Assembly (NCBI GenBank): GCA_017965445.1 | Contig: JAGCPZ010000027.1 | Location: forward strand, 1 to 64,000 | Direction of reading: 5' to 3' | Length of the DNA: 64,000 bases | DNA from: Fibrobacter sp. | Lineage (GTDB): Bacteria > Fibrobacterota > Fibrobacteria > Fibrobacterales > Fibrobacteraceae | Part shown: piece by piece, positions 1 through 64,000 of the stretch | Layout of the letters: the number at the start of each line of letters is the position of its first letter | Numbering within the stretch: the first letter of the stretch is position 1 | The notes under the pieces: model-generated | Told to the model about the DNA's origin: nothing | The model's database searches: none | The model's input: only the letters and a program-made list of their open reading frames with translations | Program-made: the position numbers and the translations under genes

Positions 1-15
1 ACCTACGAGGTAAAA

Positions 16-213
16 ATGCCTAAAATGAAAACTCACAGCGGTGCTCAGAAGCGCTTCCGCGTGACTGGTTCCGGCCATGTCAAGTTCAAGCGCGCTGGTA
101 TGCGCCACATTCAAGCCAAGATGACCACTAAGCGTAAGCGCAACCTTCGTAAGGGTGCACTTGTTAAGAAGGTCGATACCTATCACGTCAAGCGTCTGCT
201 TGTAGTAGCATAA
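16..213 (+). CDS. rpmI: 50S ribosomal protein L35
   Basis: Small basic protein of 65 residues, the usual length for L35, a structural component of the large ribosomal subunit. The start [14 protein letters not shown] and the run of Lys/Arg through the centre (KRKRNLRK) are the family signature. A Shine-Dalgarno (GAGGT) lies just upstream of the ATG. It is followed 11 bp later by rplT, the conserved rpmI-rplT pair; the usual upstream partner infC would lie outside the window. Nothing unusual in the protein. Identification is secure from sequence pattern and gene order. Confidence 0.97.
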
Positions 214-224
214 GGAGAGTAAGA

Positions 225-575
225 ATGCCACGCGCAAAAACTAGAGTTCCTTCCCGCGAACGCCGCAAAAAAATCCTCAAGGCCGCCAAGGGTTACTATG
301 GCCGCCGCAAGTCGAACCTTCGTCTTGCTATCGAAGCCGTTGCCCACGCTGGTCAGTATGCCTATGCACACCGCCGCGACAAGAAGGGTGATTTCCGCTC
401 TCTGTGGATCACTCGCTTGAACGCTGCTGTTCGTGAATTTGGCATCAGCTATAGCCAGTTCATTTACAAGCTTTCCAAGGCTAACATCAACATGAACCGC
501 AAGGTTCTCGCTGACTTGGCCGTCGCCGATCCGGCAGCTTTCGCCAAGGTCGTCGAAATCGTGAAGGCTGCTTAA
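225..575 (+). CDS. rplT: 50S ribosomal protein L20
   Basis: L20 binds 23S rRNA early in large-subunit assembly. The 116-residue length, the basic N-terminus ([19 protein letters not shown]) and the motif [11 protein letters not shown] are typical. It has a strong ribosome site (AAGGAGAG) after rpmI and is clearly co-transcribed with it. In other bacteria L20 represses its own operon by binding the mRNA leader; that leader is not in the window. The last 55 bp, encoding [17 protein letters not shown] and the stop, occur again at 757-811 with three silent differences. This suggests the 3' end has been a recombination or integration target. Confidence 0.97.
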
Positions 576-604
576 GTCCTGACTAAGCGAAAACGCGAGA
601 AATT

Positions 605-634
605 CGCCCTGCTCCTTGCGAGTGGGGCGTTTTT
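605..634 (+). terminator. Rho-independent terminator of rpmI-rplT
   Basis: Hairpin with arms CGCCCTGCTC and GAGTGGGGCG (two G-U pairs), followed by a run of five T. It lies 30 bp after the rplT stop and is the natural end of the operon. A flanking motif, AAACGCGAGAAATT, is repeated before the second terminator at 858. Confidence 0.8.
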
Positions 635-756
635 ACATTTAAGGCGATGGCCAAGTGTGAGCCGGAGTCGCCAGGCGTAAGCTGGCGATGTAGGCGAGAG
701 CATGCGAATAGTCGGAGTCTCGTTTTTTGATCAATGAGCATGCGGTCGTGTCCCGC

Positions 757-811
757 CGTTGCCGATCCGGCAGCTTTCGCCAAGGTCGTGGAAATTGTGA
801 AGGCTGCTTAA
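757..811 (+). repeat. Second copy of the rplT 3' end (gene fragment)
   Basis: These 55 bp match 521-575, the last 17 codons and stop of rplT, at 52 of 55 positions. The three differences (gtc/gtt, gtc/gtg, atc/att) are all silent. The fragment has no start codon or ribosome site and sits 181 bp beyond the real stop, between two similar terminator blocks. It could be one end of a decayed integrative element that targets rplT, or a trace of unequal recombination with a related rplT. No integrase is visible nearby. Confidence 0.85.
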
Positions 812-857
812 TTTAGACGCAAGTCTAAATTCGCTTTAGCACTAAACGCGAGAAATT

Positions 858-889
858 GCGCCCCGCCCGAAAAGGCGGGGTGCTTTTTT
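858..889 (+). terminator. Strong GC hairpin with T-run after the rplT echo
   Basis: Arms GCGCCCCGCC and GGCGGGGTGC around a CGAAAA loop, followed by TTTTTT. It is preceded by AAACGCGAGAAATT, as is the first rplT terminator, so the duplication probably includes the terminator context. It may also help end transcription of the convergent peptidase gene. Confidence 0.8.
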
Positions 890-910
890 GTGCGATTGAA
901 CGACGAATGC

Positions 911-998
911 GTAGATTGCTTCGTCGGAACCCTCCTCGCAATGACGTGAACGCGTTGGCTAGCGATAACGTAAACATGTCGGCTCGCAATGACGTACA
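911..998. repeat. Dispersed 'CGTCATTGCGAG' type intergenic repeat
   Basis: Read on the minus strand, 911-947 gives ACGTCATTGCGAGGAGGG followed by CGACGAAGCAATC, a short repeat type seen between genes in many bacteria. A second partial copy (GCTCGCAATGACGTAC) lies at 982-998. A relative occurs at 16960-16995. It contains no gene; the rest of 890-1042 shows nothing else recognisable. Confidence 0.6.
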
Positions 999-1042
999 AG
1001 GTTGCGTGGTGGCATCTTTTGTCCTAACCACCAACCACTGAC

Positions 1043-2314
1043 TTAGAACAAATCCACGTCGAGGACGGTCTTCTTTTTGCTCTTGGGCTCGACGACAGCG
1101 ATGGAGTATTTTGCTGTGTTGAACAAACGATTGATTGTTTCGAGGACTTCGTCTTCGGTGATGGCGCGGATTTTCTTTTCGACGTCTTCCATCGTGTGGA
1201 ACTCGCCGAGGTGGAGCGTCTGTTCTGCCATGCGCAGCACGCGTTTTTCGGGACTGTCGGCGCCGAGGTGGAGCCCGCCAAGGATGTTCGTCTTGGTGCG
1301 TTCGAATTCGTCTTTGATGAACCCGTGGCGCAGGAATTTTTTGACTTCGGCGACGGAGAGCGCAAGCGCGGTCTTGAGCTGATGCGGTTCCGTGGCGAGG
1401 GATACGCCCCAATCGACGCAGTCCCTGTAAAGGTCGGCTGTGGAATACACGGAGTAGGCGAGGCCTTTGTCTTCGCGGATTTTCTGGAACAGGCGGCTTG
1501 CCATGCCCGCACCCATGGCGACGTTGAAAAGTGAAAATGCGCAACGATCGCGGTCGCTCATGAACGATCGGTCAAAGCTCAGTCCCCAAAACAGGTTGGA
1601 TTGCGCGATGTCGCTTTTTTGCACGACTTTCACGCTTTGGTTGGATTTATAAATGTCTTGCGGTTGGGTGCCGTTAATTTTCTTTTGTTTGAATTTTTCT
1701 GTACAAAGTTCTACGAGTTCTTCGTGGTGGACTTTGCCTGCGGCGCAGACATACAGCGGGATTTCGTCGGTGACTTGACGCCCGTATTTGAGCATCTGCT
1801 TGCGCGTGAGCGACTGGACTTGCTTGACGTTTCCGGTGATGGCGTGCGCGATGCCGCAACCTTTAAAATGGATGGCGTTGAAGATGTCGCCTACGAGCTC
1901 TTCGGGGATGTCGTCGTAGCTGTGGACTTCCTCGATGATGACGTGGCGTTCCTTCTCCATTTCTTTTTTGTCGAAACGCGGGTGCATGAGCATGTCGGAG
2001 ATGACGTCGATGGCGAGTTTCATGTCGCCGCTTTCGACTTGCGCGTAAAAGCCGGTCTCTTGGCGGGTCGTGTAGGCTTCGAGGTTTCCGCCGCGGTCTT
2101 CGATGGCGTGTGCTATTTCGAGTGCGGTGCGGTTTTCGGTTCCCTTGAAAACGAGGTGCTCGTAAAAGTGGCTGAGCCCGAATTCATCTTGGGCTTCGTG
2201 GCGGCTCCCGCGTGGAATCCAGACGCCGACTGCCGCGGAGTAGGCGTGCGGCATGTAGTCCGTTAAAATGGTGATTCCGTTTTCGAGAACTGTCTTTTTT
2301 ATAGTTTGCTTCAT
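1043..2314 (-). CDS. M16 family zinc metallopeptidase (processing-peptidase-like)
   Basis: A 423-residue member of the M16 (pitrilysin / mitochondrial processing peptidase beta) family, matching the short bacterial YmxG/PqqL-like form. The inverted zinc motif HxxEH is seen as HFYEH at residues 49-53, with the expected third ligand Glu129, 76 residues later, in IIEEVHSYDD. A second, non-catalytic M16 domain fills the C-terminal half (about 190-400). No signal peptide, so probably cytoplasmic. It is the only gene on this strand between rplT and the malic enzyme. Substrate unknown; degradation of peptides is the family's general role. No clear Shine-Dalgarno before the ATG. Confidence 0.9.
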   Translation of the reverse strand: MKQTIKKTVLENGITILTDYMPHAYSAAVGVWIPRGSRHEAQDEFGLSHFYEHLVFKGTENRTALEIAHAIEDRGGNLEAYTTRQETGFYAQVESGDMKLAIDVISDMLMHPRFDKKEMEKERHVIIEEVHSYDDIPEELVGDIFNAIHFKGCGIAHAITGNVKQVQSLTRKQMLKYGRQVTDEIPLYVCAAGKVHHEELVELCTEKFKQKKINGTQPQDIYKSNQSVKVVQKSDIAQSNLFWGLSFDRSFMSDRDRCAFSLFNVAMGAGMASRLFQKIREDKGLAYSVYSTADLYRDCVDWGVSLATEPHQLKTALALSVAEVKKFLRHGFIKDEFERTKTNILGGLHLGADSPEKRVLRMAEQTLHLGEFHTMEDVEKKIRAITEDEVLETINRLFNTAKYSIAVVEPKSKKKTVLDVDLF

Positions 2315-2501
2315 TTTTTGTAAATCGACGCGTCGGAAGGGAGCTGAAAGTTGCGTTCGCGGCTAACAACGATAGAAAATATTGGGTAAAATTGTCATAA
2401 AAAAACACGTTTTGAGCACCCTTTTATTATTGTGTAAATTTTTCTAAATTTGCGTCCCGGCGGAACGCATGTTCGCCGCAAAAAGGCTCAAAGGAGAGTA
2501 T

Positions 2502-4826
2502 ATGGGAAAAGATTTGAAGGAAATGGCACTTGAATACCATTCCATGGGCAAGCCGGGTAAGATTGAAATTGTGCCCACCAAGCCGCATAGCACGCAAACG
2601 GACTTGGGGCATGCTTACACTCCGGGCGTTGCGGCCCCGTGCCTTGAAATTGAAAAAGACAACAATCTCGCTTACGAATACACGGGCAAGGGCAACCTCG
2701 TCGCGGTGATTAGCAACGGTACTGCGGTTCTTGGCCTCGGCGATATTGGCGCTTTGGCGGGCAAGCCGGTGATGGAAGGCAAGGCTTTGCTCTTCAAAAT
2801 TTACGCCGGAATTGACGTGTTCGATATCGAAATCAACGAGAAGGACCCGAAGAAGTTCATCGAAATCGTGAAGGGAATCGCCCCGACATTCGGCGGCATC
2901 AACCTCGAAGACATCAAGGCCCCGGAATGCTTTGAAATCGAAGACACGCTCAAGGCGGAACTCGATATTCCTGTGATGCACGATGACCAGCACGGAACGG
3001 CCATCATTTCTTCCGCTGGACTTTTGAACGCTATCGAAGTTGCTGGCAAGAGCATTCGCGATGTGAAGATGGTTGTGAACGGCGCTGGTGCTGCCGCTTG
3101 CGCTTGCACTCGACTCTATTTGTCGCTTGGCCTCAAGAAAGAAAACCTCGTGATGTGCGATAGCAAGGGCGTTATCCGCAAGGACCGCAAGGGCCTTACC
3201 GAAGCGAAGGCCTTCTTTGCGACCGACCGCACCGACATCGAAACGCTCGAAGACGCCATGAAGGGCGCCGACGTGTTCGTGGGACTTTCGAAGGGCAACA
3301 TCCTCACTCGCGAAATGGTGCGCAGCATGGCGGACCAGCCGATTGTCTTTGCGCTTGCAAACCCGACTCCCGAAATCAGCTACGAAGAAGCGATGGCGAG
3401 CCGTGGCGACCTCATCTTTGCAACGGGCCGCAGCGACTATCCGAACCAGGTGAACAACGTTATCGGATTCCCGTACATTTTCCGTGGCGCTCTCGACGTG
3501 CGTGCAACGACGATTAACGAACACATGAAGCATGCCGCAGTGCGTGCGATTGCCGCCCTCGCTCACAAGCCGGTTCCGGATGTGGTGAACATCGCGTACA
3601 ACGCACAGCGCTTTACGTTTGGCAAGGAATACTTGATTCCGAAGCCGCTGGACCCACGCCTCCTCACGGAAGTTTCTATCGCTGTTGCCAAGGCTGCTAT
3701 TGAAAGTGGTGTGGCCCGCAAGCCGATTACCGATTGGGATAGCTATTACGACAAGCTCCGCGACATGATGGGCTACGACAACAAGCTCATCCGTCAGTTC
3801 AGCGATACGGCCCGCAGCAACCCGAAGCGCGTGGTGTTCGCCGAAGGCGGCAACCTCAACATGCTCAAGGCGGCGGTGCAGGCGAAGGTTGAAGGTGTGG
3901 CTCATCCGATTTTGCTTGGCAACCCCGAACGCATACAAATTATGGCCCAGCGTGAACAGCTTGACCTCACGGGTATCAAGATTGTGAACCCGCGTTCGCC
4001 GGAAGAATTCGAACGCCGCCGCAAGTACGCTGCTATCTATGCCGAAGAAAACGGTCGCAATGGCGTGACTTTCGAAGAAGCCCGCGATGATATGTTCGAA
4101 CCGAACCATTTCGGCATGATGATGGTCAAGACGGGCGATGCCGACGCGTTCATTACCGGCGGCTATTCTAAGTACAGCGAAACGATTGAGCTTGCGAAGG
4201 AAATCATTGGCATCCGCGAAGAATACAAGCACTTTGGCGCCATGCATATCCTCAGCACCCGCAAGGGAACGTTCTTCTTGGCCGACACGCTGGTGAACCG
4301 CGACCCCGATGTCGATACGCTCGTGGATATCGCGAAGCTCACGCACGACGCCGTCCGCTTCTTCGCCCACGAACCCGTGATGGCGATGCTCAGCTACGCG
4401 AACTTCGGTAGCGACAAGGAAGCTGCCCGCGGTACGGCCAACAAGGCCCGCGACGCTGTGAAGATGATTCACGAGCAGTTCCCGGACTACATAATTGATG
4501 GCGAAATGCAGGTGAACGTGGCTTTGGACAAGGAACTGCGCGACACGAAGTATCCGTTCAACAAGCTCAAGGGCCAGACGGTCAACACGCTTATCTTCCC
4601 GTGCCTCTCGTCTGCCAACACCACTTGCAAGATGCTCCTTGAAATGGGCGTGGGTGAATCCATCGGTCCTGTGCAGATGGGCCTGAACAAGCCGGTGCAC
4701 TTCACGGACTCCGACGCTTCTGTGCACGACATTTTCAACTTGACTGTTGCCGCCGTCATCGACGCTATCGTGCAAGAAAAGAAGGACGAAGAAAAGAACC
4801 GCAAAAAGTTCGACAAGATGTGGTAA
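2502..4826 (+). CDS. maeB: NADP-dependent malic enzyme, MaeB type, with C-terminal phosphotransacetylase-like domain
   Basis: Oxidative decarboxylation of malate to pyruvate, giving NAD(P)H. The 774-residue length, with a catalytic malic domain (about 1-420) joined to a phosphate-acetyltransferase-like domain (about 430-770), is the MaeB architecture. Visible signatures are [20 protein letters not shown] and a dinucleotide-binding stretch [11 protein letters not shown]. In relatives the PTA-like part is regulatory and binds acetyl-CoA. The reading frame is open from 2469, but I chose ATG 2502 because AAAGGAGAG lies 5-12 bp before it and [13 protein letters not shown] is the usual family start. 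Stands alone, with its own terminator. Confidence 0.93.
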
Positions 4827-4879
4827 GTCGCGATTTGTGCTCGCCACAGCACGGGCGAATCTCGTAACATAATTAAGTC

Positions 4880-4905
4880 GCCGCGGGTAAAACTGCGGCC
4901 TTTTT
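4880..4905 (+). terminator. Terminator after malic enzyme
   Basis: Perfect GCCGC/GCGGC stem around GGGTAAAACT, followed by CTTTTT, 53 bp after the stop codon. Confidence 0.75.
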
Positions 4906-5006
4906 GTATATCGCACGGGGTGTACTATAAAGATTGAAATTTCGTTTTTATAAATGTTAAAAATATTGAAATTTAAAGAAAATAGCTAAAAATGTACTTT
5001 AATCTA

Positions 5007-5042
5007 TTGACTTTTGTTTTTTGGTAGAGTATATTTGTGAAT
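5007..5042 (+). promoter_or_regulatory. Consensus promoter placing transcription start at the ATG of the first TIGR02147 gene
   Basis: -35 TTGACT (5007-5012), 17-bp spacer, -10 TATATT (5030-5035). The ATG at 5043 is 7 bp after the -10 box, so initiation would fall on or next to the start codon and the mRNA would be leaderless. No Shine-Dalgarno is present. The second copy of this gene has the identical geometry. Confidence 0.75.
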
Positions 5043-5885
5043 ATGAAACCAATAGTTGAATATCAAGATTATCATGCTTTTTTAAGTGACTACTACGAAG
5101 AACGCAAGCGCACTTCGGCATTCTCTTGGCGCGAGTTTGCAAAGATTGCGGGATTTGTTTCTCCATCGTATCTCAAGGATGTTTGCTGTGGGAAGACTAA
5201 TCTCAGCAAAGTGACCATGGGGCGCGTGGCTGCCGCTGTTGGACTTGTGGGCTATGAAGTGACTTACTTCGAGGCGATGGTCCAGTTCGGCAATGCCAAG
5301 ACGGATGATGCAAAGAAAAAGTTCTTGGAACAAATGCACTCGATTGCGCTCGATCATAAAGTCCGCATTGTCGATAAGGATGCGTTCGAATATTACGACA
5401 GCTGGAAAAATCCGGTGTTGCGCGAACTTGCTCCGTTGATGCCGGGGGCGATGCCGGGCGAAATTGCCAAGATGTGTACGCAAGAAGTCTCTGCGTACGA
5501 AGTCCGCAAATCGCTCGCATTCCTGGAACGTGCTGGGTTCCTCAAGCAGGTGGGCGAAAATGTCTATGTGCAGGCGGAAAAGTCCGTGGAGGGCTCCAAG
5601 GAGGGGCTGCCGCTAGCCCTTCGCTCGATGCACCGTGAAATGGGCTACCTGGCCGTCGATTCGCTCGACCGTTTTACGTCAAGCGAACGCAACATTACCG
5701 GCGTCACGATGGGAATCAATCGCGAAACTTACGAACAAATTGTTGCGGAATTGGATGCGTGCCGGAAAAGGATAACAGCGATTGCCGAGGCGTGCACCGA
5801 TGTGACGCAAGTTTACAGGATGAATTTACAAATCTTCCCTCTTTCTAAAGAGGTTGTTGGAAACAAGGAGGCTAAAGATGAATAA
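5043..5885 (+). CDS. TIGR02147 family protein (DUF4423-like, putative regulator), copy 1
   Basis: A 280-residue member of the Fibrobacter-expanded TIGR02147 family, of unknown biochemical function. Residues about 20-75 (FSWREFAKIAGF, SPSYLK, LSKVTMGRVAAAVGL) look like a helix-turn-helix, followed by an all-helical region. No signal peptide or membrane segment, so a cytoplasmic DNA-binding role is the likely guess. A GTG six bases upstream is in frame, but MKPIVEYxDY is shared with copy 2 (about 60% identical by eye), which fixes the ATG at 5043. Its stop overlaps the next gene by 8 bp, so regulator and lipoprotein are probably translationally coupled. Leaderless promoter just upstream. Confidence 0.88.
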   Translation: MKPIVEYQDYHAFLSDYYEERKRTSAFSWREFAKIAGFVSPSYLKDVCCGKTNLSKVTMGRVAAAVGLVGYEVTYFEAMVQFGNAKTDDAKKKFLEQMHSIALDHKVRIVDKDAFEYYDSWKNPVLRELAPLMPGAMPGEIAKMCTQEVSAYEVRKSLAFLERAGFLKQVGENVYVQAEKSVEGSKEGLPLALRSMHREMGYLAVDSLDRFTSSERNITGVTMGINRETYEQIVAELDACRKRITAIAEACTDVTQVYRMNLQIFPLSKEVVGNKEAKDE

Positions 5886-7506
5886 GAAACTTTATACGGC
5901 TTGTGGCGCGATAGCGCTGAGTCTTGCCGCATGCTCTGGAGATAACGGAAATATCAGCGGTACTTCGACGGAACCGAATCCGATGGCGTTGGGATCGTCA
6001 AGTTCAGTGGAGGAATCTTCTTCGGGAAGTTTTGGACTGAATGAATATGATTTGTGGAATCCTCTGTTGGGCGAGTACCATATTAATACGGCGCGTTATG
6101 CGGCTCGGTTGCCTGAGAATGTACAGGCAGATGGCCACTGGTTCTGGGAAGCTCGTGGAGCGGACGAAAATGAAGGCGGACAGTCTTCTATTATCTGGCC
6201 TGTGGCGTTGGGTGGTGATGCGGACTCCCTCTCTACAGTTATTGACTCGTGCCAAGGCATTTGCGGTATCGCCGATTTGAAAAAGGGAGCGATGACTATG
6301 CAGCCCTTTGCCGCTGTTGGCTTTGTGATGGCCAGGGATGCGACCGGTAATCCGACTCCGGTTGATGTCTCTGATTGGAATGGCGTTTGCATTTCTTATA
6401 CCTCTGATGTGGCGGCTTCGCTGGTGCTTGATTTGGGAGATTCGCTAGGTGCATTGTTTGACGATGGCTTTGGCTTCCCGGCTGTGGCTTTGCCGAAAGC
6501 GCTTGATCAGGTTACCAAGTGCTTTAGTTGGAGCCAATTTAAATTCCCTTCTTGGAAAAAAGAATTTCCGGATGGCTGGAGTCGAGAAGCTGGGGTGAAG
6601 TCTGCTAAACAGTTGATTGGTCTGATGTTTAGAATTCAGAATGAACCTGGGCAATATAAGTTCAATATCAAGTATTTTGGAACGAAAGCAGACGGTGTGC
6701 CGGAAGTAGAAAACCCGGAATCTGCAGGCGATGCTGGAGTGGTCGATTCGTCAGGTGAGTTTGTTCTGTACGGCTATGACGGAGTTTTGTGGACTCCAAC
6801 TAAAAATCCGGACCGGGTTAAAACATCATATTATGCTGAAAACGTTTGGCCGAAAAATGCCGTGGAAGATGGCCGTTGGTATTGGTCTGCGGACGAAGAT
6901 GTTGGCGGGATGTCGTCTGTAAAATGGCCGGTGGCGCTAGGTGCGGAAAATTCGTTGACTCCGGTTGTAGAATCGTGCAAGGGTGTTTGCGGCGTTGCAT
7001 CCCTGAAGAAGGGTTCTAGCCAGACGGATCCGTATGTGTCGCTCGGCTTTGGAATCGCTATGGATGCTTCTGGAAAACCATTACCTGTTGATATATCGAA
7101 TTGGAATGCGGTCTGTTTTGAATATTATTCGGAAATACCCATAAGGGTTGAATTGGTTGTAAGCGATACGTCGGATGGCTTGCCGTGGGCGAAATTGCCT
7201 AGCTCTCGAAAGGTTGTAAAACGATGCATAGATTGGGGCCATTTCAACTTGCCTAAGGACCGTATTGCTCCTTATGAAGGTGAAATAAATGACATGAGTG
7301 ACGTGACCAAGATGATGGTGCATGGAAGTTACGAAGCGTCTCGTATTGAAGAAAAAGTGGAGAATGCTGCTAAGCAAACGATTTCTGTAAGGTTGAAGAT
7401 TCAAGATGAAGCGGACGGTGGTTATAGATTTGGCGTTGGCGCCATCCACATGATGTTTATTGATGAAAATGGTGCGTTCATACGCGATTGGCAATCTGAA
7501 TGGTAA
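5878..7506 (+). CDS. Lipoprotein with two repeated domains, partner of TIGR02147 copy 1
   Basis: I do not recognise an enzymatic family. Residues 1-20 form a lipoprotein signal peptide with lipobox LAAC, so the mature protein is anchored through a Cys. A short serine-rich linker (SSSSVEESSSGS) follows, then two homologous domains of about 230 residues each. Each has the pattern DGxWxW, GGxSSxxWPVALG, Cys-x3-CG, and PVDxSxWNxVCxxY. Paired cysteines suggest disulfides outside the cytoplasm; the fold may be a beta-sandwich like carbohydrate-binding or CIA30-type domains, which is a guess. Start chosen at ATG 5878, with AAGGAGG 6 bp upstream. Overlaps the regulator gene, and a paralogue lies at 8527. 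Confidence 0.8.
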   Translation: MNKKLYTACGAIALSLAACSGDNGNISGTSTEPNPMALGSSSSVEESSSGSFGLNEYDLWNPLLGEYHINTARYAARLPENVQADGHWFWEARGADENEGGQSSIIWPVALGGDADSLSTVIDSCQGICGIADLKKGAMTMQPFAAVGFVMARDATGNPTPVDVSDWNGVCISYTSDVAASLVLDLGDSLGALFDDGFGFPAVALPKALDQVTKCFSWSQFKFPSWKKEFPDGWSREAGVKSAKQLIGLMFRIQNEPGQYKFNIKYFGTKADGVPEVENPESAGDAGVVDSSGEFVLYGYDGVLWTPTKNPDRVKTSYYAENVWPKNAVEDGRWYWSADEDVGGMSSVKWPVALGAENSLTPVVESCKGVCGVASLKKGSSQTDPYVSLGFGIAMDASGKPLPVDISNWNAVCFEYYSEIPIRVELVVSDTSDGLPWAKLPSSRKVVKRCIDWGHFNLPKDRIAPYEGEINDMSDVTKMMVHGSYEASRIEEKVENAAKQTISVRLKIQDEADGGYRFGVGAIHMMFIDENGAFIRDWQSEW

Positions 7507-7527
7507 TTTGTTAGGAGGAAAAGCGAG

Positions 7528-7551
7528 GACCCGGCTTAGGCCGGGTCTTTT
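7528..7551 (+). terminator. Terminator after first regulator-lipoprotein module
   Basis: Stem GACCCGGC/GCCGGGTC with a very short loop, followed by TTTT. It ends the first module and separates it from the promoter of the second. Confidence 0.85.
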
Positions 7552-7556
7552 GCCGT

Positions 7557-7578
7557 AAATGATACATTTGTATCATTT
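7557..7578. promoter_or_regulatory. Perfect 10-bp inverted repeat, candidate operator
   Basis: Arms AAATGATACA and TGTATCATTT separated by TT. The right arm occurs again as TGTATCATTTT at about 7642-7652, directly before the -35 box of the second TIGR02147 gene. That placement suggests binding by a repressor or activator, perhaps the TIGR02147 protein itself (inference). The first module lacks this motif. Confidence 0.55.
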
Positions 7579-7655
7579 AATAATAAAAAGTTGTTTTTAA
7601 TTTAATGAAAATTGGTGTATTTTGTGAAATATATCAATTTTTGTATCATTTTGTA

Positions 7656-7691
7656 TTGACGGAGAGTTTTAACGAATGTATATTAATCGGT
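7656..7691 (+). promoter_or_regulatory. Promoter of second TIGR02147 gene, leaderless geometry
   Basis: -35 TTGACG (7656-7661), 17-bp spacer, -10 TATATT (7679-7684), then 7 bp to the ATG at 7692. Spacer length, -10 sequence and distance to the ATG are the same as at 5007-5042, although the bases between are unrelated. This supports functional conservation. Confidence 0.75.
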
Positions 7692-8525
7692 ATGAAGCCG
7701 ATTGTGGAATATAAAGATTACCGTGCCTATATGGCGGACTTTTACGAAGAACGTAAGAGGACTTCTGCTTTTACTTGGCGCGAGTTTGCAAAAATTGCAG
7801 GGTTTACTTCACCCTCGTATTTGAAACTTGTTTGTGATGGCAAGAGCAGCCTGAGCCGCGTGACGATGAACCGTGTGGCTGTAGCGATGGGGCTTTCTGG
7901 TTATGAAATTGAATATTTCGAAGCGATGGTGAATTTTGTCAATGCCCAAAAAAACGATGTCAAGAAAACCTACTTCGATAAGATGATGGCGATTTCGGCG
8001 GCGAACCGGGTGCGTGTCATTGACAAGGATGCGTTTGAATATTACGACAGCTGGAAAAATCAGGTCGTGCGTGAACTTGCCCCGATGATGCCGGGTGCGA
8101 TGCCGGGTGACATGGCGAAGGCGTGCTGCCAGGAAATCTCTGCGCTTGAAGTCCGCAAGTCGCTTGCGTTTTTGGAAAAGGCGGGGTTCTTAAAAAAGAC
8201 CGGCGAGAACGTTTATGAGCAAACCGATAAGGCGGTTGCGGGTTCCAAGGAAGGCTTGACGCTTGCAATTCGTATGATGCATCGCGAAATGGGACGTCTT
8301 GGTATGGAATCTGTTGATCAGTTCGGCCCAGAAAACCGCAATGTCACGGGCGTTACTTTAGGTGTAAACCGTGAAGGTTACGAAGAAATCGTGAGAGAAC
8401 TCGATGCATGCCGCAAAAAGGTGATTTCGATCGCGGCGAAGTGCGGTAAGCTTGATCAGGTTTGTAGATTGAATTTGCAATTTTTCCCTTTGACCGAAAG
8501 AGTCATGCATGAAACGGAGGAATAG
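7692..8525 (+). CDS. TIGR02147 family protein (putative regulator), copy 2
   Basis: A 277-residue paralogue of the protein at 5043, sharing MKPIVEYKDY, YEERKRTSAFTWREFAKIAGFTS in two conserved blocks, and the centre EYYDSWKNxVxRELAPxMPGAMPG. Predicted cytoplasmic, with an HTH-like N-terminus (about 20-75); function not established. The frame is open further upstream, but the ATG at 7692 matches copy 1 and sits 7 bp after a good -10 box. Its TAG stop is followed one base later by the ATG of its lipoprotein partner, so the two are very likely coupled. Composition matches the neighbours, so an old tandem duplication of the whole module is the simplest explanation. Confidence 0.88.
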   Translation: MKPIVEYKDYRAYMADFYEERKRTSAFTWREFAKIAGFTSPSYLKLVCDGKSSLSRVTMNRVAVAMGLSGYEIEYFEAMVNFVNAQKNDVKKTYFDKMMAISAANRVRVIDKDAFEYYDSWKNQVVRELAPMMPGAMPGDMAKACCQEISALEVRKSLAFLEKAGFLKKTGENVYEQTDKAVAGSKEGLTLAIRMMHREMGRLGMESVDQFGPENRNVTGVTLGVNREGYEEIVRELDACRKKVISIAAKCGKLDQVCRLNLQFFPLTERVMHETEE

Positions 8526-8526
8526 T

Positions 8527-10137
8527 ATGAATAAGAAACTGTATGTGGCATGCGCTGGTGCGTTTTCGCTTGCAACGCTTGGTTGCTCGGGCGATAACGT
8601 GTCGGGCTCATCGGAAGATCCGAATGTGTTGACGGCGTATAACGCTTCGTCGAGTTCTGTTGCCGAAAATTCGTCGAACTCGGTGATTGGAACTTCGTCT
8701 AGCTCGTTTGTTACGGAACGTGATGATTTGTGGAACCCGGAGGCGGGCAATTTGACAATCAATATGGCTCGCTATGCGGCCTCGTTGCCAGCGAATACAA
8801 AACCCGATGGCCACTGGTCCTTGGAAACGGATAGCTCGGAGGGCGGAAAATCATCTGTCACGTGGCCTGTGGATTTTGTCCGGGTGGAAGACGAGGGAAC
8901 TCTTGTCAATGCCTGTGACGGAATTTGCGGAATTGCCGTTTTGGATAGGGGCACGATGACGTACAGTCCGTTTACGAGTATTGGTTTTGTACTGGCAAAG
9001 GATGGTGCGGGCGCTCCTGTTCCTGTTGACGTTTCGGACTGGGGTGGCGTTTGCATCAGCTATACGTCGGTTGCCGCTCCTTTATTGGAATTGGATTTGG
9101 GCGATTCCATAAATTCTTTGTTGCAGTTTGGGCTGCCCAATATGAGCTTGCCCAAGACCCGAACCCCGGAGGTCGTGACGAAATGCTACGAATGGAAAGA
9201 TTTCAAGTTGCCTACGTGGACGCGTTCCATGAATCTGCCTGAATATTGGTTGGACAATACCGGCGAAAAGGCTGCAAAACAGCTCGTTGCAGTAAGGTTT
9301 AAAATTCAGGCTTCTCCTGGGCAATATGAATTCAATATCAAAAGTCTAGGGACGTATTCTGACCAAGCTTCAAATCCGGCTAGTTCGTCAAGTGCTGGCG
9401 CATCGCCAAACTCTAGTCCTTCTTCGGGCTCGACATCTCCTGCTGCGTCTAGCGATTTGTGGAACGGAGTCGCCGGAGAAGCTACTGTCAAGACAGGGCT
9501 TTATGCGGAGGGAGCGTGGAAGGCGAAGCCGTATGGCAAATGGTATGATTACACGGATAAATACGAAGGAGGAAATTCCTCGTTCAGCTGGTGGAATTAC
9601 CAATCGTTAGATGATTATGAAAGCATTTATTTTGAATATGTGGTTGATTACTGCAAGGGTATGTGCAGTGATGTTGTCCTAGATAACGGAGGCCTTGAAC
9701 GTGAACCTTTTGCTCTATTTGGGTTCCAGCTGGCGCACAATGATTCTGGTGTCGCGGTGCCTGTCAATATCTCCAACTGGGGCGGAATCTGTGTCACCTA
9801 TAGTACAGATATTCCTATAACGCTGGATTTGGATCCTGTGTCGTTGGAAGTTGATTTTGATACGGCGTCTTCGGGGTTCTATGTCGAAGACGATGGCTTT
9901 GATATTTACAAGTGGCCGTCTGTCGTACTGCCAACATCGTCTGTCGAAACGTCTAAGTGCTTTGCGTGGAGTGATTTTAAACAAACTGATTTGGATAATA
10001 TGCCTAATGGTGAAAAATTCAAAATATCAGGCGAAGAGGCTGCGAAACGAGCCGTGACGATGAGGTTCATTATAAAAGGGAAAAATGGGGACCAAGGAAA
10101 GTTCAATATAAAGGCCCTTGGAACGAACCGTAGATAA
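8527..10137 (+). CDS. Lipoprotein with two repeated domains, partner of TIGR02147 copy 2
   Basis: 536 residues and paralogous to the lipoprotein at 5878; family function unknown. Signal peptide with lipobox LGC at about residues 1-22 (MNKKLYVACAG start), then a longer serine-rich linker with several SSS runs, a first domain (about 65-275), a second Ser/Pro linker, and a second domain (about 310-530). Both domains keep GGxSSxxW, the Cys-x3-C pair and PVxxSxWGGxC. The second is more divergent than in copy 1, with a longer insert. Start at 8527 follows CGGAGGAAT. Probably faces outward in the envelope; serine linkers of this kind join domains of secreted Fibrobacter proteins. Confidence 0.8.
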   Translation: MNKKLYVACAGAFSLATLGCSGDNVSGSSEDPNVLTAYNASSSSVAENSSNSVIGTSSSSFVTERDDLWNPEAGNLTINMARYAASLPANTKPDGHWSLETDSSEGGKSSVTWPVDFVRVEDEGTLVNACDGICGIAVLDRGTMTYSPFTSIGFVLAKDGAGAPVPVDVSDWGGVCISYTSVAAPLLELDLGDSINSLLQFGLPNMSLPKTRTPEVVTKCYEWKDFKLPTWTRSMNLPEYWLDNTGEKAAKQLVAVRFKIQASPGQYEFNIKSLGTYSDQASNPASSSSAGASPNSSPSSGSTSPAASSDLWNGVAGEATVKTGLYAEGAWKAKPYGKWYDYTDKYEGGNSSFSWWNYQSLDDYESIYFEYVVDYCKGMCSDVVLDNGGLEREPFALFGFQLAHNDSGVAVPVNISNWGGICVTYSTDIPITLDLDPVSLEVDFDTASSGFYVEDDGFDIYKWPSVVLPTSSVETSKCFAWSDFKQTDLDNMPNGEKFKISGEEAAKRAVTMRFIIKGKNGDQGKFNIKALGTNRR

Positions 10138-10162
10138 AAATATTGGGGGAGGAATCAAAGAA

Positions 10163-10190
10163 AAAGGGCCCGGCGAAAGCCGGGCCCTTT
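10163..10190. terminator. Bidirectional terminator between lipoprotein and GH5 genes
   Basis: AAAGGGCCCGGC and GCCGGGCCCTTT around a GAAA tetraloop, a perfect 12-bp stem with A and T at the ends. It suits both the plus-strand lipoprotein gene and the convergent cellulase gene. The rest of 10138-10282 shows nothing else. Confidence 0.85.
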
Positions 10191-10282
10191 CCCAAACAAC
10201 AACGAGAATTTGTTCTCTGTGTTGCCCCTTGCGTAAACACTCCAACATGCAAGGGAATTTTTTTTGCGGTCAATGCCGAAAG

Positions 10283-12376
10283 TTAACGCAGCGTTACTTT
10301 CTGCACGTTCTTCTGGCTGCCCATCTTGACGATAAGAACTGCTGGACCGCGGAAGTTTGTTTTCAGCTTGACTTCGTTTGTGCCTGCGGTGGCGTTAAAG
10401 GCCTGCTGTGCAATCACCTGGCCCATGGAGTTCATGAGCATGGCGGTTGCGCGGGTGGCCTTGCTTGCGGTGAACATGGCAGTGACGGAACCCGGTTGCA
10501 CGTTCACGAGCATCTTGGATGCTGTTCTTACGCGTGGCATGCAGATGCCGCTCTTGGTGTCTGCGCCCCAGTCGCCCGTGGCGTTAGCCTTGATGAGTTC
10601 ACCCTTGGCGGTGCCTTCGAGTTTCGGCTTCTTGGTGTTGAAGTCCTGGAGCGTGTCGGCGGTACCGTCGGCTTTCCAAAGGAGCATGTTGTCGAGGTAC
10701 ATGTCGCCGGTGAACTGTGTGCCGTAGAGGTTGATGCCGATGGCGTTCATCTTGGCCGCGTTTTCGAAAGCGAGTTTGCCTTCGCCGTCGCCGAATTCAA
10801 TCTTGTAGTTCTTGAGGGTGCCGAGGTCTTCGACGTTACCGAGAGAGACTTCGTTCCATTTCCATTCGCCGCTCATGTTGAAGAGGGAGACGCTTGCCCA
10901 GCCGTAATCACCGCAACCGTCGCGGGTTTTGTCCATGCACGGGCCTGCGATTTCGCCAGCGGCGCGCAAGTCGAAGGAAATGGCGACGTACTGGCTCCAG
11001 TCTTTGCTGAGGTCGATACGCATGGTGCCTGCTTCGCTGGTGTCCGCTTGAACCGTCTTGTAAGAGATGTGGAGGGCCATGTCGCCATCGAGAATAGTTG
11101 TGTTTTCCTTGACGGTGGAGTCGATGGAATTGCCCGGAACTGCGGCCTGGCCGTAAGCTTCGCGCATGGCGTTGAGCGTTTCGACATCGGTGATGTCGCC
11201 GACTTTGCCGCCGAACTTGTTCACCTGACGGCGGATGATTGTGAAGTTGCCGTCGCCTTCGTCACCGGTATCCCATACGCAGGGAACGAGACCGTTCTTC
11301 TTTGCGGCGGCGACCGTGTAGCCGTACCAGGCTGCGCGTGCCTTCAAGTGTGCTTTCAGGTTGTCGCCGGAGAGAAGGTCGAGGCGTTTGACGGCGCCCA
11401 TTTCGCCAATCACGACCGGGATGCCTTTGTCGTAGAAACGAGTCTTGAGCCCGCTGAACAGCTGGTCGATAGAGCTCTTGGAACCGAGTGCGGAGCCGGA
11501 GCAGGTGTGTGCGGCGTCGTTGCCCGGAGTCTGATCTTCCCAGTAGTAGAACATCTTGCCCCAGTCTTCGTCGCCGCTAGTCATGAGCGAGAACTGGTAG
11601 GGATAGAAGTGGACTTCGGCCATGGTGTAGCCGTCGCCAGCTGGGTCGGTCGGATACTGTTCGGAGAGGAGTGGCGCCTTGTCGATTTCGGTACGCGGAG
11701 ACTGCACGACCACGATGCGGGTCGCGTTGTTGCCGCCTGTTGCGCGCACGGCCTTGAGGCATGCTTCGTGATATTGCTTGAGGACGGTCATGCGCTTGGA
11801 ATCGAAAGCCCATTGGCCGTTATCGGCACCGCCGTTCCACGGGTCGTTCACGCCCGGTTCGTTGGCGGAGGCGAAAATCAGGTGTTCGTCGTATTCGGCG
11901 AACTTGGTGGCGATCTGTTTCCAGTAAGATTCCTGCTTGGCGGCGACTGCTGCTGCGGAGCTGTTCACGAGACCGGTCTTGTCGTAGCCTTCACCGTCGA
12001 ACACGTGGTCTTCGAGCCAGCCTTCGTCCCAGTGGCTGTTCAAGATGGCGTACATGCCGTTGCTGATGACGAGATCGACGACAGTCTTGACGGAGTCGAG
12101 CCATCCGGCATTGATTGTGCCGTTAGAGGAGTGGCTGTTCCAGGCACAAGGGATGCGCACCGTGTTGAAACCGGCGTCCTTGATTGCCTTCACGTAAGCT
12201 GCGTCCGGGAAGGGGTTCCCCCATAGTGTCGGGTTCTTCGGCACTTCCATCGTGTTGCCGATGTTATAGCCGAGGCCCATCTTGGGGAATATTTCGGTTG
12301 CCTTGGGAAGCGCAAAAGCCGAAGCTGCGGCTAAGAGCAGTGAGCTTGCGGCGATGCCAAAGGTATTGAATCTCAT
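10283..12376 (-). CDS. Secreted GH5 endoglucanase with CBM11-like module and C-terminal sorting-like domain
   Basis: Hydrolyses internal beta-1,4-glucan bonds; one of the cellulases expected in Fibrobacter. 697 residues: signal peptide 1-22 (AASAFA), GH5 catalytic domain about 28-395 with acid/base Glu173 in ANEPG and nucleophile Glu325 in IGEMG, plus NTVRIPCAWN and LNSHWDEGW typical of GH5. Residues about 415-590 resemble a CBM11-type beta-sandwich (DGDMALHISYK, FDLRAAGE, NLYGTQFTGDMYLDNMLLW). The last 75 residues (MLMNSMGQVI through VLIVKMGSQKNVQKVTLR) look like the sorting tail of type IX-exported proteins. Ribosome site AAGGAG upstream. Substrate preference within beta-glucans cannot be told from sequence alone. 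Confidence 0.9.
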   Translation of the reverse strand: MRFNTFGIAASSLLLAAASAFALPKATEIFPKMGLGYNIGNTMEVPKNPTLWGNPFPDAAYVKAIKDAGFNTVRIPCAWNSHSSNGTINAGWLDSVKTVVDLVISNGMYAILNSHWDEGWLEDHVFDGEGYDKTGLVNSSAAAVAAKQESYWKQIATKFAEYDEHLIFASANEPGVNDPWNGGADNGQWAFDSKRMTVLKQYHEACLKAVRATGGNNATRIVVVQSPRTEIDKAPLLSEQYPTDPAGDGYTMAEVHFYPYQFSLMTSGDEDWGKMFYYWEDQTPGNDAAHTCSGSALGSKSSIDQLFSGLKTRFYDKGIPVVIGEMGAVKRLDLLSGDNLKAHLKARAAWYGYTVAAAKKNGLVPCVWDTGDEGDGNFTIIRRQVNKFGGKVGDITDVETLNAMREAYGQAAVPGNSIDSTVKENTTILDGDMALHISYKTVQADTSEAGTMRIDLSKDWSQYVAISFDLRAAGEIAGPCMDKTRDGCGDYGWASVSLFNMSGEWKWNEVSLGNVEDLGTLKNYKIEFGDGEGKLAFENAAKMNAIGINLYGTQFTGDMYLDNMLLWKADGTADTLQDFNTKKPKLEGTAKGELIKANATGDWGADTKSGICMPRVRTASKMLVNVQPGSVTAMFTASKATRATAMLMNSMGQVIAQQAFNATAGTNEVKLKTNFRGPAVLIVKMGSQKNVQKVTLR

Positions 12377-12673
12377 GTCGAAGACTCCTTATAGTAACTT
12401 GTTGTGGGTGTCTTTGCCGTGGTTCTCTTAATGATTTTTAGAAATTTTTGAGAACATCCCCCATGATTTCCCAAACATCCCTTATTCTCATACTCGTTAA
12501 AGAAAACACCCGTAATCTTTAGCTTAATATACATGATTACGTTTGAAAACGCAACAGAGAAATCGGTAAGTTACGAAAAATATTAAGTTTGTAAGTTTTT
12601 GTGTGACGAAAATTGCAAATATTTTGAGAACTTTTTTTGAGAACATGGAGGGCGCGAGATGCGCGCCTCCCTG
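12377..12673. other. Intergenic region between GH5 gene and polA
   Basis: About 300 bp without a gene. It holds the candidate GH5 promoter and three copies of TTTTGAGAAC (near 12446, 12622 and 12636), two of them extended to TTTTTGAGAACAT. A hairpin GGCGCG-AGATG-CGCGCC at 12651-12667, just after the polA stop, could end polA transcription but has no T-run. No RNA gene recognised. Confidence 0.5.
12526..12554 (-). promoter_or_regulatory. Candidate promoter of the GH5 gene
   Basis: On the minus strand: -35 TTGCGT (12554-12549), 17-bp spacer, -10 TATATT (12531-12526). Transcription would begin near 12519, leaving about 140 bases of leader before the ATG at 12376. The leader holds no obvious hairpin riboswitch. 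Confidence 0.5.
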
Positions 12674-15523
12674 TTAATGTGCCTCAAGCCAGTTTTTGCC
12701 GAACCCGACGCTTGCGACGAGTGGAACTTTGAGAACCATGGCGCCTTCCATTTCGGACTTGACCATGGCGGAAAGTTCTTCGACTTGCTCACGTGGGCAC
12801 TCGAAAACGAGTTCGTCGTGCACCTGGAGCATCATGCGGAGCGGGAGATTCTCGTCGTTGATGCGCTTCTGGATTCGAATCATGGCGATTTTGATGAGGT
12901 CGGCGGCACTGCCTTGCACAGGGGTGTTCACGGCCATGCGTTCTGCCATTTGCGATTCCATGCGGTCGGAACTGTCGATGCCTGCGATGTAGCGGCGGCG
13001 GCCCGAAAGCGTTTCCACGTAGCCGTCGCGGTGGGCGGCCGCCTTGGTATCTTCGATAAACTGCTGGACGCCCTGGTACATGTCGAAATACCCGGTGATG
13101 AAATCCCTTGCCTGCGACATCGGGATTTTCAGGTCACGGGCGAGGCGGAAAGCCGTCATCCCGTAGAGTACGCCGAAATTCACCACCTTTGCATCGCGGC
13201 GCATATCGCTCGTGACTGCGTCGAGATCCACTCCGTAAATCGCGGCGGCGGTGCGGGCGTGGATGTCGATGCCTTCCTTATAGCTTTCGATAAGCGCGGC
13301 ATCACCGCTCAGGTGCGCAAGCATTCTGAGTTCTATTTGCGAGTAGTCCACCGCGAGAATCACGTTGTCCTTGCTCTGCGGCACGAACGAGGCGCGAATC
13401 TTCTTGCCCAAGTCGCTACGTACGGGAATGTTCTGCAGGTTCGGATCGCGGCTCGAGAGGCGCCCTGTCGCGGTTCCCCACTGGATAAAGCTCGTGTGGA
13501 TGCGGCGCGTGTCCGGATTCACGAGCGTGGGGAGCACCGTGATGTAGGTGCTCTGCATCTTCTTGAGTTCGCGGTACTCGATGACGGAAAACACGATCGG
13601 GTGCGGTGCGCTGAAACTGAGTTCCTCGAGCACGACCGCGTCGGTGCTGCGCTTCTTGATTTGCGGGAGTCCGAGCGTGTCGAAAAGCACGTCGCCCAGT
13701 TGCTTGGGGGAACCGATGTTGAACTCGACTCCCGCCATGTCGCATATTTCCTTTTCGAGCTTTTCTATGCGGCGCTGCAGTTCCTGTTCCAGCGTCTTGA
13801 GGGCCGGAACGTCAATCGCGACGCCAACCGTTTCCATCTGGTACAATACCTTCAGGAGCGGCATCTCCTGCGCGAAGAAGTATTTCACGTAGTCGAGTTT
13901 CTCGAGTTCCTTCTTGAGCGGTTCCCACAGGCGCAGCGTATAGACCGCATCCTCGGCGCCGTATTCCGTCGCATCCTTGATGGGCGCGCGGTTGAATGTA
14001 ATCTGGTTCTTGCCGCGCCCGATGAGGTTCTCGATGGGAATCATCTCGTGCTGCAGGCGTTGCATCACCTGGTTGTCGAGCCCGAGGCCCGATTGTCCCG
14101 GAGAAAGCATCCAGGCGGCAATCAGCGTGTCGACGATGTTTGCGTTGTCGATGTCTGCCTGCGGAATCTTGAACGCGCGTGCGAGAACATGCAAGTCGAA
14201 TTTCGCGTTGTGGAAAACGAGTTCGCGAGGCTTCCCGGTAGTTTCCATCGGGGTAGTATCCGCGATGAATTCCTTGAACCAGTTCGCAATTTTGTTGAAG
14301 TCAAAGTTGCCGCCCTTGCTTGCGGGGAGCGGGAACCCGATTTCGTCGGTGTGCGCAAGCGGGACATAGTAACCCTTCGCCGGGTCTGCCGAAAGGCAAA
14401 GACCCACGATGTTGCATTGCATCGGATCAAGGCCGTCCGTTTCGGTATCGATGCCCACGGTACTTGCGGCTGTAAATTCAGCCTTCATCTGCTCGAAAAT
14501 TTCTTCGGTATCGACGCAGACGTATGTGGGCAAGTCTTCTACGGGGAAACTTGCGGCAACGAGTTTGCCGTCCGCGCCGTTTAAGGTCCCTGAGCCTGCC
14601 GAAGGGCCTTCCGCACCTTCTCCATCACGCACGAATCCTGCCTTGCTCGGAACCTTCTCCAGCAAGCGCAGCAGGCTGTTGATTTCATGGTCCTTGAACA
14701 TCTGCGCGAGCGTATCCACGTGCAGACCGTTGTATTCGAGGGCTTCCAGGTTCCCGTTAAACGCGCACTTGGTCTGGAGCGTCACGAGTTCGCGGCTCAA
14801 GAAAGCCTTCTCGCGGTTGTTCGCGAGGTTGTCGTGCAATCCCTTTTTGGTAATCTTGTCGAGGTTCGCGTACAGGTTGTCCATGTCGCCGTAATCGTTC
14901 AGCAACTGGATGGCCGTCTTCGGGCCCACCTTCGGTACGCCGGGCACGTTATCGCTCGCATCGCCCATGAGTGCCAGGTAGTCGCGGATTTTCTCCGGCG
15001 GAAGCCCGTACTTTTCCATCACCTGCTCGGGGCCAAAATCTATTCCATCGGCGCCTTTCGTCAAGTGGAAAAGGTGAATCTTATCCGTCACGATTTGTGA
15101 CATGTCCTTGTCTTTACTGAGAATCACGACGCTGTCGAATCCCGCCTCGACTGCAGCTACCGCGGTACTTGCCATCACGTCGTCTGCTTCGTAGCCTGGT
15201 TCCGAAAGCAGCGGGATTCCGCTTGCCTCGAGGCTTTCGCCCAGCAGCGGCATCTGCGCCGCCATCTCTTCGGGCATGGGGCCGCGATTGGCCTTGTAGT
15301 CGGGGTAAAGTTCGTGCCTAAAAGTCTTCGTGTGAGCCACGTCGCGCGCAATCGCAAAGTGCGTGGGCTTGTGCTTTGCCAAAATGCGGAGCACCGCACC
15401 CCAGTAGCCGTGCATCATCGACACGTCTTCGCCCTGGCTGTTCTTGAGCGGGTTTTGCGAGTAGGCGTAGAACATGCGGAACGCGAGCGCGTACGAATCG
15501 AGCAATAGTAAAGTCTTGGGCAT
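12674..15523 (-). CDS. polA: DNA polymerase I
   Basis: Replication and repair polymerase of 949 residues with all three domains. The 5' nuclease is at 1-290 (LLLLDSYALAFRMFYAY; GDASDNVPGVPKVGPKTA). The 3'-5' exonuclease is at about 350-540, with DTETDG, FHNAKFDLHVL and YGAED present, so proofreading is probably active. The polymerase C-terminus has DYSQIELRMLAHLSGD (motif A), RRDAKVVNFGVLYG (motif B) and QVHDELVFE (motif C). The frame is open 12 codons upstream, but MPKTLLLLDS is the family start. Odd feature: between the nuclease and exonuclease domains, about residues 306-313 (GPSAGSGT), the DNA is a dispersed palindromic repeat inserted in frame (14585-14608). Confidence 0.95.
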   Translation of the reverse strand: MPKTLLLLDSYALAFRMFYAYSQNPLKNSQGEDVSMMHGYWGAVLRILAKHKPTHFAIARDVAHTKTFRHELYPDYKANRGPMPEEMAAQMPLLGESLEASGIPLLSEPGYEADDVMASTAVAAVEAGFDSVVILSKDKDMSQIVTDKIHLFHLTKGADGIDFGPEQVMEKYGLPPEKIRDYLALMGDASDNVPGVPKVGPKTAIQLLNDYGDMDNLYANLDKITKKGLHDNLANNREKAFLSRELVTLQTKCAFNGNLEALEYNGLHVDTLAQMFKDHEINSLLRLLEKVPSKAGFVRDGEGAEGPSAGSGTLNGADGKLVAASFPVEDLPTYVCVDTEEIFEQMKAEFTAASTVGIDTETDGLDPMQCNIVGLCLSADPAKGYYVPLAHTDEIGFPLPASKGGNFDFNKIANWFKEFIADTTPMETTGKPRELVFHNAKFDLHVLARAFKIPQADIDNANIVDTLIAAWMLSPGQSGLGLDNQVMQRLQHEMIPIENLIGRGKNQITFNRAPIKDATEYGAEDAVYTLRLWEPLKKELEKLDYVKYFFAQEMPLLKVLYQMETVGVAIDVPALKTLEQELQRRIEKLEKEICDMAGVEFNIGSPKQLGDVLFDTLGLPQIKKRSTDAVVLEELSFSAPHPIVFSVIEYRELKKMQSTYITVLPTLVNPDTRRIHTSFIQWGTATGRLSSRDPNLQNIPVRSDLGKKIRASFVPQSKDNVILAVDYSQIELRMLAHLSGDAALIESYKEGIDIHARTAAAIYGVDLDAVTSDMRRDAKVVNFGVLYGMTAFRLARDLKIPMSQARDFITGYFDMYQGVQQFIEDTKAAAHRDGYVETLSGRRRYIAGIDSSDRMESQMAERMAVNTPVQGSAADLIKIAMIRIQKRINDENLPLRMMLQVHDELVFECPREQVEELSAMVKSEMEGAMVLKVPLVASVGFGKNWLEAH
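14585..14608. repeat. Short palindromic repeat inserted in frame inside polA
   Basis: The 24 bp begin GGTCCCTGAGCC and end TGCCGAAGGGCC, with hairpin-forming ends (GGTCCCT/AGGGCC). This element type is normally intergenic in many bacteria. Here it encodes GPSAGSGT in the flexible linker between the 5' nuclease and the exonuclease domain, so it disrupts neither frame nor catalytic motifs. Confidence 0.65.
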
Positions 15524-15586
15524 AACCTGAATGTAGAAAAATATTATATATGTTTCCAATGGAACGTATGGGAAGGATAAAAAAAT

Positions 15587-16954
15587 ATGTCTTTTAAAAG
15601 AGGATGGAAATTAAGCGATGATGTGTTTTTGATTATGGTATCTGTCGCAGCAGGTGTCTATTTGTTTGTTTCTAGGGACATGCTTGACTTTTATGCAGTG
15701 CTGATTATCTTTTTTATCTATCTTCTTTTATGTTTAGCTGTATTTCTTTTGAAAAAGAGAATAAAAAGAATTGAGAAAAAATACAAGGAAAAAACCATGA
15801 AGAACTTTAGCGAAAGCATCAAGTACATCGGTGTCGATGACCGCGATTTGGATTTGTTCGAAGGCCAGTACGTGGTGCCCGAGGGCATGGCGTACAATTC
15901 CTATGTGATTGTGGACGAAAAGATTGCCGTTACGGATACGGTTGATGTGCACAAGGTGGGCGAGTGGCTTGCCAATCTGGAGGCCGCTCTCGCTGGCCGC
16001 AAGCCGGATTACCTGGTGATTCACCACTTGGAACCGGACCATGCCGGTGGCATTGCAGATTTTGTGGCGAAGTACCCGGAGGCGACTTTGGTCGCTTCTG
16101 CCAAGGCTTTCGCTCTGTTGCCGCAGTTCATGGCTCTCCCTGAATCGGTCAAGAAGCAGACCGTGAAGGAAGGCGATACGCTTGCGCTCGGCAAGCGTAC
16201 GCTCCAGTTTATCGGTGCCCCGATGGTGCACTGGCCCGAAGTCCTGTTCAGCTACGAACAGAGCGAAAAGATCTTGTTTGCGGCCGATGCGTTCGGCAAG
16301 TTCGGCGTGTACGATGCCGACCCGGATGACTGGGCATGTGAAGCTCGTCGTTACTACTTCAATATCGTGGGCAAGTATGGCAACCAGGTGCAAGCGGTTC
16401 TCAAGAAGGCTGCCGCGCTCGACATCAAGACGATTTGCCCGCTGCATGGCCCCGTGCTCACTGAAAACCTCGGCTACTATATCGACAAGTACAACACTTG
16501 GAGTAGCTACGCTCCCGAGGACAAGGGCGTGCTCGTGGCGTATGCCTCGATTTACGGCGGAACCAAGAAGGCCGCAGAATTGCTCGGCGAAAAGCTCAAG
16601 GCCGCCGGTGTCGAGAAGGTGGTGGTTTCTGACCTTGCCCGCAGCGACATGGCCGAAGTCATCGAAGACGCCTTCCGCTACGATCGCATGGTGGTGGCAG
16701 CCCCCACGTACGACGCGGGCCTCTTCCCGGTGATGGAAGACTTCCTCAACCACCTGAAGGCAAAGAACTATTCCAACCGCAAGGTGGGTGTCGTGGAAAA
16801 CGGCACCTGGGCTCCGATGGCCGCCAAGAAGATGACAGAAATCCTCGCCACGCTCAAGAACGTGACGCTTGCCGAAACAGTAGTGACGGTGAAATCGACG
16901 CTCAGCGCCGAATCTGAAGCCGCGCTGGACAAACTCGTGGCCGAGATGATTTAG
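15587..16954 (+). CDS. Flavodiiron protein (FprA type) with optional N-terminal membrane segment
   Basis: Flavodiiron proteins reduce O2 to water or NO to N2O at a diiron site, using FMN. The lactamase-like domain carries the ligands HLEPDH, MVHWPE, AADAFG and CPLHGP. The flavodoxin domain starts near VLVAYASIYGGTKKAAE and includes APTYDAGLFP. From ATG 15797 the protein is 385 residues, the normal family length, and AAGGA lies 7 bp before that ATG. The frame is also open to an ATG at 15587 with GGAAGGAT upstream. It adds 70 residues with two membrane helices (FLIMVSVAAGVYLFV; FYAVLIIFFIYLLLCLAVFLL) and a basic stretch. Either a membrane-anchored form or two start sites is possible. Oxygen defence in an anaerobe is the likely role. 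Confidence 0.85.
   Translation: MSFKRGWKLSDDVFLIMVSVAAGVYLFVSRDMLDFYAVLIIFFIYLLLCLAVFLLKKRIKRIEKKYKEKTMKNFSESIKYIGVDDRDLDLFEGQYVVPEGMAYNSYVIVDEKIAVTDTVDVHKVGEWLANLEAALAGRKPDYLVIHHLEPDHAGGIADFVAKYPEATLVASAKAFALLPQFMALPESVKKQTVKEGDTLALGKRTLQFIGAPMVHWPEVLFSYEQSEKILFAADAFGKFGVYDADPDDWACEARRYYFNIVGKYGNQVQAVLKKAAALDIKTICPLHGPVLTENLGYYIDKYNTWSSYAPEDKGVLVAYASIYGGTKKAAELLGEKLKAAGVEKVVVSDLARSDMAEVIEDAFRYDRMVVAAPTYDAGLFPVMEDFLNHLKAKNYSNRKVGVVENGTWAPMAAKKMTEILATLKNVTLAETVVTVKSTLSAESEAALDKLVAEMI
15784..15799 (+). promoter_or_regulatory. Internal ribosome site and start for the soluble flavodiiron form
   Basis: AAGGA followed 7 bp later by ATG (15797-15799), in the frame of the longer reading frame. MKNFSESIKYIGVDD is the usual N-terminus of the family, so this start alone would give a standard soluble enzyme. 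Confidence 0.6.
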
Positions 16955-16959
16955 TATAA

Positions 16960-16995
16960 CGTCATTGCGAGCCCCTAAAAGGGGCGCGGCAACCC
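16960..16995. repeat. Intergenic repeat with GCCCC hairpin between convergent genes
   Basis: CGTCATTGCGAGCCCC, an AAAA loop, then GGGGCGCGGCAACCC. Same family as the repeat near 911-998. The GCCCC/GGGGC hairpin could also act as a weak bidirectional terminator for the convergent flavodiiron and NAD(P)HX genes, but it has no T-run. Confidence 0.55.
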
Positions 16996-17000
16996 ATGAA

Positions 17001-18680
17001 TTAACAGCTAAACGCCTGCGGGAGTGATGCAATCGCATCGCTGGGGAGCATGCTGAATGCACTGAGTTTTTCGCGGGCTATGCGGCCTGCTTTTTGGTGC
17101 AGTAATGCACCGAGTACGGCAGCTTCTGCAATCGGTAAACCTTGCGTGAGCAGGGCTGTGATGATTCCCGTAAGAACATCGCCGGAGCCGCCCTTGGCGA
17201 GCCCTGAGTTGTGTGCGGGTATCACGAATACGCGTCCGTCGGGAACGGCAATATACGTTGGTGCGCCTTTTAGCAAAATGACTTTGTTCGTGCTTGTGGC
17301 GATATTTTTCAAACAGTTCGGGATGTCGCAACTGTTTTCTGGGAGCGCGCCGAAGAGTCGTGCAAATTCCCTTACATGCGGCGTTAAAATGGCGGGCGCC
17401 TGCGAGTCTTTCAAATACTGGATTGCCGCGCGGTCTTTATTGGCGACGCAGTTTGCGGTTGCCGCGCGGTCCATTGTCGCGCAATCCACCGTGCTGTCGT
17501 TTGTCGCGCCTTTTGCGACGTTCTCGTTCAATGTCGCGATGGCGTTTAAGGCGTCGGCGTCGATGACCGTCGGTGCTTTGATTTGCGGGAGTAGCTCGAT
17601 GACAGCTTGGACTGTACCGAGGTTTGTAGAAAGCCCTGGACCGATGGCAATTGCGCTTGCGTGTTTGGCACGCTGGAGTATCGTCGGGATGTGTTGCGGT
17701 TGCAGAGTCCCGTTAAAATTAGAGCAATCTTCTAGACTGCAAAATACAGGTTCCGAAAGTTTAGCTTGGATAATCGGCGTAATCGCCTCAGTCGTGGCAA
17801 GCGTGACAAGTCCCGCACCACTGCGAAGAGCCGATTCTGTACAAAGTGCTGCGGCGCCTGGCATATCCTTGGAGCCTGCTATAATCAGGGCTGTTCCCTG
17901 ATTCCGCTTATCGCCCCACTCATCTCGCTTGGGCAAAAGTTGCGGAATCGCTTCTTCTGTGACGAGATAAGCTTTTTCATCGAAGTGCTGAATGATTTCA
18001 GCGGGGTAGTTCAGCGGCGCAATGACCGCATTTCCGAATGCTGGTCCGCCTTCCTTTGCGTAAGCGTCTAACCGCGGGAACCCGAACATCATTGTTTCGT
18101 CTGCGTGAATGCAAATATCATTGCAAACATGCGCTGAAGAATCGTAACCCGTGGGCGCATCCGCCGCGATTACCGGGAGTCCGCTTTCGTTGATGGTTTG
18201 CACAACAGTAGCAAACTCTGGACGCAATTCGCCATGTGCTCCGTTGCCGAGCATGCAGTCAACCACGAGTTTAAAATTAGCCAATCCGTCGGTCGTTCTC
18301 TGTTTGATCGTCCCACCGGCGTCTAAAAAATCGTCTAGAGCTAATTTAGCTTCGTTTTTGAATTTGTCTGTACTTACAAGGCTAAAAACAGAACTTTTGA
18401 TTCCGGATTGCAAAAGGAGCTTTGCAAGAACGAGTCCGTCCCCACCGTTGTTCCCACCGCCAATAAAAATGGCGATGGGCTCTAGAGTTTTGGCTTGGAC
18501 AAACTTGAATAGTGCGGCACCCGCTTCTTTCATCAGCGTGTAACCGCTTTGGATTATTTCTTTTTCTGAAGGTTCGCTCGTATTTTGTTTTGCGTAAAAT
18601 TCCTTTGACGCGGTATCGATATTGCGCATACCTTTAGTCGAAAGGACCGGTTGCAAGTGTAAAAACTCGAGCGAACTCAT
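17001..18680 (-). CDS. nnr: Bifunctional NAD(P)H-hydrate epimerase / ADP-dependent NAD(P)H-hydrate dehydratase
   Basis: Repairs damaged NAD(P)H hydrates (NADHX, NADPHX). The 559-residue protein has the YjeF N-terminal epimerase domain (about 10-230; FIGGGNNGGDGLVLAKLL and APTGYDSS) and the C-terminal dehydratase domain of ribokinase type (about 240-555; IIAGSKDMPGAA, LKGAPTYIA, and the nucleotide/catalytic motif SGLAKGGSGDVLTGI). An alanine-rich insert (about 395-425, ATLNENVAKGATNDSTVDCA) is unusual in this family. The gene begins 10 bp after the stop of the outer-membrane protein gene on the same strand, so they may be co-transcribed. Confidence 0.92.
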   Translation of the reverse strand: MSSLEFLHLQPVLSTKGMRNIDTASKEFYAKQNTSEPSEKEIIQSGYTLMKEAGAALFKFVQAKTLEPIAIFIGGGNNGGDGLVLAKLLLQSGIKSSVFSLVSTDKFKNEAKLALDDFLDAGGTIKQRTTDGLANFKLVVDCMLGNGAHGELRPEFATVVQTINESGLPVIAADAPTGYDSSAHVCNDICIHADETMMFGFPRLDAYAKEGGPAFGNAVIAPLNYPAEIIQHFDEKAYLVTEEAIPQLLPKRDEWGDKRNQGTALIIAGSKDMPGAAALCTESALRSGAGLVTLATTEAITPIIQAKLSEPVFCSLEDCSNFNGTLQPQHIPTILQRAKHASAIAIGPGLSTNLGTVQAVIELLPQIKAPTVIDADALNAIATLNENVAKGATNDSTVDCATMDRAATANCVANKDRAAIQYLKDSQAPAILTPHVREFARLFGALPENSCDIPNCLKNIATSTNKVILLKGAPTYIAVPDGRVFVIPAHNSGLAKGGSGDVLTGIITALLTQGLPIAEAAVLGALLHQKAGRIAREKLSAFSMLPSDAIASLPQAFSC

Positions 18681-18690
18681 TATGTTTGAA

Positions 18691-19671
18691 TTAGAGGAAC
18701 CAGTAGGTGACGCCGAACTTGAACATCATCGTATGGGCCCCCTTCAGGTTGATGGTTGCCCAGCTGACATTGTTCTTGCTCTTTTCTTCTTTTATGGAAT
18801 TCATTTCGCCTTCATATTTCACGTCGGGAAATACTTCGGTAAGTCCCAAGTACCAACGGAAGTTGAGGCTTAAGTTGTTCATAACGTAGTAGCCAACGCC
18901 GACATTGAGACCGAATTCGGCTGCGGACTGTTCGATTCTTTCAAAGTTGTTGGTCGTTCCGTCGTAAGTATATTCTGCGCTAGTATTGATGGATATTTGT
19001 GGCGCGAATTCAAGGAAAAATCCGCCACCGAAAACGCCGCGTATATAAAATGCGAAATCGAGGAACATTTGTTTGTAGCATCTTTCGATTTCGTCTTCTT
19101 CATGGCTCAAGTTGAATATGCGGAACATGATTTCTGGAGAGAATTGGAGCCCTTCTACCATGATGAATCGGGCTGCGATACCAAATTCACCACCGATGCC
19201 TGTGGGAGGTTCTAGTCCGTCGGATTTTAGGTCTTTGAATCCCCACATGTTTCCGTAAATGAAAGCACCTCGAATGCCGACGCTTATTGGAACTTGCTTG
19301 GCTGCTGGCGCGGGCTGCTCGTCGATGGGCATGGGATCGTTGCTGTTGTCGCTGTTGCTTGTGTTGACGTTTGTGATGTTCGTCACGGTTGTCACGTTGG
19401 TCACATTAGATACGTTCGCGTTTGTTGCGCTGATGTTGGTTTGTACGGTTGACGTTTGTTGTGGTTCAGCGACTGTCTCCACCGTTTGCGTTTCGATTGG
19501 AGCTTGTGCGTTGAAAGAAGGCTCTGCTTGATTTGCTGGCTGAGTTTCAGTCCATCCAGATTGTTGAGTGTTATCTTGAGATGACAGGTTTGTCCACTCG
19601 TCCGTTGGCTGTGCTGTTGCGAGAGCCGTGGCGCAGAGTGCGGTCAAGAGACCGGCTGCAAATTTCTTCAT
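18691..19671 (-). CDS. Outer-membrane beta-barrel protein with low-complexity N-terminal region
   Basis: 326 residues. A signal peptide (1-21, cleavage near ATAQ) is followed by a low-complexity stretch of Gln, Thr, Asn and Val (about 25-120, with repeated VTNVT-like units). The C-terminal domain of about 190 residues alternates hydrophobic and polar residues and ends FKFGVTYWFL, as expected for an outer-membrane barrel of the OmpW/OmpX-like size class. Exact family not recognised. Good ribosome site (AAGGAG) before the ATG. It lies 10 bp upstream of the NAD(P)HX repair gene and diverges from the metal-efflux operon. Confidence 0.75.
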   Translation of the reverse strand: MKKFAAGLLTALCATALATAQPTDEWTNLSSQDNTQQSGWTETQPANQAEPSFNAQAPIETQTVETVAEPQQTSTVQTNISATNANVSNVTNVTTVTNITNVNTSNSDNSNDPMPIDEQPAPAAKQVPISVGIRGAFIYGNMWGFKDLKSDGLEPPTGIGGEFGIAARFIMVEGLQFSPEIMFRIFNLSHEEDEIERCYKQMFLDFAFYIRGVFGGGFFLEFAPQISINTSAEYTYDGTTNNFERIEQSAAEFGLNVGVGYYVMNNLSLNFRWYLGLTEVFPDVKYEGEMNSIKEEKSKNNVSWATINLKGAHTMMFKFGVTYWFL

Positions 19672-19793
19672 AAAAACTCCTTTTTAATATGATCCCTTTG
19701 AGGAACCTCTTAATTGTAATGAAAATATAATAAACAAAATATCCTGTTTTGACGCAATTTGCTCCAAATGGTCGGAAATAGATGCTTTTTTGC

Positions 19794-19822
19794 TTGACAA
19801 AATACATTGATATATGTATATA
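19794..19822 (+). promoter_or_regulatory. Promoter of the metal-efflux operon
   Basis: -35 TTGACA (19794-19799), 17-bp spacer, -10 TATATA (19817-19822), near consensus. The operator described next overlaps the -10 box and start site, so a bound repressor would block polymerase. Confidence 0.75.
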
Positions 19823-19841
19823 TGAATTGTTGTTCATGTAT
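19818..19841. promoter_or_regulatory. ArsR/SmtB-type operator
   Basis: Inverted repeat ATATATGAA, six bases, TTCATGTAT (one mismatch between arms). This is the arrangement known for zinc- and other metal-sensing ArsR/SmtB repressors (TGAA-N6-TTCA core). It overlaps the -10 box of the gene for just such a regulator. Confidence 0.75.
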
Positions 19842-19866
19842 TCAAGTTATAAAAACGGGAATTTCT

Positions 19867-20187
19867 ATGAAAAAAGAGCCGAATATGCAAAACATTTCGT
19901 TGGATACGCTTTTCGAGTTGTCTGAGTTCTTCAAGTTTTTTGGCGATACGACTCGCATTCGCGTGATTCATTTGCTGCTTTCTGGTGAAATGTCCGTGAG
20001 TGCCATTGCTGAAAAGCTAAACCTTGAACAGTCCGTGGTGAGCCACCAGTTGCGTATTTTGCGCACGGCGAATCTTGTCAAGCCGACTCGTGACGGTCGC
20101 AAGATTTATTATGCGCTTGATGACGAACATATTGGCGAGATTTTCAATACTGGCCTCGCACATATTTTACACAAGAAGAAGGGTTAA
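19867..20187 (+). CDS. ArsR/SmtB family metal-responsive repressor
   Basis: A winged-helix repressor of 106 residues; HTH centred on MSVSAIAEKLNLEQSVVSHQLRILRTANLV and wing at RDGRKIYYALDDEHI. The stretch after it (DDEHIGEIFNTGLAHILH) matches the C-terminal alpha-5 position where SmtB/CzrA relatives bind zinc through Asp/His/Glu. There is no ELCVC-type arsenic motif. The frame continues upstream to 19807, but that stretch covers the promoter and operator, so I chose the ATG at 19867. The stop is 2 bp before the exporter's ATG. It probably represses this operon until zinc or copper rises. Confidence 0.9.
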   Translation: MKKEPNMQNISLDTLFELSEFFKFFGDTTRIRVIHLLLSGEMSVSAIAEKLNLEQSVVSHQLRILRTANLVKPTRDGRKIYYALDDEHIGEIFNTGLAHILHKKKG

Positions 20188-20189
20188 CG

Positions 20190-21716
20190 ATGAACGTTGT
20201 TTTAGAATTTGTTAGGGAGTTTATCACTCTGTTTTCGGAGATGGCTCCGTTTCTTTTGCTTGGTTTTTTGCTGGCGGGAATTTTGCATGTGTGGGTGCCG
20301 AATCATTTGTACGTGCCCAAGATTGCGAAGTCGAATTTTGCATCGGTACTGTGGGCGGCATTGTTCGGTGTTCCTCTGCCGATTTGCAGCTGCGGCGTGA
20401 TTCCGACGTCGATTGCAATCCGTAAGGAGGGCGCAAGCAAGGGCGCTAGCGTGAGCTTCTTGATTTCGACGCCTGCGACGGGCGTGGATTCTATCTTGGC
20501 GACGTATTCGTTGCTAGGTCTCCCGTTTGCAATCCTGCGACCTGTGGCCGCTTTTGCGACGGCGCTGTTTGGCGGCGTGCTGACGAACTTCGCAACGCGT
20601 GGGGAAGAATCTCGCGATGTCGTAGCGGGATTGCGCAGTGAACCGGCGAACTTGATGCAAGAGCGTGAACATCATCACCAAGATATTGAGCTCTGCGATT
20701 GCGGCGACCATGGTGATTGCGACGATGATGATTGTGAATGTGGCGAACATCACCATGGCGACGGCGCGTCGGCCACGACCTTTACGGAAAAAGTCAAAGA
20801 AACCTTCCGCTATGGCTTGGTCAATATGGTGGGCGATGTGAGCAAGTGGCTTATGATTGGTCTTGTGCTTGGTGCGTTGATATCTGCATTTGTCCCAAAT
20901 GAACTGTTCCTTGCGTTGCGCGAAAAACCGATTCTTTGCATGGTTTGTGTGCTGCTGTTAGCGATGCCGATGTACACGTGTGCTACAGGATCCATCCCGC
21001 TGGCGCTTGCGCTTGTTGCAAAGGGAATAACGCCGGGGGCCGCCCTTGTACTTTTGATGGCCGGGCCTGCGACGAGTATCGCTTCGATGCTTGTGGTCGG
21101 TAAAGCTTTTGGCAAGCGCACTCTCGCGGCGTACTTGTTCTCGATTGCTTTTGGCGCGATGTTTTTTGGCTTTATTGTCGATACGTTCTTTATGGATACT
21201 TTCCTCTCGGCGATGCTTCCGCAAGGTGCTGCGGATTGCCATGGTCACGGAGCGTTAGGCGTGTTCGATTACATTTGCGCAGGGCTCTTGGCCGCATTCA
21301 TGATTTATGCGAAGTTTGCCCATAAGGGCTGCGATGGCCATTGCGGTTGCGGCTGTGGCGAGTCTTGCAAATGCGGTGACTCTTGCGGACATGACCACGA
21401 ACATTGTGAATGCGAAGATCACTGCGACGAGCATGAAAATGGCGAATCTTGTGAAAGCCATGAACACGGTGAGCATGACCATCACGAGCATTCCGAACCT
21501 GTGGCTAAAACATACCGCGTGAACGGTATGAATTGCAGCCATTGCAAGGCATGCGTTGAAAAAGCGGTACGTTCGCTTGATGGAATCGTTTTTGCCGAAG
21601 CCGATGTTGCGAGCAAGTCGTTGCATGTGGAATGGCACGACGATGATGATATCGACGAGTCCGCTTTAAAAACTGCAGTTGAAGAAGCCGGGTTCGAGTT
21701 CGGCGGCGAGGCTTAG
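20190..21716 (+). CDS. SO_0444-type Cu/Zn efflux permease with His/Cys-rich loops and C-terminal HMA domain
   Basis: 508 residues. A membrane permease in two halves (helices in about 15-135 and 205-375) with the conserved PLPICSCGVIP motif near 62-72 and a matching MPMYTCATGSIP in the second half, as in the SO_0444 Cu/Zn efflux family. Two cytoplasmic loops are extremely rich in metal ligands: about 158-190 (HHHQ, CDCGDHGDC, CECGEHHH) and about 378-437 (over 30 Cys/His). A heavy-metal-associated domain ends the protein (440-508, GMNCSHCKAC). Co-transcribed with the ArsR-type repressor. Predicted to export copper and/or zinc; the loops may act as a metal store or sensor (inference). Confidence 0.87.
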   Translation: MNVVLEFVREFITLFSEMAPFLLLGFLLAGILHVWVPNHLYVPKIAKSNFASVLWAALFGVPLPICSCGVIPTSIAIRKEGASKGASVSFLISTPATGVDSILATYSLLGLPFAILRPVAAFATALFGGVLTNFATRGEESRDVVAGLRSEPANLMQEREHHHQDIELCDCGDHGDCDDDDCECGEHHHGDGASATTFTEKVKETFRYGLVNMVGDVSKWLMIGLVLGALISAFVPNELFLALREKPILCMVCVLLLAMPMYTCATGSIPLALALVAKGITPGAALVLLMAGPATSIASMLVVGKAFGKRTLAAYLFSIAFGAMFFGFIVDTFFMDTFLSAMLPQGAADCHGHGALGVFDYICAGLLAAFMIYAKFAHKGCDGHCGCGCGESCKCGDSCGHDHEHCECEDHCDEHENGESCESHEHGEHDHHEHSEPVAKTYRVNGMNCSHCKACVEKAVRSLDGIVFAEADVASKSLHVEWHDDDDIDESALKTAVEEAGFEFGGEA

Positions 21717-21738
21717 TTCGCGACGTTTTTATGTGGGC

Positions 21739-24357
21739 CTAGACTTCACCAATGCGGGCTAGCTTCAACAAAGGCATTCCGGCTTCTCGGCTTTCATCTA
21801 AATTAACAGTAAAATAGATGCTCCAGTCGTTGAAATCTTCTTCATCCTGGAGCATTTGCTGTATGTGCATGATGTTCTTATCGTAAGTGACGATGGTGTG
21901 AGCGAGGGCGCGACCTTCTACGTCCATACGGAACTTGTGGTGTTCGGCGGTGTAGGCTGCCATTATTTCTAGCAATCGCTTTTCTGTCCACGGCGTGCCT
22001 TCGGCATCCGCCAAGAGTTCGCCTTCGGCGAGATCGTCCGCAAGACTGTCTAGAACGTCCGAGAAATCTTGCTTTTGCAAGCTCATCATAATCTGGAAAA
22101 TGCGTTGACGCACCATGGAGAGGAATCGCTTCTTGTCGTATGTGATGTCTGCGGCGGCCTTGTCTGCACCAAACGCTTTTTCTGCTTCGTCTTCGGCGGT
22201 GCCTGCTTCCAGGCGTTTCTGGTAGTCTTCCGGGTGCGCCATCTTTTCCCATTCTTCCAAGAGACTGGAATCGACGCGACGGATCATATCGCCGAGGTAA
22301 TCCTGCATTTCCAAGAGTTCTTCGTTTTTGTAGCCGTCGGGCACTGTTTGCGAAAGCACTTTGTAAACGCCATTCAGGTGGCGGAGTAAAATCGCCTCCA
22401 TGCGCTGCAAGTTGTACTGCTTGACGTAACCGCTGAACGTGCTGAAATTCTCGAACATTTCACGCACGATGGATTTGGGCTCGATGTTTTCATCGACCCA
22501 CGGGTGAACCTCAGCAAATGCGTTGAATGTGTCATAAATAAAGTCGCGGAGGGGTTTGGGGTATTCGACTTTTTCAAGTTCTTCGAGGCGTTGGTTGTAT
22601 TCCATGCCTTGAGCCTTGAGTTCGTTCATGCGGGCGTCACGAGCCTTGCTCAACTGGATACGTAAGATAGCTTCAGGATTTTCGAGAATGCTTTCGCACA
22701 AGGTAATCACGTCTAAAGCGTATTCCGGTGAATCTTTGTCAAGCTTCGGGAGTGTGTCAAGTAGGTACAGCGAAAGCGGTTGATTCATCGAAAAATCGTC
22801 TTGCAAGTCCATGTTTACACGCAGGTGACTGTAACCCTCGGCGACGGGTTTCACGAATTCGATGATGTGCTTTTCGACAAGGCTCCGGAACAAGAGGAAC
22901 GCACGGTGCTGCAACTGTTTTTTGCTGGCATTGCTTTCGTGGCAATCCTTCAAGAGCGCGCGCATGGCTCGGCAGCCGTCCGTTGGACGACTCAAGATGT
23001 TCAAAAGCATTCCGTGGTTCACTTGGAAACTCGATGTGAGCGGTTCCGGCGCGGAATCAATCAAACGTTTGAACGTATTTTCGTCGAAGGGAATGTAGCC
23101 GTGCTCGGGCGGTTTTCGTTTCTGGAATTTCTTTCCTGTTGCGCGAGACTTTGCTTCGAGTTTTAAGTTTTCGATGACATGCTCTGGAGCTTGTGCGACA
23201 ACGTAACCAACATTGTCGAAGCCCTTGCGGCCTGCTCGACCTGCAATCTGGTGGAAGTCACGTGCGGTTAAAATTGCGGTCTTGTCGCCGCTGTATTTAC
23301 AAAGCTGCGTAAAGAGAACCGTACGAATGGGAACGTTCACGCCTACGCCGAGTGTGTCTGTCCCGCAGATGACTTTCAAGAGTCCTTGCTGAGCGAGTTT
23401 TTCGCAGAGAATACGGTACTTGGGTAATAGCCCCGCATGGTGCAGCCCAATGCCTTGCTTGAGCCAGCGCTTGACATCCGGACCATACGGGCTTGCAAAT
23501 CGGACTTCCTTAATCGCTTCGTTAATCTTGGCTTTTTCTTCTTTTGTGCACAAGTCGAGGCTCATAAAGTTTTGTGCGTTGCTTGCGGCGGCGGCCTGAG
23601 TAAAGTGGACAACATAAACGGGTGCCTTGCCTTCGTTCACAAGCTTTTGCACTTCCGTTGAAATTTCTGTTGTACTATAGCTAAAGTCGAGCGGCACCGG
23701 GCGCTGCGTCGAGCGGACCGTTACGGACTCACGGCCCGTGTGCTTGGTCATGTCGCGTTCGAAAAATTCCGTAGCACCGACGGTTGCACTCATCAAAAGG
23801 AATCGCGACTGTGGGAGCGTCAAAAGCGGAACTTGCCAAGCGACACCGCGTTCTCGGTCGGAATAGTAATGGAACTCGTCCATTACGATATCGGTGATGG
23901 AGAGCGTTTCGCCTTCGCAGAGAGCCATGTTCGAAAGAATTTCTGCTGTGCAACAGATGATGGGGGCATCGCGGTTGACAGTCGCGTCACCGGTCGAAAG
24001 TCCAACATTTTCGGCGCCAAATTCCTTGCAGAGAGCCATCCATTTTTCGTTCACCAAAGCCTTGATGGGACATGTATAGACGCTTCTGCGCCCATGAACA
24101 AGACTGTCAAAATGGAGTGCAAGCGCCACCATGGATTTTCCACTTCCGGTCGGTGTATTCAAAATGACGTTCTTGTCGTCTAGCAGTTCAAGAATCGCTT
24201 CTTCTTGCGCTGGGTATAACGTTGTACCACGGGCTTCCGCCCATGCCATAAATTGTTCCAAAACGTCTTCTGATGAAATATCTGCACGGTTTCCATGTGC
24301 ATTTTCTACCAGTTCATTCAAAAAATCTTTGAGAATCCGCTTGCTTTGCTCTGCCAT
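21739..24357 (-). CDS. Ski2-like DEAD/DEAH-box helicase (DUF3516 type)
   Basis: 872-residue superfamily 2 helicase. Motifs: Walker A TPTGSGKS, Ia [12 protein letters not shown], motif II DEFH, motif III LMSATVG, and [10 protein letters not shown] (motif VI). The C-terminal half (about 430-870) is long and helical, as in bacterial Ski2-like proteins annotated DUF3516. Eukaryotic Ski2/Mtr4 relatives unwind RNA for degradation; the bacterial role is not well defined, so RNA processing is inference. Not in an operon: the exporter converges from one side and rfbA diverges on the other. Confidence 0.88.
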
Positions 24358-24428
24358 AGTGACTCAAAGATAACTTTTTTGAAAATAAAACGTAATAAGT
24401 TTTCTATTTTTGCAAATAAGGAGATTTT

Positions 24429-25316
24429 ATGAAAGGAATCGTACTCGCTGGGGGATCCGGCACACGTTTGTATCCGCTTACGATGGTCACATCGAAGCAG
24501 CTGTTGCCGGTTTATGACAAGCCGATGATTTATTACCCGCTCTCGACGCTCATGTTGGCGGGCATTCGCGACATCTTGATTATTTCGACTCCGACGGATC
24601 TACCGAACTTTGAACGGTTGCTCGGTGACGGCTCTGCAATGGGCCTCAACTTGAGTTACAAGGTGCAGCCGAGCCCCGATGGACTTGCTCAGGCGTTTAT
24701 TCTTGGTGAGGAATTCATCGGAAACGATTGCTGCGCAATGGTCCTTGGCGACAATATCTTCTACGGAAACGGATTTAGCCCGCTATTGAAGGCTGCCGTC
24801 AAAAATGCCGAAGAAAATGGCCGTGCAAGCGTTTTCGGCTACTATGTGGAAGACCCAGAACGCTTTGGAGTCGTGGAATTTGACGAAAATGGCAAGGTGA
24901 TTTCTGTCGAAGAAAAACCGAAAGAACCCAAGAGCAACTATGCGATTACGGGCCTCTACTTCTACGACAATCGTGTGTCCGGCTTTGCTAAGGTGCAGAA
25001 ACCGAGTGCCCGCGGCGAACTTGAAATTACCGACCTCAACAAGACCTACCTCGATATGGGCGAACTTGACGTGAAACTCCTCGGTCGCGGGTTTGCATGG
25101 CTCGATACCGGTACAATGGACAGCCTCATCGAAGCGGGCGAGTTCGTGAAAATGGTCGAAAACCGTCAAGGCATCCAAATTTCTGCTATTGAAGAAATCG
25201 CCTACAAGAACGGCTGGATTAGCAAGGAAAAACTTTTGGAATCCGCCGCTAAATATGGAAAGTCGCCTTATGGTCAGCACCTGAGAAAAGTTGCAGAAGG
25301 GAAGATTCATTATTAG
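24429..25316 (+). CDS. rfbA: Glucose-1-phosphate thymidylyltransferase
   Basis: Makes dTDP-glucose from dTTP and glucose-1-phosphate, the first step to dTDP-rhamnose and other dTDP-sugars. 295 residues, standard length. The N-terminal signature [11 protein letters not shown] followed by [18 protein letters not shown] is diagnostic, with VLGDNIFYG (metal site) and FAWLDTGT further on. AAGGAG ribosome site. It opens the polysaccharide locus and has the GC-rich codon use of the chromosome, unlike the AT-rich genes that follow. rfbB and rfbC lie 16-17 kb downstream; rfbD is not in the window. Confidence 0.95.
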
Positions 25317-25318
25317 AG

Positions 25319-26044
25319 ATGGTGAATGGGATGAATCTGCCTCCTTTGATAAAAAAAATCATTGCGACAAATCCATGTTATGCGGATTTGCTTGAATGTC
25401 AAGGTAAAATCTATACATTTTTGAATCCGGTTTCTTACTTAGAAGCTCTTAAGCATAAAGAAATTTTTGAAAAGATGGATGGAATTTTTTGCGATGGGAA
25501 AATTCTAGCTAAGTCGATTTGCTTGTTTTATCATAAACGGGTGGATCGCTGCAGCTTTGATATGACTTCCCTTGCATCGGAGTTTTTTCGGTATTCAGAA
25601 ATTCATAACAAGAAAATTTATTTTGTTGCAAGTAAGCAGGAAGAGCTTGAACGCGCAATGAGAATCCTTGGTAAAGTCTATCCTAATCTGAATATAGTGG
25701 GTGCGAGAAATGGGTATTTTCGTGATGATCAAGAATTAAATGACGAAGTCCATAAAATTGTAAGCCTTAATCCTGATTATGTAATATGCGGTATGGGAGT
25801 TGTTTTACAGGAAAAGTTTTTAGTTCTTCTAAAATCAGCTGGGTTTAAGGGAATTGCCTTTACATGTGGCGGTTTTGTTTCTCAGGCGTCTAGGTCGAGT
25901 TTGAATTACTATCCAAGGATTTTCGATAAACTTAATTTGCGGTTCTTGTATCGAATGATTAAAGAAAAACATACACGAAAACGTTACTTGCATGCCTTAT
26001 TTCTTTTCCCGATTAAGTTTGTCAGGGAATGGATGAAAACGTAG
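25319..26044 (+). CDS. WecG/TagA/CpsF family glycosyltransferase
   Basis: A 241-residue GT26-type enzyme; in relatives it adds the second sugar (for example N-acetylmannosamine or its uronic acid) to an undecaprenyl-linked precursor. Recognised from DGKILAK, the central FVASKQEELERAMRIL, VGARNGYF and the end GGFVSQASRSSLNYYPRIFDKLNLRFLYRM (interrupted family motif). It starts 2 bp after rfbA, with possible starts at 25319 or 25331, and the first AT-rich codons of the island appear within it. An initiating sugar-phosphate transferase would be expected but is not seen here. Confidence 0.85.
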   Translation: MVNGMNLPPLIKKIIATNPCYADLLECQGKIYTFLNPVSYLEALKHKEIFEKMDGIFCDGKILAKSICLFYHKRVDRCSFDMTSLASEFFRYSEIHNKKIYFVASKQEELERAMRILGKVYPNLNIVGARNGYFRDDQELNDEVHKIVSLNPDYVICGMGVVLQEKFLVLLKSAGFKGIAFTCGGFVSQASRSSLNYYPRIFDKLNLRFLYRMIKEKHTRKRYLHALFLFPIKFVREWMKT

Positions 26045-26128
26045 GGTAAAGGAAAATTTATGTATGGCTGTAAATGATTAACGAAAGCCTTTTTCCATAG
26101 TTGATTGCAAAACTGAATAATATTAATT

Positions 26129-27382
26129 ATGATTTATATTTTTGACGACCGTGTTGTGAAAAATGATATCAAATGGATTGTTCCCATTTTAGTTTTGCCT
26201 CGTATGATAATGAACGTTGCAAACGTTCCTTTTGGACCTTTTGTTACTTCGACTTGCTTTTTTTGTGTTTTTTTATTTTTGTTTAGATATGCTTCTTTTA
26301 GAGGTCTTATTAAATGTGGACCTTTGCTTTTATGGGGTGGGCTCATATTATATCATTGTATAAATAGCTATCTGAAACATGTTCCTACAATGCGGCCTGT
26401 TGATTATTATCATGCGTTAAAAATGTACTGTGCTGTATGTATTTATTCATATCTTTTTTGTGTGGATCTAAAAAGTACTTCAAAATACTTGGCCATATCA
26501 ATTTTTTTATGGTTAATAATGGCCTGTTCTATTTCTGGATTTGGATATAGTGGTGGTAATCGGTTATCTGGGGAAATGGTTGTTGCTGTAAGTTTTGGAA
26601 AGTACTCTGCAATGCTTGTCGTATGCTTGACTTATTACGCTGCTGTAATGAAAAAAAATTGGAGTGAATTATTGTTTTTGTCAATTCCATCCGCTATAAT
26701 CATTTTTCTTAGTCAAACGAGAAATGCTTTTGGAATGTGCTGCATTCAACTGATGGGTTTTTATTTAGGCGTTAAAATGAAGGGGCGAGTGAATGTGAGT
26801 GCTATTGGACGAGTTCTTTTCCTTTTTATTATAATTTTTTTCGGGATTACATTTATGTTGGAACATACAAATATTGGTGCCCGGTTTCAAGAAAAGAAAA
26901 GTCTTAACTATTATGAGTTGAAGGGCTTAGCAACTGGCACTGTATTTGACAAAATTGCGGGGGAGCGCCTTATATATTATGTTAATGGCTATAAGTTGTT
27001 TTTAAATAATCCTGTTACTGGTATTGGCTATAAAAATTATGCAAATAAATCTGGAGGAATCTATCCCATGCATGTCGAGTATATGGTGCATTTATGTGAA
27101 GGCGGGTTAATAGCGGCGTTTTTATTTGTATCTTTTTTGTATTGTATGGCACGTAATATAATAAAAAAAGGATATGATCGACCTGCTTTTATTCTACTCG
27201 CATCAACATTTATATTGCAAATCTTTACAAGTGCTTATTCATCTTCCTTTGGTCAAGAAGTTCCTGTTCTAATATATGGATTGCTTATTGCTGCAGGTAG
27301 TCCTTTTGTTTCATTGTCCGGAAAACATTTTGATCAAATCTGCTGTGAAAAAAAATATTATCGTGTCGTCATTGCGGAGTAA
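26129..27382 (+). CDS. O-antigen polymerase/ligase-like membrane protein (Wzy type)
   Basis: 417 residues with about ten or more hydrophobic helices and a larger extracytoplasmic loop (about 235-310) carrying NIGARFQEKKSLNYYE and NPVTGIGYKNYANKSG. That loop position and the G-x-G-xx-N pattern are typical of O-antigen polymerase/ligase (Wzy/WaaL) proteins, whose sequences are otherwise very variable. Likely joins repeat units on the periplasmic side of the membrane. AT-rich, with many ATA/TTA codons. Confidence 0.75.
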   Translation: MIYIFDDRVVKNDIKWIVPILVLPRMIMNVANVPFGPFVTSTCFFCVFLFLFRYASFRGLIKCGPLLLWGGLILYHCINSYLKHVPTMRPVDYYHALKMYCAVCIYSYLFCVDLKSTSKYLAISIFLWLIMACSISGFGYSGGNRLSGEMVVAVSFGKYSAMLVVCLTYYAAVMKKNWSELLFLSIPSAIIIFLSQTRNAFGMCCIQLMGFYLGVKMKGRVNVSAIGRVLFLFIIIFFGITFMLEHTNIGARFQEKKSLNYYELKGLATGTVFDKIAGERLIYYVNGYKLFLNNPVTGIGYKNYANKSGGIYPMHVEYMVHLCEGGLIAAFLFVSFLYCMARNIIKKGYDRPAFILLASTFILQIFTSAYSSSFGQEVPVLIYGLLIAAGSPFVSLSGKHFDQICCEKKYYRVVIAE

Positions 27383-27419
27383 TTTTGGTTAAATAGGAAA
27401 ATTGAAGTAGGGATTTTTT

Positions 27420-28244
27420 ATGGATTCGCTAAATGCAATGAATAAAAAAATTTGTGTATTAAATGATAAAAAAACTATAACAAATGTATTTTGGACAGGT
27501 GGATGGGATTCCACATACATGCTGATAAAATTATTGAAACAAAATAAAACTGTTCAGCCGATATATGTAATAGATAATGGTCGTGCAAGTCGAAATAACG
27601 AAATGTTAGCAATGGCAGAGATATTAAAGCATTTAGAAAACCTTGGTGGTGAGGTGTTGCCGATTGTTCAAATTAATATCAACGAGATTAAGGAAAATGA
27701 GGAAATTTCAAACTCATATAAAAATCTTTGTAAAAAAGTAAGACTTGGTTCCCAATATGATTGGATTGCAAGACTTGCTCTAGAATATCCTGGAATTGCG
27801 ATGGGTATCGAAAAACCAAACGGAGAATTTAGTGGTTGCTTAGCCGCGATAGAAAAAACAGGAAAACTGATTTTCAAAGATGGTGTTGGCTTTATAGATG
27901 TTAATCATTCAAGTCAAGATTGTATTAATATTTTTGGTAATGTTTGTTTTCCGATAATTGAACTTACGGAAACAGATATGGTAAAAGATATAAAGGAATG
28001 GGGGCTTGAAAAAGTTATGAAAAATATATGGTTCTGTCATGCTCCAATAAATGGTATTCCCTGTGGAACATGCAGACCATGTCAACAAAAAATGGAATGC
28101 AAAATGAATTTTTTATTACCCCCAAAATCACAATTAAGGTATAAAATATTCCATCTTATAGAAAGAACAATTGGAAAATCTTCAGCTAAATTATACTCAA
28201 AATTTATACATTCTCATTATTTCCATTTTTTTCACTATAATTAG
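27420..28244 (+). CDS. PP-loop ATPase related to QueC (7-cyano-7-deazaguanine synthase-like)
   Basis: 274 residues. An N-terminal PP-loop (WTGGWDSTYML, variant of SGGxDS) binds ATP. Near the C-terminus CxxxxxxIPCGTCRPCQQKMEC gives a four-cysteine cluster like the zinc site of QueC. The queuosine pathway has no other gene here. The enzyme sits between a polymerase and a LicD gene, so it probably adenylates an acid group on a sugar or linked group to make an amide or nitrile (inference). A start at the second Met (27438) is also possible. Different from WbpG-type amidotransferases, which belong to the same superfamily. Confidence 0.7.
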   Translation: MDSLNAMNKKICVLNDKKTITNVFWTGGWDSTYMLIKLLKQNKTVQPIYVIDNGRASRNNEMLAMAEILKHLENLGGEVLPIVQININEIKENEEISNSYKNLCKKVRLGSQYDWIARLALEYPGIAMGIEKPNGEFSGCLAAIEKTGKLIFKDGVGFIDVNHSSQDCINIFGNVCFPIIELTETDMVKDIKEWGLEKVMKNIWFCHAPINGIPCGTCRPCQQKMECKMNFLLPPKSQLRYKIFHLIERTIGKSSAKLYSKFIHSHYFHFFHYN

Positions 28245-28269
28245 TTAGACTACATAAAGGACTGCTCAA

Positions 28270-29025
28270 ATGAATAAAAAAGTTACAAAAGAAGAATCTG
28301 AAAAAATTCGTTTAGATATTATTACTGAGGTTGATGATTTTTGTCGAAAAAATGGTATAACATATTTCCTTGCTTTTGGAACTCTTCTTGGTGCAATTCG
28401 CCATAAAGGATATATTCCTTGGGATGATGATACCGATATCATGATGCCAAGGGAAGATCTTGAAAAATTTAAAAAATTATTTGTATCAGAAAAGTACAAG
28501 TATTCTGATGTGGATACAGAACGTGGTTACGAATATCCTTTTCCAAGAATTACATATAAAGAAACATATGACAAGAAGGGCTTGGTTGCAAAGTATTATG
28601 GAGTAAATGTAGATTTGTATCCGATTGATGGATTGCCGTCATCTGATGAAGAAATAGAGATGTTTTTTTCGCGATATAAATCTCTTTTAAAACTAAGGCT
28701 ATTTTGGATAAGAATTCGTAATAAACTCATGCGCTGTTTGCCGATAAGCAATTTGCCTTTTATAAAATTTTTAACGAAACGTTGTGTTAATCATATTAGA
28801 ACATACAAAAGAGAAACGTCAATAAAAAATATGGTTATTGATTGTGGTCGAGTTTATAGTAAGACTATTTTTGATAGTTCGGTAGAAGTAGAATTTGAAG
28901 GTAAGAAATTTTTTGCTCCAATTGGATGGGATGAGTTTTTAAGAACCCGATATGGCGATTATATGCAACCGCCTCCAGAAAATCAGCGTCATCCCTATCA
29001 TGGTGGTGATTATTATTGGTTGTAA
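28270..29025 (+). CDS. LicD family phosphotransferase
   Basis: 251 residues. LicD enzymes move phosphocholine or similar phosphodiester groups onto surface glycans. The signature ITYFLAFGTLLGAIRHKGYIPWDDDTDIMM (shown here only as the family block at about 35-65) includes the nucleotidyltransferase-type GTLLG and DDDxD residues. A second block, GVNVDLYPIDGLP, follows. No choline uptake or activation genes (licA-C) are next to it, so the substituent is open. Stop is 2 bp before the flippase ATG. Confidence 0.87.
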   Translation: MNKKVTKEESEKIRLDIITEVDDFCRKNGITYFLAFGTLLGAIRHKGYIPWDDDTDIMMPREDLEKFKKLFVSEKYKYSDVDTERGYEYPFPRITYKETYDKKGLVAKYYGVNVDLYPIDGLPSSDEEIEMFFSRYKSLLKLRLFWIRIRNKLMRCLPISNLPFIKFLTKRCVNHIRTYKRETSIKNMVIDCGRVYSKTIFDSSVEVEFEGKKFFAPIGWDEFLRTRYGDYMQPPPENQRHPYHGGDYYWL

Positions 29026-29027
29026 TC

Positions 29028-30515
29028 ATGTCCGAAGTAAAAGCCCCCCAATCTAGATCAAGCAAGGTAATGCGAGGAATTTCATCGCAGACGATTGTAA
29101 CGTTAGTTATAGGCTTGACAGAATTGTTGTTTTTTTCCATAATGTCCCGATTGTTAAGTAAAGAGGACTTCGGTTATTTTGCCGCTATAACTGCTGTAAC
29201 AGCTGTTTTCTCGTCCTTGGCTGATACCGGTATAGGTGCGGCAATTGTACAACATAAAGAGATTGACAAAAAATATCTTGATAATGCTTTTTCGTTAAGT
29301 TTCTTTATTGGCTTTATTTTAATGATACTTTTGTGTGCGCTTTCGGCCCCGATTTCGATTCTTGTCGTTGATTCTTCCATTCGTATTCCTCTTATAATTC
29401 TCTCTTGTACATTATTGTTGAGCTGTGTTACATCAGTTCCAAGAAGTATTTTGCATCGTAAAAGGATGTTTTTTAGGTTGGGCTTTTCGAGCCTAATTTC
29501 GTTGATTTTGTCTTCCCTGGTAGCGATAGTGTTGGCATTAAAAGGTTTTGGTTTTTATGCAATTCTTGGAAAAAATATTGTCAATTCGCTTTTATTGTAT
29601 TTTATTTCATTGTTTTTGGCTAAAACAAAATTTGGGTTCGATTGGAATCCAATTGTTATAAAAAAAATTTTTGGTTTTAGTGGTTGGCTGATGGCTAGTG
29701 CTTTGTTTCGTAATTTCTCCCATAGTATAGATTCCCTAATTATGCCTAGATTGATGTCTGTTTCAATGTTGGGTGCGTATAACAGACCAAAAGGGTTTAT
29801 TAGTCAGGTTTCTTCGCAGCTGAATGGAATTTTTGATTCAGCTCTTTTCCCTGTTTTATCGGAAGTTCAAAATGATAAATTAGCCATAAAGAATGCCTAT
29901 AAAACATCTATTTATTATTTGAATATTTTTGCAATGCTTTTATCAATAAGTTTTATTTTCAATTCTGAACTGATTATTCGAATTTTTTTTGGGGAACAGT
30001 GGCTAGAACTAAAATATATTTTTATGATTCTTTCTCTAGCATTTGTTTTCAATATAGATATACGGTTGACTGATTGCTATTTAAGAAGTTTGGCGTTGAC
30101 AAAGTCTCAATTTTTTTTTCGAATAATCCAATTTGTGCTGAAAACTTTATGCTTTGTTATAGGTAGTCATTGGGGACTGATTGGTTTCTCAGTTGGAGGC
30201 TTTGTTGCGGTACTTTTGATGACCTTGATAAAAGTAATTTATATTAGCAATAAAGTTGGGGTGTCTTTTAATGCGACTCTGCATTGCATGATATCTTCTT
30301 GGCGGGCAGGCTTGTTGTTTATCCCTGTTATGATTTTATGCTACATATATATTCCGTCAAGTTTGATTGGCAACATTGTTAATTGTTGTGTAATGATAAT
30401 TATGTTTATAGGTGTGTTTTTCACGGTTCCTAGTTTTGTCGGACAAAGGTATTATACAGAAATGTATCCAAAAATTATGTCAAGATTGGAAAAAATATCT
30501 CCGAAAAAAGGATGA
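29028..30515 (+). CDS. Polysaccharide flippase (Wzx-like, MOP superfamily)
   Basis: 495 residues with 12-14 predicted helices. The start (SRSSKVMRGISSQTIVTLVIGLTELLFFSIMSRLLSKEDFGYFA in family alignment) has the conserved sequence LSKEDFGYFA of oligosaccharide flippases, and GAYNRPKGF is a common loop motif of the LPS/teichuronic-acid type (WzxC). It flips lipid-linked repeat units across the inner membrane for the Wzy polymerase encoded nearby. The frame is open from 29016, inside licD, but ATG 29028 right after the LicD stop is the better start. Confidence 0.85.
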   Translation: MSEVKAPQSRSSKVMRGISSQTIVTLVIGLTELLFFSIMSRLLSKEDFGYFAAITAVTAVFSSLADTGIGAAIVQHKEIDKKYLDNAFSLSFFIGFILMILLCALSAPISILVVDSSIRIPLIILSCTLLLSCVTSVPRSILHRKRMFFRLGFSSLISLILSSLVAIVLALKGFGFYAILGKNIVNSLLLYFISLFLAKTKFGFDWNPIVIKKIFGFSGWLMASALFRNFSHSIDSLIMPRLMSVSMLGAYNRPKGFISQVSSQLNGIFDSALFPVLSEVQNDKLAIKNAYKTSIYYLNIFAMLLSISFIFNSELIIRIFFGEQWLELKYIFMILSLAFVFNIDIRLTDCYLRSLALTKSQFFFRIIQFVLKTLCFVIGSHWGLIGFSVGGFVAVLLMTLIKVIYISNKVGVSFNATLHCMISSWRAGLLFIPVMILCYIYIPSSLIGNIVNCCVMIIMFIGVFFTVPSFVGQRYYTEMYPKIMSRLEKISPKKG

Positions 30516-30575
30516 TGTGAGCAAAGAATCATTATGAATCAATGCCTATAATATTGTTGTAACGGAAGGTGAAGA

Positions 30576-31988
30576 TTGCTTTTTACGGATTTTAGTTTTT
30601 TTCTGATAATGCCGATAATATTTATTGTTTATTGGTTGATTCCTGTCCGGCTGTACGGCTTAAAAAAGATGTTTTTGCTAGTTGTCAGTTATTTGCTGTA
30701 TGTGAATTTCAACCCTACTTACGCGTTCTTGCTGTTGGCTATTTCGTTGATAACTTTTTTCGGAGCCAAGTTGTTAGCAAATGGTGTGATTGCTTTTCGT
30801 TGGGGCGGGGTTGCTATTGCTGTTCTCGCTTTGCTTCCATTAGTCTTTTTCAAGTATTATAATTTTGTAAATGAATCTGTTTTTTCATTGTTGTCTTTTG
30901 CTCATTTACGATTTCATTTGCCTGGTTTGAATTGGGCGATTCCTGTCGGGATTAGTTTTTTTACTTTTCAGGCATTGGGTTATTATCTAGATGTCTATCA
31001 TAAGAGTATTTCTGTCGAAAAAAAACTTATAGATTATCTCCTTTTTGTTTCGTTTTTTCCTCAAATTGTTTCTGGCCCAATTAGTAAGGCTTCTGAACTT
31101 TTGCCACAAATAAAAACTCCTATTCCTTTTTCTTATAACAAGGCTGCAAAAGGATGTCGATACTTTTTATGGGGGTTGTTCCTGAAAATAGTCTTGGCTG
31201 ATCGGGCAGGCTTATATGTAGCTCTGGTTCTTGACCACTACTATGATTTTTCAGGAATCAATTGTCTCTTTGCTACATTTTTATACAGTATTCAAATTTA
31301 TGCGGATTTTGCAGGCTATTCATTCATGGCGATTGGGACTGCTAATTTATTAGGATTTGATTTAATCAATAATTTTAATCATCCGTATTTTTCGATGAGT
31401 GTTACTGATTTTTGGCGCCGTTGGCATATCTCCCTTTCGCGTTGGCTCAAGGATTATGTCTATATTCCGCTTGGGGGTAACCGTTGCTCAAAAGTAAGGA
31501 ATTACATGAATATTATGACTACATTTCTTGTTAGTGGAATTTGGCATGGAGCTAATTGGACGTTTGTCCTTTGGGGTGTATTTCATGGCTTGTGTCAGGT
31601 GATGGAGAAGGCTTTGAACTTGCAAAAGACGGATTCGAAAGGTTTTTTTCGGGCGCTTAGGATCGTGGTAACTTTCTTTGTTATTTGCTTTGCGTGGATT
31701 CTTTTTCGTAGTCAGACAATTGCTGATTTTTTCAATATTGTTTATCAAATTATATCGCTGAATAAAGGATTTTACGTGGCCATGGATGGTGTTGACATGC
31801 TTGCTTATTTTGTCGTCGCATTTGTTCCTTTTGTGATTTTTGAAGTTTTGCATGAGTTTTATAAAGAAAAATATCGGAAATTGATGCGGTACATTTTTGT
31901 TCGTTGGGGAATATACATAGCTCTGTCAAGTTTGATAGCGTTGATTGGCGTTTTTGATGGGAGCGAGTTTATTTATGCGAATTTCTGA
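30576..31988 (+). CDS. MBOAT family membrane-bound O-acyltransferase
   Basis: 470 residues with about 11 membrane helices. It matches the AlgI/DltB group: KYYNFVNES, the catalytic-His segment SGIWHGANWTFVLWG, and DFWRRWHISLSRWLKDYVYIPLGG (family block) before it. Such proteins carry acyl (usually acetyl) groups across the membrane onto extracellular polysaccharide. The start is a TTG with GGAAGG about 8 bp upstream; no ATG fits better. The 3' end overlaps the next gene, an SGNH-type protein, by 14 bp, a pairing like AlgI with AlgJ/AlgX or DltB with DltD. Confidence 0.88.
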   Translation: MLFTDFSFFLIMPIIFIVYWLIPVRLYGLKKMFLLVVSYLLYVNFNPTYAFLLLAISLITFFGAKLLANGVIAFRWGGVAIAVLALLPLVFFKYYNFVNESVFSLLSFAHLRFHLPGLNWAIPVGISFFTFQALGYYLDVYHKSISVEKKLIDYLLFVSFFPQIVSGPISKASELLPQIKTPIPFSYNKAAKGCRYFLWGLFLKIVLADRAGLYVALVLDHYYDFSGINCLFATFLYSIQIYADFAGYSFMAIGTANLLGFDLINNFNHPYFSMSVTDFWRRWHISLSRWLKDYVYIPLGGNRCSKVRNYMNIMTTFLVSGIWHGANWTFVLWGVFHGLCQVMEKALNLQKTDSKGFFRALRIVVTFFVICFAWILFRSQTIADFFNIVYQIISLNKGFYVAMDGVDMLAYFVVAFVPFVIFEVLHEFYKEKYRKLMRYIFVRWGIYIALSSLIALIGVFDGSEFIYANF

Positions 31989-32904
31989 AATGAAAAAATT
32001 TGTATTGAAATTTCTTCTTTTTGCCGTGTTCATGGTGCTTGTTGACACTATTTGTGGAGTCGTGTTACCATTGCTGCAAAGTCATGCTAAAGGGGGGCGA
32101 ACTCGAACAAATTACTATTTGTCAAATAAATGTGATGCTGATATTCTTGTTCTTGGTTCATCAAGAGCGACTCACCATTACTTGCCAAAAATCCTAGATT
32201 CATTAGGCGGTATTGCATATAATGCGGGGAACGATGGTATGGGAGTCATACTTGGATATGGACGGTATTTGATGTGCACTGAAAAGCATGTGCCTAAAAT
32301 TATTATACACGATATTGCTAGTTTTGATTATGAAAAAGACGATAATTCAAAATACCTGAAGTATTTGCGACCTTATGGTGATGGACCAAAAATTAGGAAT
32401 ATCATTTCACAAATAGGTGAATCCTTCATCAATTTAAAAATGCTGTCGAATATGTATCGTAGTTCGTCAAGTATTATCCCCAACATAAGGGATCTTTTTG
32501 TAGATGAAAAAACTGATAATAGGGGGTATTTACCACTCTATAAAAAATGCAAAAATTGTGACAATTTTCCCTCAGAAAAGGGTACTTCTATGTTGAAACT
32601 GGACTCGATAAAGCTAAAGATATTTGACTCATTTGTCAAAGAAACCGCCCGCCAAGGTTCAACGTTATATTTTGCGATTAGTCCTAAATTTTCAACTGAA
32701 AAAACTGAACAATCGCCAAGATATGCTTATGGCGAAAAATTGGCTGAAAAATACAATGTTCCTTTACTGAATCATTTGTTTACTCCCGGTATTTCGGACA
32801 ATCCGGCTTTTTTTGCCGACAAAACGCATTTGAATGACAGTGGTGCTACTGCTTATTCAAAATTGATTGTTGATGAAATACGGAAAATGGAAAATTTCAG
32901 ATAG
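31975..32904 (+). CDS. SGNH/GDSL-like acyltransferase or esterase, MBOAT partner
   Basis: 309 residues from ATG 31975 (an alternative ATG lies at 31990). N-terminal membrane anchor (FVLKFLLFAVFMVLVDTICGVVLPLL), then an SGNH fold outside the membrane: nucleophile region DILVLGSSRATHHYLP and terminal block DKTHLNDSGATAYSKLI, supplying the Asp and His. It overlaps the MBOAT gene, so it probably completes O-acetylation of the glycan in the periplasm, as DltD and AlgJ do in their systems (inference). GGGAG lies 11 bp before the chosen start. Confidence 0.8.
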   Translation: MRISEMKKFVLKFLLFAVFMVLVDTICGVVLPLLQSHAKGGRTRTNYYLSNKCDADILVLGSSRATHHYLPKILDSLGGIAYNAGNDGMGVILGYGRYLMCTEKHVPKIIIHDIASFDYEKDDNSKYLKYLRPYGDGPKIRNIISQIGESFINLKMLSNMYRSSSSIIPNIRDLFVDEKTDNRGYLPLYKKCKNCDNFPSEKGTSMLKLDSIKLKIFDSFVKETARQGSTLYFAISPKFSTEKTEQSPRYAYGEKLAEKYNVPLLNHLFTPGISDNPAFFADKTHLNDSGATAYSKLIVDEIRKMENFR

Positions 32905-32931
32905 AAACTATCATTAATCAAGTATTTTTTT

Positions 32932-33849
32932 CTATTTGATTGGAAGTTTTATTAAGTCGCCTAGACGATTATTCCACTCCATTGGGCGAAATTCTCCCAA
33001 TCCACTGGCTGGATAAAATGTCATTTCTCCAAAATAAAATTGATTGTTTATCACGAAAAAATCAACACGAACAAAGGGGATTCCTTCAGAAAGGCTTTCG
33101 CATGCCTCAATTAATGCTTTTAAACATCTAGGTTTTTCAACGGGATTAAGTCCGTTTTCAACAACAGGATTAAGTCCAACAAATGGCATGTGGTTCCATT
33201 CTAAGTCGTAAAAATCAATCGTTTCTTTGGTAAATCGATCTCGAATAACCTGACAATATTGTGGTTTCCCGTTAAAACAAAAAAACTTGTAATCATTAAG
33301 TTCCCCATTTTCATCCTCCATGTATTTTTCTGCAATAATACGAGGAGTAACATTTTTATAAGGCCATTCCCTATATGTCTTATAAATGCTGCGCTGCTTT
33401 AATTGCATGTCCATCTTTTTTATAGAGGCTTCCCTATTAAGGGTTAGTTTATTTTTGCAAACTAATACATTGCCGCCACCTCCGTTTGTTGTTTTTAAAA
33501 CAAACTTATTTGGTAGTGAGTCAAAATCAATTTTTTCAGCACTGTTCCACACGCCTAATATAGGGATTATATGATCTTCACCAATTATCTTTGCAACATA
33601 ATTCTTAACGGCATACTTATCGACAAGTGTTGTATAAAGAGGGTTGCGGTTATTCAGTTTTAGCCATTGTATTTTTTCACTGAAACTTTTGGGATTACTT
33701 AAATCTAATTTATACCCCATTTTGCAACGGAACATCAGTTGCAAATAAATCTTATCTGAAAAAAGAAAATTCAGATTTCTTAGCATTTTTATAAAAAAAT
33801 CGGCTCGAGTATTTTTTGCTGATTTAATGGTGTTAACAAATGTTCGCAT
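32932..33849 (-). CDS. TupA-like ATP-grasp protein
   Basis: 305 residues. ATP-grasp ligase of the TupA type (first described in teichuronopeptide synthesis; now common in capsule loci). Recognised by NPKSFSEKIQWLKLNNRNPLYTTLVDKYAVKNYV in its family block, KTTNGGGGN (ATP loop), PRIIAEKYM, DYKFFCFNGKP and VRVDFFVIN with GEMTFYPASG (metal-binding end). It would join an amino acid or similar group to a sugar acid. The only gene of the island on the minus strand, so it is transcribed separately. A small in-frame repeat (LNPVVENG, LNPVE) is visible at about residues 228-240. Confidence 0.85.
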   Translation of the reverse strand: MRTFVNTIKSAKNTRADFFIKMLRNLNFLFSDKIYLQLMFRCKMGYKLDLSNPKSFSEKIQWLKLNNRNPLYTTLVDKYAVKNYVAKIIGEDHIIPILGVWNSAEKIDFDSLPNKFVLKTTNGGGGNVLVCKNKLTLNREASIKKMDMQLKQRSIYKTYREWPYKNVTPRIIAEKYMEDENGELNDYKFFCFNGKPQYCQVIRDRFTKETIDFYDLEWNHMPFVGLNPVVENGLNPVEKPRCLKALIEACESLSEGIPFVRVDFFVINNQFYFGEMTFYPASGLGEFRPMEWNNRLGDLIKLPIK

Positions 33850-34067
33850 CTTTATTTCCTTATGTCATCAGGTCTGACGACTCTTGGTGGCATTATACAT
33901 TTTTTCTTATCTCTTTGCAAGTCGTTCCTCTGGATATGGACGGACGGCTTTGGCTATCTCTAGATTTGTTATGAGTTGCGAATGACTGTGGTAGCTATTT
34001 TTTATATATTTTTTTTAGTCGTATTAGCATTATATAGTTGAACCTATTCCTGAAAAAGAGAAATGAA

Positions 34068-35126
34068 TTGAAAAAGAAAGTCCTCATATTTGTGCAGCCA
34101 GGTGTTGGTGGTGCTGAACGTGTTTCTGTGACTATCGGGAAAAACTTGAATCCGGAATTATTTAATGTCTGCTTTTATGCTGTTGGCCCACGCAAATGTG
34201 AAATTTCGGAATTTATTCCTCAAAATCAGTTTAAAGGACATTTGCAACATTCGAATCCTTTCATTTTGTTGATTGATTTATATAAAGTAATCAAAAAAGA
34301 ATCTGCTGATATTATATTTTCATCGGTGATGCATTATAGTACAAAACTTCTTTTGTTACAACCTTTTTTTTCGAAAATTAAATTTATTATTCGATGTGAG
34401 AATAATTTTTTTTCTTTTAATACGCGTCAAAGGTTGATGATTCGTTTTTTGTATCATCGAGCACAAAGAATTGTTGCACAGACCGATGAAATGCAAAATG
34501 AACTTATCGAAAAAGTTCTCTTGCCTGCCTCTAAAATTGTTACTATTCAAAATCCTCAAGATTTTGAGATGATAAGTAGACTTGCGCGGGAATCTAGCCC
34601 ATTTAAAGATTCATCGAAAACGTATTTCGTTGCTTCAGGTCGTTTCGCTCATCAAAAAGGATTTGATATTCTTGTTCGGGCGTTTGCTCTTGTTTCTCAA
34701 AAGATGAAAGAAGCTGAGCTTTATATGGTTGGCAAAAATTCTGGGCCAAATGAGGCTTGCTATAAGCAAATTAATGATTTGATAAAACAATTGAGCTTGA
34801 GCGAAAAAGTTCATTGCATGGGGTATCAAAAAAATCCTTATGTGTATGTGAAAAATGCAGATTGCTTTGTCTTGTCAAGTCGGTACGAAGGCCTTCCGAA
34901 TGTGTTGATTGAGGCTTTATATCTTGGAACGCCAGCGGCGGCGGTAACGTGTATTCCCGCTGTTGCTCGAATTGTTGAAGGTGGTAAAACAGGATATTTA
35001 GCGAAATCTGAAGATGTTTATTCATTAGCGGAAGCGATGCTCAATGCTGTCAAACTGGGTCGGATTCATAGCGATTATCCCATGGATACGATGCCTGCTT
35101 TTAATAAATTATTTTTGGAAGTGTAG
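34068..35126 (+). CDS. GT4 family glycosyltransferase
   Basis: About 352 residues, GT-B fold. N-terminal VLIFVQPGVGGAERVS is the usual acceptor-side motif. The C-terminal nucleotide-sugar domain has FVASGRFAHQKGFDILVRAF and the EX7E block SRYEGLPNVLIEAL. The start is uncertain: TTG codons at 34038 and 34068 are in frame and no ATG is. I prefer 34068 because an AAGAG lies 8 bp upstream and the protein then begins MKKKVLIFVQ. Acts on the cytoplasmic face in repeat-unit assembly; sugar unknown. Confidence 0.82.
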   Translation: MKKKVLIFVQPGVGGAERVSVTIGKNLNPELFNVCFYAVGPRKCEISEFIPQNQFKGHLQHSNPFILLIDLYKVIKKESADIIFSSVMHYSTKLLLLQPFFSKIKFIIRCENNFFSFNTRQRLMIRFLYHRAQRIVAQTDEMQNELIEKVLLPASKIVTIQNPQDFEMISRLARESSPFKDSSKTYFVASGRFAHQKGFDILVRAFALVSQKMKEAELYMVGKNSGPNEACYKQINDLIKQLSLSEKVHCMGYQKNPYVYVKNADCFVLSSRYEGLPNVLIEALYLGTPAAAVTCIPAVARIVEGGKTGYLAKSEDVYSLAEAMLNAVKLGRIHSDYPMDTMPAFNKLFLEV

Positions 35127-35127
35127 A

Positions 35128-36081
35128 ATGTCTGTAAATTATCTGATTATAGTCCATAAGTCACCAAAGCAATTTCAGCGTCTAGTTAGAGCTTTGGATG
35201 CTCCCTGGGTGAATTTTTTTATTCATGTTGATAAAAAATGTCATGATAAGGAGTTTGAATTTTTAATTCCTGAAAAGGGTAATGTTCATTATGTAAAAAA
35301 AATGAATCGTGTAGATGTAAGATGGGGGGATGCCTGCCAAATAGATGCTTACTTGGCTTGTATGCGTTTAGCTATTTCTTCTCGTGTTGAAGGTCGTTTT
35401 GTTCTTATATCGGGTCAAGATTATCCTTTGAGGACACCCGCATATATTCGGGATTATTTTGATTCGCATAAAGATTATAACTTTATGACGATTTATCCGA
35501 TTCCTGATCCGGTCAAGGTCTCTGAAAATGGAGGCTATGAACGCCTTATATCGTACACCTTTGATTGCAAAAATCCCAAAGATGAAAGGATGAAAGCTAA
35601 AATACAGCCCAAATCCTTGCGCTTAAAAACGATTTTAGGCTTTTATCGGTTGCTCCGTTATCGTAGTGAACTTTTGCCATTGGCGATAAAACTTTATTTT
35701 AAAAAAAGAGTCTATCCTAAATCTCTTGCTATGTATTTTAATGAAGTTTGGTGGGCGCTTAATAAGGACGCCGTTCAAAAATTTATTAGTATTTATGAAA
35801 ATCCGGAAATTAGAGACTTTTATAAATATACGCACTGCCCAGATGAAACCTCTTTTAGTTCAATATTGCTTGCAAATCCGGAATTTGAAAAGACGTTAAT
35901 GCCGATGTGTCACTATATTGATTGGAGTTCGTCTAAAAATGCTTCTCCTAAAACGATAGACGAATCGGATATTCCTAAAATAAAGGCGGAAATGGAAACC
36001 AAACCATATGTCATGTTTGCTCGCAAGTTCGAAGAAAATGCAAAAGTTTTAGACTTGATTGACGATTTGTTTTTAAAGTAA
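35128..36081 (+). CDS. Core-2/I-branching N-acetylglucosaminyltransferase-like protein (GT14)
   Basis: 317 residues. Resembles the 'branch' family (GT14; beta-1,6-N-acetylglucosaminyl- or xylosyltransferase-like) also found in bacterial capsule loci. Visible blocks are YLIIVHKSPKQFQRLVRAL, FFIHVDKK, FVLISGQDYPLRTPAYIRDYF and SLAMYFNEVWWALNKDAV, with PDETSFSSILL near the C-terminus. ATG at 35128 follows the preceding stop by 1 bp and is the natural start, although the frame is open to 35044. May add a side branch to the glycan (inference). Confidence 0.85.
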   Translation: MSVNYLIIVHKSPKQFQRLVRALDAPWVNFFIHVDKKCHDKEFEFLIPEKGNVHYVKKMNRVDVRWGDACQIDAYLACMRLAISSRVEGRFVLISGQDYPLRTPAYIRDYFDSHKDYNFMTIYPIPDPVKVSENGGYERLISYTFDCKNPKDERMKAKIQPKSLRLKTILGFYRLLRYRSELLPLAIKLYFKKRVYPKSLAMYFNEVWWALNKDAVQKFISIYENPEIRDFYKYTHCPDETSFSSILLANPEFEKTLMPMCHYIDWSSSKNASPKTIDESDIPKIKAEMETKPYVMFARKFEENAKVLDLIDDLFLK

Positions 36082-36099
36082 AAATTTGGTGAAAGAATA

Positions 36100-37218
36100 A
36101 TGAAAAAAGTTGCGATTATCTGCAATAAAGGTTTTGGCTCTGATGGAATATCTGCTTTCATCATGAATAATTATAGGTGTTTTGATCATAAGCTTTTTCG
36201 TTGTACGCTTATTTACCCCGCTTTTTTTGGAGATATCGGTGTCATTAATGAAAAAATATCCGATTTTTCGAAAAACGGAGATTCATCACTTTATCTTCCT
36301 AAGTCGCAAGGTGTTGTCAAGTATTTTTTTCTTTTAGTTCGTCACTTGAAAAAACAAAAATATGATGTTGTTCATATTCACGGAAGTAGCGCAAGTATTG
36401 TGTTAGAGGTTTTGGCTGCAAAAATTGCCGGTGTAAAGAATGTATGTACGCATAGCCACAATACGACTGGAAATCATATATTTGTCCATAAAATCTGTAG
36501 AATCTTGTTGAATTTAACAGTTACAAATTGTTTAGCGTGTGGGCGTAAAGCGGGACTCTGGATGTATGGAAATCGGCGAACGTTTCAAATTGTTCCCAAT
36601 GGAATAGAGCTTTCTAAGTATAAATTTATGGAAAATATCCGGGTTTCAGTTCGAAAAAAATTGAATGTTCCTGAAAATCAAATGCTTATTGGGCATGTGG
36701 GGGGGACGAACGCCCAAAAGAATCAAAAGTTCTTGGTTGAATTTGCAAGTCTGGCCCAAAAAAGGAATTTGAGTATTCGAATGGTTTTTATTGGTCCGGG
36801 TTATGGGTCTTATTTAAAAGAAATTCAAGATAATGTGAAATCATTAAATTTAACGGATTGTGTCTCTTTTTTAGGGCAGCGGGCAGACGTGAATGAACTT
36901 ATGATGGGGATGGATGCTTTCTTTTTGCCTTCTTTATTTGAAGGATTCCCGATAGTGTCAATCGAAGCGCAAGCTTCGGGGTTACCGACATTTATGTCGG
37001 ATACGATTTCTAAAGAAGCTGAAATTACGGATTTAGTTCGTTGGCTACCGATAGATAAAGGGCCGGAGTGTTGGTTGCAGATGTTGGAAAAATGCTCGTT
37101 TTCAAAGAATCGTTCTTTATACGCTAATGAGGTTGCGAAACGTGGTTTTGACGTTCAAACGTCATCGGCTTTGTTGCAAAAGATATATTTAGGTGTTACG
37201 GATGAAATTGATAGATAA
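36100..37218 (+). CDS. GT4 family glycosyltransferase
   Basis: 372 residues of GT-B fold. N-terminus KKVAIICNKGFGSDGISAFIMNNY. DVVHIHGSSASIVLEVLAAKIAGVKNVCTHSHN (family region) is the acceptor domain. VGHVGGTNAQKNQKFLVEFA-like and FFLPSLFEGFPIVSIEAQASGLP give the EX7E nucleotide-sugar site. Similar to EpsF/CapM-type capsule transferases. Eighteen bp after the GT14 gene, same strand. Donor sugar cannot be assigned. Confidence 0.87.
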   Translation: MKKVAIICNKGFGSDGISAFIMNNYRCFDHKLFRCTLIYPAFFGDIGVINEKISDFSKNGDSSLYLPKSQGVVKYFFLLVRHLKKQKYDVVHIHGSSASIVLEVLAAKIAGVKNVCTHSHNTTGNHIFVHKICRILLNLTVTNCLACGRKAGLWMYGNRRTFQIVPNGIELSKYKFMENIRVSVRKKLNVPENQMLIGHVGGTNAQKNQKFLVEFASLAQKRNLSIRMVFIGPGYGSYLKEIQDNVKSLNLTDCVSFLGQRADVNELMMGMDAFFLPSLFEGFPIVSIEAQASGLPTFMSDTISKEAEITDLVRWLPIDKGPECWLQMLEKCSFSKNRSLYANEVAKRGFDVQTSSALLQKIYLGVTDEIDR

Positions 37219-37261
37219 TCACATAATATTAGATGATTCATTAGTTTAGAGGATTGTCAAA

Positions 37262-37819
37262 ATGATAAAAAGTAAGTCTGATTTGAAAGCCTATATAAAG
37301 GCTGATTTTGAACGCCAACAAATGAAACACCCGATATGGGCCTCGCTGACATATGGTGAACATGCGGTAACTCGCAAATATCTTGAGACACTGCGTAAAT
37401 TGGAATTCTATCAGAATAATAAGAAAAATTTGATTTGCAAGTTGCTTTATGCATTCTACTTTTTAAAATACAGAAAAAATTGTTTGAAGTATGGTATGTA
37501 TATATTTCCGAATACGTCAGGACCCGGACTTTTATTACCGCACCTTGGTTTTGTAAGAATTGGACCACAAACAAAAATGGGTGCTAATTGCACAGTTTTG
37601 CCAATGGTTCTTTTTGGTAAAAAAAATCCGGAAATTGATTGCTCGATTACTATTGGCGACAATTGCTATGTTAGCACGGGTGCTACGATTCTTGGCCCCG
37701 TAAAAATAGGGAATAACGTTACAATTGGTGCTGGAGCTGTAGTGACTAAGGACATTCCTGATAATGCTGTTGTTGGCGGTGTTCCCGCAAAAGTGATTAA
37801 GTTTAAGTCTTTTACATGA
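37262..37819 (+). CDS. Left-handed beta-helix (hexapeptide) acetyltransferase, CysE/WcaB-like
   Basis: 185 residues. C-terminal hexapeptide repeats ([46 protein letters not shown] in part) end with [19 protein letters not shown], typical of serine-acetyltransferase-like enzymes. Capsule loci use such enzymes to O-acetylate sugars. The N-terminal 80 residues are helical, as in CysE. With the MBOAT/SGNH pair, this is a second probable acetylation function in the locus. Confidence 0.85.
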
Positions 37820-37881
37820 AAATCTTGAGGATTGATTAAACATCTTTGGTTTTATTGCAAAAGTTTATTTGGAACAAATAT

Positions 37882-39027
37882 ATGACAAAGATTAAACTTC
37901 TTCATTTTATTAATAGTTTAAATATAGGGGGCGCTGAATCCCTTGTGAAAGATTACGCTCTTTTGATAGATAAAGAAAAATTTGATGTTGTTATTTTATG
38001 CCATGACCGAATTGGTTCGCTATATGAAAAGTTATTACAAAATGCGGGAATACGAATTTTTTTTATTAGTGATTTTTTCCCGTTTAAAAAGCTGTATTTT
38101 AATCGTCTTGTAAATAAAATTGTACGTCATTCGTACTTGGATAAATTAATTGCGAAAATTATTATAAAAAAGGAAAAACCAGATATCATTCATTCGCACC
38201 AGCCTTTTAACAGAATTATCGAATTTGTAAATCCTTCAAAAAAATGCAAATTGTTTCATACAGTACATTCTGAACCCAAGGAATTTTGGTGTACAGGAAC
38301 CCGTTATGCTAATAGGGATTTTAAAGCGGTTTCTTCATTAATAAAAAAACATGGAATGAGGCTAATTGCTTTGCATGAACCTATGCGACAAGAACTCAAT
38401 CAAATGTTTCATGTAAACAATACGGTTGTATTAAACAATGGTATAGATTTTAGTAGGTTTAATGTTTCAGAATCGAAAGAAGTGATTCGTAAAGAATTGA
38501 ATATCAGTGAAGACGCTTTTCTTGTTGGTCATGTTGGGCGCTTCGTTCCTTTAAAAAGGCACGATTTAATTGTAGATTCGTTTTATGAACTTTGCAAAAT
38601 AAAAAAGAATGCGCATTTACTTCTAGTGGGTTCAGGAGAATTGCGTTCACACATAGAAGAAAAAATAAAATTAATGCAACTGAGAGAGAAAGTAACGATA
38701 TTGGAGCCGAGGTTGGATATTCCTAGGATAATGAAGTCGCTGGATGTATTTATATTCCCTTCTCTTTTTGAAGGCTTGGGAATTGTTTTGATAGAGGCTC
38801 AAAGAATGGGTGTTCCTTGTGTTGTTTCTGATGCGATCCCTGAAGCGGCTAACGTTTCGAATTTAGTAGTGAAAATGCCCAAAGATTCAGCTCCATTGCA
38901 ATGGGCCGAAAAACTGAATGGAGCGTGTTCAATTCATCCTGAATATTTTGGAATTGAAAAATGGGATATGAGTATTGTTGTAAAACAATTAGAAAATTTG
39001 TATTTGCAGGAAATATCTCAAGGTTAA
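37882..39027 (+). CDS. GT4 family glycosyltransferase
   Basis: 381 residues from ATG 37882; the frame stays open to a TTG at 37846, which is less likely. N-terminus KIKLLHFINSLNIGGAESLVKDYALLI is the GT-B acceptor motif. C-terminal VGHVGRFVPLKRHDLIVDSF and FPSLFEGLGIVLIEAQRMGVPCVVSD carry the EX7E nucleotide-sugar site. Same type as the enzymes at 34068 and 36100 but not a close copy. Sugar unknown. Confidence 0.86.
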   Translation: MTKIKLLHFINSLNIGGAESLVKDYALLIDKEKFDVVILCHDRIGSLYEKLLQNAGIRIFFISDFFPFKKLYFNRLVNKIVRHSYLDKLIAKIIIKKEKPDIIHSHQPFNRIIEFVNPSKKCKLFHTVHSEPKEFWCTGTRYANRDFKAVSSLIKKHGMRLIALHEPMRQELNQMFHVNNTVVLNNGIDFSRFNVSESKEVIRKELNISEDAFLVGHVGRFVPLKRHDLIVDSFYELCKIKKNAHLLLVGSGELRSHIEEKIKLMQLREKVTILEPRLDIPRIMKSLDVFIFPSLFEGLGIVLIEAQRMGVPCVVSDAIPEAANVSNLVVKMPKDSAPLQWAEKLNGACSIHPEYFGIEKWDMSIVVKQLENLYLQEISQG

Positions 39028-39102
39028 ATTAAAATGGATAATTTGGATATGATACGATATTTATCAAGTGAAAATGTTTTTTTGTTTTGAGGGCCTTTTC
39101 CA

Positions 39103-40125
39103 GTGAATGAAAATATAAAAGTTTCTGTCGTTATTCCTATTTACAATGTATTACCGTATTTGCGGACTTGTTTGGATTCGTTAACAGCGCAAACTATTCA
39201 AGAAAGCGAATTTATTATGGTGTCAGATGGAGCTTCTGAAGAAGAGTGCTCTATATGCAATGAATATGTTGCCAAAGATTCACGGTTTAAATTTTTTAGA
39301 CGAGAACATGCAGGTGTTTCTGCAACAAGAAATTATGGTGTGGCGCAAGCTCGGGGGGAATATATAACATTCGTTGATAGCGATGATTGGGTCGCACCGG
39401 GAATCTTTGAAGAAGCCTATGAATTATCTAAAGAAAAAGATTGTGATGTCACGTTTTGGAATTATGTTGAAGTTTCTCCGCAAAAAAGAAGCCTACAAAA
39501 ATTTTCATTAATGAATAGTGGCGTTTTATCAAAAGAAATGTTAATAACTATAAGGAAAAACCTTTGTTTTGTAGAAAAGAAAAGATTCATGATTATTGCT
39601 GTCCCTTGGGGTAAATTATATAGAGCGTCTTTGGTAAGGAATATACCATTTGAAGAGGATATAGAGAGTGGAGAAGACAGAATATTCAATTTACAAATAT
39701 TTTTAAAAGATGTCCGTGTGGTGTATTTAAATCGAGATTCGTACTTCTATAGGCGAAATGATTTTTCTATAACCAATAAGTATCGTCATAATGCGTTTGA
39801 CGTTCTCATGAAAGGTATTAGAAGATTGGATGATTTAACAAATGGTGAACAATATACGGAAATTTGCAATGAAACGTTGTATAAGTTCGTAGAAAGTTTA
39901 TCACGAGACTACTTCCATAAGGATAATCCGTTTCCGTTTAAAGAAAATATTGATAGACTTAAACAAATCTTTTATTCAGAAATGTTTCGAAATGTTGTAA
40001 ATGGATGTTCTTTCCGTAAATTAAATAAATGCCATAAAATTGACTACCTTTTTATAAAATGTAAAATTTTTCCTTGGCTTTATATTAGAACAGTCCTCTT
40101 TTCGTTAAAAAGAAATTTTTTTTAG
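39103..40125 (+). CDS. GT2 family glycosyltransferase, tandem copy 1
   Basis: 340 residues, GT-A fold. N-terminal KVSVVIPIYNVLPYLRTCLDSL, the DXD-type site FVDSDDW and ISGEDRIFN-like ESGEDRIFNLQIF are standard for GT2. The GTG start (39103) is supported by GAGGG upstream and by the matching N-terminus of the next gene. It is clearly a duplicate of the gene at 40145: identical length class and shared C-terminal sequence (CHKIDYLFIK, FPWLYIRT). Confidence 0.87.
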   Translation: MNENIKVSVVIPIYNVLPYLRTCLDSLTAQTIQESEFIMVSDGASEEECSICNEYVAKDSRFKFFRREHAGVSATRNYGVAQARGEYITFVDSDDWVAPGIFEEAYELSKEKDCDVTFWNYVEVSPQKRSLQKFSLMNSGVLSKEMLITIRKNLCFVEKKRFMIIAVPWGKLYRASLVRNIPFEEDIESGEDRIFNLQIFLKDVRVVYLNRDSYFYRRNDFSITNKYRHNAFDVLMKGIRRLDDLTNGEQYTEICNETLYKFVESLSRDYFHKDNPFPFKENIDRLKQIFYSEMFRNVVNGCSFRKLNKCHKIDYLFIKCKIFPWLYIRTVLFSLKRNFF

Positions 40126-40144
40126 TTCTTAAATGGATTTAGTT

Positions 40145-41167
40145 ATGAATAATATAAAGGTTTCTGTCATTCTTCCTGTTTATAAAGTCCCGCTAGAATA
40201 TTTGCGAGATTGTTTGGATTCGCTTATTGCACAAACTTTGCGGGAATGTGAATTTATTATGGTGTCTGATGGAGCTCCTGAAGCAGAATGTTCTGTATGC
40301 GAGGAATATGTTGCCAGAGATTCTCGATTCAAGTTTTTTAAATGCGAACATGCAGGTGTTTCTGTTGCGAGAAATTTTGGAATAAGACAAGCACAAGGTG
40401 AGTATACGTCTTTCGTTGATAGTGATGATTGGATAGATGCAAATATTCTAAAAGAAGCCTATGATTTTTCAAAGAAAAATGATAGTGATGTGACTTTTTG
40501 GAATTGTGTTACGGTATCCAATAAAAAGAAACTTCCTGTTCGATATTCAACGATGGATAAGTTTCTTTTGTCGGAAGAATCGTTAAATGCTATAAAAAGG
40601 AATCTTTTCTTTGCCGAACATAAGAAATATCTGGTTTTTATTTATCCGGTATGTAAATTGTATAAGGCGTCTTTGGTGAAAAATTTCATGTTCGAAGAAA
40701 ATCTAGAAATAGGAGAAGATCGAATTTTTAATATGCATGTTTTTTCAAAAGATATACGTGTGGCGTATTTGAATCGGAGTGCTTATTTTTATAGACAAAA
40801 TGCTGATTCGATAACAAAGAAATATCGTCATGACGCGTTTGATACACTCATGAAATATGTTGAACGGATGAAGGAACTTTCAAATGGAATGTATCACGCA
40901 GAAATTTGTAACGAAATACTATACAAATTTGTTGAGAGTTTATCTCTAGATTACTACCATAAAGATAATCCTTATCCGTCTAAAGATAATATCAAAAGGC
41001 TTAAACAAGTCTTTTATTCAGAAGATTTTCGAAATGTTGTGAAAGGATGTAATTTTCGCAAATTAAATCGTTGCCATAAAATCGACTACCTTTTTATCAG
41101 GTTCAAATTTATCCCTTGGCTCTATATTAGAACTAAATTTCTTGGTTTAAAAAACAGACTGTTTTAA
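40145..41167 (+). CDS. GT2 family glycosyltransferase, tandem copy 2
   Basis: 340 residues from ATG 40145 (an ATG at 40133 is also in frame). Same architecture as the preceding gene: KVSVILPVYKVPLEYLRDCLDSL, FVDSDDW, EIGEDRIFNMHVF and the shared C-terminus. The two proteins are well over half identical by eye but differ most in the middle (acceptor) part, about residues 120-170. They may add two related sugars or the same sugar in different linkages. Last gene of the AT-rich island. Confidence 0.87.
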   Translation: MNNIKVSVILPVYKVPLEYLRDCLDSLIAQTLRECEFIMVSDGAPEAECSVCEEYVARDSRFKFFKCEHAGVSVARNFGIRQAQGEYTSFVDSDDWIDANILKEAYDFSKKNDSDVTFWNCVTVSNKKKLPVRYSTMDKFLLSEESLNAIKRNLFFAEHKKYLVFIYPVCKLYKASLVKNFMFEENLEIGEDRIFNMHVFSKDIRVAYLNRSAYFYRQNADSITKKYRHDAFDTLMKYVERMKELSNGMYHAEICNEILYKFVESLSLDYYHKDNPYPSKDNIKRLKQVFYSEDFRNVVKGCNFRKLNRCHKIDYLFIRFKFIPWLYIRTKFLGLKNRLF

Positions 41168-41213
41168 AAAGCCATACGTAAGTAATGATTTTAGTGCTAT
41201 TTTGTAATTTTTC

Positions 41214-41219
41214 TATATT
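41214..41219 (+). promoter_or_regulatory. Candidate -10 box (TATATT) before rfbB
   Basis: TATATT 24 bp before the rfbB ATG; the matching -35 position with a 17-bp spacer reads TTAGTG (41191-41196), a weak match. Suggests rfbB-rfbC can be expressed separately from the island. Confidence 0.4.
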
Positions 41220-41242
41220 TAGACCAAATAAATGGGAAAAAC

Positions 41243-42379
41243 ATGAAAAAAACAATTGTCATTACCGGCGGTGCAGGCTTTATCGGGAGCCATGTTGTTC
41301 GCCTTTTCGTGAACAAGTATCCTGAATACAAGATTATCAACCTCGATAAGCTGACCTATGCAGGCAACCTTGCGAACCTCAAGGACATCGAAGGGAAGCC
41401 GAACTACAAGTTCGTGAAGATGGACATATGCGACTTCGACGCGTTCTACAAGCTCATGCAGGACGAACAGGTCGATGGCATCATCCACCTCGCTGCCGAA
41501 AGCCATGTCGATCGCTCCATCAAGGACCCGTTCACTTTCGCGAAGACGAACGTGATGGGAACTTTGAGCCTGTTGCAGGCCGCGAAGCTCTATTGGGAAA
41601 GCCTCCCCGAGAAGTACGAGGGCAAGCGCTTCTACCATATTTCGACGGACGAAGTTTATGGCGCTCTCAAGATGAACCACCCGGAAGGCATCACGCCTCC
41701 GTTCACCACGACTGCTTCGAGTTCCGAACATCACCTGGCCTACGGCGACGACTTCTTCTACGAGACGACCAAGTACACGCCGCATAGTCCCTACTCGGCG
41801 AGTAAGGCGGGTTCCGACCACTTCGTTCGCGCGTTCCACGACACCTACGGCATGCCGACCATCGTGACGAACTGCTCCAACAACTACGGTCCGTACCAGT
41901 TCCCCGAAAAGCTCATCCCGCTTTTTATCAACAACATCCGCCACAAGAAGCCGCTTCCGGTCTATGGCAAGGGCGAGAACGTGCGCGACTGGCTCTTCGT
42001 GGAAGACCATGCCCGCGCCATCGACGTGATTTTCCATAACGGCAAAATTGCCGAGACGTACAATATCGGCGGCTTCAACGAATGGAAGAACATCGACATC
42101 ATCAAGGTCGTCATCAAGACTGTTGACAGGCTCCTTGGCCGCGCCGAAGGCGAGGACATGGACCTCATCACCTACGTGACGGACCGCCTAGGCCACGACG
42201 CGCGTTACGCCATCGACTCCACCAAGCTCCAGAAGGAACTGGGCTGGGAACCGAGCCTCCAGTTCGAAGAAGGCATCGAAAAGACGGTGCGCTGGTACCT
42301 CGATAACCAGGAATGGCTCGACAACATCACCAGCGGCGACTACGAGAAGTATTACGAAACGATGTATAAGAATAGGTAG
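41243..42379 (+). CDS. rfbB: dTDP-glucose 4,6-dehydratase
   Basis: 378 residues of the extended short-chain dehydrogenase type. N-terminal NAD motif GGAGFIGSHV, active-site STDEVYG (the family's Asp-Glu proton donors) and YSASKAGSDH (Tyr-x3-Lys). Makes dTDP-4-keto-6-deoxyglucose for rhamnose and other deoxysugars. It is slightly longer than average owing to an insert around residues 145-180 (EGITPPFTTTASSSEHHLAYGDD). Codon use returns to the GC-richer chromosomal style, marking the right edge of the AT-rich island. Confidence 0.95.
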   Translation: MKKTIVITGGAGFIGSHVVRLFVNKYPEYKIINLDKLTYAGNLANLKDIEGKPNYKFVKMDICDFDAFYKLMQDEQVDGIIHLAAESHVDRSIKDPFTFAKTNVMGTLSLLQAAKLYWESLPEKYEGKRFYHISTDEVYGALKMNHPEGITPPFTTTASSSEHHLAYGDDFFYETTKYTPHSPYSASKAGSDHFVRAFHDTYGMPTIVTNCSNNYGPYQFPEKLIPLFINNIRHKKPLPVYGKGENVRDWLFVEDHARAIDVIFHNGKIAETYNIGGFNEWKNIDIIKVVIKTVDRLLGRAEGEDMDLITYVTDRLGHDARYAIDSTKLQKELGWEPSLQFEEGIEKTVRWYLDNQEWLDNITSGDYEKYYETMYKNR

Positions 42380-42489
42380 GTAGTGGGCTATGGGCTCGGC
42401 ACTCTGTGCCTTTGAGGTCGCGACTATGTCGCTTTGGGCTAAAGTAAGGCGCCATAGGCGCGATTATGAAACCTCATACCTCAGAGGGA

Positions 42490-42512
42490 GTCCTAGAGTG
42501 AAACGATAGGAC
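42490..42512. repeat. Intergenic inverted repeat before rfbC
   Basis: GTCCTA, 11 bp, TAGGAC within a stretch GAGGGAGTCC...GACGACCG. The whole 42380-42535 spacer consists of short imperfect repeats (GCACTCTGTGC, GGCGCCATAGGCGC) and no gene. It has the look of a dispersed Fibrobacter intergenic element, but no second copy lies in this window. Confidence 0.4.
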
Positions 42513-42535
42513 GACCGTGCTCAAACCTCATCGCT

Positions 42536-42554
42536 AAAAAATCGGAGATTTTTT
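42536..42554 (+). promoter_or_regulatory. Hairpin enclosing the rfbC ribosome-binding site
   Basis: AAAAAATC, GGA, GATTTTTT: a perfect 8-bp inverted repeat whose loop and first stem base form the Shine-Dalgarno GGAG, ending exactly at the rfbC ATG. It could hide the ribosome site when folded, though the stem is all A/T apart from one pair. Confidence 0.45.
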
Positions 42555-43121
42555 ATGGGCAAATTCAATTTTATCAAAACCTCCATCGAGGGTGTGACGA
42601 TTATCGAACCGACGGTCTTTGGCGACCAGCGCGGCTACTTTATGGAAACCTACAACAAGGCAGAATTCGATGCTGTCGGCTTGAATATGGTTTTCGTACA
42701 AGATAACGAATCCAGAAGCAAGAAGGGCGTGCTTCGCGGCCTCCATTTCCAGAAGAAGAATCCGCAGGGCAAGCTTGTCCGCGTGATCGAAGGCGAAGTG
42801 TTCGACGTGGCGGTTGATCTGCGCAAGGGTAGCCCCACGTTCGGCAAGTGGGAAGGTGTCGTGCTTTCTTCCGAGAACAAGAAGCAGTTCTACATCCCCG
42901 AAGGCTTTGCACACGGCTTCGTGGTGCTCAGCGAGACGGCGACTTTTGTCTATAAGTGCACCCGCCTTTACGACCCGAAGGACGAAGGTGGCTTGATGTG
43001 GAACGATCCCGAAATCGGCATCAAGTGGCCGGTAGGCAATGGTTTCGAGCCTCTCCTTTCCGAGAAGGACACGAAGAATCCGGCGCTCAAGGATCTTGGC
43101 TTCGCATTCTCGGAGCTCTGA
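42555..43121 (+). CDS. rfbC: dTDP-4-dehydrorhamnose 3,5-epimerase
   Basis: 188 residues, standard RmlC length, cupin fold. Typical blocks: RGYFMETYNKAEFDAVG, NESRSKKGVLRGLHFQ (catalytic His in LRGLHFQ), GEVFDVAVDLRKGSPTFG and YIPEGFAHGFVVLSE. Third step of dTDP-rhamnose synthesis; needs RmlD (rfbD) to finish, and that gene is not in the window. Follows rfbB by about 175 bp of repeat-like spacer. Confidence 0.95.
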   Translation: MGKFNFIKTSIEGVTIIEPTVFGDQRGYFMETYNKAEFDAVGLNMVFVQDNESRSKKGVLRGLHFQKKNPQGKLVRVIEGEVFDVAVDLRKGSPTFGKWEGVVLSSENKKQFYIPEGFAHGFVVLSETATFVYKCTRLYDPKDEGGLMWNDPEIGIKWPVGNGFEPLLSEKDTKNPALKDLGFAFSEL

Positions 43122-43244
43122 GTTTTCAGCCCGCAACTTTGTTGCTTTGAGCCATGAGTTTGATTGCTGTTTCGCCACAAACGCAACTCATTGCTCATCG
43201 CTCAATGCTCATTTCTCATTACTTTTTTCTATCTTTTACGCATC

Positions 43245-43688
43245 ATGAAAAATATTCTTGTTGTTTGTACTGGTAACATCTGCCGTAGTCCGACAGGGGA
43301 GTACCTCCTGAAGAAGGAACTCGGGCCGGATTTTAATGTGATGAGTGCTGGTCTTGGTGCATTGGTTGATAATCCTGCACATGAAATTGCTCAGAAAATT
43401 GCCATGCAGCATGGTGTGGATATGAGTGCCCATAGGGCTCGCCAAATTAATTTGGACATCCTGAAATGGGCAGACTTGATCTTGGTGATGGAAAACGGAC
43501 ATAAGAGGGAACTTTTGCATAAGTATCCCTGGCTAGAGGGTAAGGTTTTCCGCTATGGTGAATCTCACCAGGTGGATATCCCTGACCCGTATAGACGTCC
43601 AGAAAATGCATTTGTGTTGGCCTGGAATTTTATTTCTAAGCTGACGCCTTATTGGGTTGAAAAAATTAGGCAAAGTGAAGCCAAATAA
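43245..43688 (+). CDS. Low-molecular-weight protein tyrosine phosphatase (Wzb/Etp type)
   Basis: 147 residues. P-loop VCTGNICRSP (catalytic Cys8, Arg14) and the acid motif DPYRRP are both present, so it should be active. In capsule systems such phosphatases dephosphorylate the Wzc tyrosine kinase. It is followed 16 bp later by a Wza-like gene, but no Wzc is in the window. Start chosen at ATG 43245, where the P-loop is at the standard distance; the frame is open to 43164. Confidence 0.9.
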   Translation: MKNILVVCTGNICRSPTGEYLLKKELGPDFNVMSAGLGALVDNPAHEIAQKIAMQHGVDMSAHRARQINLDILKWADLILVMENGHKRELLHKYPWLEGKVFRYGESHQVDIPDPYRRPENAFVLAWNFISKLTPYWVEKIRQSEAK

Positions 43689-43704
43689 ATAAGAAAGGAA
43701 AAGT

Positions 43705-44841
43705 ATGAAAAAAATTGGTATAGTTCTTTGTGGTGTAGCCGCTGCAATCTTGAGTGGTTGTGCTGCTGGACCTCAAATGCGTATGGATGTTCCTTCGGAT
43801 TCCACAACATACAATGGAATCTCGTTCAAGCTTCATTCCATTGAGAAGGGAGATATGGGTGAACCTGTGGCGGCTCCTGTAAATCCTCAAGACGGTAATT
43901 TGGCCGATCTCATGGTGGATTCTCTCCCGGACTTGGAATATAGGATTGGACCGTTGGATATGGTTCAGGTAGTTGTTTGGGAACATCCAGAACTCACGTC
44001 TCCGATGGGTCAGTACCAGCCGGCCGGCCAGAAGGTGACGACCGATGGCAAGTTGTTCTATCCGTATGCAGGCGTGATTCAGGCCGCTGGTCTTACCGCC
44101 CAGGAACTCCGTCTTGAAATCACAAAGCGTCTTTCGGACAAGATTTTGAACGACCCTCAGGTGGATGTCCGTGTGACGGGTTATCACAGCCGCAAGGCTT
44201 TGGTGACGGGAGCAGTGAATAAACCCGGTTATGTGAAGTTTGACGAGAATCCGATGACGATTCCCGATGTCATTGCTGAAGTGGGCGGGTTTAACGAAAA
44301 GGCTGATCCTGCGTTTGTTCAACTCCGCCGTGGTGACAAAGTCTATAATATTGATTACGTCCGTGCATTCAAGGAGAACGTTCCTATCGAGCGCATCCTC
44401 GTGAAACCGGGTGACCAATTGTTTGTCCCGTTGAGGGCCGATACCGAAAGGGATAGGAAGGTCTATGTTCTCGGTGAGGTGCTGAGGAGCGGGGTTGTCC
44501 GCATGGACAATTACTTGACATTGGCAGAAGCCCTTGCTGCCGCTGGTGGTGTGAATGCCGTGAACGCCTCGTCGAGAGATATTTATGTTATCAGAAATAC
44601 GGCTCCTGACAAAATCGATATTTATCAGCTGAATGCGAAGAACGCGATGGCCCTTGCTATGGCAGACCGCTTTGAAATGAATCCGCGCGATATCGTGTAT
44701 GTCGATGCTTCTGGCCTTGCAACATGGAACCGTATCCTTGGTTTGATTACGCCGACGCTCAATGCTACAGTTAATACCGGTCATAATGCTGTTAACATGA
44801 TGTACTACATCCAGCAATTCCATAACACACAATGGAAGTAA
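43705..44841 (+). CDS. Polysaccharide export outer-membrane lipoprotein (Wza-like)
   Basis: 378 residues. Lipoprotein signal peptide with lipobox LSGC (Cys at about 20). The poly-export domain starts at YRIGPLDMVQVVVWEHPEL (about 75) and is followed by SLBB beta-grasp repeats (VTGAVNKPGYVKF; VYVLGEVLRSGVVRM). The C-terminus (ILGLITPTLNATVN) would give the membrane-crossing helix of the Wza pore. Forms the outer-membrane channel for capsule or exopolysaccharide. AAGGAAA ribosome site; operon with the phosphatase and the GDP-mannose gene. Confidence 0.92.
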   Translation: MKKIGIVLCGVAAAILSGCAAGPQMRMDVPSDSTTYNGISFKLHSIEKGDMGEPVAAPVNPQDGNLADLMVDSLPDLEYRIGPLDMVQVVVWEHPELTSPMGQYQPAGQKVTTDGKLFYPYAGVIQAAGLTAQELRLEITKRLSDKILNDPQVDVRVTGYHSRKALVTGAVNKPGYVKFDENPMTIPDVIAEVGGFNEKADPAFVQLRRGDKVYNIDYVRAFKENVPIERILVKPGDQLFVPLRADTERDRKVYVLGEVLRSGVVRMDNYLTLAEALAAAGGVNAVNASSRDIYVIRNTAPDKIDIYQLNAKNAMALAMADRFEMNPRDIVYVDASGLATWNRILGLITPTLNATVNTGHNAVNMMYYIQQFHNTQWK

Positions 44842-44860
44842 TCGGAAATAGGGTGACGCT

Positions 44861-46240
44861 ATGATTAACTTGATTCTGTGCGGTGGCAGCGGTACGCGCC
44901 TTTGGCCGATTAGCCGCTCCCTGATGCCGAAACAGTTCGCCCGTCTTTTTGACGGAGCGTCCCTGTTCCAGCGTACCGTAAAGACGAATTCTCGCATTTG
45001 CAGTGCACAGTACATTGTCAGTAATGCAGAACAGTATTTCTTGGCAAAGGATCAACTTGAAGAAGTCGGTGCGGCTCATGCTCGTTTCCTTTTGGAACCG
45101 GTGGGCCGCAATACGGCTCCGGCAATCGCTCTTGCGTGCCTCGGTCTCAACCCGGATGATGTTGTTCTTGTTTCGCCTTCCGACCATGTGATTCGCAAAG
45201 CGGACGCCTACGAAGAATGCTTGCGTAAGGCCGAAGAATTTGCAGCAAAAGGATTCTTGGTCACGTTCGGTATTACTCCGACGGGCCCGGAAACGGGTTA
45301 CGGCTACATCGAAGCGAACGGCGATGATGTCAAGCGCTTTGTCGAAAAACCGGATTTGGAAACTGCAAAGAAGTATGTCGCTTCTGGAAGGTTCTTCTGG
45401 AACAGCGGAATATTCTGCTTCAAGGCTTCGACGTTCCTTGATGAACTAGCGAAGTTTTCTCCGGACATTCTGTCTGCGGCGAAGGTTGCGTTTGCGAATG
45501 CCAAGAAAGAAAATAAGGGTGCTCTTGTCCGTGTCGATCATGACGACATGATGAACATTCCTTCGAACTCGATTGACTATGCTGTGATGGAAAAGTCTTC
45601 CAAGGTGAAGGTTGTTCCGAGTGATATCGGCTGGTCCGATCTTGGCGCGTTCGACTCTCTCTATGGCGAATACGACCACGACGAAAATGGCAATAACATA
45701 AACGCAAAGCACTTGGCTGTTGGTTCTAAGAACTCTCTTGTTCTCGGTTGCCAGCGTCAGATTTGTACAATCGACCTCGACAACATGCTGATAGTCGATA
45801 CGCCGGATGCTCTCTTGGTCGCTCCGCTTGCGAGTAGCCAGAAGGTGAAGAAGGTTGTTGACGAGCTCAAGGCTCGTGGTTCCGATTTGCCAACGGTTCC
45901 ACAGACGGTCAATCGTCCGTGGGGTACATACTCCGTGCTCGAATCGTCGGACCGTTACAAGATGAAGCGCATCGTCGTGCGTCCGGGCGAACGCCTTTCG
46001 TTGCAGAAGCATTTGCACCGTTCGGAACACTGGGTGGTCGTGAGCGGCACCGCTACGGTGACTGTTGGCGACAAGGTGTTCTACGTGCGTCCGAACGAAT
46101 CAACGTACATTCCTTCGGGAACGGTTCACCGTTTGCAGAACGAAGGCAAACTCCCGCTCGTGATAGTTGAAGTCCAGGTCGGCGAATACACCGGCGAAGA
46201 CGACATCATCCGCATGCAGGACGACTACAAGAGATCGTAA
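44861..46240 (+). CDS. manC: Mannose-1-phosphate guanylyltransferase / mannose-6-phosphate isomerase
   Basis: 459 residues, the bifunctional ManC/AlgA class. Nucleotidyltransferase domain 1-350 with GGSGTRLWPISR, FVEKPD and NSGIFCF. Cupin isomerase domain 360-459 with RPWGTYSVLE, RIVVRPGERLSLQKHLHRSEHW (in family block) and VEVQVGEYTGEDDIIR. Supplies GDP-mannose for polysaccharide synthesis. Nineteen bp after the wza-like gene. Terminated by a strong hairpin about 105 bp downstream. Confidence 0.94.
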   Translation: MINLILCGGSGTRLWPISRSLMPKQFARLFDGASLFQRTVKTNSRICSAQYIVSNAEQYFLAKDQLEEVGAAHARFLLEPVGRNTAPAIALACLGLNPDDVVLVSPSDHVIRKADAYEECLRKAEEFAAKGFLVTFGITPTGPETGYGYIEANGDDVKRFVEKPDLETAKKYVASGRFFWNSGIFCFKASTFLDELAKFSPDILSAAKVAFANAKKENKGALVRVDHDDMMNIPSNSIDYAVMEKSSKVKVVPSDIGWSDLGAFDSLYGEYDHDENGNNINAKHLAVGSKNSLVLGCQRQICTIDLDNMLIVDTPDALLVAPLASSQKVKKVVDELKARGSDLPTVPQTVNRPWGTYSVLESSDRYKMKRIVVRPGERLSLQKHLHRSEHWVVVSGTATVTVGDKVFYVRPNESTYIPSGTVHRLQNEGKLPLVIVEVQVGEYTGEDDIIRMQDDYKRS

Positions 46241-46344
46241 TAAGTGGTTGGTAAACAGTGGCTAGTGGTTAGGATTTTTGCTTAACTCTAGCTGTGTCAT
46301 CCTGAGCGGAGTGCGAAGTACGAAGTCGAAGGATCTAAAAAATG

Positions 46345-46371
46345 GCGGGCCTCGTGGCCCGCTATTTTTTT
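46345..46371 (+). terminator. Terminator of the manC operon
   Basis: GCGGGCC, TCGT, GGCCCGC, a perfect 7-bp stem, followed by TA and seven T. It is the end of the polysaccharide locus on this side. Confidence 0.85.
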
Positions 46372-46376
46372 GCATT

Positions 46377-46440
46377 GTCATCCCGGCCCCGTTCCAGGAT
46401 TGTCTTTTGCGTTGTCATCCCGGCCCCCGTGCCGGGATCG
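46377..46440. repeat. Two copies of a 'GTCATCCCGGCCCC' intergenic repeat
   Basis: GTCATCCCGGCCCC appears at about 46377-46390 and again at 46414-46427. The second forms a hairpin ATCCCGGC/GCCGGGAT. Just upstream (46290-46336) lies a third repeat type, TCATCCTGAGCGGAG with GAAGGATC. No gene in 46241-46498. Confidence 0.55.
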
Positions 46441-46447
46441 GTTATAA

Positions 46448-46477
46448 AAAAAGCGAACCTCAACGGTCCGCTTTTTA
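46448..46477 (-). terminator. Terminator of pheS
   Basis: On the minus strand, AAAAAGCGGACCGTTGAGG then TTCGCTTTTTTT: an imperfect stem AGCGGACC/GGTTCGCT with a T-run, about 20 bp after the pheS stop. Confidence 0.65.
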
Positions 46478-46498
46478 ATCTTACGTCTTTCGTCTAAC

Positions 46499-47521
46499 CT
46501 AGAACTGGCTCAAGAATCTCTGGTCGTTGGCCGTCAAAAGTCCGATTTCCGGAATTTCGTGACGGAGCATGGCGATACGGTCGAGACCGAAGCCGAATGC
46601 AAAACCAGTGAACTTTTCGGAATCAATGCCGCAGTTCTTGAACACGTTCGGATCCACAGAGCCGCAGCCGCCGATTTCCATCCAGCCGGTGCCCTTGCAA
46701 CGGCGGCAGCCCTTGCCACCGCAGAACACGCAGCTCACGTCCATTTCTGCAGACGGTTCCGTGAACGGGAAGAAGCTCGGACGGAAGCGCGTCTTGACGC
46801 CTGCGCCAAAGAGCTTGTTCATGAACACCTGGAGCACGCCCTTGAGGTCGGCGAAGCTAATGTTTTCGTCAACGACAAGACCTTCGCACTGCTGGAACAT
46901 TGGGGCGTGGGTGGCATCGTTATCGACGCGGAACACGTGGCCCGGAGCAATCATGCGGAATGGCGGCTTGTGCGTTTCCATGTAGTGAATCTGTGTGCCC
47001 GAAGTATGCGTGCGGAGCATGACCTTGTTATCGACGTAGAACGTGTCTTGCATGTCGCGGCTCGGATGGTCGGGCGGAGTGTTGAGCGCTTCGAAGTTGT
47101 ACCAATCCGTTTCGATGTCGCGACCGAAATCTACATCAAAACCCATCTGCGCAAAGAAGTCGATGATTTCTTCGCGGACGTCGTACAGCGGATGTGTGGA
47201 GCCTGCTGCAATACCTGCGCCCGGAAGCGTGATATCGACTGCGCCGCTAGCGAGCTTCTTTTGGAGAGCGGCTTCGTTCGCGGTTGCGATAGCCTTGTCA
47301 ATCGCTTCGGAAACGGCAACCTTCAGTTCGTTCACGAGCTTACCGTAAGCAGGACGTTCTTCGGCAGAAAGAGAACCCATCTGCTTCATGAGGTCGGTGA
47401 CAGCGCCCTTCTTGCCGAGGTACTTTACGCGAAGATTGTTGACTGCTTCTTGATTGGTAAGGTCGGTTTGTGCAAGTTCTGCATCAAACGCCTGTTTGAC
47501 ATTGTTAATAGATTCACTCAT
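46499..47521 (-). CDS. pheS: Phenylalanyl-tRNA synthetase alpha subunit
   Basis: Charges tRNA-Phe with the beta subunit. 340 residues from ATG 47521; the frame is open to 47560, but MSESINNVKQAFD is the usual start. Coiled-coil N-terminus (1-90), then the class II catalytic core: HPLYDVREEIIDFF, HTSGTQIHYM (motif 2 region), FRPSFFPFTEPSAEMDV and FGFGLDRIAML (motif 3). A CVFCGGKGCRRCKGTGW insert carries four cysteines, as in many PheS proteins. pheT is not adjacent. Confidence 0.95.
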   Translation of the reverse strand: MSESINNVKQAFDAELAQTDLTNQEAVNNLRVKYLGKKGAVTDLMKQMGSLSAEERPAYGKLVNELKVAVSEAIDKAIATANEAALQKKLASGAVDITLPGAGIAAGSTHPLYDVREEIIDFFAQMGFDVDFGRDIETDWYNFEALNTPPDHPSRDMQDTFYVDNKVMLRTHTSGTQIHYMETHKPPFRMIAPGHVFRVDNDATHAPMFQQCEGLVVDENISFADLKGVLQVFMNKLFGAGVKTRFRPSFFPFTEPSAEMDVSCVFCGGKGCRRCKGTGWMEIGGCGSVDPNVFKNCGIDSEKFTGFAFGFGLDRIAMLRHEIPEIGLLTANDQRFLSQF

Positions 47522-47623
47522 AGTACGGCGAAATTTAGAAAAAACGCAGACTCTTTGCACGAGTTTTGCCTAAAAAATGGCTAAAAGGTCAAGAATTGGC
47601 TTTGCTTTTCTGCGCCAACCCGC

Positions 47624-47650
47624 TTGCAAACCCGTAAATAAAGGTATATT
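47624..47650 (+). promoter_or_regulatory. Candidate promoter of the FISUMP gene
   Basis: TTGCAA (47624-47629) and TATATT (47645-47650) with a short 15-bp spacer. The -10 sequence is the same as in several other promoters here. Confidence 0.4.
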
Positions 47651-47704
47651 CAGAAAGTAAATGTTATAAGGGCTTTTTTAGAACCAAGGAGAAAATAAAA
47701 ACAA

Positions 47705-49657
47705 ATGTTTTTGGAAAAAATATTTGCAGCATTAACATTATTTGCAGTTGCAAACGCAATGGCTGCAGACCAACAATTTACGCCGCAATATGTCGATTTA
47801 GGACTGCCTTCGGGCACGCTATGGGCGACCTCGAATGTTGGCGCAGACAAACCCGAAGGACTTGGCGACTATTTCGCCTGGGGCGAGACCAACCCCAAAA
47901 CCGTCTATGAATGGTCGTCGTACGCATACATGAACGATGCTAAAATGGATGGCAGAGATGGCGCGAAAAAAGGCCCCGACTGGTTCAATGTCAACAAATA
48001 CACTTTTGACGACCAACTGAAGGGCGCTATATGGTATTCGGGAGTAACATTCGTCGGCGACAACAAGAAAAATCTCGAAGCTATTGACGATGTAGCTGCT
48101 GCCAACTGGGGCGGGGACTGGGCTATGCCTACTGCCGATGATTGGAACGAGCTGATAAGCAACAGCTACATTGCACATACCGACAATTACAGTGGCAAAA
48201 GTGGCTGGATTGTGTATAAGGCTAAAGCCGAAGCCGACAAAGGAAAAACCGATGGCACTCCATCGGCCTCTTATTCTACCGCCGACACGCATATTTTCCT
48301 TCCTGCCGCCGGCTACAGGAACGCCTCAGCCAGTATTCAAAACGCGTCGGAATGCAGTTACTGGTCGTCATCGTTATCGGAATACAACACACAGAATGCA
48401 CAATCTTTTGAAATTGACAGTAGAAAAGGTGCTCGTGTAGAAATAACCTCTAGCCGTGATTATGGAAAGACTGTTCGTCCGGTTTGCCCGCGTTCGGGCA
48501 ATACCAATGGTAACGACGCCGTTGATTTGGGTTTGCCAAGCGGCAAAATGTGGGCAACGAGCAATGTTGGTGCAAAAGCGCCGCAGGCCGCGGGTGACTA
48601 TTACATGTGGGGTATGACCACCAAATCAAAGACATATGCTTTTACCGCATACAAGCATATGCTACCGGGCTGGGAAAAAATTTTGAAAAAAGAAAATGTA
48701 AACAAATTCAAAAATTACATATTCATAAATAAATATCAGATTCCCGACGAAAACAACAGCGGAGGGTCGTGGTTCAAATGGAACGGCAACTCGTGGCAGT
48801 TCCTTGGCGATGGCAAGAAAACGCTTGATGCGGCCGACGATGCCGCCGCAGCCAACTGGGGCGGTAAATGGCGTATGCCCACACAAAAAGATTGGGAGGA
48901 ACTGAATAAAAACTGCTACGGCGTATGGACCGAAAATTATAACGGTACAGGCGTGAACGGCTGGGTGTTTTACAAAGCAAAAACAAAAGCCAACAAAAAC
49001 AAGCGTGCATATAAAGGCCAAACGCCATTGGCGTCATATTCTCTGTCCGACACGCATATTTTCCTGCCCGCTTCAGGCAAATGGCAGGACAATATCAGCG
49101 ATAGGGGCAAGAAATGTTACTATTGGTTATCGAATCTTGGCCGCACAGAGTCGCGCGGAGCAAATGGTATCAGTATCGGTCCCAAATCGTCTGATTTTGC
49201 AGGAGAGGGAGGCGGCTCACGCTTTATGGGATACACGGTTCGCCCGGTACTCGACAAGAGCAACGCCAACACGCCCATTCCGCAAGTAAAAGCACCAAAA
49301 TATTACAAGATAACCATAGTTCAACCTGAAAATGGTACGATAGAATCGAAAAACGAGAATCTGGACCTTTCGAAACCAGTTAAAGAGGGTACAAAGTTGA
49401 CGTTCTGGGCTCGTCCCGCCGCTGGATATTTGAAATACTCCGAAACTTGGAAAGGCACCCCCTGTGATGAAAATGGAACATTCATAGTTACAGGCGACGC
49501 CACAGTGACTTGTAAGTTCAAACCGAAAAATGCACCAGCTCAGACTGTGACAACCACCACAACAACGGCTGAAACAGAAAAAGCCACTGCAAGCGAAAAA
49601 ACGGAAACCACGAAAAAGAAGAAAAACGGCTTTTTCAGGTCGCTTCTCGGGAAATAG
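47705..49657 (+). CDS. Secreted protein with two FISUMP (TIGR02145) domains and a C-terminal beta-repeat
   Basis: 650 residues. Signal peptide 1-20 (ANAMAA). Two homologous domains, about 25-265 and 275-525, each opening YVDLGLPSGTLWATSNVG or VDLGLPSGKMWATSNVG and containing AANWGG-x-W-x-MPT and TVRPV at the end. This is the F. succinogenes major paralogous domain, also common in Bacteroidales. Then a module (about 540-600) like InlB-type B repeats (ITIVQPENGTIE, YLKYSETWKGTPC). The Thr-rich, Lys-rich tail ends FFRSLLGK. Binding or adhesion is a guess; no catalytic motif seen. Wording such as YFAWGETNP is very Bacteroidales-like, so transfer is possible. AAGGAG 13 bp upstream. Confidence 0.85.
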   Translation: MFLEKIFAALTLFAVANAMAADQQFTPQYVDLGLPSGTLWATSNVGADKPEGLGDYFAWGETNPKTVYEWSSYAYMNDAKMDGRDGAKKGPDWFNVNKYTFDDQLKGAIWYSGVTFVGDNKKNLEAIDDVAAANWGGDWAMPTADDWNELISNSYIAHTDNYSGKSGWIVYKAKAEADKGKTDGTPSASYSTADTHIFLPAAGYRNASASIQNASECSYWSSSLSEYNTQNAQSFEIDSRKGARVEITSSRDYGKTVRPVCPRSGNTNGNDAVDLGLPSGKMWATSNVGAKAPQAAGDYYMWGMTTKSKTYAFTAYKHMLPGWEKILKKENVNKFKNYIFINKYQIPDENNSGGSWFKWNGNSWQFLGDGKKTLDAADDAAAANWGGKWRMPTQKDWEELNKNCYGVWTENYNGTGVNGWVFYKAKTKANKNKRAYKGQTPLASYSLSDTHIFLPASGKWQDNISDRGKKCYYWLSNLGRTESRGANGISIGPKSSDFAGEGGGSRFMGYTVRPVLDKSNANTPIPQVKAPKYYKITIVQPENGTIESKNENLDLSKPVKEGTKLTFWARPAAGYLKYSETWKGTPCDENGTFIVTGDATVTCKFKPKNAPAQTVTTTTTTAETEKATASEKTETTKKKKNGFFRSLLGK

Positions 49658-49663
49658 AGTAGG

Positions 49664-49688
49664 AAAAGCCTCAAAAGGGCTTTTTTTT
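49664..49688 (+). terminator. Terminator of the FISUMP gene
   Basis: AAAAGCC, TCAAAA, GGGCTTTTTTTT: short stem with eight T, seven bp after the stop. Confidence 0.75.
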
Positions 49689-49792
49689 GCGTTTTTCGGG
49701 TGATACCTAGCACGCTGAAAAAATTTTTTTTCATTTTACATTCAAAAAACTTATTTTTAATAGTAAAAACGATGTGGTGTAGAGGAAATGAA

Positions 49793-51241
49793 ATGATTTG
49801 TTGGGGCTCAAGAAAAAAAGCAGGTTTCACCCTCATGGAGCTTATGGTCTATATAGCTCTACTTGGGGGTATTGTCCTCATTGCAGGTCAGGCTTTCAGC
49901 GATAGCACAAGAATGCGAGTCCGTACGCAGAACATGTTGCAGGCTTCCGAAGTTGCGGAGAGTGTCGCCAATCTAATCAAGGCCGATGTTGCGCAGACTG
50001 GTGCAAAAAGTTCGATGGAAGATGAGGTGTCTGGTCTAGGAGCCCAATACGGAAACAAATTCAGCGGCATCGACATGGATATGTATATGGATCCGAGCAA
50101 CGGGGATTCATCTTCTTTTACGGTAATCAACAGGAACGGTTTCGACAGTCTCACCATTCGTCGTTTACGTTTCGATGATTGCGGCTTTTTCTTGGCCAAA
50201 GAACAAATTGCCTGGTATGTTCGAAATGGAACGTTACGGCGTAAATGCAAATTTTTACCTAATGTAATAGTGCATATTCCTGAAGGTGGCGGAGACCCCG
50301 TTGTTGAAAACGTTACTTTACCCGTTCATGGAGCTCAATGCAAATCGACAATTCCCGCAGATGACCCGTGCAACGACTCCACAGAAGTAGAAATTGCAGA
50401 AGGCGTGAGTACATTTACGGTTATACCGGGAAAACCCGGTGTCGTGGGAGATGATATCCAGCTTTTCCCGGCAGCAGGTGTAACGGAGTTTAGGCTTGTT
50501 GGTCGAAATGACGGGGATCGCGAACTGCCCGTTATTTATAACGAATTCAGCGAGGTCCACAAGGGCGGAAACAAGCAGACCGTGGGCAATTTCTACCAGA
50601 ATTATGACCATGTTACTGAAACGGTGAAATCAGAAGCAGAACGGAAGTTCAATGAAGTTATCGCCATCCGCAATGAAACGACGACAGAAACTTCTTGGGA
50701 AGCATTATGCAGCAGAGAAGGCAACCACTTCACGTTCGAGCCAGGCGAACTCTACGAAATTTCGTTCGAAGTATCTTCCCCGGATGTAAATACGGATAAA
50801 AGCAAATTGTTCATACCTGGTCAAGACCATATGTCTGTTGGCTTTAGAGACAGAGAAACAGGCGACTTGCCCAAAGTAAACGATGTCGTGCAGGTGAACG
50901 ACTTTACGTTCTTCCCGCCGATGGGTTTACAAGGAGAAGGGAGCGGACCGGGCCGTTCCATGCGATTCTCTGTAGCAAAAAAAGTTGAAAACGCGTGCCT
51001 TTCATTTACCTTTGCCTGTTATTCTCCACTCGTTTCTCAGGGAAAGATTTCTATTACAAACTTAAGACTTACCAAGATTCCTAGTGCAAACTACAATTTT
51101 GAAGCTTACGATTTTGAATCAAACAAGCACGACAAGCAAAACGTGAAGGCGTTTCTGTTAAAACTGGACATTAAACGCAATGGCGAATCAGGACATGTTG
51201 AAGTGGTTATTCCGGCGCCGAGCAACGGTCCCCACGATTAG
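49793..51241 (+). CDS. PilW-like minor pilin / type IV pilus assembly protein
   Basis: 482 residues. Class III (prepilin) signal KKAGFTLMELMVYIALLGGIVLIAGQAF: cleavage after Gly11, mature protein starts with Phe, Glu at position 5 (Glu16). The rest has no catalytic motif. The region of about 105-240 shows NGFDSLTIRRLRFDDCGFFL and CKFLPNVIVHIP, and the C-terminal 180 residues form a probable carbohydrate-binding-like beta-sandwich (FTFEPGELYEISFEVSS; RFSVAKKVENACLSFTF). This is much larger than usual PilW (about 300). ATG 49793 chosen for AGAGGA six bp upstream. Ten bp before the giant PilX-like gene, clearly the same operon. Confidence 0.82.
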   Translation: MICWGSRKKAGFTLMELMVYIALLGGIVLIAGQAFSDSTRMRVRTQNMLQASEVAESVANLIKADVAQTGAKSSMEDEVSGLGAQYGNKFSGIDMDMYMDPSNGDSSSFTVINRNGFDSLTIRRLRFDDCGFFLAKEQIAWYVRNGTLRRKCKFLPNVIVHIPEGGGDPVVENVTLPVHGAQCKSTIPADDPCNDSTEVEIAEGVSTFTVIPGKPGVVGDDIQLFPAAGVTEFRLVGRNDGDRELPVIYNEFSEVHKGGNKQTVGNFYQNYDHVTETVKSEAERKFNEVIAIRNETTTETSWEALCSREGNHFTFEPGELYEISFEVSSPDVNTDKSKLFIPGQDHMSVGFRDRETGDLPKVNDVVQVNDFTFFPPMGLQGEGSGPGRSMRFSVAKKVENACLSFTFACYSPLVSQGKISITNLRLTKIPSANYNFEAYDFESNKHDKQNVKAFLLKLDIKRNGESGHVEVVIPAPSNGPHD

Positions 51242-51251
51242 GAGGAATTTT

Positions 51252-54200
51252 ATGCATTTAAACTGCAAAAATCTTTCGTCTTTCGTCTGTAGCAAGCCAC
51301 GTAGTGGTCTTGCGTCCTCTCATCTAAAAACCGGTGTGTCACTTGTCACCGTGCTGCTGTTTATGCTCGTCGCGACAATTGCCGCGACCGCTACGTACAA
51401 GTTGCTCTCAAGCGGAGGCCTTTCTAGCGCAAGCAGAATGAAACAACAAGAGGCCCGCCAGAGCGCCCTTGCCGGTATTGAAAACACCCGTATGTGGATG
51501 ACGTTCCACGCCAATGATGTCGGTGCGCTGGTGAAGGCGTTCATCGAAGGCGGCAACAAGCCCATCAACCTCGATGCCAGAGTACGTCGCTGGCAACGCG
51601 CCAAGCAGGATTACCACGTATGGCTTACGGGCGTGAACACCGAAAGAAGTACGTATAAATTGAAAATTCTGTCATCTGGCGTATCACAGGTTCTTGGAAA
51701 TACAAATAATGGGGACGTTACCGTCGCCACTTGGAACGAAAGCGCCATTTTCAACGTAGATGGCTTGTACCAAGTGAAACTCTTTCATGAAGAAAAAGTC
51801 GAAGAAGTTGTCGCGTCCATCCCGTTCAAGTACAATTATTTTGGCGGTTCCACGCAATCTCAAGGACATATAAAGGCTTATTCCCTTTTGATTAATGGTG
51901 ATTTGTTCGGTTCCAACCCTCCATATACAGAAGAAAACCTCATTGTTACAGGAGACGTTTATATAACAGGTAACTCTGTCGGTGCTGGAGGTACCGCTTG
52001 TATTGGAGGCAATATCAGTGCAGATAACGGTGTGTTCGGTAATGACTTCTATGTTGCTGGAAATGCGACAAAAGGATTTACTTTCCCGGCCGCATCTGAA
52101 GCGGCAGGTCTCAGCAGAGCGTACCTTACGGGTAATGTATATATCGAAGGTAATCTTGCCCCACCCGATCCCGGAGACCAGAAATTTCAAAAGAATCTAA
52201 CTCTGAATGGTATATGGACAACAAATCTTGGCGCTCACGAATCCCAAGTGGCCGGAAACCTTTGCCTTGGTCAAAATGCTCAAGTTGTTATAGACAAGAA
52301 AAACGCTGTCCGTAAATTTAAGGTCGGTGGAAATATCTGGGCTGAATCAACCTACCCTGTATGGATACAAAACGGCGAAAAGAACGACGCCAATTACGAC
52401 CACATCATCCTTGGGGATAAAACTGATTCTAGAATTTACATCAAAAGTGCCCATTCAACAGCTGATTATGTGACTCTCGTGAACAACAGGACTTTTGTCG
52501 AATCTAAAGACTATTACAGAGGGACCGCCAGCAATGCGGGTATGGGCGCACAAGCTAGATGGGATGACAAAACGACCAAAGTTTATAAAGATCTCCCTGC
52601 TCACTTGAGGAATAAAACAGACGCCTACTATCTTTACTATTATGACGGGCCGGGGCAGGATGTCGATTTCATCGTGTCCCGTGCGGCTGGCGGCTGGGGT
52701 TTCGGCTCGACGTATTATGCGAGCTATTATGTTGAAAATCAGCCGTTTTATACGACCGGTGGTGGTGGGTATGGTTTTGGTTATCAAGCCGCAGGCAACC
52801 ATCTTCTGAATTACAATGGAAAACCAACAGGTTCACCGTATTGTAAGGCTTCTCCCGATAAATGGCGCCCTGAATGCGATGTCACCCCGTGGTTCCAATC
52901 CAAAGGTACCGTAACAAGAAACTTCCCGGCCGAAAGGAATTTTGAATGTGCCGAATCCGTCAAGGCTCATTGCGATTTGGTTTGGAGAAAAACACCGGGT
53001 GAAGGGTGCCCCCATGCAGGTCAATCTACAGTGAATAGTCAAGGACTTCGCAGGGGAAACGCCGATTACAAGGTAGATGACATTCTCGTCACCGCCTATG
53101 ATAAATTCGAAAAATATGCAAACAGAGGTTGTCGCGATGTTACCCAATGGGGCAGTACCATGCCCGATAGGTTGAACAGATGCTATCGAGATAACACAAG
53201 CAACCCGCAGCGCGCAAAGGACAGCCTCTATAACGGTTATCAAGTTGTGAAAGTTCGCAAAAATTGGAAGGCCGATCCGAATACTCCTTTGAAAGGTAAA
53301 TTCATCATCATCGTAACTGAGCCCATGGGACAGCAGAGCCTGCCGCCGACCACATCGGATTCTTACGTATTTCTCTATTTGAAGGAGGGTACAGGGCATG
53401 GGGGTGGAAACGCCTATACGCTCCAGCCGGCAGTCAATAACGCTACGTATAATTACTTTATTTACACCCCTAAAGATATTGATGGGATAATGTTCAACGA
53501 CGCAGTCTTTAGCGGTTCCATTTATGCCGAAGCGGCGACTTGCGCGAAAGTTGGCGATATCAAGACCCGCCAAATGGATTTCAACGAAGCCTTGATGACC
53601 GACTTGACGGCAAATGGTGTTGTTTGCCCTGCTTCTGTAGGGAAAGCCTCTTGCGGAGGCGCCGTTGCAAGTTCAAGCTCTACAGCAGGTTCTTCATCGT
53701 CAGGGGTTCCCGGTTCTGGTTCTAGTACAACGAATTCTGAATATGATTCCTTCTATATTTCGATGGCGCCGCAGTTGGGCGTGAGATTGGAATCCCAAGG
53801 CAAAAGTAAAGAGCCCCTTCCTGAAGCAGGCGGGAGCAACGTAACAGAACTCAACCCATCATTCATTGTGCTTCCGCGTATCATTTATCTGTCCAGTGAC
53901 CCCTTTGGTAGTTTGACGGATTACTACAACGTTCAGCCACTCAACGGCTCCACCTTGAAAAAATCGGAGGTGAACGTAACCTGTACAGGACCGGGGTCAG
54001 CAACCCTGCCCACATCGGGAAAACTCTATACACCGCCGACTAAACTCGCCAAGGGACACTATACCTGTACCGCCTCGGCTACAGGCTATTCTAGCGTTCC
54101 CTTCTGGGTCAATGTCGGCGACAGCACTCGTGCCATAAAAATGATATCTTTCACGCTAGAATCTCAAGAAATGGGCGCCAGCGAACAGAAAGACGTGTTA

Positions 54201-57200
54201 CTCAGCGTTCCTGCACTTGCAGAACCGCTTGTTGTCAACGCCTATTGCCCCGATGTCGATAATGAAGCCTGGGAGTATGCTTCTTTCGGAGCGGGCGTGA
54301 CACGCGAAGGCACGAATTGCACAATAAACCTTCCCGCAGGCCCGGCATCTACACCTATACTCGCTACGATAAAAACAAATAACGCCGTTGAAGGGACTAT
54401 GGTATTCCAGTTGCTCCCTGGCGAAGGTTACATTCCAGGCTCACCGAATGCGACCGAACTTTTCATCAAGTCCATCGCGCAACTGAACCGCAACGATGCA
54501 ACAACCGGCGATATCAGGAAATTCTGCGAAGACAACCGGGAAATGTGCCCTGATGGAAATCTCTCGGACTGGCCGGATTGCGAAGTTTCCATACCTTGGG
54601 TCGAACCCACAGGGACAAATTTCATCAATAAAGTCGCCAATACCTCATGGGCCATCATGGTCGGCAATTCGCAGCCGGTTACTCTAACCGAAGTTTCCAA
54701 TAGCGGTTGCGTAGTGATTATCCCTGAAGACAACAATTCCATAGAACACGTTCAAGGAAACTCCACCTACGATTTACGAGCAAGTGCCAAAGCCACAAAG
54801 AGAACGTTTACTGTAGGCTTCTCGGGTAACGTCGGTGGCAAGAATCCAACAATAAATGTTTACGCGTCTCGTGGCTCTGGCAATCAAATTATTAAAACAT
54901 GCAGGTATAATGACGCTTCGACAAGTACCGATACATCTTCGACAAGGACGTGCACGGTTTCTGTTTTCAGGGGCGAAAACGTGACCGTCGTGTTGGAAGA
55001 CAATAACGATGCTGAAAAATTCAGTTTCTGGAGATGTTCCGGTCCGAGTTGCCCGACAACAGACGCCACAATCACAAGCAAAACCTACGATTCGTTCTCC
55101 ATCACCGATGACGCTACCGAATTGACGGCCGTTTTTGGTGAAGCGGATAAACATTGTTTCTTTGACGAATTCAAACGGGAATCAGTGGAATGCGATGCCA
55201 TAGAAACTGAATATTGTATTGACAAGTGCGATAACGACGCCACATCCGTGTGTACGGCAGCCGATGCGACCGGACTCTTTACAAACTCCAAGTGGCACCT
55301 GATATCCGGTATTCTTTCCCAGATTATCACGGGCTCAAGCGGCGAAATCCATATCGACAAGACCGTCATCAAGAAAAAGAAGCAATCGGCACGTGAACCC
55401 ATTGTCGTCATGAGCACGGTGAATGCGGGCATCGTGGGGACGCTTAAAGCTCTGATTAACGTTCCGAAAGCAACGTCCAGCTACGATAAATCCGCAGTGA
55501 ACATAAAGAAATCCGGGTTCATGCTCCGTGCAAACAAGTACGGCAACGATTACTTTATGTTGAACCTGTACGAAAATGGCAACGGAGAACTCGAAGCCCA
55601 GCTGACAAGGGGCTCGACAAGTCTGTCCAATACGTTGACGAACAATGACCATACGGTACGCGTATCCAATTCCAAAATGGTCATGGTAACCGCAGAAGTA
55701 ACGACGCAAAACACCATCAAAGTGCGCGCCAACGTCGGAAACTACTATGGTTCCGCGACGGAATACGAATGTGAATTCGCCCTTTCTGATTTCAACAACG
55801 CCCTTGCCGATGTGGCTCATGAATATGTCGGGTTTAGCCTCGCCGACCCGAACTTCAAGATTTACGGAATCGGCTGGAAGAGCGGAACCTACAATTCGGA
55901 ATGCCACGATACTTACCCCACGGTCAAATGCTCGTTTGCCGCTGTCGCAACAGATGGAGTCATCAAGACGGGTGTGGACGTGAAACCTTGGGTTGGACAT
56001 TCTGGCTGGTTCGATTCTAAAGGTTGCACGCCGCTCTATTATTATAACGGCGACGATGCTTGCCTTGGCGGGTCTTGCGATATTTATAATTTCTCGGAAA
56101 GCGGAATCGGTGCTCACGGCTATACCGACGATAACGGAGTCGAATACAAGACCGCAAAAGCCTGGCTCGGAAACTGCACTAACACTGCGGATGAAGATGT
56201 AGCCTGGGGCATAGACGCTGAATCGCAGAGAGCTCATTGCGGAGCCTTCTGGACAGGCAAATTCAGCGAATGTTCTGCCCATCAAGACCTGTTCAGTGGT
56301 TTTAAGCCTATAAACTACGGCTTGGAAGAATCTATCGTTTTCGATAGCAAACAGAATTTCAGGGCCGCAACGCTTCACATTGCGCTCGAAAACACAGACA
56401 ACAGCGAAGTCGAAATTTGGCTTGTCAGCGAAAGTGACAACTGGGGCGACAGCGACCACGAAAGCCATTCCGTCAAAATGCACGGAAATAGCGGAACCTT
56501 CGATGTCATGCAGGAATTTGCTACAGGTTCAAGCGGTTTCGACCCTGAAAACGTAAAGCAGATAGTGCTGAAAAACCACGGCACGTCAAGCGCTACGCTA
56601 ACCTCGATTACAAGCTCTTGCGAAAATGCCATCGGTATAAACTACTGCACAGCTACCTTTGATGGCGACAAATGGAACGTGATGACTCAAGTAACGAACA
56701 AAAACCTGATTGTGAGTCAGCAAGTTACAGCCACTGTCGAAGATGCTGATCATACACTTAATGTAACCAAGCAAGCAACCGGCGATGACGGAATCGCATG
56801 GAACGGCAATATTGCCGTAGTAAGCATCCCGGACAATCCTTATGAATGTTGCCAAGACAAATCATATAGGTTCAATGCGAAAATTGTGGGTACGACAAAT
56901 GGACAAGAAGAAACCAAGGAATGCGAGGTTTCTCCCAGAAAAATTGGTAAAATCGGCGTCAACTGTTCGTCAGTTGGAAGTATTGCGAGCGGAGCCAGAT
57001 TCCCGACATTCAATATCGATTTCAATGGATGTCCAGGAGCAGGCTGCGGCTATGAAGTTTATATAGATAACGAAAAATTTGCAGAGGGTATCGAAAAAAC
57101 GGCTGCCCGCCACTCGGCAAATCAAAGCCAAGAATGCAATGTTACCGCGGGTTGTGAACATACATATAAAGTAGTAAGCACGTCAAATCCCGAACTTTTC

Positions 57201-59006
57201 GATGAGTGTACTGCTAATTTCAAAGTTTTGAGAAAAGAAGAAGAAGTTCCGCCGACGGTCACATGCGGAATTTCTACACGTTCAGACGCATTCTCTGTGG
57301 ATCCCGTCTTTACAGGAAACAGACTTTATTTCTTGGCCCGCAATACAGAAAGTGTCGATAAAACATTCAATGTGACACTGAAACAAGAAAATACTGAATT
57401 AGGAACTGCAACTTTACAAAAATGGTCTCAAATCACGAACGTGAAGGACTTGGGCACGGGTCTCGCAAAGGGTACGCATACCTACAGTCTCTATGTCGGT
57501 GACGAAAAAGTTTGCGATGCCAGTGTTACGGTGAACGACATCTCGGGCGCCTGCACCATTGGCGGGAAACCTTATGCAGGGCAACAAATATCGGTCAATG
57601 TTTCCGGTGTAAACGCCAACACGCAGTTTACATGGACGTTCAACAACAGTTCTAAAACAATAGATTGCGGTACAGCAAACTGCTGGAACAATACAATAAA
57701 CGCTCCTACAACTCCAGGCACGTATGCATACTCCGTGACAAAGGGAGCGAACAAGATATGCGAAGGAAGTGTAACAATAGCGCCGATACTTACATGCTCG
57801 GTGACACCGACGACAGTGAATAAAGGAGGCGAGTACACGTTTACGGCAAGCAAGGCGGCCGAGGTAAATAATTGTTGGAATTGCATATATAAATTCGATA
57901 CAGGGGCATCAGAAAATTACTACAATAATTCCAATATTAGTGTCACTAAAACCGCTGCATCTAATGGCTCAAAAACGTTGGAATTTAGCTGCGATTGCGA
58001 TAATAACTCTCATCCAACATGTACGACTCCTTTGACAGTAGCGTTGACTGCACCTTCATTTAGTTGCCAGACGAATTTGAAAGCTAATACAACTGGATCT
58101 GATAATGTAAAGATAACGCCGCAAAATGTAGTTGGCTGTGACGAGGGTGGAAGTTACTGTCATTATACAATCACGGGAACAGGTGTAACGGGAAATAGTT
58201 ATACTGGAGGTGCATTGCCTGCGTTTACTGAATCAGGTAAATCGGACGGAGCTACTGAAACGTATGAAGTTTCTTTGACAAATTCTGTAGGTACAACCAA
58301 GCATGATTGTGATGTAGAGTTTACTGCTGGTCCTACTTGTAATTGTACTTGTGGTGACTGTAATAATATCGTTGTTGGGTCAAATGCTGGTGTGTCTCAA
58401 AACAGTAATAACTCTAATGTTTGTGCGTTTGGTACGACAATAACAAATGTCAATGCTAATGGACGGTCAATTAAAATTAATGGCACAGAAGTATCCTCTT
58501 ATTGCTTAAATTGGAATGGTGGAGATAATCCATGTGCAGTTGTTTACAGTTCTATTGCAAAGATAGATGGTGGATATTATATGGAAATACCTCCTGGTGA
58601 CTGGATAAACGCTACTGTTTCGGGAGCGACAAGTAATCCGTGTGGAGGAAGTGGTCCGACTCCATCGTCAAGCAACAGTGCTGCAGAATCAAGTTCCAGC
58701 GGTGCGACGGCATTCCCCTGTAATGATGGAAACTCTACGCAAATGTATCCGCACAACCCTGCAGAAGATGTGCAAATGGCTGCTAATAGTTGTGTTAAAT
58801 ATTCTGCGGGTTCCTCAGGCAATTTGCAAATCGGATGCTGGTGGGCCCCTGAAACACCTGTTACCGTGAACATAAAAAAGTGTGACGGAACTACTACAAC
58901 CATGTCTCATTCATGCGGTGGTTGGCAAGGAGTTGATGTGGGCAATAATTGCACTGTCTATGCTTATCCTGAGAAGACTATTAAATGGGATTTAAATTTC
59001 TGGTAG
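51252..59006 (+). CDS. Giant PilX-like pilus adhesin
   Basis: 2584 residues. N-terminus HLKTGVSLVTVLLFMLVATIAATATYKLL (about 24-52) fits PilX-type minor pilins: Gly before a long hydrophobic helix, no Glu5. Then a Gly/Asn-rich beta-helix-like region (about 215-365; GNVYIEGNL, CIGGNISADNG), a PilX-body region to about 800, a Ser linker (805-829), beta-rich domains (830-1295), a LamG/concanavalin-like domain (about 1300-1555), another beta-sandwich (1556-1795), several Cys-paired Ig-like repeats (1796-2370), a CNCTCGDCN module, a second Ser linker (2470-2485) and a 100-residue Cys-rich end. Probably a fused tip adhesin taking the role of PilX plus PilY1. From about 57,880 the DNA is more AT-rich than before. 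AGGAGG 7 bp before the ATG. Confidence 0.85.
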   Translation: MHLNCKNLSSFVCSKPRSGLASSHLKTGVSLVTVLLFMLVATIAATATYKLLSSGGLSSASRMKQQEARQSALAGIENTRMWMTFHANDVGALVKAFIEGGNKPINLDARVRRWQRAKQDYHVWLTGVNTERSTYKLKILSSGVSQVLGNTNNGDVTVATWNESAIFNVDGLYQVKLFHEEKVEEVVASIPFKYNYFGGSTQSQGHIKAYSLLINGDLFGSNPPYTEENLIVTGDVYITGNSVGAGGTACIGGNISADNGVFGNDFYVAGNATKGFTFPAASEAAGLSRAYLTGNVYIEGNLAPPDPGDQKFQKNLTLNGIWTTNLGAHESQVAGNLCLGQNAQVVIDKKNAVRKFKVGGNIWAESTYPVWIQNGEKNDANYDHIILGDKTDSRIYIKSAHSTADYVTLVNNRTFVESKDYYRGTASNAGMGAQARWDDKTTKVYKDLPAHLRNKTDAYYLYYYDGPGQDVDFIVSRAAGGWGFGSTYYASYYVENQPFYTTGGGGYGFGYQAAGNHLLNYNGKPTGSPYCKASPDKWRPECDVTPWFQSKGTVTRNFPAERNFECAESVKAHCDLVWRKTPGEGCPHAGQSTVNSQGLRRGNADYKVDDILVTAYDKFEKYANRGCRDVTQWGSTMPDRLNRCYRDNTSNPQRAKDSLYNGYQVVKVRKNWKADPNTPLKGKFIIIVTEPMGQQSLPPTTSDSYVFLYLKEGTGHGGGNAYTLQPAVNNATYNYFIYTPKDIDGIMFNDAVFSGSIYAEAATCAKVGDIKTRQMDFNEALMTDLTANGVVCPASVGKASCGGAVASSSSTAGSSSSGVPGSGSSTTNSEYDSFYISMAPQLGVRLESQGKSKEPLPEAGGSNVTELNPSFIVLPRIIYLSSDPFGSLTDYYNVQPLNGSTLKKSEVNVTCTGPGSATLPTSGKLYTPPTKLAKGHYTCTASATGYSSVPFWVNVGDSTRAIKMISFTLESQEMGASEQKDVLLSVPALAEPLVVNAYCPDVDNEAWEYASFGAGVTREGTNCTINLPAGPASTPILATIKTNNAVEGTMVFQLLPGEGYIPGSPNATELFIKSIAQLNRNDATTGDIRKFCEDNREMCPDGNLSDWPDCEVSIPWVEPTGTNFINKVANTSWAIMVGNSQPVTLTEVSNSGCVVIIPEDNNSIEHVQGNSTYDLRASAKATKRTFTVGFSGNVGGKNPTINVYASRGSGNQIIKTCRYNDASTSTDTSSTRTCTVSVFRGENVTVVLEDNNDAEKFSFWRCSGPSCPTTDATITSKTYDSFSITDDATELTAVFGEADKHCFFDEFKRESVECDAIETEYCIDKCDNDATSVCTAADATGLFTNSKWHLISGILSQIITGSSGEIHIDKTVIKKKKQSAREPIVVMSTVNAGIVGTLKALINVPKATSSYDKSAVNIKKSGFMLRANKYGNDYFMLNLYENGNGELEAQLTRGSTSLSNTLTNNDHTVRVSNSKMVMVTAEVTTQNTIKVRANVGNYYGSATEYECEFALSDFNNALADVAHEYVGFSLADPNFKIYGIGWKSGTYNSECHDTYPTVKCSFAAVATDGVIKTGVDVKPWVGHSGWFDSKGCTPLYYYNGDDACLGGSCDIYNFSESGIGAHGYTDDNGVEYKTAKAWLGNCTNTADEDVAWGIDAESQRAHCGAFWTGKFSECSAHQDLFSGFKPINYGLEESIVFDSKQNFRAATLHIALENTDNSEVEIWLVSESDNWGDSDHESHSVKMHGNSGTFDVMQEFATGSSGFDPENVKQIVLKNHGTSSATLTSITSSCENAIGINYCTATFDGDKWNVMTQVTNKNLIVSQQVTATVEDADHTLNVTKQATGDDGIAWNGNIAVVSIPDNPYECCQDKSYRFNAKIVGTTNGQEETKECEVSPRKIGKIGVNCSSVGSIASGARFPTFNIDFNGCPGAGCGYEVYIDNEKFAEGIEKTAARHSANQSQECNVTAGCEHTYKVVSTSNPELFDECTANFKVLRKEEEVPPTVTCGISTRSDAFSVDPVFTGNRLYFLARNTESVDKTFNVTLKQENTELGTATLQKWSQITNVKDLGTGLAKGTHTYSLYVGDEKVCDASVTVNDISGACTIGGKPYAGQQISVNVSGVNANTQFTWTFNNSSKTIDCGTANCWNNTINAPTTPGTYAYSVTKGANKICEGSVTIAPILTCSVTPTTVNKGGEYTFTASKAAEVNNCWNCIYKFDTGASENYYNNSNISVTKTAASNGSKTLEFSCDCDNNSHPTCTTPLTVALTAPSFSCQTNLKANTTGSDNVKITPQNVVGCDEGGSYCHYTITGTGVTGNSYTGGALPAFTESGKSDGATETYEVSLTNSVGTTKHDCDVEFTAGPTCNCTCGDCNNIVVGSNAGVSQNSNNSNVCAFGTTITNVNANGRSIKINGTEVSSYCLNWNGGDNPCAVVYSSIAKIDGGYYMEIPPGDWINATVSGATSNPCGGSGPTPSSSNSAAESSSSGATAFPCNDGNSTQMYPHNPAEDVQMAANSCVKYSAGSSGNLQIGCWWAPETPVTVNIKKCDGTTTTMSHSCGGWQGVDVGNNCTVYAYPEKTIKWDLNFW

Positions 59007-59063
59007 GACGGGATACGCAATATTTTTCTGTCTCACTGGGGATGCCTTCCCTTTTCCCCTAAA

Positions 59064-59110
59064 CAATCAAAGCCCCAGGACACACGTCCGGGGCTTTTGC
59101 CGTTTGATTG
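59064..59110 (+). terminator. Terminator of the pilus-adhesin operon
   Basis: Inner stem AAGCCCC-A-GGAC / GTCC-G-GGGCTT with TTTT, enclosed by an outer repeat CAATCAAA / TTTGATTG. Located 60 bp after the giant gene. Confidence 0.85.
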
Positions 59111-59114
59111 ATTC

Positions 59115-59140
59115 TAGCGGATCCTCGCCTTCGCGAGGAT
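59115..59140. repeat. Intergenic repeat with TCCTCGC hairpin
   Basis: GGATCCTCGCCTTCGCGAGG followed by ATGACGAGG; hairpin TCCTCGC/GCGAGGA. One of several dispersed repeat types found only between genes in this window (apart from the polA insertion). Confidence 0.5.
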
Positions 59141-59167
59141 GACGAGGAAGGAGGATGGCGATGGTGG

Positions 59168-59295
59168 TTACTTGTTCGCAAGTGCTGCAAGCATCGCCTT
59201 CGCCTCGGCAATCTTTTCGGGAGAAACACCCAGTTTCTCGAAGACACTGATGGCGTTGGACTCACCTTTTGCCTCCCCAGCATGGTGGTAAATAG
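59168..59295 (-). pseudogene. C-terminal fragment of an Rpn-family protein (tail 1)
   Basis: Only the last 35 or so codons are recognisable: AKGESNAISVFEKLGVSP, then EKIAEAKAMLAALANK. This is the kind of tail found on Fibrobacter Rpn/PD-(D/E)XK family transposase-nucleases. The upstream part of the same open frame is a shadow of the next fragment in another frame. No start codon or ribosome site. A terminator hairpin separates it from fragment 2. Confidence 0.55.
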
Positions 59296-59307
59296 AATCT
59301 TTTAAGT

Positions 59308-59335
59308 AAAAGCTCCTCCTGTCGGGGAGCTTTTT
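59308..59335. terminator. Hairpin AAAAGCTCC/GGGAGCTTTTT
   Basis: AAAAGCTCC, TCCTGTC, GGGGAGCTTTTT; A and T runs on both sides make it able to work in either direction. Lies between two Rpn-family fragments. Confidence 0.65.
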
Positions 59336-59346
59336 CGTATAAATTG

Positions 59347-59378
59347 AAAGCCACCAGTTAATGTGAACTGGTGGCTTT
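59347..59378 (-). terminator. Perfect 13-bp stem after Rpn fragment 2
   Basis: AAAGCCACCAGTT, six bases, AACTGGTGGCTTT. On the minus strand it follows the stop of the fragment at 59397, so that fragment still keeps the terminator of a once complete gene. Confidence 0.75.
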
Positions 59379-59396
59379 TGCAAAAGTATTTTTGTC

Positions 59397-59737
59397 TTAT
59401 TTCGCAGTGAACGCAGCTTGCGAATCACGCAGTTCAAGGACCTTTTCCAAGGAAAGGTGCGAGTACTTGACGATTTCCTCGATAGGCTTATTGTCCGCGA
59501 GCATGTCGAGAGCCGTTTCAATACGTTCCTGTTCACGACCTTCCGCACGAGCTTTTTCACGGGCTCGTATTTTGTACAATGCCAGACGATCCAATTCCTC
59601 TTCAGTCCATACCATATCGTTTGCCTGATCCATGATGAGCCTTTCCGAAGCGCGATTCACCAGAAGTCTGCGGTCCTCGGCAGTCTGTAATTTGCCACGT
59701 AAGTATTCGCCAACTTGATGTGATTGCGCCTTTCGTC
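59397..59737 (-). pseudogene. C-terminal part of an Rpn/PD-(D/E)XK family gene (tail 2)
   Basis: About 110 codons remain: GEYLRGKLQTAEDRRLLVNRASERL, then EELDRLALYKIRAREKARAEG and ETALDMLADNKPIEEIVKYSHLSLEKVLELRD (interrupted here). The tail matches that of the intact gene at 62153 (LDMLADNEPLDKIMKYSHLPKEKVLEL). The start of the open frame, upstream to 59909, is only a shadow of fragment 3. The nuclease domain is missing, so it is inactive. Confidence 0.7.
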
Positions 59738-59745
59738 TTAAATGC

Positions 59746-60316
59746 CTATTTGATGGCGAGCATCGCTGAAATGACGTCGTCCGGGATGTTCTGCGAACGG
59801 AGATATTCGGCCCTCTGGCTGTCACGAGCGGCGTTCGCGGCCTCGTTTCTAGAGCGTTCTTTGGCTTCTGCTTTGAGCCAAATTTCGGCTTCAATCGCCT
59901 CACGTACATGGATGTCGTCTGACATTTGAGCCTCCATAGCTTTTAAAAAGTCCTGCTTCACGCGACTCACGCGCAAGCGTTCAATCGCATCCGAAAATAT
60001 CGGGTCGTCTGATTTCGGTAGGTCAACTACAATATACCTATTTTTCGAGAAACGTGGTTGAGACCCAGACATCGAGGCGGGATGGGTTCTTTTCGGGCAT
60101 GAATATGTCGATGGGCTTCTCAAATTCGTATTTGAGATCGATGATTTCATGATGATTGTCGAGACCAAGAACGCTGTTGAGTACGTCGCGAATCGTATCC
60201 TTGTCGTCCATTAGGATGCGGAATGTGTCGGCGTATTTGGGATGCAGGAATTGTTCCCCGTCGGCGTTAGTGACGATGTAGAAATCTTTTTTGGATTGCG
60301 TGTTATTTTCGGTCAT
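59746..60316 (-). pseudogene. Rpn/PD-(D/E)XK family gene with internal deletion and frameshift (copy 3)
   Basis: A once complete gene. The N-terminus (60038-60316, starting MTENNTQSKKDF with AAAGGAAAA upstream) has EQFLHPKYADTFRILMDDKDTIRDVLNSVLGLD and LDVWVSTTFLEK. It then hits a stop, and the homology resumes in a different frame with KNRYIVVDLPKSDDPIFSDAIERLRVSR and a tail ending QNIPDDVISAMLAIK (59746-60035). Compared with the intact copy about 100 central codons are gone, including most of the nuclease core. Homologous proteins promote recombination in E. coli (RpnA). Confidence 0.75.
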
Positions 60317-60357
60317 TTGTTTTTCCTTTAGGTGTATTTTGATTTGTCCCTATATTC

Positions 60358-60401
60358 TTAACACGCTTTTTTGACCCGTTTGTCCTGAATTTTTCGTGTA
60401 A
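60358..60401 (-). promoter_or_regulatory. Conserved upstream block of Rpn gene copy 3
   Basis: On the plus strand TTAACACGCTTTTTTG, a gap, then TGTCCTGAATTTT and GTGTAAA. The same ordered pieces occur at 63211-63254 upstream of the intact Rpn gene, while the flanking DNA does not match. Promoter or recognition sequence; role not known. Confidence 0.5.
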
Positions 60402-60679
60402 ATTTTTGTTGCCTGGGATGAATTAGACTCTTGTTTTACTGCAAAAAACGTATTGATGTTGCCGATATTGTGAATTGTAAAATTTTATAAACCGAATTAA
60501 CCGAGACCGACGTGATTTTAGTCACAAAATCGACCTTGTATATTCCAAGTTGGAGTATGAAAAACAGAAGAAAGATGTTTTTCCGTAAAAAAATATCTAT
60601 ACTTAAACCATCGAAATTTGGCTAATAAACGCGTTTTTAGGCTGAAAAAGTAATGTTTGTCACAAAAAACACCTGTCCA

Positions 60680-60712
60680 TGACACAAATGTGACAAAAGT
60701 TTGACAAAAGTA
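60680..60712 (+). promoter_or_regulatory. Three tandem 11-bp repeats upstream of the pilA promoter
   Basis: TGACACAAATG (60680-60690), TGACAAAAGTT (60691-60701), TGACAAAAGTA (60702-60712). Exactly 11 bp each, so all on one face of the helix, ending directly at the -35 box. This is how OmpR/PhoB-type response regulators bind. Candidate activator site for pilin expression. Confidence 0.6.
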
Positions 60713-60741
60713 TTGCTTTTCGAAAAAAAAGTGATTATATT
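60713..60741 (+). promoter_or_regulatory. pilA promoter
   Basis: -35 TTGCTT (60713-60718), 17-bp spacer, -10 TATATT (60736-60741). The weak -35 fits a promoter that needs the activator sites next to it. A leader of about 60 bases would follow. The remaining upstream DNA (60402-60679) is AT-rich and shows no gene. Confidence 0.6.
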
Positions 60742-60807
60742 AGCTAATGTAAACGGGCGGTAACGCTCAAAACAAAGAATGTGTAACTAAAAACAAGGAG
60801 ATACACT

Positions 60808-61323
60808 ATGAAGAAGCAAGGTTTTACCCTTATTGAATTGATGGTCGTGATCGTTATCATGGGCATCCTCGCAGCAGTCGCAGTTCCGAAACTCTTCGGC
60901 ATGATTGCTAAGTCCAAGGCCTCCGAAGTCGGCCCGGCAGCTGGAACCTACATCAAGTTGCAGGATGCTTACGTGTCTGAATCTAACAAGGTCGGGTCTT
61001 GGCATCTGATTGGTTATGTGTCTCCGGGTTCTACCACAGCAAGTTCTGCAGGCGCTACCACCAATTTCGCGTATTTAGCAGGATCACCGGCTGTTAACGC
61101 CACTGAAGGAAGTGATATTTCTACCTATGCCAATGATACAAAGGTGTGGGGTGCTGCAAATAAAGTCGCTTTAAATGAGTGTGCTGCTCAGGCTTCTGCT
61201 GCTCTTGATGCTGCTAATTGGTCTATTTCCATCAAGAAAAACGATAATGGCAATAGCGTTACTTACAAGGCTGCAACAAATTGCCCGCAGCTCACACCGA
61301 CATTCGACAAGATTGGCAAGTAA
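60808..61323 (+). CDS. pilA: Type IV pilin, major subunit
   Basis: 171 residues. Prepilin signal MKKQG|FTLIELMVVIVIMGILAAVAVPKLF: cleavage after Gly5, Phe at mature position 1, Glu at position 5 (Glu10). The globular domain is Ala/Ser/Thr-rich (PGSTTASSAGATTNFAYLAG) with a Cys pair (NECAAQAS and ATNCPQ) forming the usual C-terminal disulfide loop. AAGGAG 7 bp before ATG. Probably the subunit of the fibre that carries the giant PilX-like adhesin encoded upstream; type IV pili are thought to help Fibrobacter stick to cellulose. The last 119 bp recur as a silent copy at 61909. Confidence 0.93.
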   Translation: MKKQGFTLIELMVVIVIMGILAAVAVPKLFGMIAKSKASEVGPAAGTYIKLQDAYVSESNKVGSWHLIGYVSPGSTTASSAGATTNFAYLAGSPAVNATEGSDISTYANDTKVWGAANKVALNECAAQASAALDAANWSISIKKNDNGNSVTYKAATNCPQLTPTFDKIGK

Positions 61324-61346
61324 TCACAACTGTAATACAGAATTTC

Positions 61347-61458
61347 AAAGGCAGGGCTCAATGCCCTGTCTTTTTGCATTATCCGAGTCTGTGTTGTTGA
61401 AAAAAAATTATGGCACATACGGGGAAATTTTCTCAATTAATAATGATTATAGCAACCC
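61347..61458. repeat. Duplicated block A: terminator plus 3' end of the sulfatase-like gene
   Basis: Matches 63272-63387. It contains the terminator, TTGCATTATCCGAGTCTG and, on the minus strand, the last codons WVAIIIIN and TGA (61456-61433) of the gene that is intact at the window's right end (there WVPIIIIN-TGA). So the 3' end of that convergent gene is present twice, with about 1.8 kb between. Confidence 0.8.
61350..61375 (+). terminator. Terminator of pilA
   Basis: GGCAGGGC, TCAAT, GCCCTGTC, TTTTT. The same hairpin with GACAGGGC occurs at 63275-63300; both belong to a duplicated block of about 110 bp. Confidence 0.85.
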
Positions 61459-61494
61459 AAGGAGATTTGAACAATCTTCTAGTTTCTGGAGAAT

Positions 61495-61761
61495 CTAATG
61501 TGGGACGGTGGGTTCCTTGGACAATAAATCTTGTGTCGCTATGTTTTTAACTCCGTTCTCGATTGCCTGTAACTTAAGCCCAAGCATTTGCAGTACATGA
61601 AGGACTTTGGAGATGTGTAACGATTCCTTGCCATTTTCGAGTTCCGAAAAGAAACGGACGCCGACTCCGCAAAAGGCGGCGCATTCCGCCTGGGTCAATC
61701 GAAGACTTTTACGCCTTGTCCGTATCATTTTCGATATGTCTTTGACACCTTGAATTTCCAT
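61495..61761 (-). CDS. HipB-like XRE-family repressor (orphan antitoxin)
   Basis: 88 residues. Helix-turn-helix of the HipB type: ISKMIRTRRKSLRLTQAECAAFCGV-GVRFFSELENGK, followed by the HipB-like strand HISKVLHVLQMLGLKLQAIE. HipB normally works with the HipA kinase toxin; none is adjacent, so this may be a solitary regulator. Two perfect operators lie upstream, one in its own promoter. ATG at 61761 is only six bp from the -10 box, so the mRNA may be leaderless. Confidence 0.8.
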   Translation of the reverse strand: MEIQGVKDISKMIRTRRKSLRLTQAECAAFCGVGVRFFSELENGKESLHISKVLHVLQMLGLKLQAIENGVKNIATQDLLSKEPTVPH

Positions 61762-61776
61762 GTTTCAAATATAATA

Positions 61777-61790
61777 TTCCCGAACGGGAA
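61777..61790. promoter_or_regulatory. HipB-like operator 1, inside the gene's promoter
   Basis: Perfect palindrome TTCCCGAACGGGAA. On the minus strand it sits in the 17-bp spacer between TGGTTT and TATATT, 16 bp before the ATG, so binding would shut off the gene. Confidence 0.8.
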
Positions 61791-61826
61791 AAACCAAGGT
61801 CTTGTTTGGTGTTATGCGTTAAAATA

Positions 61827-61840
61827 TTCCCGAACGGGAA
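61827..61840. promoter_or_regulatory. HipB-like operator 2
   Basis: Second identical palindrome TTCCCGAACGGGAA, 50 bp (about five helical turns) from the first and flanked by the same AATA before and AA after. Spacing suits cooperative binding or a DNA loop. Confidence 0.8.
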
Positions 61841-61908
61841 AATTTCGTAAAAACAATAACGGAAAATCACCGGATTCATTAAACTTAGGGCTCAGACCAG
61901 CCCAACCT

Positions 61909-62026
61909 TTGATGGAGCTAATTGGTCTATTTCCATCAAGAAAAAGATAACGGCAATAGTGTTACTTACAAGGCTCTAACAAATTGCCCGCAACTCACGC
62001 CGACATTCGACAAAATCGGCAAGTAA
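61909..62026 (+). pseudogene. Silent copy of the pilA 3' end
   Basis: Matches 61205-61323, the last 39 codons and stop of pilA, with 10 substitutions and one missing base in 119 (about 91% identity). Six of the ten substitutions are silent. It codes DGANWSISIKK, then after the frameshift DNGNSVTYKALTNCPQLTPTFDKIGK-stop (two pieces), which covers the second Cys of the pilin disulfide loop. No promoter, ribosome site or prepilin signal. Could be a remnant of a second pilin gene or a donor for gene conversion. Confidence 0.85.
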
Positions 62027-62096
62027 GCAAACAACCTAGAACAAATTCAATAGAATCTTCGTAAAAACGGAGACTCTTTTGGGGTCAAATACATAT

Positions 62097-62127
62097 CAAA
62101 AGTCAGCTCTTGTGTGAGCTGGCTTTT
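62097..62127 (+). terminator. Hairpin after the silent pilin copy
   Basis: AAAAGTCAGCTC, TTGTGT, GAGCTGGCTTTT; stem with one G-U pair and T-run. It may be the original terminator of the lost pilin paralogue. It also lies just beyond the convergent Rpn gene. Confidence 0.7.
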
Positions 62128-62152
62128 GCGTAGATTATGGCACCTCTTACAG

Positions 62153-63151
62153 CTATTTGACTGTTTTGCAGGTTTTCGTCTTCTGCAATTCGAGCACCTT
62201 TTCTTTGGGCAGATGCGAATACTTCATGATTTTGTCAAGAGGCTCGTTGTCGGCAAGCATGTCAAGCGCTATTTCGGCGCTACGATTATAACGCCCGTAC
62301 TCAGCCCCCTTTTCAAAGCTTTCATCAATAGCGTCACTATACGCATAGAGAAAATCTTTCATATTAGCCTGCTTAATTAATAGTTCGTCACTTGCCGTAT
62401 CGCATTCAATTCGTCGGAGGGCATCCTCGAAAGTCGGATTGTCGAACTCGGGCAGGGAACTTGAAGAACCCGCATTTTTCAAGATATAGAGCCAGCGATC
62501 TTCGTCTGTTTCGAGGTTGTCTTTCGACTTGTTAAACTTGGTAAGGTCCACAATAATATACTTATTTTTCGTAGAAATGGGAATGCAACCTTCCTTGCCC
62601 ACACTAGACAAATTATAAAGACCAACTTCATCACGATAAACATTTCCCATAAACTGAACGGGATAGTCCATGATCCAAATGGAATAGATTTCCGGCAATG
62701 TGTAGCGGAATTTTTCTTTTTTCGAATCGGGAAGGTTCTGAAAGTCGATTTCCTTGTTGTAATCGTTCTTTGCACGTAGCAGCAAGAATGCGTTGTATAT
62801 CATCATTCTGTCAACATAGTCGTTCAACTTGAGCTTTTGCATTTCTACATCTATTCGCTTACCAGCCTTGGTTCGGGCGCCGATGTCGAACTTGACACGG
62901 TAGGGTTCTGGCAAATGAAAAAGTTCATCTTGTTGAACCGTATAAGTCAGGGACTCAATTGCATTTTCGCCTTCAAAATGCAGTATTGCGTTCAAAAAAT
63001 TCACAAGCGCATCCTCGCTGTCGAGCAGAGCCCTGAATGCTGGGTCGCATCTGGGATCTAGGTATTTTTGCCCCTCAAACTTTTTCCTGGCGCTTTCTGC
63101 GTCATTTCTGTGCTCGTATGTTTCGAACAGGCTTTCGTCTTCAATATTCAT
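62153..63151 (-). CDS. Rpn family / PD-(D/E)XK nuclease family transposase
   Basis: 332 residues, apparently intact. N-terminal nuclease-like domain: KYLDPRCDPAFRALLDSEDALVNFLNAIL, RVKFDIGARTKAGKRIDVEMQ (Asp and the xExQ pattern typical of PD-(D/E)XK), YDRMMIYNA-like YVDRMMIYNAFLLLRAK. Centre STKNKYIIVDLTKF and C-terminal ALDMLADNEPLDKIMKYSHLPKEKVLEL. RpnA-E of E. coli share this architecture and promote RecA-independent recombination; mobility here is not shown by any terminal repeats. Start at ATG 63151 with GGAGA upstream. Converges on the silent pilin copy. Confidence 0.85.
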   Translation of the reverse strand: MNIEDESLFETYEHRNDAESARKKFEGQKYLDPRCDPAFRALLDSEDALVNFLNAILHFEGENAIESLTYTVQQDELFHLPEPYRVKFDIGARTKAGKRIDVEMQKLKLNDYVDRMMIYNAFLLLRAKNDYNKEIDFQNLPDSKKEKFRYTLPEIYSIWIMDYPVQFMGNVYRDEVGLYNLSSVGKEGCIPISTKNKYIIVDLTKFNKSKDNLETDEDRWLYILKNAGSSSSLPEFDNPTFEDALRRIECDTASDELLIKQANMKDFLYAYSDAIDESFEKGAEYGRYNRSAEIALDMLADNEPLDKIMKYSHLPKEKVLELQKTKTCKTVK

Positions 63152-63210
63152 TTTAAAATCTCCATAGTGTTTATGTTCAACGAATGAAGAATTCTTCCAC
63201 ATTCATATAG

Positions 63211-63254
63211 TTAACACGCTTTTTTGGAGATTTTGTACTGTAATTTTGTGTAAA
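63211..63254 (-). promoter_or_regulatory. Conserved upstream block of the intact Rpn gene
   Basis: Plus strand TTAACACGCTTTTTTG, a gap, then TGTACTGTAATTTT and GTGTAAA, matching 60358-60401 before the decayed copy. It lies 60 bp upstream of the ATG. Confidence 0.5.
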
Positions 63255-63271
63255 ATATTTTCATACGACAA

Positions 63272-63387
63272 AAGACAGGGCTCAACGCCCTGTCTTTTTT
63301 GCATTATCCGAGTCTGTTTTGTTGAAAAAAATATGTAATGCTCATTACGGGGGGATTTTTTCAATTAATAATGATTATAGGAACCCA
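63272..63387. repeat. Duplicated block B: terminator plus sulfatase 3' end
   Basis: Second copy of the block at 61347-61458, roughly 85% identical by eye. It includes a strong terminator (GACAGGGC/GCCCTGTC with T-run, 63275-63300) and the genuine 3' end of the sulfatase-like gene. Confidence 0.8.
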
Positions 63388-64000
63388 TGCGTAATAGAAA
63401 TCATCCGCATTGATTGTTGCCATAGGTCTATGATCACCTCGTATAACAAATTGATAGTCAGGATGTTTTTGTGCGAGTTGGGCTATTTTTGTTAATGTAT
63501 TTTCAACCAAAGAAAGATATACACACATATTATTTGAGTGGACAGTATCTTTGCATAAAATAGAATTTGACTGTAATAAAAGATTGCCGTTATATGGGGG
63601 ATGGGAGTCAAGAGTTGTCCAATATACGAACTTGTCGCCTGGCCTATATAAAATTGAGTCAATAATATTTATTACAGAAGAATCACAAATGCCTTCGAAA
63701 CCGTAACTGCATAATTTTGCGTTTCTTTCTTTGAATTGATCAATAAAAAGTAATGAATCAAATCCAAATTGGTTGTATTTTTCATTTCTTGAATAGAATG
63801 TTTCATCATAGCCGTGCATATACCAGGATTCGATGTGATTCTTTTTTAGTAAATGCATCAGGGGTATTATTGTAGAGTCTTCAGGAGACCATATTTGAAA
63901 AACAGATTTTGCTTCTTTACTCAAATTTTCTTCTTTAAAAACTGTGGAATCTTCATCAAAAGGTTTAAAAGTGTTGTAATTCCAAAATTCTCTATAAATA
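63361..64000 (-). CDS. Sulfatase/phosphoethanolamine-transferase-like protein (partial, C-terminal part)
   Basis: The frame is open to the window edge, so the N-terminus is missing; about 212 residues are visible. It belongs to the alkaline-phosphatase superfamily as in LTA synthase and EptA-like enzymes: YWTTLDSHPPYNGN matches the conserved T-x-DxHxPY motif, and VIRGDHRPMA is the metal-binding GDH motif. Such enzymes place phosphoglycerol or phosphoethanolamine on surface polymers. Ends WVPIIIIN-TGA; this 3' end is duplicated at 61433-61456. Confidence 0.75.
   Translation of the reverse strand, partial: IYREFWNYNTFKPFDEDSTVFKEENLSKEAKSVFQIWSPEDSTIIPLMHLLKKNHIESWYMHGYDETFYSRNEKYNQFGFDSLLFIDQFKERNAKLCSYGFEGICDSSVINIIDSILYRPGDKFVYWTTLDSHPPYNGNLLLQSNSILCKDTVHSNNMCVYLSLVENTLTKIAQLAQKHPDYQFVIRGDHRPMATINADDFYYAWVPIIIIN

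Follow-up and report, generated by a model that had tools for sequence, protein, structure and literature searches.

Controller (C) proteins of restriction-modification systems are single-domain regulators of about 80–100 amino acids that are encoded first in their operon, beside restriction-modification genes, bind next to the -35 element to regulate their own synthesis, and are made from leaderless transcripts. Lambda CI is able to activate transcription as well as to loop DNA. PrgX-type pheromone regulators are XRE-type proteins linked to lipoproteins, and the surface glycan-binding lipoproteins of the SusD/SusE/SusF type in Bacteroides likewise have linked regulators. The two regulators analysed here, R1 and R2, are full members of the family TIGR02147 (Fsuc_second)/DUF4423, the models of which carry no function, and neither the partner lipoprotein nor the operators form part of the family description. 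A full-text search, judged by titles and the beginnings of abstracts, returned no description of the TIGR02147-lipoprotein pair in print.

The C proteins C.AhdI and C.BclI have the XRE-type HTH in common with these regulators (Foldseek matches to 1y7y and 2b5a, probability 1.00, ~70–80 columns). In contrast to C proteins, however, TIGR02147 proteins have a second, winged-helix half, a genome encodes tens of paralogues whose DNA words differ, and their predicted sites lie seven turns apart; membership of R1 and R2 among the C proteins was rejected on their size (~280 aa), their two domains and their lipoprotein neighbour and target. The N-terminal fold resembles that of lambda CI, P22 c2, and DdrO (3jxb, 6jq1), whereas the C-terminal half is different and no phage or damage context accompanies it. 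Like the SusD/SusE/SusF type, the partner lipoproteins are lipid-anchored, regulator-linked and, as predicted here, glycan-binding, but the regulator is a one-component HTH protein with no membrane segment, and the cassette is without a TonB transporter.

The window, that is, the whole stretch of 64,000 nucleotides that was analysed (contig C22:1-64000), belongs to a rumen Fibrobacter genome that comprises 79 contigs totalling 2.76 Mb and is 72% complete. Its two regulator-lipoprotein pairs comprise the following genes and domains.

5043..5885, + strand: R1, TIGR02147/DUF4423 regulator, XRE-type HTH plus winged helix (profile match and model)
5878..7506, + strand: LP1, lipoprotein, 8-bp overlap with R1; lipobox Cys and start of the tag at 5932
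6028..6699, + strand: LP1 domain 1, CBM11-like jelly roll (predicted model)
6724..7503, + strand: LP1 domain 2, repeating LP1 domain 1
7692..8525, + strand: R2, TIGR02147/DUF4423 regulator
8527..10137, + strand: LP2, lipoprotein, 1-bp gap to R2; lipobox Cys and start of the tag at 8584
8701..9354, + strand: LP2 domain 1, of the family of LP1 domain 1
9445..10131, + strand: LP2 domain 2, of the family of LP1 domain 1

The starts and stops of all four genes agree with the tandem layout, including the overlap and the gap, that was given in a preliminary description of this DNA; the pair is present twice, as stated there for the window, and 33 such cassettes were counted in the genome. R1 and R2 are 66% identical, and LP1 and LP2 are 39% identical over an alignment of nearly full length. 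The two repeated domains that had been noticed in each lipoprotein proved on alignment to be one domain, present in two copies in LP1 and two in LP2, and in this domain family (n = 50 copies aligned) two Cys columns and one Trp are invariant. Convergent with LP2 lies a GH5 cellulase gene (10283–12376, − strand), the C-terminus of which reaches 15.7 bits against the T9SS sorting domain, under the 23-bit cut-off. No TonB-dependent transporter is encoded in window positions 5037–12376, which contain the two pairs and this GH5 gene.

The family assignment of the regulators is clear, with R1 and R2 scoring 306 and 309 bits against TIGR02147 (cut-off 50) as full-length members, and 84 and 75 bits against Pfam DUF4423 (gathering cut-off 30); the HTH_3 profile scores under its Pfam cut-off. 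In the AlphaFold2 model of R1 (pLDDT 83.9, pTM 0.61), the N-terminus forms a helical HTH with helices 29–36 and 41–48, the latter being the recognition helix, followed by a winged helix at ~109–183, and there are two long helices. Foldseek returned no match to this model at E < 0.001. A second structural alignment of the N-terminal part gave HigA, DdrO, and P22 c2 at Z 7.5–9.0, with HigA antitoxins at the top (Z 8–9). Over 64–76 residues, 3jxb, 6jq1, and 9chl align to the HTH at Z 7.5–8.4 with rmsd 2.0–2.5 (3jxb, Z 7.5, rmsd 2.0 over 64; 6jq1, Z 7.8, rmsd 2.5 over 69), and the winged helix is closest to ArsR/MarR types (Z about 7–8). Z values in this middling range support a fold class and no relationship, and it is as a fold class only that R1, as modelled, has an XRE/lambda-repressor-like HTH. 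What had been called an HTH-like TIGR02147 protein is thus placed in its family by profile, and by model combines a lambda-repressor-type HTH with a winged helix. The leading position of the HigA antitoxins (Z 8–9), together with the two-gene unit, might suggest a toxin-antitoxin or addiction pair with a HigA-like regulator. Such Z values are, however, typical of any XRE-type HTH, and the partner is unlike a toxin in being large and exported, with glycan-binding-like or FISUMP domains and a highly variable body, so that we regard this explanation as hardly credible.

The pairing itself is far from chance. Every one of the 33 TIGR02147 genes of the genome studied has a same-strand lipoprotein-type ORF directly 3' (33/33; the N-termini of all 33 were judged by eye, as the regular expression missed some lipoboxes). 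In other genomes, a lipoprotein follows 113 of 114 non-redundant TIGR02147 genes, 104 recognized by filter and 9 by eye, with L125 as the exception and one locus, cut at a contig end, dropped. A third census, which included all 28 matches in G005 and all 13, one of them a fragment, in G058, a genome in a single contig, and dropped one additional cut match, found a lipoprotein directly downstream of 58 of 64 evaluable genes, L222 among them. One further TIGR02147 gene, at L197/L254 (1-2374 of L254, G005:C6), is divergent from a tagged lipoprotein gene; at another, L228/L251 (3090-4862 of L251, G041:C13), the order is reversed, with the tagged lipoprotein directly upstream; and no lipoprotein partner was seen at L217, L220, L227, and L235 (4/64). 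The 114-gene and 64-gene censuses overlap, because L125 and L227 are one place; apart from this pair, overlaps between them were left in. The constant pairing, which the preliminary description had inferred from two copies, therefore holds phylum-wide, and family members that mostly stand alone or beside unrelated genes are not what the survey found.

The family was present in all 31 genomes of the search among relatives, the genome studied included, and in 110 of 120 genomes sampled across the phylum. All ten genomes without it come from two genera (g18 and g15), a pattern suggesting that the entire system was lost there. Copy numbers in the scans range from 1 to at least 56 per genome, those for the 120 genomes being lower bounds since ~19 candidates per genome were scored at most. 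TIGR02147 was absent from 14 of 14 control genomes, and a single-protein search toward other phyla yielded 12 loci, all from Fibrobacter or Chitinivibrionales. One of the DUF4423 genes of Bdellovibrio is named in PMC12546842. Cassettes can also be clustered, as at L038/L039 (G000:C39:7292-21581), where five lie in one direction.

Upstream of both regulators, candidate operator and promoter elements can be recognized.

4909..4929, + strand: R1 distal operator TATCGCACGGGGTGTACTATA, imperfect palindrome (predicted)
4994..5001, + strand: R1 proximal half-site GTACTTTA, 72 bp 3' of the distal one
5007..5012, + strand: R1 -35 element TTGACT (consensus match only)
5030..5035, + strand: R1 -10 element TATATT, ending 7 nt ahead of the ATG; leaderless mRNA predicted
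7559..7576, + strand: R2 distal operator ATGATACATTTGTATCAT, perfect palindrome (predicted)
7642..7649, + strand: R2 proximal half-site TGTATCAT, oriented like the right half of the distal palindrome and 73 bp 3' of it
7656..7661, + strand: R2 -35 element TTGACG (predicted), 17 bp from the -10
7679..7684, + strand: R2 -10 element TATATT, ending 7 nt ahead of the ATG

The R1 operator has the layout of R2 with a different word, GTACTATA, and in R1 orthologues the distal palindrome is cleaner (TATACAGTAC..GTACTATATA). Many cassettes have such an upstream palindrome and, ~72 bp or seven helical turns further downstream, a half-site in the same orientation, which in many cases lies just upstream of the -35 or on it. 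When 179 deduplicated upstream regions (of 225) were scored against shuffles of their own sequences, 53 exceeded the 95% shuffle score (~9 expected) and 31 the 99% score (~2 expected), and the spacing between palindrome and half-site was 70–74 bp in 37 of the 53 regions passing the 95% level. The other 126 regions, many of which come from other families of the phylum and which include most loci outside the genus, fail this test, and the architecture accordingly holds for part of the TIGR02147 family only. The DNA between the two sites in the window (4930–4993 and 7577–7641) is rich in A-tracts and may be intrinsically bent.

Among the 38 loci with a passing operator score and a spacing of 69–75, the words sort according to the recognition helix: GTATCAT goes with L at residue 46, GTACTAT with D, M or T at this residue, GTATTCC or ATGTTCT with Y, and GTATAAT with the helix SPNFLKL. 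Similarity of word and helix, given C-terminal identity, shows a partial correlation of 0.29 (p = 0.001, n = 38), kinship being partly removed. Conversely, word and C-terminal identity correlate at the same 0.29 once the helix is allowed for (p = 0.002), which indicates that common descent contributes to the match and may account for part of the apparent code. On this comparison, the predicted operator word is common to closely related paralogues and differs where the recognition helix differs.

The words are also local. The perfect R2 palindrome occurs twice in the 2.76 Mb, upstream of R2 and of C48:36575, two TIGR02147 genes with identical recognition helices, and the reversed-pattern control does not occur. 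Across 61 genomes, there are 38 sites versus 1 for the reversed control. Of 29 palindrome loci examined, one per matching genome, 27 have a TIGR02147 gene downstream, 21 of these at 132–135 bp; among the other nine sites, four lie at TIGR02147 genes by their coordinates and five were left out. Perfect GTATCAT palindromes at L318 and L324 have no TIGR02147 gene nearby and are possibly relics or additional members of a regulon. This comparative evidence is strong and supports the view that the regulator would be a DNA-binding autoregulator with its own operator.

The direction of this control can be approached from the promoters. A -10-like hexamer ends 4–12 nt before the ATG in 99 of 179 regions, compared with 6 of 32 other ORFs of the window and 12% of base-shuffled sequences, and in 54 of the 99 it ends exactly 7 nt before the ATG. 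A Shine-Dalgarno-like motif was found in 0 of these 99 regions, so that about half the family is likely to be transcribed without a leader. The clustered cassettes on contig C39 have a leader with AGGAGG and no leaderless start. With respect to the half-site, the promoters fall into two classes. In class A (30 of 38 loci), it starts at -47 or further upstream, and a -35 with at least five of six matches is present in 26 of 30; in class B (8 of 38), it lies at -44 to -36 and a good -35 is found in 0 of 8, about six of these eight promoters looking clean. The usual positions, ~-50 and ~-40, are roughly one helical turn apart.

A pure autorepressor is one way to read these data. Looping between palindrome and half-site would shut a strong promoter until a ligand of the winged helix released it and the lipoprotein appeared. 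The near-consensus -35 of the larger class (26/30) and two sites about seven turns apart suit this reading, and the nearest solved matches to the N-terminal part are repressors and antitoxins. In class B, however, the half-site itself occupies the position of the -35, and the shift of one turn between the classes suits contact with RNA polymerase better than simple blocking, which leaves pure autorepression a possible reading that we hold only tentatively. The half-site taking the place of the -35, one turn from its class A position, points to RNA polymerase contact and leads us to lean to activation; the strong -35 of class A promoters would suit a repressor too. Overall, positive autoregulation, that is, an on-switch that is perhaps self-limiting at high level, is modestly favored over pure autorepression from these promoter sequences.

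Both lipoproteins have a lipobox Cys behind a hydrophobic stretch (LAAC in LP1 and TLGC in LP2, by simple criteria), which agrees with their earlier naming as lipoproteins. An alignment of all 33 lipoproteins from the cassettes of this genome, 1,928 columns long, has just three invariant positions: Met1, the lipobox Cys, and a Gly within the tag. Domains in this set include FISUMP in 11, CarboxypepD_reg in 7, and CBM_4_9 in one. The bodies diverge faster than the regulators, since 48 of 94 regulator pairs (>=50% identity) have detectably similar bodies. Among 1,315 locus pairs with regulators 60–98.5% identical, the tag is conserved and the body dissimilar in 18%, 30%, 22%, and 4% of pairs in rising bins of regulator identity, and a dissimilar tag with a conserved body was not found (0.00). 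At L287, an R2 orthologue (94%) precedes a lipoprotein of mixed origin, its first 42 residues being nearer LP2 (0.71) than LP1 (0.59) and its body LP1-like (0.95 versus 0.43 for LP2), which indicates a body exchange within the linker that follows the tag. Tag and body thus appear to be separable on this alignment evidence, and bodies to vary and to swap between regulators.

Linkage of an XRE-type regulator to an obligate lipoprotein neighbour recalls PrgX, and PrgX itself is found low in the Foldseek list (E 0.31); a trimmed signal peptide of the partner lipoprotein could then be the ligand of the regulator, in a pheromone-like feedback. The structural match to PrgX is weak, however, and the signal peptide is not conserved with the TIGR02147 regulator: for regulators 70–80% identical, its identity is 0.25, lower than that of the body (0.37) or the tag (0.57). 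Feedback of this kind is therefore improbable.

A tag-profile search of three genomes showed that, among the matches listed, the rows that reach the tag are nearly all at TIGR02147 genes, the tagged exceptions being G000:C2:23864, G005:C2:501800, G058:C1:2903540, and some weaker rows. Two of the three consecutive cassettes at L036 (G000:C43) appear to hold a second tagged lipoprotein (among the matches listed, G000:C43:46104 and G000:C43:52785). In seven genomes without TIGR02147, the profile gave 25 weak matches in five genomes; at eight of these loci, the usual tag was absent by eye, and generic or Gly-rich lipoproteins or other ORFs were found instead, a co-absence of tag and regulator that is suggestive only.

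These observations bear on the possibility that the tag directs sorting or display by a dedicated export route, with the regulator setting the level and the link between tag and regulator due to co-inheritance of adjacent DNA. The tag Gly, with Met1 and the lipobox Cys, forms the sole columns common to all 33 lipoproteins, lipoproteins with a full tag are seldom found away from TIGR02147 genes, and the exchange at L287 took place downstream of the tag. On the other hand, a general signal would be expected on unlinked lipoproteins too, where the full tag is rare among the matches listed for the three genomes; a general Fibrobacter sorting signal was rejected for this reason. We give a dedicated sorting role nearly an even chance. 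It is compatible with reading each pair as an expression cassette and differs from that reading on the tag only.

As for the bodies of LP1 and LP2, neither has a Pfam match (E up to 1) or an NCBIfam match. The structure prediction that had been proposed for the repeated domain gave a jelly roll for the LP1 domain (pLDDT 88). Its nearest structural neighbour (Z 13.7) is one of the chains in 7zkq, a complex I assembly intermediate; we take this chain to be of the NDUFAF1/CIA30 type. CBM11 comes next. With CBM11 (1v0a), the model has the jelly-roll fold in common at Z 12.9 and rmsd 2.8 over 149 residues, with 11% identity; LP1 and LP2 fall outside CBM11 and all other Pfam families by sequence profile, and binding is a prediction from the model. 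A CBM11 entry in the structural list was bound to mixed-linked glucan (6r31, 6r3m). Fold, glucan complex, and the envelope of a cellulose degrader together suggest a glycan-binding role. In PMC6851124, 40 of 49 quantified putative lipoproteins, taken together irrespective of cassette membership, are reported to be lower on cellulose than on glucose. The preliminary description had proposed a sensor or binding lipoprotein under its own regulator. The second proposal gains from operators that point to an operon-private DNA-binding regulator and from domains that model as jelly rolls, whereas the first found no support, bodies being swapped between regulators.

We consider it probable, from comparison of sequences, that each pair is a self-contained expression cassette of a local autoregulator and an exchangeable surface-type lipoprotein. 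The TIGR02147 gene is the first of a two-gene unit, and its stop touches or overlaps the lipoprotein start. Its product would use the N-terminal lambda-repressor-like HTH to bind both of its own sites, would bend or loop the A-rich DNA between them and, at the half-site, would contact RNA polymerase. The end of the regulator gene and lipoprotein translation are probably coupled, and the lipobox signal would direct export of the lipoprotein. The short conserved tag would remain with the regulator, and the body would be an exchangeable passenger. In LP1 and LP2, the passengers are two predicted CBM11-like jelly rolls each, which are likely to hold beta-glucan at the cell envelope.

In a bolder and rather unlikely extension, the cassettes would be a bank of switches that sustain themselves and are insulated from one another. 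A given regulator would activate only at its own word or that of its nearest sister, cooperativity between the two sites would give an on/off memory, and tens of cassettes with private words would allow individual cells to wear differing sets of surface lipoproteins. Regulator and tag would be the fixed chassis, and bodies would be replaced at the linker behind the tag, as at L287. Taken furthest, this extension would have the regulator sense the tag of the not-yet-exported lipoprotein as a feedback signal.

Finally, these results turn a large paralogous family of the Fibrobacterota, among the biggest that are unexplained, into a testable system with predicted operators, a predicted recognition code, and defined partner genes, and offer a natural set of near-orthogonal one-component switches. 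They suggest a way for a major rumen cellulose degrader to choose or diversify the binding proteins of its envelope, as private DNA words for each group of switches could let the cell select the surface proteins that it wears.

Follow-up and report, generated by a model that had tools for sequence, protein, structure and literature searches.

The 64,000-nucleotide stretch of Fibrobacter sp. DNA analysed here (the window; contig C22 of a 2.76 Mb genome that is 72% complete) encodes a giant K subunit that is probably a PilY1-independent, tip-capping modular pilin of a type IVa H-I-J-K complex, one that would prime the pilus and present a long adhesin. In the accepted view of diderm type IVa pili the tip consists of HIJK minor pilins capped by PilY1; here the giant K probably does the job that falls to a separate PilY1 in other bacteria. 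A sequence-only reading had called a PilW-like gene followed by a giant one, and both are present (Table 1). It had further taken the giant for a PilX-type pilin fused to a multidomain adhesin, a fusion that might combine priming and adhesion. What stands of that reading is a minor pilin of the PilX/GspK class onto which a huge extension is grafted, in a PilY1-less system, so that priming and tip presentation are plausibly combined in one chain. The protein is not a PilX of about 200 aa joined to PilY1: the core is by itself about 780 aa long and includes a predicted beta-solenoid, the grafted part comprises the ~1,780 aa at the C-terminal end, and the PilY1 domain is absent.

Table 1. Features of the J-K locus, in positions of the window (aa, residues of the protein).
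Feature	Position	Strand	Basis or remark
J subunit, PilW/GspJ-type minor prepilin, 482 aa	49793..51241	+	ATG 49793; N_methyl above cut-off
Shine-Dalgarno AGGAGG of K	51240..51245	+	read directly from sequence
K subunit, giant PilX/GspK-class tip prepilin (predicted), 2,584 aa	51252..59006	+	ATG 51252; profile searches, relatives
Class III leader of K, 28 aa, ending ...HLKTG	51252..51335	+	sequence; PilD cleavage predicted between G28 and V29
K core, aa 29-805: prepilin helix followed by three antiparallel strands, a predicted beta-solenoid and an all-beta domain at the end	51336..53666	+	A1 alignment, AlphaFold
Ser-rich linker ASSSSTAGSSSSG, aa 806-818, core/added-part junction	53667..53705	+	sequence
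Conserved beta-sandwich (Ig-like) domains, aa 838-1290	53763..55121	+	A3 alignment, model pLDDT 80, Foldseek Ig/cadherin-type arrays
Conserved 13-14-strand beta-sandwich, aa 1290-1556, concanavalin-like by sequence pattern only	55119..55919	+	alignment, model strands
Best conserved added module, aa 1551-1806, invariant Cys/Trp/Gly motifs (CHDTYPTVKCSF...PWVG.S.WFD)	55902..56669	+	alignments
Roughly five Ig-like units with Cys, each of 80-97 aa, aa 1900-2360	56949..58331	+	sequence comparison
Distal module, aa 2361-2475, patchily common to giants	58332..58676	+	search of giants
Ser-rich linker SAAESSSSGATA, aa 2476-2487	58677..58712	+	sequence
Terminal module, aa 2488-2584, exchanged between lineages	58713..59003	+	end-to-end comparison
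PilA-type major-pilin-like prepilin, 171 aa	60808..61323	+	1.8 kb downstream of K

The Shine-Dalgarno sequence of K overlaps the stop codon of J (TAG, 51239-51241), so the two genes are likely a co-translated operon. J has the cleavage region KKAG followed by FTLMELMVYIALLGG, matches Pfam N_methyl with E 8.7e-5, and is 37-65% identical to the J genes of relatives. It is enlarged by an inserted beta-rich domain that is conserved across all relatives, and may therefore be a second modular tip pilin; the J protein of one relative gave a sub-threshold match to CBM_4_9 (E 0.089). The gene immediately before the J-K pair, oriented the same way, encodes a 650-aa protein with two FISUMP domains (47705-49657), domains that form a mass family in Fibrobacter. 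Broken and intact frames at 59168-60168 and 62153-63202, between K and the PilA-type gene and beyond it, have a common ending (ALDMLADN.P...KYSHL..EKVLEL), which we take to be typical of PD-(D/E)XK (Rpn-type) transposase-like proteins.

K has a leader with a Gly cleavage site and a hydrophobic helix (KTG, then VSLVTVLLFMLVATIAATATYKLL), and its predicted length after cleavage is about 2,556 aa. The cleavage-site Gly is conserved in 27 of the 27 copies read, and residue +5 of the mature protein, where the absence of Glu marks the subunit capping the HIJK complex (PMC10191384), is Thr in 19 of these giants, including the window copy, Ala in six, Val in two and Glu in none. J lies directly upstream of K in 26 of the 27, with I-J-K together in 12 and H-I-J-K in seven, all of these neighbour counts being lower bounds because some genes miss the simple motif. 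The order in relatives is a FimU/GspH-like, a PilV/GspI-like and a PilW/GspJ-like gene, and then the giant at the position of K. Only J and K stand together in the window; the H and I genes of the same genome are found at 92.9-94.0 kb of contig C46, and this genome also encodes one PilB-type and two PilT-type ATPases.

The PilX-like N-terminal helix noted in the sequence-only reading is confirmed through relatives of the giant, 18 of 24 aligned members matching PilX_N (PF14341; best E 3.2e-9). The window copy itself falls below the threshold; it is 66-67% identical to copies above it, and a 67% orthologue in genome G046 passes. In a set of 31 genomes, all but one of which are at least 95% complete, above-cut-off matches occurred in 14, every one in a giant frame of 2,194-2,817 aa, and three small frames (209-328 aa) reached PilX_N only at E 0.02-0.04. 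Scans of the whole giant against Pfam, NCBIfam and PDB sequences returned nothing above threshold. A match under a toxin-subunit name is due to chance (13 bits, E 0.06, where the cut-off is 199.5).

The sheer size of the protein might suggest a surface adhesin that a pilin-like helix anchors in the inner membrane or envelope and that is not built into a pilus. At 2,584 aa it lies far beyond any characterised pilin, being about three times as long as the largest modular pilin (860 aa) in a 2021 survey of more than 1,200 (PMC8179133), which required a recognisable N_methyl motif that is missing in these K subunits. However, the operon with H, I and J prepilins, the Gly cleavage site and non-Glu +5 residue in all copies, and the conservation of the core with K proteins of normal size all argue for incorporation into a filament, and we regard an envelope-held adhesin as very unlikely.

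The lack of PilY1, remarked on in the window by the sequence-only reading, extends to the genome and the phylum: the PilY1 beta-propeller family (PF05567) had no match in the same genome and none in 151 Fibrobacterota genomes. Controls were silent in the 151-genome set, and the PF05567 search was repeated on 392 genomes reaching other phyla, where it was positive in 33, none of them Fibrobacterota; it is these positives that make the negative result in Fibrobacterota informative. A PilY1 beta-propeller inside the giant was rejected as well, PF05567 being without a match there. Complete type IV pilus genes have been reported in the phylum (PMC4704652).

A second compact type IV filament set is present on contig C56 of the same genome (L060, 6100-11060). 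It comprises a secretin of 588 aa (PF00263, 3.7e-42), a 392-aa protein, small I- and J-like prepilins, and a K-like prepilin of 332 aa that has a short solenoid-like segment. The set probably forms a further type IV filament system, again one that lacks PilY1. Of the arrangement familiar elsewhere, a separate PilY1 with a PilX of its own, the genome thus offers a second K-like gene, beside a secretin, and no PilY1. This set also bears on the possibility that the giant sits at the tip of a pseudopilus for type II secretion, with the extension serving as a secretion adaptor and not as an adhesin. K helices are common to type II secretion systems and type IV pili, the genome has the secretin and second small K-like gene just described, and type II secretion is reported in the F. 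succinogenes genome paper (PMC3079729). Yet with its own K-like protein beside the secretin, the C56 set shows that a secretion system need not use the giant, and the J-K pair is near a PilA-type pilin, just as the H-I-J-K set at one related locus (L057) is flanked by PilA-type genes. The K proteins of type II secretion systems, moreover, are only about 300 aa long. A pseudopilus role for the giant is in our judgment quite unlikely.

The AlphaFold model of the core, built from 24 sequences (pLDDT 82), has helices, three antiparallel strands, solenoid-like short strands and an all-beta end, with less confidence in the pilin-like part (block pLDDT 40-90). The predicted solenoid-like strands are accompanied by weak Pfam matches of single members to Bactofilin and ice-binding-adhesive families. 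Foldseek placed ComZ of Thermus at rank 1, with three chains in the top ten, at a level that is not significant (E 0.3-1.9, prob 0.12) and hence a pointer to a ComZ-like fold, not proof of one. Of a pilin fold beyond the helix the model predicts three antiparallel strands, and ComZ matches at no better than E 0.3. A resemblance of the core to tapirins (Foldseek E 0.36 and 3.9) was too weak to retain.

In other Fibrobacterota families there are K proteins of 510-766 aa that match the core only. They align colinearly to profile positions 157-335 and then 551-710, and in the clearest cases end 15-40 aa past the last match, which is where the linker of the giant starts. By the standards of this phylum the core thus amounts to a K of ordinary full length, and the giant is pilin, not added part, up to about residue 805. 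To judge from the distribution of short and long forms, the C-terminal 700-2,400 residues would be an addition in Fibrobacterales. With short and giant forms of K in a series inside a single phylum, it becomes possible to trace how a tip adhesin evolved.

The added part had been described as more than 1700 residues of linker-separated beta domains; the size and all-beta character hold, and only two obvious Ser-rich linkers are found. With a pilin module, the Ser-rich linker that follows the core and an extra non-pilin part, K has the composition of a modular pilin. Residues 838-1806 are conserved throughout the genus and are predicted to form beta-sandwich domains, for which Foldseek returned Ig, cadherin and GH43 beta-sandwich proteins, including a GH43 beta-xylosidase with prob 1.0 somewhere in the model. 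The stretch at aa 1290-1556 looked right by eye for a concanavalin/LamG lectin, and GH43 Foldseek matches spoke for it as well; hhalign against Fibrobacter LamG_3 domains gave a probability of 0.1, and because this profile comparison failed, a lectin identity is not claimed. The best conserved module matches DUF3344 marginally (E 0.0012, below the Pfam cut-off), and among the Ig-like units only the neighbouring pairs 2/3 and 3/4 resemble each other more than shuffled sequences do. No domain of the extension matched a known binding family above cut-off, Pfam carbohydrate-binding modules included, and profile searches of the PDB with the giant alignments gave chance-level matches only.

We propose that prepilin peptidase would cleave the K helix, which would then pack with J, H and I. 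K, without Glu5, would cap the filament and, being assembled first, prime the pilus, as HIJK biology suggests by analogy. The ~780-aa core, with its pilin strands and beta-solenoid, would stay beside the pilin bundle, and the ~1,780-aa chain of beta domains would go through the secretin before the filament does, like beads on a flexible string, each domain being small enough for the secretin. The extension would finally be displayed beyond the tip, presumably as an adhesin whose terminal module can be exchanged.

Several known systems share parts of this design. PilX, GspK and PulK are likewise prepilins with a non-Glu +5 residue encoded last in an H-I-J-K set, and most relatives of the giant match PilX_N, but the known proteins are about 200-350 aa long, without the ~780-aa core and ~1,780-aa extension seen here. 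ComZ of Thermus thermophilus (PDB 6QVI, PMC6561018), a tip pilin resembling GspK, lacks Glu5 and carries a beta-solenoid between the last two strands of its pilin sheet; unlike the giant, this 554-aa DNA receptor has no long C-terminal extension. PilB and PilC of S. sanguinis (PMC8179133, PMC9934059) are pilins with C-terminal adhesive modules, Ig-like and concanavalin-like lectin in PilC, and are proposed to sit at the tip; they differ in being about 50 kDa, in having Glu5 and in not occupying the K position. PilC/PilY1 (PF05567) matches the inferred role, as a large modular tip adhesin with variable modules, yet is not a pilin and belongs to a beta-propeller family absent here and in all Fibrobacterota searched. 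The TadG/KilN tip minor pilins (PMC12075869) are large, bear variable C-terminal domains at the tip and, as with the giant K, come in several interchangeable sets per genome, although they belong to Tad (type IVc) pili with a different gene set. The modular pilins and the variable Tad tips together provide precedents for K acting as both primer and adhesin.

As for the ligand, plant fibre or another surface glycan appears most likely by analogy: work on F. succinogenes ties its type IV pilins to cellulose adhesion (PMC6851124), and type IV pili are connected with cellulose adhesion in Fibrobacter (PMC4704652, PMC6851124), which makes plant fibre a likely target of the giant K. The extension might instead bind mainly DNA or other non-carbohydrate targets, in competence or in attachment to other bacteria, in which case the tip-pilin part would stand. 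ComZ, the closest structural analogue of the core, is a DNA receptor, S. sanguinis PilB is a further precedent for non-carbohydrate binding, and the exchange of modules is in keeping with targets that diversify, whatever their kind. However, the function of ComZ rests on its solenoid and not on a long extension, and a cellulolytic habitat together with the reported role of pili in cellulose adhesion favours glycans, neither of which amounts to a test. We find a mainly non-carbohydrate target rather unlikely.

The far end of the extension is exchanged independently of the core. Two orthologues that are 66% identical to the window giant in core and middle are only 30-33% identical at the distal end, and their last 100 residues align with it at chance-level local scores (35-36). 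Conversely, the K protein at locus L050 is 42% identical in the core, yet 61 of its last 97 residues are identical (63%, score 345). The terminal 225 aa were matched in giant frames and in two frames of about 430-450 aa, and on these matches no link to cellulases is claimed. It is tempting to go further and suppose that Fibrobacteraceae swapped PilY1 for the giant K, that end modules are shuffled between loci, and that the resulting interchangeable tips for different plant-wall polymers, a set of them in each strain, constitute the primary fibre adhesin so far missing for the genus; we offer this as a speculation that we would not yet favour.

The giant K, carried by Fibrobacter of the rumen, is no single oddity; it is a family-wide, multi-copy trait of Fibrobacteraceae. 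A search with aa 1-833 found homologues in 58 of 61 same-genus genomes (29 of the 29 high-quality ones), mostly 1,700-3,100 aa long, often several per genome in tandem, and nearly all without internal stops, which argues that the giant frame is neither a chance product nor an assembly artefact. The closest orthologues of the window copy are 65-67% identical, and a search of its own genome for the conserved middle part found only this giant gene. Relatives in other Fibrobacterota, where the sequence-only reading had suggested a search for paralogues, are there too: the core profile (A1) reaches 110 of 168 genomes of the phylum, with short, core-only K proteins in other families. A scan of a genome collection yielded 75 loci, including one in the isolate F. 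intestinalis ATCC 43854, which has a giant K, and the named relatives are all Fibrobacter or Fibrobacteraceae/Fibrobacterales, except for giant-K fragments on three small contigs of 3.7-9.8 kb (L166, L184, L200) in metagenome-assembled genomes labelled Bacteroidales or Paludibacteraceae, which are probably mis-binned Fibrobacter contigs.

Our literature search found no paper describing minor pilins of Fibrobacter. Fibrobacter has to be attached to cellulose before it can digest it, and the giant K is a concrete, conserved and testable candidate for this first contact. That a family, and apparently a phylum, lacks PilY1 and has K subunits with as many as about 2,400 additional residues suggests more generally that the K position can become an adhesin. 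Other Fibrobacter frames of about 3,900-4,000 aa (L202, L211, L213) carry Laminin_G_3 domains.
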